Made by a program: the position numbers and the translations under genes. Below the pieces are notes generated by a model. The model was not told where the DNA came from and searched no databases. It was given only the letters and a program-made list of their open reading frames with translations. From a virus, in the IMG/VR virus record IMGVR_UViG_3300035665_000228, positions 1-24,656 of that record: a stretch of 24,656 nucleotides of DNA, one strand, 5' to 3'. Every line of letters starts with the position of its first letter. Position 1 is the stretch's first letter. Below, piece by piece: positions 1-24,656 of the stretch.

Positions 1-117
1 GACCGCGCCGAAGGCGAGTGGCGCAACAACCGTGATTCCATTGATCGGGATCTTGGCACTGTTGCTTGGTGGGTGCGCGACAACCAATCCCACGACGAAC
101 ACGACCGGGGCCGTTGA
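1..117 (+). CDS. Possible 3' end of an upstream gene (partial)
   Basis: Frame 1 is open from the window edge to a TGA at 115-117. It gives 38 residues that are polar and charged (starting DRAEGEWRNN and ending HDEHDRGR). It overlaps the lipoprotein reading frame that begins at or before position 32. I cannot identify it. It could be the C-terminus of a terminase or of an inner-membrane spanin whose partner lipoprotein is embedded in the +1 frame, but it could also be a chance open frame of this length. Confidence 0.3.
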   Translation, partial: DRAEGEWRNNRDSIDRDLGTVAWWVRDNQSHDEHDRGR

Positions 118-247
118 GGCTCTGATGCGCGATGAGAACTACCCGGCTGTTCGCGATTCTTCTCCTGCCGTCCGCGCATGGGCAAAACGCGCTTTGCATT
201 ATATCAACGATTTTCAATTTGAACTGAACAGGGAGCGAGAGAAATGA
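32..247 (+). CDS. Small lipoprotein, possible outer-membrane spanin (o-spanin)
   Basis: A 71-residue protein if the GTG at 32 is the start. The first residues form a hydrophobic stretch ending in a lipobox-like LLGGC with the lipidated cysteine at about residue 15, followed by a Thr/Asn-rich linker and a charged helical C-terminus (FELNREREK). This is the layout of a phage outer-membrane lipoprotein such as an Rz1-type spanin subunit, which helps disrupt the outer membrane at lysis. The n-region lacks a positive charge with the GTG start. The frame stays open to the left edge (codons from position 2 include a Lys), so the true start may be upstream and no good ribosome binding site decides it. 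It ends in an ATGA overlap with the portal gene. The lipoprotein call is fairly secure; the spanin role is inference from layout, as in T7, where spanin genes lie next to the terminase gene. Confidence 0.55.
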   Translation: MIPLIGILALLLGGCATTNPTTNTTGAVEALMRDENYPAVRDSSPAVRAWAKRALHYINDFQFELNREREK

Positions 248-2115
248 ACGCCAAAGACACACGCCGTAACGATTACTACGTCAGGATCATCGAAGCTCTC
301 AACCAGCGCGAGACCTGGGAGAACCGGCAACGGCTGTTTTACCAAGCTCGGTACTTTGGTGTTCGCCGGAAGGTCAAGCCCTGGCCGACCGCCGCCGATC
401 TGCACGTTCAGTTGATCGACACGGCCATTGAGAAGCTAAAGCCTTCCTTCGTCAATTCCGCCATCGGCAACGACATCCTTTCCAGCTTTGTCCCGATGCG
501 CCAGCAGTTGACCCCTCTGACCGTTTCCGCCGAGCGTTGGTTTGACTATCAGATGCGGGAGAAGTCCAACTTCCAGAAGGAGATCGTTTCCGTCATTGAC
601 AACATCCTTCTTTATGGCCGTGGAGTTTCCAAGGTGATCTGGAACGAGGACAAGAAGCGTATTGACTTCGAGGCGATTGATCCCTTCCATATTATCGTAC
701 CTTCGTACACCAAGGAATTCAAAGATGCCGATTTCATTGTTCACATCATCTCCACGAGCGTCGATTCCTATAAGGCTAATCCCCTTTACAAGCAGGACGA
801 AAACTTTATCAAGATCATTTCGGGTAAGCCGTCCAAATCGGTGGGCCTACGAAGTGAGATTCAGGACGAGATTTATCGCCGTGAGGGAATTACCCAGGAA
901 GCTGAGAATGATCGCATCATTCTTTGGGAGATGTATACGCCCTCCGAAGACGGATGGAAGGTCGAAACTTATAGTCCGCTGGTTGTCACCGAGGATGTAA
1001 GGAAGCCGTTCATCCTTCCCTACCGCCACGGCGAACCTCCTTTCGTTGATTTCCCCTATGAAGTTACAGGGGGCGGTTGGTACAGTCCACGGGGAGTTGC
1101 AGAAATTCTCCTCCCTGGAGAGAATCTACTCAACAAGCTGAAGAATAGCCTGAGTGATTACGTTGAACTGGCCAACCGACCCGTTTTTGAAGCTCAGAAT
1201 CCGATCAGCCTCAACACTGCCAACCTCAAGATGCAGCCCGGCCAGATCCTTCCGCAAGGTCTCAAGCCGGTGCAGTTCAGCCAGCCTCCCTTCGACTTCC
1301 AGCGTCTTATGCTGGAGGAGCGGATGCTGGCCGAGGCCCGTATGGGCAATCCAGACTTCGGAGCAGGATCGCAGTACCAGGTTTCAGACCGCAAGACCGC
1401 AACCGAGATTTCGGCATTGCAGGCTCAGGCCGCCGCCTCCGGCGATCTTCGCAACCGCATTTTCCGAATGGGATTGTCCCATCTCTTCAAGCAGTGCTGG
1501 TCGCTCTATGTCCAGTACAACAAGCGCGACCTTATGTTCCGCTATGCCGAGGAGACCGGTGCTATGCCGCCCGAGGGTATCCACGAGGAATACTCGATTG
1601 AGCCGAAGGGTGGACTGGACTTTATCAACCGCCAGTTCTCGCTCCAGAAAGCCGTTGCCCGGATGCAGATGTTCCAAGGCAATCCTTTCGTCAATCAGGG
1701 CGAACTGGTCAAGTCTGTCATCGAACAGGACGACCCCAGCCTTGTGCGCCGTCTGTTCCAAGACCCTCAAGCCGGAATGGGCGACCAGGGCGAGGATCAG
1801 GCGACCGAGATTGCGACCATGCTCGCCACCGGCTTCCCGGTCCAGATCAAACCTTCCGACGATCACAAGATCCATATCCAAGTTCTCTTCCAGTTCAACC
1901 AAGCAGCCCAAGCTCGCCAGCAACCCGTAGACCAGGTTGCCATGCAGGCGATCATGCAGCACCTCCAGCAGCACTTGGCTGCCTTGGAGCAGGTTGACCC
2001 CAACACATCCCGCGCCATCCAGAAACAGCTTCGTGATGCGGCCAAACAGGAAATGCGTGCTGCCGAGCAGATTGCTCCGCAGGCCGCACAACCCGCCGCT
2101 CCGATGCCTGCTTGA
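244..2115 (+). CDS. Portal protein (head-tail connector)
   Basis: A 623-residue protein with the size and pattern of podovirus portal proteins, the dodecameric ring through which DNA enters and leaves the capsid. Typical portal-like features are the early segment KPWPTAADLHVQLIDTAIE, the stretch YGRGVSKVIWNEDKKRI followed by FEAIDPFHIIVPS (the region where portals have a 'plain English' beta wing), the central helical part near residues 280-420 with a polar Gln/Ala-rich segment, and a C-terminal tail rich in Gln, Ala and Pro (about residues 530-623) that would form the barrel or crown. The start ATG has a GGAG at 232-235 with an 8-base spacer and overlaps the preceding stop as ATGA. Being first among the head genes, with scaffold and capsid genes following, supports the call. 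The exact portal family is not decided here. Confidence 0.88.
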   Translation: MNAKDTRRNDYYVRIIEALNQRETWENRQRLFYQARYFGVRRKVKPWPTAADLHVQLIDTAIEKLKPSFVNSAIGNDILSSFVPMRQQLTPLTVSAERWFDYQMREKSNFQKEIVSVIDNILLYGRGVSKVIWNEDKKRIDFEAIDPFHIIVPSYTKEFKDADFIVHIISTSVDSYKANPLYKQDENFIKIISGKPSKSVGLRSEIQDEIYRREGITQEAENDRIILWEMYTPSEDGWKVETYSPLVVTEDVRKPFILPYRHGEPPFVDFPYEVTGGGWYSPRGVAEILLPGENLLNKLKNSLSDYVELANRPVFEAQNPISLNTANLKMQPGQILPQGLKPVQFSQPPFDFQRLMLEERMLAEARMGNPDFGAGSQYQVSDRKTATEISALQAQAAASGDLRNRIFRMGLSHLFKQCWSLYVQYNKRDLMFRYAEETGAMPPEGIHEEYSIEPKGGLDFINRQFSLQKAVARMQMFQGNPFVNQGELVKSVIEQDDPSLVRRLFQDPQAGMGDQGEDQATEIATMLATGFPVQIKPSDDHKIHIQVLFQFNQAAQARQQPVDQVAMQAIMQHLQQHLAALEQVDPNTSRAIQKQLRDAAKQEMRAAEQIAPQAAQPAAPMPA

Positions 2116-2126
2116 AGGTTCCGGTA

Positions 2127-2642
2127 ATGCGACCGCCCTTCCAGCAGGAGGGGTTGGCCAAGCTTTGCCAGTGGGCAAATGAGCAAGGCGCAAACGGCAA
2201 GGCCGTTGAGATCGGCGCGTATAGCGGTGAAGGCACCGAAGTAATTGCCAAGTATTTCAAAGAGGTTCTGGCGGTCGATCCCTGGATCAACGGCTACGAC
2301 CTAAACGATGTTGCCAGCCACCAATGCCCAATGAAGTTTGTTTTTGAGGCTTTCCAGAATCGTACCAAGGGTCTTGGTAACGTATCCTTCAGCCGTGGGA
2401 AAAGTCTTGACGCTTTGGAGTTTGTGGGCGATGAATCGCTTGACCTAATCTATGTTGATGGCGATCACAGGTATGAAGCGGTTGTGGCAGACATCCAGGG
2501 GTGGAAGCCGAAACTGCGTAAAGGCGGGGTCCTGGCTGGACACGATTGGTCCTTCCCGGCTGTACAGAAGGCTTTATCCGAGACTCTTGACGGCAAGGAA
2601 GTCGAGCTTTTCCAGGGTGACTCTTGGGCGGTAGTGGCATGA
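2127..2642 (+). CDS. Class I SAM-dependent methyltransferase-like protein
   Basis: A 171-residue Rossmann-fold protein resembling the Methyltransf_24 type. Motif I is VEIGAYSGEG at about residues 27-36, an acidic residue follows strand 2 (AVDPW), and DLIYVDGDHRYE at about residues 106-117 is the characteristic D-x-D-H segment, followed by LRKGGVLAGHDW. Family members methylate small molecules, sugars or proteins; the substrate is not known. A TTG at 2112 could extend it by five residues, but the ATG at 2127 has GAAGG at 2114-2118 with an 8-base spacer and is preferred. It sits between portal and scaffold, an odd place for an enzyme. It may modify a virion protein or be a metabolic cargo gene; both are inference. 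Confidence 0.75.
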   Translation: MRPPFQQEGLAKLCQWANEQGANGKAVEIGAYSGEGTEVIAKYFKEVLAVDPWINGYDLNDVASHQCPMKFVFEAFQNRTKGLGNVSFSRGKSLDALEFVGDESLDLIYVDGDHRYEAVVADIQGWKPKLRKGGVLAGHDWSFPAVQKALSETLDGKEVELFQGDSWAVVA

Positions 2643-2962
2643 GAAAGCTTAAAGCCATCCTAGCCTTTATCCGCAACCAAGAGTGGGTGGACGAACCCAA
2701 GTGGGAGGATGAGGACGAGAAGGCTTGGACTGCCTTTCTAGCTACCCCAACAGGCCGCAAGTTAAGCCTAATACTTTTGAACCTAACCCTGCGTCAAAAT
2801 GCATCCGCAATCATGAAAAATCATGATAGACTTGCGGAGGCGTGTGGATGGGCTAAAGGTTATAGAGGTTGTGTGGCGACCTTAGAATCGCTCGCAACCC
2901 AAAAACTAAACTCCGCCATCTCAGGCTATGGGGATGGATCGGATGAACCAGTAGCCGATTAA
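2639..2962 (+). CDS. Hypothetical protein, 107 residues
   Basis: The start ATG overlaps the methyltransferase stop as ATGA, which favours this start over a TTG 15 bases upstream. The protein has an acidic Trp-containing N-terminal part (EWVDEPKWEDEDEKAW) followed by a helical segment with LSLILLNLTLRQNASAIM and a small Cys/Gly-containing C-terminus. No signal peptide or recognised domain. Its place between portal and scaffold suggests expression with the head genes, but no function can be given. Confidence 0.65.
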   Translation: MRKLKAILAFIRNQEWVDEPKWEDEDEKAWTAFLATPTGRKLSLILLNLTLRQNASAIMKNHDRLAEACGWAKGYRGCVATLESLATQKLNSAISGYGDGSDEPVAD

Positions 2963-3009
2963 CCTCACCGCCGAATGACTCCCGGCGAATGGGTGTAAGA
3001 AAGGGTCAA

Positions 3010-3987
3010 ATGGCTGATTCGAATAACCTGACGGAGACGGATATTCTGGCAATGGCGCAGGCGGCTGACGAGGGAAGGGACTTCAATCCCATTCCCAAGG
3101 AAGACGAGAAAGCCAAAGCTGAAACACCCGCACCCGAAAAGGCCAGCGGAGATACCGATCAGAAGCCCGCGACTGACGAAAAAGCCGAAACCAAACAGGA
3201 AGCTTCGAGTGAAGTTTCCGCCACTGAGGAGAAATCCGAAGAGGCAAAAAGTTCTTTAACAACGCAACCTTCAGAAGACAAGTCGGAGTCGGCTTCCGAA
3301 CAAAAGAAGCCGTCCCGATACGAGAAGGCCAAGGGCAGACTCGAAAAAGAGTGGGAAGATGTCCGAGCGGAAAAAGCAAGACTCAAAGCAGAGCGTGAAG
3401 CCATCGAGCAGGCGAAAGCCCAGCGGGAGGCTTCGCAGCCTGGTTCTGAAACGCCGAAAACTGGAAATCGACGCTTTAGCGCGGACGATTACCGGGAGGC
3501 GGCAAAGAGCTATCGTGAAGAAGGCCGCGACGATCTTGCAAAGCTCGCTGAGACAAAAGCCACCGAAGTCGAGACTGAAGAGCGCAAGGAAATCGAGCAG
3601 AAAACCCAAACCGAACTAAAATCGGCCTGGGACAAAAACCTGCTTGAGGAGGTCGAGGCCAACCCCGATCTCAAGGATTCCAATAGCTCGCTCTACAAGG
3701 CCGTCTCCGAAATGCTGCAAAACCACGCGATCCTCCGCAATTACCCTGCGGGAATCAAGGATGCGGTTGGGATTGCCAAGATCAGGCTCCAGGCGGAAAC
3801 CGCCTCCGACTTGAAGAAGAAGGTTGCAGAGTATGAGCGAGAACTCGCTCAACTCAGAAAAGCGACGACACCGGCTTCCAGCCAACCGTCAGGCCCGGCC
3901 AAGACCAAGTCTTTCAGCGAACTCTCGCTAGACGAGCAGGAACGCGAATTGATGAGGATGGCGGGTGAGGTTGATAGGAACGGTTAG
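3010..3987 (+). CDS. Probable capsid scaffolding protein
   Basis: A 325-residue, extremely charged protein rich in Glu, Lys, Ala, Gln and Ser, with long coiled-coil-like stretches (for example about residues 105-150 and 265-290) and almost no hydrophobic core. This composition, together with its position directly before the major capsid gene, is the usual signature of an internal scaffold that directs procapsid assembly and then leaves. I chose the ATG at 3010, preceded by AAGAAAGGG at 2997-3005, over the in-frame ATG at 2989, which has no such site. The C-terminus ends in acidic and basic residues (LDEQERELMRMAGEVDRNG), which may contact the coat protein. No protease domain is visible. Confidence 0.8.
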   Translation: MADSNNLTETDILAMAQAADEGRDFNPIPKEDEKAKAETPAPEKASGDTDQKPATDEKAETKQEASSEVSATEEKSEEAKSSLTTQPSEDKSESASEQKKPSRYEKAKGRLEKEWEDVRAEKARLKAEREAIEQAKAQREASQPGSETPKTGNRRFSADDYREAAKSYREEGRDDLAKLAETKATEVETEERKEIEQKTQTELKSAWDKNLLEEVEANPDLKDSNSSLYKAVSEMLQNHAILRNYPAGIKDAVGIAKIRLQAETASDLKKKVAEYERELAQLRKATTPASSQPSGPAKTKSFSELSLDEQERELMRMAGEVDRNG

Positions 3988-4010
3988 TCACAACAAAGGA
4001 TATAACTAAA

Positions 4011-5030
4011 ATGGTCACTACTGGTTCAGTAACCGCGCAGTTCCAGACGTACTTCTCGAAGGCGTTGCTGGAGCGTGCGCTCCCCTTGCTCCAGATGGAG
4101 CAGTTTGCTATGAAAACCCCCTACCCGACCAAAACGGGTGGGAACAAAACGATCCGGTTCTTCCGGTTCAGCGATCCGAGCATCAGCGCAATCGCCAACC
4201 TCTCCGAAGGCACCACGCCTTCCAGCGGTGACGAGCGCGATCTGACGCTCTCCTCGGTCGAAGCGACCTTGGTTCAGTACGGCTCCAAGATCATCCTCAC
4301 GGACGTTCTCTTGGCCACCGAGCTGTTCAGCCATCTCGCCCAGGCCACCAAGCAACTCGGCGAAGATGCCGCGCTGCACGCCGACACCCTCTGCCACCGC
4401 GCTCTGGTTCAGGATTCCTCGACCAGCACTGGCACTGGCGTTGCCGTGAAGTCCTACGCCCGTTATGCCCAGAACGGCACTAACGGCACGACCTTCGGCA
4501 CGGCCTCCACCCCCAACAGCAGCATGACCGCCACCGACCTTCTGGACGGTGCGACCAGCCTGTTCATCGCCCGCGCTCCCAAGATCAAGGACGGCTACGC
4601 CCTCGTGGCGCACCCTGCCGTTATCCGCGATCTCCAGCAGGACGACGATTGGCTGAAGGTCTCCAGCTACTCCGCCCCGGATCAAATCTTCAAGGGCGAA
4701 ACTGGCAAACTGTTCGGCGTGAGCGTGATTAGCTCCACCAACGTTCAGACGTTCAACACCTCCGCCTCCGGCGTGGGTGAAGCCACGGTCAGCACCGGCG
4801 CGGTCTACGCGAATGTGTTGCTCGGTGGTGGTGCGTTTGGCGTTCCGAGCTTGTCCTCGGTCGCCGCTTCCGGTTCGCCCTTCGCTCCGAAGGTCACGAT
4901 CCTCGACGCAGCCGACAAGTCCGACCCCTACGGCCAGCGCGTTGTTGCGTCCTTCAAGACGTTCTACGCCGCCAAGCAGCTCGACCCTCGGTTCTTCCGG
5001 GTGTTGTTCAGCAAGTCGAACTACTCGTAA
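4011..5030 (+). CDS. Major capsid protein, N4-gp56 family
   Basis: A 339-residue HK97-fold coat protein of the family named after phage N4 gp56. Recognisable segments are the N-terminal FQTYFSKALLERALPLL, then TKTGGNKTIRFFRFS, the LSEGTTPSS segment, VQYGSKIILTDVLLATE, and the helix LGEDAALHADTLCHRAL, all in family order. The C-terminal half holds the DGYALVAHPAVIRDL segment with downstream LDPRFFRVLFSK. A ribosome binding site AAAGGA lies about 10 bases before the ATG. It follows the scaffold gene and is followed by a strong hairpin at 5075-5100. High GC and regular codon use are consistent with high expression. Confidence in the family is high because the N-terminal third matches throughout. 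Confidence 0.9.
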   Translation: MVTTGSVTAQFQTYFSKALLERALPLLQMEQFAMKTPYPTKTGGNKTIRFFRFSDPSISAIANLSEGTTPSSGDERDLTLSSVEATLVQYGSKIILTDVLLATELFSHLAQATKQLGEDAALHADTLCHRALVQDSSTSTGTGVAVKSYARYAQNGTNGTTFGTASTPNSSMTATDLLDGATSLFIARAPKIKDGYALVAHPAVIRDLQQDDDWLKVSSYSAPDQIFKGETGKLFGVSVISSTNVQTFNTSASGVGEATVSTGAVYANVLLGGGAFGVPSLSSVAASGSPFAPKVTILDAADKSDPYGQRVVASFKTFYAAKQLDPRFFRVLFSKSNYS

Positions 5031-5074
5031 TTCTAATGGGAGCCATGCTGATTATCGGTATGGGTCCCCGGAAG

Positions 5075-5100
5075 GCGGGGGAGGGTAAAACCTCCCCCGC
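5075..5100 (+). terminator. Strong GC-rich stem-loop after the capsid gene
   Basis: A perfect 10-base-pair inverted repeat, GCGGGGGAGG at 5075-5084 and CCTCCCCCGC at 5091-5100, with the 6-base loop GTAAAA, lies 45 bases after the major capsid stop. There is no run of T after it, so it is not a classic rho-independent terminator. It could be an attenuator, or an RNA end-protecting structure that keeps capsid mRNA more abundant than downstream mRNA. The next gene has its own AAGGAG site just downstream (5111-5116). Confidence 0.55.
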
Positions 5101-5122
5101 TCCTTCCACCAAGGAGAAGTCG

Positions 5123-5380
5123 ATGAAAGAAGGTATGGTTAAGCTTCCTCTGTCCATGTTCGAACTCGGTGAGGGCGAGGAAAACGCCAACCCCGAAGTC
5201 GGCGACATGGTGGAACTCGAAGGCAAAGTGGAACGGATTGACGGCGATATGGCCATCGTGAGCGTTAGCAATGCGATGTCCGAGGAGCCTGAAGCCGAGG
5301 AATCCAACGAGCCGGAGATGTCCGAGGAAGACCGGATGATGAAGATGGCCGAGGAATCCGACAAGGAGAACTACTCCTAA
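5123..5380 (+). CDS. Small acidic protein, 85 residues, probable head-associated
   Basis: Starts at ATG 5123, which has a perfect AAGGAG at 5111-5116 and a 6-base spacer; in-frame ATGs at 5036, 5045 and 5060 would read through the hairpin and have no such site. The N-terminal half looks like a small beta domain (VGDMVELEGKVERIDGDMA, with KV-x-R-I-x-G-D resembling an OB or SH3-like barrel strand pattern). The C-terminal half is a very acidic, Met-rich tail (SEEDRMMKMAEESDKENYS). Its place just after the capsid gene suggests a capsid-associated or assembly role. The function is unknown. Confidence 0.75.
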   Translation: MKEGMVKLPLSMFELGEGEENANPEVGDMVELEGKVERIDGDMAIVSVSNAMSEEPEAEESNEPEMSEEDRMMKMAEESDKENYS

Positions 5381-5658
5381 TGCCGATCTACCAGTACGAA
5401 GACACCCGAAACGGATCTGTCGTCGAACTGGAGAAGCCGGTTGCGGAGCGGGACTCAGTCCCGCGTTACCTTAAAAGGTTCCAAGTGCCACAAAGATTGA
5501 GCCTGGTGGGGGTTGGCGAACCCCTCGACAATCCGCTGGGAGTCAATCAAACAAATCTTATGAAGGGGTATTACCGCCAAGAACAAAAGCTTGGCAGTAG
5601 ATTCAAGAGTCGGCACACGCCAGATAGCATCAAACGTGCGGCGGCTCAAAGGAGATAA
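5380..5658 (+). CDS. FmdB-like N-terminus without cysteines, hypothetical
   Basis: A 92-residue basic protein with a TAATG overlap to the gene before. The N-terminus MPIYQYEDTRNGSVVELEKP resembles FmdB-type zinc-ribbon proteins (MP-x-Y-x-Y start, a beta hairpin, then a segment in which those proteins end in a conserved R-x-x-S/G strand; here RLSLVG). The four zinc-binding cysteines of that family are absent, since the protein has no Cys. The C-terminal part is basic (KLGSRFKSRHTPDSIKRAA). The family link is a tentative reading of the pattern. Position after the capsid gene suggests a virion or assembly factor. Confidence 0.6.
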   Translation: MPIYQYEDTRNGSVVELEKPVAERDSVPRYLKRFQVPQRLSLVGVGEPLDNPLGVNQTNLMKGYYRQEQKLGSRFKSRHTPDSIKRAAAQRR

Positions 5659-5663
5659 ATTAT

Positions 5664-5858
5664 ATGGCGAAAGAATTTGTACGTTCCGAACGTAAGGCCA
5701 AGGGGAAAGCTCTGCGCTTTGATGCCCAAGGCTTCACCAATGTGTTTGAGATCACTGCGTCCTCCAGCGGCGGCACGGTTAACACCGTTGCGACCGCCCC
5801 GGCTTCGCTCAACGTGACCCTCAACGGCACTTCCTACCGCATCGCACTGCACAGCTAA
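5664..5858 (+). CDS. Hypothetical protein, 64 residues
   Basis: Well supported as a gene by AAAGGAG at 5648-5654 with a 9-base spacer to ATG 5664 and a TAATG overlap with the next gene. It has a basic N-terminus (KEFVRSERKAKGKALRF), then a Thr/Ala/Ser/Gly-rich beta-like segment ending in LNGTSYRIALHS. No domain recognised. Probably a small virion component by context. Confidence 0.65.
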   Translation: MAKEFVRSERKAKGKALRFDAQGFTNVFEITASSSGGTVNTVATAPASLNVTLNGTSYRIALHS

Positions 5859-6097
5859 TGTCAGTCGCATTAGATAGATTCCAAGCCCGTCACGGGTTTA
5901 CCATCGGCACCACGGGTACCGGTGGCTTCTGGGCCATCCAGATGATCGAGAACACCACGTTCTCGGCATTTGCGGCACAGAACGTGACAGGCACGGTCAC
6001 AGGCGTAACCTTTGGTTCGGGGCAGATCATTTACGGCGAAATCGACAGCTTCACCGCTGGGACCGGCAAGGTCATCGCCTATAAAGCCGCCTCGTAA
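5858..6097 (+). CDS. Small beta-rich virion protein, possibly a head decoration protein
   Basis: A 79-residue protein starting inside the preceding stop (TAATG). It reads as a chain of beta strands: FWAIQMIENTTFSAF, then TGTVTGVTFGSGQIIYGEI, then FTAGTGKVIAYKAA. Small proteins with this pattern (W-x-A-I-Q, then G-x-I-I-Y-G, then G-K-V-I-A-Y) are common among head-proximal genes of environmental phages. A decoration or structural role is an inference from that recollection and from position. No export signal or catalytic motif. Confidence 0.65.
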   Translation: MSVALDRFQARHGFTIGTTGTGGFWAIQMIENTTFSAFAAQNVTGTVTGVTFGSGQIIYGEIDSFTAGTGKVIAYKAAS

Positions 6098-6124
6098 TCA
6101 TATCCGGGCTAAGGTTCAAATCCC

Positions 6125-6478
6125 ATGCCGGGACTAGGGTTGGGGCTTTCGATCAGCGCAAGAAATGCGATTACCGCAGGTTCGTCTGCGCCCAGCGGGA
6201 TTGTTGCGGCCACCGCCGGAGATCTTACGATTGATTTTGGATATTTTTCTGGAAGCATATATTCCAAATTATCCAACACACAATGGAGAATGGTTTTTGG
6301 GGAAGGGGAATTTCAGCAGTTGACTTGGAACACAGATATCGCAAACACATGGGTATTGGATACAAACAATGGTGAAATTAGGGCAACAAATCCAAGCTCA
6401 GACTCTACCATTATTCCGACCTCCGGCTGGACTTACACAATAAGCTCTGGTCCCGCAATCACAATAACAGCCGCATGA
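6125..6478 (+). CDS. Hypothetical beta-rich protein, 117 residues
   Basis: Starts at ATG 6125 with a weak AAGG about 10 bases upstream. A Gly/Ser/Ala-rich N-terminus (MPGLGLGLSISARNAITAG) precedes a beta-type domain with several aromatic residues (QWRMVFGEGEFQQLTW, TSGWTYTISSGPAITITAA). The second half, from about 6235, is clearly richer in A and T than its flanks, as are the fibre genes downstream. It may be a small tail or fibre-associated protein. Its stop overlaps the next start as ATGA. Confidence 0.6.
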   Translation: MPGLGLGLSISARNAITAGSSAPSGIVAATAGDLTIDFGYFSGSIYSKLSNTQWRMVFGEGEFQQLTWNTDIANTWVLDTNNGEIRATNPSSDSTIIPTSGWTYTISSGPAITITAA

Positions 6479-6603
6479 GAATCCTCATCCTTTCCATCAT
6501 TCTTTCTGGATGTCAAAAACCGCAGGTTGACTCCTTCCCAGAAACCATCTACCCTAATACCCCAACGATGCAGAGCGCAGTTGACGCAATGGAGACAAAA
6601 TAA
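6475..6603 (+). CDS. 42-residue lipoprotein
   Basis: A very short gene joined on both sides: its ATG shares bases with the upstream stop (ATGA), and its TAA shares a base with the downstream start (TAATG). The product begins MRILILSIILSGCQKP: a positively charged first residue, a hydrophobic core and a perfect lipobox LSGC with the cysteine at residue 13, so it should be lipidated after signal peptidase II cleavage. The mature part is only 30 residues, with Pro and Thr (FPETIYPNTPT). Possible roles are an o-spanin, or an outer-membrane lipoprotein acting in exclusion or receptor masking; neither is shown. The double overlap and the clean lipobox argue that it is real. Confidence 0.65.
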   Translation: MRILILSIILSGCQKPQVDSFPETIYPNTPTMQSAVDAMETK

Positions 6604-7007
6604 TGGGCCGCCAGTGGAACACGATTATTGAGAGCTTGGGACCGCTTTCCGGCGGAACCATGTCGATTAACGCCAATCTCACCGAGATTGAGGCGTTGCT
6701 TACCACGCTTCAGGCGGATGTGGCCGATGGGATTCCGCCCATTCGTGGCACGACCAGCACTGGAACTCTGACTGCTGGCACGACCAATGGAACCTTGTTC
6801 GCCACCAACTCCACCCGCAACTATCTTCTGGTGCAATGCACCAGCGGAACGGTGTTTATTGACACCAACGGCACGGCCAGCGCAACCGATGACATCCAGC
6901 TTACCGCAGGGCAGGGTATTACTTGGGAGGGATCATTCATCCCCACCGGGGCGATTGCGGCGATTACTTCTACGGGAACTGCCAGAGTCGTCGGAGTACA
7001 GGGTTAG
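6603..7007 (+). CDS. Thr/Gly-rich beta protein, probable fibre or tail component
   Basis: 134 residues, translationally coupled to the lipoprotein gene by TAATG. After a helical start (GRQWNTIIESLGPL) and NANLTEIEALLTTLQADVA, the rest is Thr/Gly/Ala-rich beta sequence (RGTTSTGTLTAGTTNGTLF, and later TAGQGITWEGSFIPTG). This resembles small phage fibre or decoration domains. No export signal. Function is inferred only from composition and from the fibre genes that follow. Confidence 0.6.
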   Translation: MGRQWNTIIESLGPLSGGTMSINANLTEIEALLTTLQADVADGIPPIRGTTSTGTLTAGTTNGTLFATNSTRNYLLVQCTSGTVFIDTNGTASATDDIQLTAGQGITWEGSFIPTGAIAAITSTGTARVVGVQG

Positions 7008-7010
7008 TTT

Positions 7011-7685
7011 ATGGGCTTCTTCGGCGGCGGCGGGGCGGCTCCCGCAAACATGGTCGGAGCCACAAGCTCCACCGCAGGCGTTGCTGGCTTGGTTCCCGCT
7101 CCGGCGGCGGGAAAGGAGGCGGAATATTTACGAGGAGATGCAACCTTTCAGCCAGCCACTTCGGAATACCTCCCAACAACTAGGAAAGCCGCTTCTGGGA
7201 AAATAATAAATTACATTTTCGATCTTGGATCTGCTGGAGCAAAAGCACTTGCAAACAACTTTTTAATCTGGGGATTTACATATATTCCAAAAACAAAATC
7301 ATGCTCAACTGTTGCTATTGATGTCACGGCAAGCGCAACTAGCACATCAATAAAAGTTGGTCTTTATACAATAAGCAATTCTGGTCTTGCAGATTCGTTA
7401 ATTTTTGAAACAGGCGAGATTTCGTCTGCATCGACTGGCGTAAAAACGATTTCAATTACACCAGTAACAATTTCTGCCGGATGGTATCTGTCTGCATTTA
7501 GATCCAACGGGGCACCAAGCGTGCGAGGGGTCAATGGTAGAAATATATACTCAATGACAAGGCAATATGACTCAACTAACACTTGGGACTACTCTAGTAC
7601 AACCTACGCAAACGCCTTGCCTTCTTCTTGGACGGATTCAATGAATGCTGGTTCCATATTCAATCCCATTGCTGATGTTTATTAA
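7011..7685 (+). CDS. Tail fibre-like protein
   Basis: 224 residues. The N-terminal segment has the motif MVGATSSTAGVAGLVPAPA, followed by GKEAEYLRGDATF, a linker often seen at the start of phage fibre and receptor-binding proteins. From about residue 60 the protein becomes a beta-sandwich-like domain (VGLYTISNSGLADSL, GVKTISITPVTISAGWYL) that probably contacts the host surface. The base composition changes at about 7190, from GC-rich to AT-rich, right where the conserved linker ends and the variable domain begins. That fits exchange of the binding domain between phages. Its ribosome binding site is weak. Confidence 0.72.
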   Translation: MGFFGGGGAAPANMVGATSSTAGVAGLVPAPAAGKEAEYLRGDATFQPATSEYLPTTRKAASGKIINYIFDLGSAGAKALANNFLIWGFTYIPKTKSCSTVAIDVTASATSTSIKVGLYTISNSGLADSLIFETGEISSASTGVKTISITPVTISAGWYLSAFRSNGAPSVRGVNGRNIYSMTRQYDSTNTWDYSSTTYANALPSSWTDSMNAGSIFNPIADVY

Positions 7686-7686
7686 A

Positions 7687-8010
7687 ATGAAGCATCAGCA
7701 CTTTAACATCGATGGTTCTCTTGAATATGAAATAGACAGCAGAACTGTCCAGCAGTCAAAAAGCGAGCGAATAGAGGTTATGAGAATGCTTTGTAGGCAG
7801 ACCATTGAGCAGGCTGGCTTGGATCAGCCAACGCAAAACAATGCCATTGCTGGCATCTACCCGCCTGAGCGTTGCGAGGCTATCAAGTCCTACATCGCCG
7901 CCTGCCGAAACGAATATCTGCGGTGCAAGGCTCTAATTATTGCCGCCCAAACCAACGACGAGGCCGATGCAATTCAATATGTCGCCCCGCCCGTGCCGGA
8001 GGGCATCTAG
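7687..8010 (+). CDS. Hypothetical protein, 107 residues
   Basis: ATG 7687 follows the fibre stop by one base; an in-frame ATG at 7675 would overlap that gene. Neither has a clear ribosome binding site. The product is mainly helical and polar, with four cysteines spread through the C-terminal half (MLCRQ, PERCEAI, YIAACRN, LRCKAL), and ends in a Pro-rich tail. Not recognised. It sits between a fibre gene and small lysis-like genes. Confidence 0.6.
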   Translation: MKHQHFNIDGSLEYEIDSRTVQQSKSERIEVMRMLCRQTIEQAGLDQPTQNNAIAGIYPPERCEAIKSYIAACRNEYLRCKALIIAAQTNDEADAIQYVAPPVPEGI

Positions 8011-8013
8011 TCC

Positions 8014-8295
8014 ATGTGGAAAAGCATCGCCATCTGGCTCACCAATTTGAGTTTGCGTTTCTTGATGACGCAAAAGGAGTACGCCTGTTTCAAGGAGGCG
8101 TTGAGGTTTGCCGGGGAGAACAACACGGTGGCGAGGGAAACGAAGTACATAGGGAAGGTGAAGCACCTGCTATCCGTCAACCGCTCGATCAAGCGCATTG
8201 TGGAGGAGGGTCGGGATCGGGACGAGATTGTGGACGCTGTCGTGCATCTGGCCGTTGCGTTAAAGTATCTGGAGGGTAGGGGTCGTGAGTCTTGA
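8014..8295 (+). CDS. Hypothetical protein, 93 residues
   Basis: Starts at ATG 8014 with GAGGG about 10 bases upstream. The N-terminus MWKSIAIWLTNLSLRFLM is amphipathic to hydrophobic and could associate with a membrane. The rest is helical and charged (IKRIVEEGRDRDEIVDAVVH). It overlaps the next gene by 11 bases, so the pair is probably expressed together. It could be part of the lysis cassette, but no family is recognised. Confidence 0.6.
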   Translation: MWKSIAIWLTNLSLRFLMTQKEYACFKEALRFAGENNTVARETKYIGKVKHLLSVNRSIKRIVEEGRDRDEIVDAVVHLAVALKYLEGRGRES

Positions 8296-8539
8296 TGAGA
8301 TCCATGAACTTCGGGAAAAATTCGGGTCGATGGCCGAGCGGCTGGCCCGAATGGAAGAACGCCAAGTTACCCTGATCGGCATGGTGGAACGCTCCCTATC
8401 CAGCTTTGGCGACCTGTCCAATAGGGTGACTTCCTTGGAACACCTTAAAACCAAGATGCTCCTTGTGGCAGGCTCGATTGGTGCTATTGTCAGTGTGGTC
8501 TGGGATGCCGTCCGCTCCAGACTTACCCCAGGAGGATAA
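8285..8539 (+). CDS. Holin-like or lysis accessory membrane protein
   Basis: 84 residues from GTG 8285, with GGAGGG upstream. The layout is a coiled-coil N-terminal domain (about residues 3-52, including EKFGSMAERLARMEERQ and LSNRVTSLEHLKTK) followed by one transmembrane helix at about residues 58-76 (MLLVAGSIGAIVSVVWDAV) and a short basic tail (RSRLTPGG). Small phage proteins with this order are found as XhlA-like lysis accessory proteins or as holin-type proteins. No second membrane helix is present, so a class III holin or accessory role fits better than a canonical class I or II holin. It is separated from the GH108-like enzyme by 13 kb, which weakens the case for a classic lysis cassette. 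Confidence 0.55.
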   Translation: MSLDEIHELREKFGSMAERLARMEERQVTLIGMVERSLSSFGDLSNRVTSLEHLKTKMLLVAGSIGAIVSVVWDAVRSRLTPGG

Positions 8540-9472
8540 ATGCCCACTTTAGGTACACAGAATATCTCGACTAGCTATCCACAGCTTCTGAAGACTTTCG
8601 GGACGGGCGGCTTGGATGGCAATCTTCAGATCATTACAGATGGCGACAATACCTCATCGGCTCTCAGCCTTTCCACCACCGGCGTGCAAAGCACCGGCTC
8701 TTTGGCGGTGGATGGAACCAGCCTTCTGTCCGGCATTGTCACCTTCGGAACCAGCCTAACCGCATCCACTGGAACCGCCACCATCGGGACTCTTTCCGTT
8801 GGAACGGCCACCATCAGCACGGCCACCATCCCTTCCGCAACGCTTTCCACGGCCACCATTTCGACGGCCTCCATCAGCACGGCGACAATCCCGCTTCAGC
8901 TTGGCTCAGTCACATTTGGCTCCAATATCACGGCATCCACAGGAATCGCCACGATTGGAACTTTGTCCGCAAGCACGGCTACGATTTCCACGGCCACCAT
9001 CCCGCTCCAGCTTGGCGCGGTGACGTTTGGTTCCACCATCACCGCTTCCACCGGAACGAACACCCTCGGCACGATTAGCGTAAACACGGCCACCATCGGA
9101 ACTATTACAAACACAGGCGGGATGTCCGTCACAACCACGGCTACGGTTGGAACGCTGGAGATCGGTGCTACCGGTCCTAGCATTACCAATGCCTCCTACG
9201 GAACTGCGGCTTTCTCGCTTTCCACGGTTGCCGCCCACAACGGTGCCGGAACCACCAACGGAACGGTTGCACTTACCGGGGCGCAGAATAGCGATATTGT
9301 TATTGGAACTTTAAACTCATTGGGATCTGCTACCGGATCTTCCGGCTTGATTATCGGCTTTCATTGCATAGCGAACAACGTGGTTCGCTACTCCATCACC
9401 AACCCGACCGGCACTACTGGCACGGTTCCCGCAGGAACCCTGCACATGACCGCATTGAGGTTCACGGCTTAA
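8540..9472 (+). CDS. Repeat-rich tail fibre protein
   Basis: 310 residues, preceded by a strong AGGAGG at 8530-8535. The N-terminal 65 residues (with LLKTFGTGGLDGNLQIITDG) form a cap. Residues about 67-190 are a run of short Thr/Ile repeats of the form T-A-T-I-(S/G)-T, grouped into three larger units that each begin VTFG. The rest is a compact beta domain ending VPAGTLHMTALRFTA. Such repeats build an elongated beta-helix or triple-stranded shaft, with the C-terminal domain as receptor-binding tip. No chaperone or peptidase domain is visible. Neighbours are other fibre-like genes. Confidence 0.7.
   Translation: MPTLGTQNISTSYPQLLKTFGTGGLDGNLQIITDGDNTSSALSLSTTGVQSTGSLAVDGTSLLSGIVTFGTSLTASTGTATIGTLSVGTATISTATIPSATLSTATISTASISTATIPLQLGSVTFGSNITASTGIATIGTLSASTATISTATIPLQLGAVTFGSTITASTGTNTLGTISVNTATIGTITNTGGMSVTTTATVGTLEIGATGPSITNASYGTAAFSLSTVAAHNGAGTTNGTVALTGAQNSDIVIGTLNSLGSATGSSGLIIGFHCIANNVVRYSITNPTGTTGTVPAGTLHMTALRFTA
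8738..9109 (+). repeat. Three imperfect in-frame repeats in the fibre gene
   Basis: Units begin at codons for VTFG at 8738, 8909 and 9020. Units 2 and 3 are separated by 111 bases (37 residues) and share the pattern VTFGS-x-ITASTG followed by ATIGT or NTLGT. Unit 1 is longer because the ACGGCCACCATC-type block, encoding TATIST, is repeated more times in it. This spacing suggests that the shaft length can change by unequal recombination. Confidence 0.8.
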
Positions 9473-9473
9473 T

Positions 9474-10430
9474 ATGGCTATTAAATTCAATCGCTCCCAG
9501 ACCTTTGCCACCAATGGTACGGTGACTGCCGCCGGGCTGCACAACCTGATTGACGGAACAGACATCTATCAGGCGTTGATCACCGACCAGACCAACCTTA
9601 CTTCGGTTGGCTCCGGCGACGAGCTATTGATTGCCGATGCTGATCTGACCGCAAATGACGCGCCTCGCGCCGTTACGGTCAACGAGTTGTTCGAGGATGC
9701 GCTGACGATCAGCACCTACACCAATGCCAATCTTACCAACATTTCCTACGGCACATCGACCGGCACTCGGCTTGTTTCCACCAATGCCTCGATCACGACC
9801 GGCACGATCCAGAATCTTACCTCCAGCACTGCCAACATCACCATCGGAACCATCCCGACCCTAACCGCAGGAACCACGACATCGACCGCCGCCAACATCA
9901 CCAACGGAACGATCCAGACGCTTACTTCAAGCACGGCGACGATCAGTCAAGGTTCTGCAAATTTAACACAGGGAACGATTGCTACGCTAAATTCAACAAC
10001 TGGAACAATTAGCAATTTTACAACTACTTTGGTTGGAGATGTGACCATCAGCACTGGTTCCGCAACTGTTGGAACAAGGGTTGCGGTTGTAAACACGGCG
10101 CAGGAATATACTGCGGCTCATAATTTTAATGCGACAACGCTTGTCAGTGGAAATTCGATAGCTTGGAATTTGCAGTCCAATCAAGTTGCAAGGCTTGTTC
10201 TTTCAACAACTGGAACAATGGCCGACGCAACCAACAAGGTTGACGGAGCTACATACATTCTGCTTGTGACCCAAGGCACTGGATCAAACACGTTGGATTG
10301 GAATGCAACTTATAAATGGCCTGGAGGCACGAAACCAACATTAACTGTTGGTTCAGCCAAGAGTGATATATTTACGTTTGTATCTGATGGAACGAGTTTA
10401 TTTGGTGTAGCGAGTCAAAATTACTCATAA
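9474..10430 (+). CDS. Second repeat-rich tail fibre protein
   Basis: 318 residues. The N-terminus (FNRSQTFATNGTVTAAGLHN, then LIDGTDIYQALI) is a typical attachment domain of small phage fibres. Residues about 106-182 are Thr/Ile/Asn repeats of the form GTI-x-x-LTSSTA. The C-terminal domain ends with ATYKWPGGTKPTLTVGSAKS and DIFTFVSDGTSLFGV, a tip often found in phage fibres. Codon use shifts to AT-rich at about 9945, in the middle of the gene. It shares its repeat style with the preceding gene, and the two may be subunits of one fibre or alternative fibres. Two bases separate it from the previous stop, and no strong ribosome binding site is visible. Confidence 0.75.
   Translation: MAIKFNRSQTFATNGTVTAAGLHNLIDGTDIYQALITDQTNLTSVGSGDELLIADADLTANDAPRAVTVNELFEDALTISTYTNANLTNISYGTSTGTRLVSTNASITTGTIQNLTSSTANITIGTIPTLTAGTTTSTAANITNGTIQTLTSSTATISQGSANLTQGTIATLNSTTGTISNFTTTLVGDVTISTGSATVGTRVAVVNTAQEYTAAHNFNATTLVSGNSIAWNLQSNQVARLVLSTTGTMADATNKVDGATYILLVTQGTGSNTLDWNATYKWPGGTKPTLTVGSAKSDIFTFVSDGTSLFGVASQNYS
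9789..10020 (+). repeat. Thr/Ile-rich in-frame repeat block of the second fibre gene
   Basis: The block encodes about five degenerate units of the type GTIQ-x-LTSSTA-x-I (GTIQNLTSSTANI, GTIQTLTSSTATI, GTIATLNSTTGTI among them). The units are related in pattern to those in the gene at 8540-9472, so homologous exchange between the two genes is plausible. Confidence 0.7.
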
Positions 10431-10434
10431 GAGT

Positions 10435-11337
10435 ATGGCTTGGCCCGTATTTCCAGTTTGCCATCTTGGACCAGGCAGGTTTAGGGGTGTAGGCGGAACA
10501 GTCTCTACAAGTGGATCGTACACGATTCATACATTCACAACTCTTGGAACATTTGAGGCAATCGGCGCAGGCTCAATTGACATTCTTGTTGTAGCTGGTG
10601 GTGGTGGAGGCGGAAAAGATGGTGGATCTGGTGCTGCTGGAGGAGGAGGAGGTGGAGGGCTTGCAGACCAAACAAACCGCACAATCAACAATGGATTTTA
10701 CACAGTAACAATTGGTGCTGGCGGCAGTGGTGCAACTGCAACTGGATCTGGAGCAACTGGAAGCGACTCGACCTTTAATACAATTACTGCCAAGGGTGGT
10801 GGTGGCGGTGGATTTAATGATACAACTGGTTCTGCTGGTGGATCTGGAGGAGGTGCAGCGAGTTTAGGATCTAATAATACAGGAGGATCATCAAACCAAG
10901 CAAACCCAACTGGAGGTGCAACTGGATTCGGAAATAAGGGTGGAAATAAAAGCGGATGGGCGCAACAAGCTAGAGGCGGGGCTGGAGGAGGAGGAGCAGG
11001 AGGAGCAGGCGTTGACCAAACCCTTGTAAACGAAGGAAGTGCTGGCGGTGTTGGTAAAAATTATTCAATTTCTGGAGTATCTACAAATTATTCTGGAGGA
11101 GGAGGAGGCGGAGCGCATTCTGGAGGCGGAAGCACTGCGGATAGGCCCGGCGGCGCAGCAGGAGATGATAGTGCTGGTGCTGGAGGAAGGTCTTCTACAA
11201 CTACCACAAACAATGGTGGAAACGGCGTAACAAATAAAGGAGGTGGTGGAGGAGGAAATGGTGTAAATGGTGGCGGGGCGCAGGGAAATGGTGGCAACGG
11301 AGGTAGCGGAGTTGTGGTTATCCGCTATTTAACATAA
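10435..11337 (+). CDS. Glycine-rich adhesin (receptor-binding protein)
   Basis: 300 residues. After a short N-terminal beta domain (GSYTIHTFTTLGTFEAIGAG, then IDILVVAGG) nearly the whole protein is Gly runs mixed with Ser, Ala, Asn and Thr, and it ends with GGNGGSGVVVIRYLT. This closing motif and the poly-Gly blocks are typical of phage and environmental glycine-rich adhesins. In phage T4-type gp38 adhesins such blocks form polyglycine II helices carrying variable host-contact loops. The gene is AT-rich outside the GGA/GGT codons. It probably forms or caps the fibre tip. It is joined to the next gene by TAATG. No good ribosome binding site precedes ATG 10435. Confidence 0.75.
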   Translation: MAWPVFPVCHLGPGRFRGVGGTVSTSGSYTIHTFTTLGTFEAIGAGSIDILVVAGGGGGGKDGGSGAAGGGGGGGLADQTNRTINNGFYTVTIGAGGSGATATGSGATGSDSTFNTITAKGGGGGGFNDTTGSAGGSGGGAASLGSNNTGGSSNQANPTGGATGFGNKGGNKSGWAQQARGGAGGGGAGGAGVDQTLVNEGSAGGVGKNYSISGVSTNYSGGGGGGAHSGGGSTADRPGGAAGDDSAGAGGRSSTTTTNNGGNGVTNKGGGGGGNGVNGGGAQGNGGNGGSGVVVIRYLT

Positions 11338-11702
11338 TGGCTCACTTTGCTGAAATAGGCGAGGATGGAGTTGTGCTAAGAGTTATTGTTGTGGCTAACT
11401 CAGACATAATTGATTCCAATGGAAATGAAAGCGAAGAGATTGGGATCAATATATGCAAAAATGCTCTTGGTGGAAATTGGGTTCAAACATCATATAATGC
11501 TAGGTCAAGAAAGAATTACGCTGGAATTGGATTCACATACGATGAGGCGCGAGATGCATTCATTCCTCCAAGGCCGTTTCCATCTTGGATTCTAAACGAG
11601 CAAAGCTGTGCTTGGGATGCTCCAGTAGAAAAGCCGATTGGCGATTATACTTGGGACGAAAATGAGTTAAACTGGAAAGAGGTAACAAATGACCCTGTCT
11701 GA
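11337..11702 (+). CDS. Cyanophage-type small virion protein
   Basis: 121 residues. The sequence pattern MAHFAEIGEDGVVLRVIVVA, then GGNWVQTSYNARSRKNYAGI, GFTYDEARDAFIPPRPFPSW and a C-terminal DYTWDENELNWKEV matches a small protein family common in cyanophages and other marine phages, usually near fibre genes and with unknown molecular function. It overlaps the glycine-rich adhesin stop by TAATG and the adaptor gene by 14 bases. AT-rich codon use continues through this gene and stops at the adaptor. A structural or fibre-associated role is probable. Confidence 0.7.
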   Translation: MAHFAEIGEDGVVLRVIVVANSDIIDSNGNESEEIGINICKNALGGNWVQTSYNARSRKNYAGIGFTYDEARDAFIPPRPFPSWILNEQSCAWDAPVEKPIGDYTWDENELNWKEVTNDPV

Positions 11703-12387
11703 AATAGCCCAATACGCCGGTGAGAAGGTCGGGAAGACTGATGCCGATACGCTGACCTTCCTCCAGAAGGCCGCAAGCTTGGCTTACCGCCGGGTCTGGA
11801 ACTTTGCCCCTTGGCGTGAGACCGTCACCAGTTCCACCTATTCGGTCGGAACCAACCGCACCATCACCCTTGGAACCAACGTGGAGACACCGCTCTCCGT
11901 ATCCTATGACCAATCCGAAGTTGAACCCATCGACCTTGCCACCATCATCAGCCAAGACGCTGATCTGCTCGAAGACACCCGCACGGGTACTCCGGTGCTG
12001 TATCATTTTACTGGTCGCAATACGAGCGGAGTTGCACAGCTTGATCTGTATCCGCGATTGGCGGATACTGGAACCGTAAGCCTGCGGGTGGTGGAGAAAC
12101 TGAAATGCCTAACACGCACCAACATCATTGTAGATTTCCCGCCGACCACGCAGGCGTTGGGTGACGAGCTTCGCCTGCCCCATGTTCACCAGGTCGTTCT
12201 TTCCCTGACCCACGCCGATGCCCTGGAGCGTGAGCGGCAGTACGCCAAGGCACAGTCAGTCGTTCAGACCGCCAATGCCGACCTTGCGGCGATGGCTAAC
12301 TACGAACTGAGTCAGGTTGGTGGGATCAAACAGATCACGCCGTCCAGCTTGGGCGACCTTACCACCGAAGAAATTACCGCCTCCTAA
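11689..12387 (+). CDS. Probable head-tail adaptor protein
   Basis: 232 residues. An N-terminal helical part (LSEIAQYAGEKVGK, then TFLQKAASLAYRRVW) is followed by a beta-rich middle (SSTYSVGTNRTITLG) and a C-terminal helical segment (LRLPHVHQVVLSLTHADALE, then RERQYAKAQSV). This order is that of adaptor rings that dock under the portal in podoviruses. It directly precedes the large nozzle gene, as adaptor genes usually do. AAAGAGG six bases before the ATG supports the start, although this lies inside the preceding gene. The exact family is not determined. Confidence 0.65.
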   Translation: MTLSEIAQYAGEKVGKTDADTLTFLQKAASLAYRRVWNFAPWRETVTSSTYSVGTNRTITLGTNVETPLSVSYDQSEVEPIDLATIISQDADLLEDTRTGTPVLYHFTGRNTSGVAQLDLYPRLADTGTVSLRVVEKLKCLTRTNIIVDFPPTTQALGDELRLPHVHQVVLSLTHADALERERQYAKAQSVVQTANADLAAMANYELSQVGGIKQITPSSLGDLTTEEITAS

Positions 12388-14249
12388 TGCCCTACTACTC
12401 GGACAACCTCGACGACCTTCTGGCGTTTGACGGCATCCGCAGTTTTGCGGGTGGTCAAGCCAGCGGTCTGCAATCAGACCTCTTGGCTGAGAACCAAGTT
12501 CAGCAGTTAGTCAATATGACCTTGTCGCCCAAGGGGAGCCTTGAGACCCGGCGTGGGTTGGTCAACTTCAACACCACGGCGACAAGCCAAGAGGGGTCGA
12601 TTGGAGGAATGCGGTATTTTGATACGGCGCAATACGAGAACCTTGTCACCGTAACGCAAGGCAGGCTTTACAGCATCAACTCCAACGGCAGTGCAACCCT
12701 GCACCCGGCGGATGAAATCTGGGATTCGTTCACCGGAGCAACTCGCATTTGGAATAACGAGAACCAGCAGTGGGCTGATGGATTTTCCACAAACTTTGAT
12801 GTCAAGGTCAGCATGGCTCAGTTCAATGACAAAATGTATCTGGCCGATGCGGACGGTCCGCTTTACTATTTTGATGGTGACGTTGCCACAAGGCAGGGCG
12901 GCAAGGTCAGGGCTATCACCATCTCGACAGGCGGAACTGGATACACCAGCGCAACTGCCATCGTGACCGGGCCGGATTGGGGTGGAACGCTTCCGACCCT
13001 AATTACGCAAGTGGCCGGTGGAGCCGTCACTGGCGTAACCGTGGTGGATGGAGGATCTGGGTATTCCGGCGCACCGACCGTAACCATTATTGGCAATGGC
13101 TCCGGTGCTACCGCAACCGCCACGGTAAGCCCGCCTCCGCTCAATCTCAGGCTTTTAATCAACACCGGCAACCGCCTCTTTGGCGTTGGATCAGCCGGGA
13201 ACCGCAACACGCTTTACGCTTCCGACATTCTGGATGCCTCCATTTGGGATGCGGCAAACTCGGTCGTCGTAAACGCCGATGACGGAGATGAGATCACCGC
13301 CATCGTTCCATATTACGAGAACCGCATCATCGTCTTCAAGAAACGGCGCATATTCCAAGTTACAATTCCTCCCGATATGACCAGCGCGGCGGATTGGGTG
13401 ATCCAGCTTATCTCCAATAACACCGGCTGCGTGGCTGAGGGTTCCGCCGTACAGGTCAATTCCGACATTTTCTTCCTTTCCGATGACGGCATCCGCTCGC
13501 TGGTCCGGTCTGCGGCGGACGATTTCACCTCGGTAGGTCTGCCATTGTCAGAGGTTGTCAAGGATGTTATTCAGGAAATCAACGTGGCCGAGATTGGGAT
13601 CTGCACGGCGGCCTTCTACGACAACCGCTACTTCCTTGCCGTGCCGACAGCGTCAAACGATTTTAACGATACCATCATTGTGTACAACACGGTACTGGGG
13701 GCATTTGAGGGGACTTGGACTCCGAATGTAATGCAGTTTGCTTTGACCAATTTCCAAGACGAAGGGCTTCGGCTGATGAAGAAGTCCACCACGGGACAGA
13801 TCCAAAAGTACAGTGGATACAAGACCCCGGCACAGGTCACAATTGCCGACTACCAAGATGCCGGAGTTGACTACGAATCCTATGTCCGCACCGCCGATAT
13901 GGACTTTGGCGATCCTTTTGCCGAAAAGCACGGCAGCCATTTTGAGGTGGTCTTTGACGACTCATTCTCGACCGATACGACCATCTCCATCCAGCGGGAT
14001 ATTGACGTTGGCGATATTGACGTTCAGCCAAACCTCAACATCTCCAGTGCCGCCCTAACCCTTCCATTTGTTCTCCCGGCTCAGTTGCCATCCTCGGTCA
14101 AGAAAAGGCTTGCAAGCGATCTCCGGGCGTACCAGAAATGGCGTTTGTTGAATATCAAGATCCAATCGGCGGCCAACAAAATGGCCATCCGCCAAATCAC
14201 GGCTGCGGCCAATCCTGACACCATTGAGGTGCAGAAGAACATCTCGTGA
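12387..14249 (+). CDS. Beta-propeller tail nozzle protein (P22 gp10 / T7 gp12-like role)
   Basis: 620 residues starting in a TAATG overlap. The N-terminus has QVQQLVNMTLSPKGSLETRR, typical of podovirus nozzle or tail stabilisation proteins, then propeller-type blades (MRYFDTAQYENLVTV, KMYLADADGPLYYFDGD, NRLFGVGSAGNRNTLYASD, then ENRIIVFKKRRIFQVTIP, FFLSDDGIRSLVRSA). A separate Gly-rich module at residues about 171-248 contains two copies of a GGxGYxSA-x-x-x-VT motif and looks inserted into the propeller. The C-terminal 130 residues are a beta domain. The protein would form the distal hexameric channel of the short tail. The family assignment rests on pattern and position. Confidence 0.75.
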   Translation: MPYYSDNLDDLLAFDGIRSFAGGQASGLQSDLLAENQVQQLVNMTLSPKGSLETRRGLVNFNTTATSQEGSIGGMRYFDTAQYENLVTVTQGRLYSINSNGSATLHPADEIWDSFTGATRIWNNENQQWADGFSTNFDVKVSMAQFNDKMYLADADGPLYYFDGDVATRQGGKVRAITISTGGTGYTSATAIVTGPDWGGTLPTLITQVAGGAVTGVTVVDGGSGYSGAPTVTIIGNGSGATATATVSPPPLNLRLLINTGNRLFGVGSAGNRNTLYASDILDASIWDAANSVVVNADDGDEITAIVPYYENRIIVFKKRRIFQVTIPPDMTSAADWVIQLISNNTGCVAEGSAVQVNSDIFFLSDDGIRSLVRSAADDFTSVGLPLSEVVKDVIQEINVAEIGICTAAFYDNRYFLAVPTASNDFNDTIIVYNTVLGAFEGTWTPNVMQFALTNFQDEGLRLMKKSTTGQIQKYSGYKTPAQVTIADYQDAGVDYESYVRTADMDFGDPFAEKHGSHFEVVFDDSFSTDTTISIQRDIDVGDIDVQPNLNISSAALTLPFVLPAQLPSSVKKRLASDLRAYQKWRLLNIKIQSAANKMAIRQITAAANPDTIEVQKNIS

Positions 14250-14635
14250 CGGCTGTGGAGTTTATCGAGGCTTCCGGCGTGCCGGAGTCAACCTGGCCAA
14301 CCTTTAGGGAATGGTTTAACTGGCACTCTGAGCGTGGCCTGGTTGGGGTAGCCAAGGATGGGGATGAGGTGGCCGGGGTAGCCATTGCTAGGTGCATTAA
14401 GGGCATGGAAGCCCCTGATCCTTATGAACATGACGAAGCCGGAGAAAGTGTGTTCGTTGATTTGACCGTGACCTCGATTGATGGTAAAAGTAACCCCTTG
14501 AGTCGCAAGGCTCTAAAGTGCCTGCTGTCGATCCTCTGGGATCGTTTTGGTCCGCGCAGGAGGATCACATTCAAGCGTAACGGCTTTTACAAGGAGTACG
14601 ACTACTACAATTTTATGCGAAAGGCACTAAACTAA
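14246..14635 (+). CDS. Possible GNAT-fold protein, internal virion protein A-like position
   Basis: 129 residues, GTG start in a GTGA overlap with the nozzle gene. The order of a helical start, the strand pair GLVGVAKDGDEVAGVAIAR, the strand VFVDLTVTSID, a helix (SRKALKCLLSILWDRF) and the final RRITFKRNGFYKEYDYYNF resembles a small acetyltransferase-type fold. The acetyl-CoA pyrophosphate loop (Q/RxxGxG/A) is not visible, so enzymatic activity is doubtful. T7 gp13 is also GNAT-like and sits just before the ejection proteins, the same place as here. The parallel is inference. Confidence 0.5.
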   Translation: MTAVEFIEASGVPESTWPTFREWFNWHSERGLVGVAKDGDEVAGVAIARCIKGMEAPDPYEHDEAGESVFVDLTVTSIDGKSNPLSRKALKCLLSILWDRFGPRRRITFKRNGFYKEYDYYNFMRKALN

Positions 14636-15186
14636 TGGGCGGCGGACCATCCATCCCGGCACCCCCTCCTCCTCCCGACCCCCTAAAGGCGGCGCAGGCC
14701 AATTCCCTTTTCTACCGATCCTCGCTGGAAACCTACGTTGAGAAGGCTCCAGACATTGCGGCTTTGGAAAACGCCCTTCGGATCAAGTATATGCCCGAAC
14801 AGCGTCAGTTGGAACGCCAGCTTTCCGCCGCCGACCAGCTTGCCCAGGTTCAGACCGGCCTCCAGCTTGAGAGGCAGTACGGACCGCAACGCACGATGGA
14901 AACCCTTCGTCGGCAGTACGAGTATAGCCCGGAAGCCTTTGCCCTGAATCGTGGGCTGGGAAGCCAGCTTACCCGCCAGTTCGAGCGCACCTATGGGGTT
15001 AGCCCGTTTGCCAGCGTTGAGCCAATGGTTGCCTACGGCGGCGGCGTGGCTCCGGTCAATTACACCGGAGGCATTGCTCCGCAGATCGGTGCGCCTGCCT
15101 ATACCACCGAGATTGGCGATGTGTTGGCGCGCAACGTAGAGGCTCAGAAGAAGACGACAGCAAAATTCAGGGCTGGGGAGATTTAA
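14635..15186 (+). CDS. Small ejection (internal virion) protein
   Basis: 183 residues beginning MGGGPSIPAPPPPPDPLKAA, a Gly/Pro-rich start that is usual for small internal virion or tail-associated proteins of podoviruses. The centre is Gln/Arg/Leu-rich helix (RQLERQLSAADQLAQVQTGL), and the C-terminus is Gly/Ala-rich. No signal peptide or catalytic motif. It stands first in a run of four helical proteins before the lysozyme, so it probably enters the host cell or forms part of the trans-envelope channel. Confidence 0.6.
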   Translation: MGGGPSIPAPPPPPDPLKAAQANSLFYRSSLETYVEKAPDIAALENALRIKYMPEQRQLERQLSAADQLAQVQTGLQLERQYGPQRTMETLRRQYEYSPEAFALNRGLGSQLTRQFERTYGVSPFASVEPMVAYGGGVAPVNYTGGIAPQIGAPAYTTEIGDVLARNVEAQKKTTAKFRAGEI

Positions 15187-15187
15187 T

Positions 15188-16714
15188 ATGGCAAGCGTTG
15201 AAGATCTTCGTAAAAAAGTAACAGACTTAAATACAAAACTTTCAGAAATGGAAAGTTTTAGTGTACAAACATCTACATCCAGACAAGCTGCTAAAGCAAG
15301 AAATCCAAGAAGCGGAACAAGAATTACCGGATATGTTGATGTTCCTGTAACAAATGTTCAAAAAAATCCTGAATACGAAAAAACTTTGTCACAGCTTCTT
15401 TCGGCGCAGACCGAATTGCAGGATGCGATCTATAATCGCGAAGGATCATATAATACACTAGCCGAACAAATTGCCGGTCTTACTGGGAGGGATCGACTTG
15501 CCGGAGTTGGTGCTGGATTAAATCAGGCACTCAATCAGCTTGGCTCTGGCAGGAACTATGGCTCGTCAGATCTTGGCTCTCGCCTAAACTTCCAAGTATC
15601 CGACCAGCAGATTGTTGACGATTACAACGCAACCCGCCTCGGTCGCCTTAACCGTATTGCGGAAGACGGAAACTCGCAGATTGTAGGAATTCAGGCGCGT
15701 ATTGATGCGGCCAATCAATTGCTTGAAAGCCTTCCGGCAAAAGATCCCCGCAGAACCTCTGCTCAGGTTTCCATTGACCAGCTAAAGGCAGACCTTGCCA
15801 GCGTGCAGGGTGCGGTAACAAAGGCTGGGCAACAGATCGCCGATTTCAAACCAATCACAACCGCCGACGATGAGGGACTTAAAGAGATCACAGCGTTCCG
15901 TGAATTTATCAAGTTGCCGGAAGAACGTGCTGGCGAACAACTCAAACAGATTGACCCGGAATCCTACAAGACCGCAGTCGGCCTGGGGCAACGCTATCGT
16001 CAGCTTGCGACCGAGGAGTTGCCTGCAACGACGACAGCGCAGACGGAGCAACTTCGCAACACCATCGAGCAGGAAGCACTCAATCAGCTTCGCCTTGGCT
16101 CGACCTTGGGAGCCGAGGAAAGGCGTGGATACGAGCAGGCGGTGCGTGCCGCCCAGACCGCCCGTGGCAACATCTTCGGCCTTGGACCGGCAGTGCAGGA
16201 AGCGGCGCAGATCGGTGCCGCCGGGGAACAACGCAAGCTTGCGCGTTACGGGGCGGCGCAGCAGTTCCTGGCTTCCGGAGAAACGACAGGTGGCGCAGCC
16301 GCCCGTGACCTTGCGCTTCGCGAGGGGTTGACCCAGCAACGCTTGGGCGCGGCTTCCGGTTTCTTGGCCGGTGGACCATCGCTTGCCAACCTTGCACAGC
16401 AACGGCTTGGACAGCAGAACCTTGCGGCGCAGCAGTACATTCAGGCCAATCAGGCATTGCCTGGACAGTTCCAGACCCAAGGTATGCCGCAGCAGTTTTA
16501 TCAAACCTCCAACCCGGCTATCCCGGTTCAGCTTGCAAGCAATGCGGCAAATATTTACAACACCATGTCTGACTATCAGGCTCAGACTTACGGAGCGCAG
16601 ACAAGCGCGATTGCGAGTTCGTATCGTAGCCCCGCCCAAAACTTTGGGGCAGTAGCCAGCGGATTTGGAAGCATTATGGGAGGGTTTGGAAAACTGTTCC
16701 CTAGTGGGTTCTAA
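15188..16714 (+). CDS. Ejection (internal virion) protein, Gln/Ala-rich
   Basis: 508 residues with GGGGAG at 15175-15180 and a 7-base spacer. Mostly helical with many Gln, Ala, Leu and Arg residues and coiled-coil-like stretches (LRKKVTDLNTKLSEMES at the start; NQLGSGR-type Gly breaks; QQRLGAASGFLAGG and LAQQRLGQQNLAAQQYIQA in the second half). No membrane helix or enzyme motif. By position and composition it is an ejection protein of the kind that lines the DNA channel through the cell envelope. The first about 70 codons are AT-rich and differ sharply from the rest; the change is at about 15395. Confidence 0.65.
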   Translation: MASVEDLRKKVTDLNTKLSEMESFSVQTSTSRQAAKARNPRSGTRITGYVDVPVTNVQKNPEYEKTLSQLLSAQTELQDAIYNREGSYNTLAEQIAGLTGRDRLAGVGAGLNQALNQLGSGRNYGSSDLGSRLNFQVSDQQIVDDYNATRLGRLNRIAEDGNSQIVGIQARIDAANQLLESLPAKDPRRTSAQVSIDQLKADLASVQGAVTKAGQQIADFKPITTADDEGLKEITAFREFIKLPEERAGEQLKQIDPESYKTAVGLGQRYRQLATEELPATTTAQTEQLRNTIEQEALNQLRLGSTLGAEERRGYEQAVRAAQTARGNIFGLGPAVQEAAQIGAAGEQRKLARYGAAQQFLASGETTGGAAARDLALREGLTQQRLGAASGFLAGGPSLANLAQQRLGQQNLAAQQYIQANQALPGQFQTQGMPQQFYQTSNPAIPVQLASNAANIYNTMSDYQAQTYGAQTSAIASSYRSPAQNFGAVASGFGSIMGGFGKLFPSGF

Positions 16715-16715
16715 T

Positions 16716-17363
16716 ATGGAAGACGACATCCAGCAGAATATAGAGGACAGGTACGATTACGCGCCTGCCGTAAAAGACCCAGCAGACCCAACTCGCGGAA
16801 CCGTGCGTGGCTTGTTTGGGATGATGACGGGCGAGCGCCAGCAAAAAGTGGCTGCCGCAAGGCAACAGCTTGAGATGCAGGCAAGGGCGCAGCAAGCCAA
16901 CCGCATGAACAGCGCCTATCTACTCCAATCCAAGGTTGAGGAAGATAAATTTAACCGCAAATACCCAAGCATTGATGTTGCCTATGCCGATGGCTCTAAA
17001 ATCAATTTACGCGAACTTGCCAGACAAAATCCAGAATTAGCGGATCAGTTGCTTGCAAGTGAAATGGACCGAGCGGCCAGATTTGCCCAAGTCAAAAAGG
17101 CCAAGGACGATGCCGAGCTTGAGCAGGCCAAGGCCAGAATTGCCTCCGCGCAGACAAAGATTCAGGAGGAGCAGGCCAAGCGGGCGGGGATATTCGGGCT
17201 TGGCGGACCCAATCAGGAAGTTATCGAAAAACAAAAGCGCGACATCGAAAAAGAATCTGAGACCTACGGAATCCCGCTCGGCTCCGAACCAGAGGAAGCG
17301 ACCTCCGAACCAGCAGCCCAAGCGGGCGAAGCATCTTCATGGCTACGCTCAAAGCTGAAGTAA
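16716..17363 (+). CDS. Helical ejection (internal virion) protein, 215 residues
   Basis: ATG 16716 comes one base after the preceding stop; a start 51 bases upstream would lie inside the upstream gene. It has an acidic N-terminus (MEDDIQQNIEDRYDY), a Gln/Ala-rich central helix (AARQQLEMQARAQQANRMNS) and a charged coiled-coil C-terminal half (AKDDAELEQAKARIASAQTK). It overlaps the giant gene by 25 bases. No domain is recognised. Probably a subunit of the ejection complex. Confidence 0.6.
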   Translation: MEDDIQQNIEDRYDYAPAVKDPADPTRGTVRGLFGMMTGERQQKVAAARQQLEMQARAQQANRMNSAYLLQSKVEEDKFNRKYPSIDVAYADGSKINLRELARQNPELADQLLASEMDRAARFAQVKKAKDDAELEQAKARIASAQTKIQEEQAKRAGIFGLGGPNQEVIEKQKRDIEKESETYGIPLGSEPEEATSEPAAQAGEASSWLRSKLK

Positions 17364-20300
17364 CGGACCAAGACGAACCGGTAGTTGAGGTTCCGTCCTG
17401 GGGCGAAGTAAGCTCGCTTCCTGAATTTCAAAACCTTTCCTACCCCGAACAGCGCCGGGTGGCGTTGAGCTGGGCCGAAGACCTTAAGCGCGAGGCTTCC
17501 TATCGTGGCGAGTTCACTGAGGCCGACGCCAAGCAGGTGGATGACTTTGTCGCCTCTGCCGTTCAGCCTGACCTAGAGACCAAAGCCAAGGCCGCCGCCG
17601 AGGGTGTCATCCGTGGCGGGCTGTCCGGCACCGCCGCCACACTTGCCGGACGCGCCGCTTTCTCCCTGCCCCTTCCGGCCATCCCGCGTGCGATTGTTGG
17701 CCTTGGAGCCACCGCAGCCGCACAGGTGGGCGTGGACGAGCTGGCCAGACGCGGGATTGAAAAGTTTGCCCCTGGCCTGACGGAAGCGGCCGAGCTGGCA
17801 CCTGGCTACGCCAGCGGCGGGCAGATTGCGGGCATTGCAGGATCGGCGGGACCGGCGGTGGCACGCACCGCAAAAGCGTTGGGGACGATTGCCAAGGCCG
17901 AGGGCGGCAAGGCCGCCGTCCAGCAGGGCGCAAGGTTGCTGGCACCTGCCGCCGCGATTGGGGCTGGCGTGGACACGGGCTTTCGTGCCATTACGGGACA
18001 GGAAATTACCCCCGGCACGGTTGCCACGGGCGCAATCCTCAACACGCTCTTTGCCGGATATGGAGCCAACACAAGGGTGGCCAACTACACCAGAGACGAG
18101 GCACGCGGGTTGTTTCAGCGGGTGATGGCGGGTAAGGGCAGCCTTAAAGACACCGACGACCTCCTTTCCATCCTTAACCAAATGAAGCAGGAGTCGCCCG
18201 AAGGGATGCCGATGCAGGACTTTGGCCGAGCGCAGAGAGCCACCGTGGATGTGCTGGGCAAGCGTGCGGTGGACAGGACCACGATTGAGCAGCCCACCTT
18301 CCGCACCCCACCAGCGGACGAGGCGGCCATGCTTCCGCCCCGTAGCGGTCCCGACCCCGTTGTGCAACGCACACCAGAACTTCCGCAGGCAGGCGTGCGC
18401 GGGAATGTGCGCGGGACGATGGAAGACACTGGAGAGTTGCAACGTCGCGGCGTCAACACGGAGATGGAGCAAAGCCTTCAGCTTGACCAGCCAGCGCCAA
18501 GAAGGGGCATCTTTACCACCGAATCGCAGGGCATTAACCGCCAAGCTATAATTCCAGACACGCGTGGCTTGCAGGGCGAGCTGGTCAGCGAAGGCCCGAC
18601 CATCACGCCAAGACGGCAGCTGCCGACAACGGAGAGGCTGGCGTTGACGGATGCAAAGACTGAGTCGGCATCAATAGAAAGCCAGCCACAGAAGGCTGGA
18701 AGGGTTAGGGCTGAAGAAGAGTTTGCAAGAGATCCATCCAACCCAGGCATACTAAATGCAAAACCAATAGAAAACATTGGTGAGGCAGTAAAAGACTTAC
18801 GCTCTGCGTTAAGCCTTCCAAGCACGGCTAGGTCAGGCGCCCTTTTTGATTTTTCTCAAAAATACAATACGAGCGCTAGATCGGTAGATGAGTTAGTAGA
18901 GCAAGATTCTTTTGTTAGGAAGTACCAAGAGCTTTCTTCTGGCAAATCCTCTATCCCCCGCCCCTTCGGCAAGAAGGGTGAGGCTGGTATGGTGGCTTCC
19001 GACGTGGTGACGGCACCGGGCAGGGCTTTCAAGACTTTCCTTACTTCCACGGGCGACCTGCCCAAGTCGCTTTTTGACATTGTCGAGGGGCGCAGCTCCC
19101 AAACCCAAGCCATGCTTAAGCAGGTGCAGTTCACCACCCGCGATGTCACGGGCGAGATTAAGAAGGCATTGGCTGGTGTGGCACCCAAGGAGCGCAAGGC
19201 GGCAGAAGCCAAGCTGATGGGGGATGTCAACGCCGTCATCCGTGGCCAAGCCGAGCCGACAACTCTTCCAGAAAACGTGGCTGACGTGGTCGTGCAGATG
19301 CGCCGCCAGTTGGACAACCTTTCCGACGGGCTATTGGCTTCGGGCGTTTTCAGCGAGGAGTTGCCGGTCAAAAGAAATGCGGCTGGCGGCTATGATGTGG
19401 TTGGCCCCAGCCCTGCCCAACGGGTGCGGGAGAACCGTGGCGAGTACTTGACACGCACCTATGAGCGAAATTACAACCCACGGTTCAGCCGCACGGAGTT
19501 GCAGAAGCGTGATCCCGCCAAGTACGCCAAGGCCGAAGCCTTGCTGCGCGATGAGCTAAAGCGGGACAGGCCGGACATCACCGAGCAGGAGATTTCCGCA
19601 GAGCTGGAGCGCATCTCCATGTTTGACAAGGAGCCGTCAACGCCAAGCCAGCAAGTCACGGGGCTGGGCAAGGATCTTGGCATCACCAGGCAAAGAAAGG
19701 ACATCCCGTGGTACCGCCGCTATCTGATGGGCGAGACAACCGACCCGATTGCCAACTACGTCATCTCGACAAGCAAGATGATCGAATTGCTTCAGACCCA
19801 GAGGATGCTTAACTCCATCCGGGCTGATGGGCTTGGCAAGTACCTATTTGAAAAACCTACTGGCGATGCCATCACCCCGATTGCTGCCGAGGGTTCTTCA
19901 ACACTGGCTCCCCTCAACGGGCTTTTCGGCAGTACCCCATTGGTCAATGCGCTTAAGGACGTGGACGCCGCCAGCAACTTTAGCTTACCCGCCAAGGTGT
20001 ACGCCTACATTAATTCCTGGGTCAAGCGGGGCAAGACGGTTCTCAGCGTGCAAGCGCAGTTCCGCAACCCGATTGCCAACATCGCCATTGAGATTGCCAA
20101 CGGCAACCCATTCTTTATTCCGACTGCGTCCAACATCGGAGCGGTGGCCAGGTCGGTAAGATCCATTTGGGCGGATTGGGGGGTTCCGGCGGCACAAAGG
20201 CCGGAATACCGCCAGTATCTCAAAAAGGCCATCCGTTACGGAATTTACGACAACACGGCGTTCAACGAGCTGCGCGACATTGTCAGGGACGCCCAAGGCT

Positions 20301-21664
20301 TCAATGGCGAGGGCATGGAGTTTGCCACGCAGATTCTTGAGAAGGGGCTGAAGCGCTACGCTATGGCTCCCATCCGTGGAGCCGAAAACACCTACAAGGC
20401 CAATGACAACTTTTTCAAGTTGGTGGCCTGGGAGCATGAAATCAAACAGCTCATGGACGGCAGAAAAATCACCCGCGAGGAGGCTGAACCATTGGCGGCC
20501 GAGATCGTCAAGAACACCCGCCCCACCTACTCCCGCGTGCCGCCCCTCATCAAGAAGTGGCGGCAACAGCCCTTCTTTGGAAACTTCATCTCTTGGCCGT
20601 CGGAGATTGTGCGCGGGATGTTCAACATGGCCAAGATTTCCTACGACCAGATCCGCACGCCTGGGATGGAATACTACGGATGGAAACGAGCCTTGCTTGG
20701 GTTGGCCACGATTTCTGGCTTCAGCTACGCCATAGGCAAGCTCGGCCAGATGGCGCACGACATCTCCAACGACAAGATGGATGCGCTACGCCGCTTTGTG
20801 GCTCCTTTCCAGAAAAACTCCGAGCTGATGCCGATTGGCGCGGACGGCGAACAGATCAGCTACATCGACGTTTCCTACACAAGCCCCTGGGAGATTCTGC
20901 ACCAGCCTCTCCGGGCGGCGATGAGCGGGGACAATTTTGAGGAATCTTTACTCAACGCGGGCGCAGAGTTTATCGAATCCTACGCCAGCCCCGGCATCCT
21001 GACGGCGGCGGTGGCCAGCACGATATTCGGGCAAACGCCATCTGGCAGGCGGTTCAGAAATCCCGAAGACCCGCCCGGAGACCAGTTCCTCGACACGGTC
21101 AGCTACTTTATCCGCCAGCTTGAGCCAGCCACGGCCAGCCAGATCCGCAGAAACTACTATGGGTTCACCGGCCAGACCGATCCCCTTCTGTCGGGCTACG
21201 GCAGAGTGTACGACGCGGGGCAGGAGGCGGTGGCTCTGCTCGGCGTTAGGCCGTCCTCCATCAATTATTCAAAAGCGTTGGAAGGCAAGGCATCCAGATT
21301 TAACACTAGGATGTCGGACATCAGCAGAATCTTTACCGAGCAGTACGGCTCAGTCGGCCGCAAGGACTCGGCCAGCATTCAAAGCGCCTTTGGCGCCATG
21401 CAACGCCAGCGTCGCAAGCTGTTCGACGAGGCCAACAAGGACTACCACGCCTCCATGACGCTTGGGCTGACCCGTTCCGAGGCCATCTCGGCCATGCGGG
21501 CCGGGGGCATCTCCGAGGACAACGCCATTGCCATCAGCAAGAACAAGTACACCGACTACCAGATTTCCAGGGATCTGCGCCAGACCATGAAGGAAACGCT
21601 CAAGCCCGATGAGCTTCGCAAGCGCGAGGCCATTGCGCGGGAGCTGAGAATCAGGGAGCGTTAA
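17339..21664 (+). CDS. Giant ejection protein (1441 residues), polyvalent-protein-like
   Basis: The largest gene of the window, overlapping the previous one by 25 bases. Residues about 80-240 are Ala/Gly-rich with several hydrophobic stretches (AAAEGVIRGGLSGTAATLAG, IVGLGATAAAQVGVDEL, LLAPAAAIGAGVDTGF), suggesting membrane insertion. Residues about 330-540 are a variable, Pro/Arg-rich linker with an AT-rich patch. The C-terminal 550 residues form a long helical domain containing FRNPIANIAIEIANGNP, FFKLVAWEHEIKQLM and FFGNFISWPSEIVRGMFNM, a pattern I associate with 'large polyvalent protein' C-terminal domains. No lytic transglycosylase motif is found. A role in DNA ejection through the envelope fits size and position (compare T7 gp16). 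The lysozyme activity seems to be in the next gene. Confidence 0.7.
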   Translation: MATLKAEVTDQDEPVVEVPSWGEVSSLPEFQNLSYPEQRRVALSWAEDLKREASYRGEFTEADAKQVDDFVASAVQPDLETKAKAAAEGVIRGGLSGTAATLAGRAAFSLPLPAIPRAIVGLGATAAAQVGVDELARRGIEKFAPGLTEAAELAPGYASGGQIAGIAGSAGPAVARTAKALGTIAKAEGGKAAVQQGARLLAPAAAIGAGVDTGFRAITGQEITPGTVATGAILNTLFAGYGANTRVANYTRDEARGLFQRVMAGKGSLKDTDDLLSILNQMKQESPEGMPMQDFGRAQRATVDVLGKRAVDRTTIEQPTFRTPPADEAAMLPPRSGPDPVVQRTPELPQAGVRGNVRGTMEDTGELQRRGVNTEMEQSLQLDQPAPRRGIFTTESQGINRQAIIPDTRGLQGELVSEGPTITPRRQLPTTERLALTDAKTESASIESQPQKAGRVRAEEEFARDPSNPGILNAKPIENIGEAVKDLRSALSLPSTARSGALFDFSQKYNTSARSVDELVEQDSFVRKYQELSSGKSSIPRPFGKKGEAGMVASDVVTAPGRAFKTFLTSTGDLPKSLFDIVEGRSSQTQAMLKQVQFTTRDVTGEIKKALAGVAPKERKAAEAKLMGDVNAVIRGQAEPTTLPENVADVVVQMRRQLDNLSDGLLASGVFSEELPVKRNAAGGYDVVGPSPAQRVRENRGEYLTRTYERNYNPRFSRTELQKRDPAKYAKAEALLRDELKRDRPDITEQEISAELERISMFDKEPSTPSQQVTGLGKDLGITRQRKDIPWYRRYLMGETTDPIANYVISTSKMIELLQTQRMLNSIRADGLGKYLFEKPTGDAITPIAAEGSSTLAPLNGLFGSTPLVNALKDVDAASNFSLPAKVYAYINSWVKRGKTVLSVQAQFRNPIANIAIEIANGNPFFIPTASNIGAVARSVRSIWADWGVPAAQRPEYRQYLKKAIRYGIYDNTAFNELRDIVRDAQGFNGEGMEFATQILEKGLKRYAMAPIRGAENTYKANDNFFKLVAWEHEIKQLMDGRKITREEAEPLAAEIVKNTRPTYSRVPPLIKKWRQQPFFGNFISWPSEIVRGMFNMAKISYDQIRTPGMEYYGWKRALLGLATISGFSYAIGKLGQMAHDISNDKMDALRRFVAPFQKNSELMPIGADGEQISYIDVSYTSPWEILHQPLRAAMSGDNFEESLLNAGAEFIESYASPGILTAAVASTIFGQTPSGRRFRNPEDPPGDQFLDTVSYFIRQLEPATASQIRRNYYGFTGQTDPLLSGYGRVYDAGQEAVALLGVRPSSINYSKALEGKASRFNTRMSDISRIFTEQYGSVGRKDSASIQSAFGAMQRQRRKLFDEANKDYHASMTLGLTRSEAISAMRAGGISEDNAIAISKNKYTDYQISRDLRQTMKETLKPDELRKREAIARELRIRER

Positions 21665-22566
21665 TGGCCATTTTCCGCACCAACCCTAGCCGAGACGTGC
21701 TGACCCCGCAGATGCGCGAGGCCATGTACGCACAACTGGAGAACCGCATGAGAGACGATGCCATTGAAGACGAAATCCAACCCGACATCCCCCTGCCCCA
21801 GCCTGTCGGGGAACCGCCCGTGGCTGGCAGGCCACGGCGAAAGATGATCGACTTCCCCGGCGGGATGGCCACTCCGGCTGACCCAGCCAGCGCAGGTTAC
21901 GAACCCGGCCAGCCCACCATGACGCCCGATGCCTCTCTCGACCTGCTTAAGCGGGAAGCCAAGGACAAGCTGGATGCACTACCCTCCTCGCCTATGCGTG
22001 GCATCGACTCCTCCTCCACCCAAGACCCGTTGATCGAAACGGCTCTTAAAAACACGGTTAAGTGGGAGGGCAGAACGGATCGGCAGGGCAACCTAGTGGT
22101 CTATAATTTGCCCAGCGGCGATGATGGCGGAACCTATGAAATTGCCGGGATCAACAACCGCTATCACCCGCAGGCCGCCAAGGAGATTGCCGCCCTGCCT
22201 CCAGGGCAACGCGCCCTAGCGGCCGCCAAGTATATCCGAGCCTACACCGCACCGCTGGTGAACCAGCTACCAGCAGAGATGCAGGGTTTTGCTCAAGACC
22301 TAGCCTTTCACCGTGGGCTGGCTGGGGCAACCCGACACATTCAGCAGGGGCTGGCCGACATGGGCCTTGACATCCGCCCCGATGGAGTGATCGGACCCAA
22401 AACCTTGGCTGCCCTAAATGACGCCAACCTTCGGGAAGTCAAAAAAAGAGCAATCGTTTCTTATTTGAACACCGAACAGGCCAGAGCCGAAGCAAATCCA
22501 GAAAGAAGAAAATTTTTGCCAGGACTAGAAAACAGGGCGCGGAACCTTTTGGCAGCGTTTGGCTAG
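21664..22566 (+). CDS. GH108-like peptidoglycan hydrolase with N-terminal extension
   Basis: 300 residues, TAATG overlap with the giant gene and AGGGAG at 21653-21658. The catalytic-type domain spans about residues 122-257: VKWEG with candidate catalytic Glu135, GGTYEIAGINNRYHP, then the helix FAQDLAFHRGLAGATRHIQQ, and the peptidoglycan-binding-like segment DGVIGPKTLAALNDAN; the end FLPGLENRARN matches the usual C-terminus of such enzymes. The first 120 residues are an extra Pro-rich, probably disordered region (IQPDIPLPQPVGEPPVAGRP). No signal peptide. It is either the endolysin or a virion-carried lysozyme; coupling to the ejection genes favours the second. The stop shares the palindrome CTAG with the converging gene. 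Confidence 0.75.
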   Translation: MAIFRTNPSRDVLTPQMREAMYAQLENRMRDDAIEDEIQPDIPLPQPVGEPPVAGRPRRKMIDFPGGMATPADPASAGYEPGQPTMTPDASLDLLKREAKDKLDALPSSPMRGIDSSSTQDPLIETALKNTVKWEGRTDRQGNLVVYNLPSGDDGGTYEIAGINNRYHPQAAKEIAALPPGQRALAAAKYIRAYTAPLVNQLPAEMQGFAQDLAFHRGLAGATRHIQQGLADMGLDIRPDGVIGPKTLAALNDANLREVKKRAIVSYLNTEQARAEANPERRKFLPGLENRARNLLAAFG

Positions 22567-22913
22567 GGCTTAATGGTTATACCATCACCGATGACAAACA
22601 CGGTATTGCCCTCATTATCAAAATAAGCCTCACCGACGCTGATGCCGGTTGTGCTTCCATAAAAAAGGTCTTTGTCCTGAGTAACAATCCCACGCTCTCC
22701 CCAAGTCACATCGCCGTTCTGCCCATAGTAGCCGTTAGGGGTAATAAATCCCGTGCCATCGTCAATAATGGGGCCGTCGGCCGTAATGATCATATCAGGA
22801 GCAACCTTGACGCCAGACTCCCCGTAAACTCCTCCAACAAAATTTTCGATGTCTCCGGCCATACAACGGCTGGCCATCACCAGCACCGCCATTAGGAATA
22901 GTATTGCTTTCAT
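22563..22913 (-). CDS. Small secreted protein on the opposite strand (moron candidate)
   Basis: 116 residues from the ATG at 22913 (minus), preceded by GGAG at 22923-22926 with a 9-base spacer; an ATG 18 bases earlier lacks this. A clear signal peptide (MKAILFLMAVLVMASRCMAG) with likely cleavage after CMA or CMAG precedes a 95-residue Gly/Asp/Ile-rich mature part. Two related stretches, YGESG followed by IITADGP and YGQNG followed by IVTQDKD, suggest an internal duplication of about 33 residues. The Cys before Met-Ala is not in a lipobox, because Arg precedes it. It is the only minus-strand gene and could act in the periplasm or outside the cell during infection. The role is unknown; antireceptor, exclusion or host-fitness functions are options. 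Confidence 0.75.
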   Translation of the reverse strand: MKAILFLMAVLVMASRCMAGDIENFVGGVYGESGVKVAPDMIITADGPIIDDGTGFITPNGYYGQNGDVTWGERGIVTQDKDLFYGSTTGISVGEAYFDNEGNTVFVIGDGITIKP

Positions 22914-22950
22914 GCGTAAAAACTCCAGCATCTGCGCCGTCTAGTCAAGC

Positions 22951-23331
22951 ATGAAATTATCCGCCAGACAAATAGGTGCAGTCGGCGTGGCCCGTGTGGC
23001 CGGTGCGCTGTTCCGCAACGGGTATAGCGTGCTGACCCCGATGGAGGATTTTTCCAGCTACGACCTGGTGGCCGAGCGCAACGGGAAGTTTCACCGCATC
23101 CAGATCAAGACCACCAGCAAGCCGGAACACGACAAGCTTCATTATCGTTTTATGACAAGTTCCGGGCATCAGGGGAAAGTGATGTACACCAAGGCCAGGG
23201 TTGATTATATTATTTGCTGGGCGATGGATGAGGATTTATTCTGGATTCTAAAGCCGCATGAATGTCGCTCCACCACCAAGAAGTTTTACCCAAAGTCAGG
23301 TTCCTCATGGCGAATCATAAACGATCTCTGA
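22951..23331 (+). CDS. PD-(D/E)XK endonuclease-like protein
   Basis: 126 residues. The core is SSYDLVAERNGKFHRIQIKT: an Asp followed about 11 residues later by Q-I-K, the active-site pattern D...(E/Q)xK of the PD-(D/E)XK fold (compare the I-Ssp6803I-like PDDEXK_5 group, where the second acidic residue is replaced by Gln). An upstream helix (ARQIGAVGVARVAGALFRNG) matches the first core helix. Possible roles are a Holliday junction resolvase or a homing-type nuclease. No strong ribosome binding site precedes ATG 22951. It starts 37 bases from the divergent secreted-protein gene and overlaps the next gene by 25 bases. Confidence 0.65.
   Translation: MKLSARQIGAVGVARVAGALFRNGYSVLTPMEDFSSYDLVAERNGKFHRIQIKTTSKPEHDKLHYRFMTSSGHQGKVMYTKARVDYIICWAMDEDLFWILKPHECRSTTKKFYPKSGSSWRIINDL
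22956..22961 (-). promoter_or_regulatory. Candidate -10 box for the minus-strand gene
   Basis: On the minus strand the sequence GATAAT matches the -10 consensus in five of six positions. It lies 42 bases upstream of the ATG at 22913. A weak -35 (CCGACT, three matches) lies 18 bases further upstream. It falls inside the start of the + strand nuclease gene, so expression of the two genes may interfere. Low confidence. Confidence 0.3.
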
Positions 23332-23489
23332 CCCCCAGGCAGGCTTGGCGGCTGTTCGAGGATGCCATTAAGGATACTGATGATATTGAGAAGGCTGCCG
23401 AATGGATACGCAGGCACCCACAGGTTGCCAAGAAGATGACCGGAGCGGGGTTATTAGCCTGCTTTGACGAGGACATAAAAAAGTATTGA
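23307..23489 (+). CDS. Hypothetical protein, 60 residues
   Basis: ATG 23307 lies inside the end of the nuclease gene. The product is small and helical with aromatic and charged residues (SLTPRQAWRLFEDAIKDTDD, AAEWIRRHPQVAKKM) and one Cys near the end. Coupling to the nuclease gene suggests a DNA-metabolism or regulatory partner, but no family is recognised. The ribosome binding site is weak (AGG), and an in-frame start at 23262 is possible. Confidence 0.5.
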   Translation: MANHKRSLTPRQAWRLFEDAIKDTDDIEKAAEWIRRHPQVAKKMTGAGLLACFDEDIKKY

Positions 23490-23519
23490 CTCATTTTTGA
23501 CACGCCCCCAATGTGGGGC

Positions 23520-23954
23520 ATGGCAATCAATTCAAGACGCAAGGGCGCGGCAGGCGAGCGGGAGTTTGCCTCCTACCTAAGAGAGCAAGGCTGGCAGAAG
23601 GCCAGGCGCACCCAACAATACGCCGGTGATCCAGAAGGCGGTTCCGGGGATGTGGTCTGTGCGAACTTTCCATTTCACTGCGAGGTCAAGCGTTGCCAGC
23701 AGATCAAACCGGAGCAATGGATGACGCAGGCCAAGGGCGATGCGCCGGAGGGCAAGATCCCGGCGGTGTTCTTTCGCCGCAACGGAGAGAAGAAGTGGCT
23801 GGCCATCATTGAGGCCGACGACCTTTGCGAGATCGCTCGCCATATCGCCCCTCCAAATTTCACTGTCGATGTCGTCCAGACCGCACCCGTGGCCACGACC
23901 GTAGCCCAAGGATTTGTAATGCCTTCCACCCCACTAAACCCAAACCAAATATAG
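23520..23954 (+). CDS. Holliday junction resolvase-like PD-(D/E)XK nuclease
   Basis: 144 residues beginning MAINSRRKGAAGEREFASYL, a start typical of phage and archaeal Hjc-type resolvases. Motifs follow in order: G-E-R-E in the first helix, the loop RRTQQYAGDPEGGSGDVV with the catalytic Asp, and CEVKRCQ with E-x-K. The second half (VFFRRNGEKKWLAII) completes the sheet. The protein would cut branched DNA before packaging or during recombination. I chose ATG 23520 over ATG 23511 because the N-terminus then matches the family start. There is no good ribosome binding site; a CCCCA-ATG-TGGGG stem-loop covers 23511. Confidence 0.8.
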   Translation: MAINSRRKGAAGEREFASYLREQGWQKARRTQQYAGDPEGGSGDVVCANFPFHCEVKRCQQIKPEQWMTQAKGDAPEGKIPAVFFRRNGEKKWLAIIEADDLCEIARHIAPPNFTVDVVQTAPVATTVAQGFVMPSTPLNPNQI

Positions 23955-23968
23955 AAAGGTAAAATAAC

Positions 23969-24616
23969 ATGAGCCTAACCATCAGTGAAACATCCAAAAA
24001 CACGGAACGTCAGTTGCCCGAAGCCGGAGCGACTGTGGGCGTTCTATTCAGCTTGGTCGATCTCGGAACCCAGGAAGTGACCTGGGACGGAGAGACCAAG
24101 TGGACCCCCAAACTCCGTTTGGCTTTCGAGTTGCCCGAACAGGTGATCGAAGGCGAGGTGACGGAGAACGGCAAGACGACCAAGGTGACGAAGCCGATGG
24201 TCGTTTCCATCGAACTGACCCGTAGCCTTGGCGAGCGTGCTACCCTGCGGAAGCACCTTGAGACTTGGCGCGGTCAGGCGTTCACCAGCAAAGAACTCGC
24301 CAGCTTCAGCCTCAAGAACCTCTTGGGCAAGGCTTGCTTGCTCACCCTGGTTCACAAGACCAGCCAAGCCGGTCGCAACTACTGCGCGATCCAAGGCATC
24401 GCCAAGTTGCCCAAGTCGATGAAGGCTCCGGCCACCACCCAAAACAGCCAGGTCTTTTACGAGATCGAGCAGGGTGAGGGCGGTCAGTTCAGCGAACTGC
24501 CGGAGTGGTTGCAGGAGAAGATCCGGGCAAGCAAGGAGTTGTCCGGTGCGTCTTCGGCACCGCAGGTCAAGGCTGCCACCAGCACTGACGCAGACGGCAA
24601 CCCGATGCCGTTCTAA
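23969..24616 (+). CDS. Probable phage single-stranded DNA-binding protein
   Basis: 215 residues, AAAGG at 23955-23959 with a 9-base spacer. The N-terminal 130 residues read as a beta barrel (TVGVLFSLVDLGTQEVTW, TPKLRLAFELPEQVI, KPMVVSIELTRSLGER), followed by a helix and strand (LASFSLKNLLGKACLLTLVH). The tail is disordered and ends DADGNPMPF, like the acidic SSB tip (D-D-x-P-F) that recruits replication and repair enzymes. Size, OB-like pattern and tip fit a family of phage single-stranded DNA-binding or replication accessory proteins. It follows two nuclease genes and opens the DNA-metabolism block. Confidence 0.65.
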   Translation: MSLTISETSKNTERQLPEAGATVGVLFSLVDLGTQEVTWDGETKWTPKLRLAFELPEQVIEGEVTENGKTTKVTKPMVVSIELTRSLGERATLRKHLETWRGQAFTSKELASFSLKNLLGKACLLTLVHKTSQAGRNYCAIQGIAKLPKSMKAPATTQNSQVFYEIEQGEGGQFSELPEWLQEKIRASKELSGASSAPQVKAATSTDADGNPMPF

Positions 24617-24620
24617 TCAG

Positions 24621-24656
24621 ATGGCTCTTACCCTAACCCAGAAAGAGCCTAGCCAA
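24621..24656 (+). CDS. Start of the next gene (partial)
   Basis: ATG 24621 lies five bases after the previous stop and the frame stays open for 12 codons to the window edge (MALTLTQKEPSQ). The close spacing fits operon continuation. Too little sequence is present for identification. Confidence 0.45.
   Translation, partial: MALTLTQKEPSQ

Follow-up and report, generated by a model that had tools for sequence, protein, structure and literature searches.

Our analysis of the window, by which we mean the whole 24,656-nucleotide stretch of viral DNA, centres on a leftward gene for a small exported protein and on the genes that border it (Table 1). The reading frame is free of internal stops and comprises a signal peptide and a 96-residue mature domain. 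At the 3' end its stop overlaps the end of the convergent muramidase gene by 4 nt; 37 bp separate its start from the divergent nuclease gene. A second in-frame ATG stands at 22931, and relatives with different upstream DNA retain the 22913 start only. Between the window and its relative L003 the mature region gives dN 0.009 and dS 0.44 (dN/dS 0.02), while over all pairs of relatives with the same type of mature domain the median dN/dS is 0.10 and no pair exceeds 1; this constraint at the codon level indicates that the frame is coding. The original prediction, that there is a real gene here with its own ribosome binding site (the GGAG read at 22926-22923) and the only one on the minus strand in 24.6 kb, is thus borne out, in that the frame is intact and constrained and the other sizeable minus-strand frames of the window overlie plus-strand genes, leaving this as the only credible one. 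Its further description as an exported, independently oriented gene at the border between late and DNA-metabolism genes is supported as well. In G005, a near-complete relative (within L172), several further small leftward ORFs lie at 34869-37105, which makes it probable that such genomes have minus-strand genes besides that of the window.

The gene had also been credited with a possible promoter, and here the claim stands only in part. A TTGAC that could serve as a -35 element is conserved in nearly all relatives, but no good -10 follows it, and a promoter scan of the window returned zero sigma-70 sites on the minus strand. The same TTGAC also stands directly upstream of the start of the divergent nuclease gene. 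Because of these three points a promoter of the gene's own is likely rather than proven, and we regard the TTGAC as a candidate element.

Table 1. Features at and around the exported-protein gene, in window coordinates.
Feature	Position	Strand	Evidence or remark
g26, small virion-cluster gene	16716..17363	(+)	also covaries with mature type
g27, large internal virion (candidate ejection) protein	17339..21664	(+)	phrog_22602 3e-29; covaries with mature type
Module differing between window and relatives L005/L006	16596..22878		flanks 93-95% identical DNA
Muramidase/endolysin-like gene, C-terminal peptidoglycan domain, convergent	21664..22566	(+)	PF09374 2.1e-7; phrog_315 5.8e-10
Exported protein gene	22563..22913	(-)	116 aa; homologues and purifying selection
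Exchangeable mature domain, type 11	22566..22856	(-)	helix at the N-terminus, followed by short beta strands at ~7-residue spacing
Signal peptide, codons 1-19, MKAILFLMAVLVMASRCMA	22857..22913	(-)	synonymous-site conservation in relatives; usual crossover zone
Recombination junction of window copy	22878..22879	(-)	sequence comparison; ~18 nt earlier than usual crossover
Ribosome binding site GGAG	22923..22926	(-)	9 nt before ATG; read from sequence
TTGAC, candidate -35 element	22944..22948	(-)	~37 nt before ATG in nearly all relatives
Free-standing PD-(D/E)XK nuclease gene, PDDEXK_5, I-Ssp6803I-like, divergent	22951..23331	(+)	PF11645 E=7.7e-18; PDB 2OST E=1.5e-6

The candidate status of g27 as an ejection protein reflects its position, its size and one PHROG match. 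The g26 frame opens at 16665 with a TTG that overlaps the end of gene 25, the ATG at 16716 being the likelier start. The nuclease has both the PDDEXK_5 fold and the D...QxK motif, and among PDB entries its profile matches only I-Ssp6803I, which makes a homing-type driver possible. It belongs to the same family as that enzyme (PDB 2OST), with the difference that its gene is free-standing rather than within a group I intron. Elsewhere in the window, inside the late cluster, a methyltransferase-like gene is found at 2112-2642 (PHROG match; Methyltransf_24 in G005).

How widespread is such a gene? Whole-family protein profiles proved too variable for locus searches, and relatives were therefore collected by three other routes: a protein search (16 viral loci), a search with 28 nt of signal-peptide DNA (a single copy in each of 46 contigs, always where the exported gene begins), and a search with the nuclease of a second lineage (165 loci, the best 80 of which were kept). 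Among those best 80 of 165, the divergent exported gene is present in 79, and the remaining locus is cut by a contig end. In all, 130 viral loci were used, 120 at full length; of the shorter ones, most are cut by a contig end. The exported gene occurs in 130/130, always in the same place, convergent with the muramidase gene and divergent from the I-Ssp6803I-like nuclease gene. Presence at one locus in all 130 argues against a sporadic insertion, so the original reading as a moron candidate is, in the strict sense of that term, unsupported: this is a core gene, in which exchange is confined to the mature half. That prediction had also turned on whether the frame is broken in close relatives, and there the frames are open; the end is shortened in L026, and probably in L065 too. 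The L026 copy (2335-2613, type 4) has a deletion that lies between repeats and ends out of frame, which leaves 93 aa counted from the conserved start; repeat collapse or an assembly error may be the cause. The homologue check that had been proposed gave no homologue in phage and plasmid collections, and bacterial genome contigs gave no relative with the two queries used, the 28-nt signal-peptide core and a terminase profile. The large terminase of G005 (L172:17904-19325) is closest to those of Akkermansia phages, at 35-37% identity and clearly above other matches, a sequence similarity that hints at Verrucomicrobiota hosts.

The signal peptide, as read from the sequence, is predicted to end CMA/GD, and in the window and most relatives the predicted cleavage site is followed by Gly, Asp or Glu, not Cys. 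The mature domain of the window copy is acidic (pI 4.05) and has neither a hydrophobic segment nor Cys. AlphaFold models the window protein with pLDDT 82.6, mostly above 90 in the mature part, and a repeat-rich type represented by L017 with pLDDT 86.2; the two models agree on an N-terminal helix followed by 11-12 short strands, about one every seven residues. An internal duplication had been proposed on the strength of two YG(E/Q)(S/N)G motifs. The motifs are real (residues 30 and 63 of the window protein; 0 of 20,000 shuffles), but they belong to a 14-residue repeat that is strong over the whole family (z=19) and of which the window copy, taken alone, keeps remains that are not significant (p=0.2). 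The statement that the protein belongs to no recognised family agrees with our searches of Pfam, PHROGs and PDB sequences: the window protein has no Pfam or PHROG match, none is common to the 25 family members scanned, and its matches among PDB sequences are noise. Foldseek found no match at E<=0.001 in PDB or BFVD, and the best VIA-align Z scores, 4.8 and 5.4, lie within the range that unrelated models give. The absence of a significant structural neighbour does not establish a new fold.

Clustered at a 50% threshold, the mature domains fall into 15 types, with median identity of 90% within a type and at most 48% between types. Six types are common to both lineages, where they are joined to different signal peptides. 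Pairs of relatives show that the exchange goes in both directions. In L029/L018 and L019/L026 the flanks are mostly 90-100% identical (on both sides in the former pair) while the mature part is at background; L053/L047 present the reverse case, with a mature part 80-96% identical between two diverged flanks. The 5' breakpoints cluster about 55 nt from the ATG, near the signal-peptidase site, and in 71 of 86 pairs they fall in the interval from 50 to 69 nt; those 3' breakpoints that can be measured are few and lie about 20 nt past the stop. The mature domain thus occurs as discrete types, each under constraint, that are exchanged close to the signal-peptidase boundary. By sequence comparison the window copy, too, has arisen by recombination: from 22878 rightward the window is about 95% identical to other phages, leftward it diverges from them, and its mature part resembles that of L003, whose signal peptide differs. 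Movement of the 6-kb module in one piece is ruled out as the sole mode, since the mature part has also been swapped alone.

The signal-peptide DNA is conserved beyond what the protein needs. In lineage 2, which was sampled without regard to signal peptide, 7 of the 9 fourfold sites in this segment are invariant, the corresponding share for the nuclease gene being 9%. Such conservation could arise from homogenisation by frequent crossover, or the DNA could be a site that is bound or cut. Lying beside the crossover zone, the nuclease is, to judge from its family, a possible driver of mature-domain exchange.

Does the type of mature domain go with anything else in the genome? In the long contigs of 29 relatives, g27 proteins of lineage 2 are 78% (61-98) identical when the mature type is the same and 37% (30-45) when it differs; g26 behaves alike (83% vs 27%), and the muramidase tracks the type in part (93 vs 57). 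Gene 25 (61 vs 56), the tail genes (48 vs 46) and the nuclease (98 vs 95) have no such association. The tail-region genes (8540-11337) and gene 25 (15188-16714) are about 45-60% identical between relatives, independent of mature type. In a common subset of 30 genomes the AUC is 0.925 for the muramidase C-terminus, 0.938 for the g27 C-terminus, 0.964 for the g27 N-terminus, 0.979 for g26 and 0.566 for the nuclease, so that the association does not decay with distance. The nuclease, only about 0.1 kb away, has almost none (AUC 0.58 vs 0.56 permuted). For the 596 pairs with muramidase C-termini at least 85% identical, divergent g27 C-termini (<45%) occur in 4% of the pairs of one type and in 61% of those of different type; permuting the labels within lineage, which does not model the full tree, gave a mean of -1.2 (sd 5.1, maximum 20 in 2000 permutations) against an observed difference of 38.2. 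When the nuclease is also required to be at least 95% identical, the figures are 2% and 56%. These matched pairs imply that g27 and the exported-protein gene, which lie on opposite strands, change jointly across an intervening stretch that does not. At this level of muramidase similarity the g27 N-terminus carries no information (AUC 0.48, from 14 different-type pairs only).

At the sequence level, then, mature type is statistically tied to the gene for a large internal virion protein. The tie is not a strict one-to-one pairing, which is ruled out by g27 clusters holding several types: one is common to types 0, 4 and 7, another holds eight types, and types 0 and 4 swap beside the same g27 (89-93% DNA identity). 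Part of the link could reflect co-transfer of neighbouring DNA.

What might such a protein do? We tentatively favour a periplasmic superinfection-exclusion protein matched to the ejection machinery of its own phage, a function proposed from sequence to which we assign somewhat less than an even chance. During infection the protein would be expressed from the opposite strand and then secreted, placing the mature beta-repeat domain in the periplasm. There, when a phage of the same type arrives, it would bind that phage's trans-envelope ejection apparatus (g27, perhaps g26 or the N-terminal part of the muramidase), and DNA injection would fail. Phages of rare type would escape, and selection would thereby favour many types and their exchange. 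The earlier suggestion that the gene acts on the host rather than the virion fares well to this extent, the infected cell being plausibly the target and the protein not a virion part. A fuller version, which with all its parts we consider speculative and on the whole unlikely, is one of multi-allelic exclusion, in which the constant signal-peptide DNA would be the splice point for at least 15 mature domains, the nuclease would perhaps cut or aid repair, each domain would exclude phages with the matching ejection protein, and frequency-dependent selection would keep the diversity across lineages.

Other explanations of the same data must be weighed. Ejection proteins also touch the host envelope, and the exported protein might instead be an envelope modifier fitted to a variable host component (a receptor, porin, surface polymer or periplasmic defence factor), with the g27 link arising from a shared host strain or from co-transfer. 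The block from g26 through g27 and the muramidase to the mature part can indeed move as a unit, as it has in the window, and the mature part can be swapped alone with g27 unchanged. However, the tail-cluster genes, where receptor specificity would be expected to reside, do not covary with mature type, and two phage lineages have types in common; we find this account rather unlikely. Linkage and shared ancestry alone, with some unrelated periplasmic role and diversity supplied by a recombination hot spot, would suit the adjacency of the genes, and the silent-site conservation of the signal-peptide DNA together with a homing-type nuclease could make such a spot. Against this stand the constancy of the intervening muramidase C-terminus while both genes switch, which persists when relatedness is matched through the nuclease, and the near lack of association in the nuclease itself, so that we rank this account low, just after the muramidase inhibitor considered next.

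Inhibition of the adjacent muramidase, stopping lysis from without or penetration by a superinfecting virion, has the precedent of T4 Spackle, which inhibits the gp5 tail lysozyme (PMC7677548). The muramidase gene is the convergent neighbour, and its C-terminal part does track mature type to some degree (AMI 0.42); yet g27 is tracked better (AMI 0.58; partial 0.29 vs 0.10), and muramidases 97-98% identical stand beside different mature types, which makes an inhibitor of this kind improbable. A regulator of lysis timing or lysis inhibition, acting as an antiholin-like periplasmic sensor, would fit a gene with an export signal beside a lysis-like gene, its diversity being incidental. It does not explain why constrained types should be so many or be linked to an internal virion protein, and we give it very little credence. 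Arbitrium-like signalling was rejected, the mature part being about 100 aa and the adjacent nuclease showing no covariation.

What is at hand is a phage gene built from a constant signal peptide and an exchangeable mature domain, which in more than 100 natural loci, over two lineages and many swaps, switches together with an internal virion protein, making matched specificity directly testable. The question extends beyond these phages, as the authors of the SieA study found it hard to understand how an interaction between exclusion and ejection proteins is kept up despite the diversity of both (PMC10883804).

Among known systems, P22 SieA appears by analogy to be the closest in function. The sieA gene adjoins ejection gene 16, its three types are about 25% identical (under 30%), and SieA targets the ejection conduit, mutations that escape it mapping to C-terminal parts of gp16 and gp20 (PMC10883804). 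Both genes thus lie beside an ejection-protein gene (a candidate in our case) and come in several divergent types. SieA, however, is a multi-pass inner-membrane protein expressed from a prophage and has three types, whereas the window protein is predicted to be cleaved, looks like a soluble beta protein without a hydrophobic span, and belongs to a family in which a constant signal peptide is joined to mature domains of at least 15 types. Since SieA types only 24% identical share one specificity (PMC10883804), diversity as such does not prove matched specificity. T4 Spackle (gp61.3) is periplasmic and acts when a superinfecting phage penetrates the wall (PMC7677548); like the window protein, for which cleavage and a periplasmic location are predicted, it is a small periplasmic phage protein with a cleaved signal peptide, but it is an alpha-helical bundle with a disulfide, in contrast to a modelled beta repeat with no Cys. 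Ltp of Streptococcus phage TP-J34, likewise exported and repeat-containing, is an exclusion protein that stops DNA injection (PMC3952083); its target is reported to be the tape measure protein (PMC3952083 and its reference list). Ltp is a lipoprotein encoded in the lysogeny module of a temperate phage of Gram-positive hosts, while the window protein has no lipobox Cys at +1. The window protein therefore departs from each of SieA, Spackle and Ltp in at least one of the defining features tested, and we suggest as the best explanation, by analogy, that it works like P22 SieA or T4 Spackle while being related, by those features, to neither.
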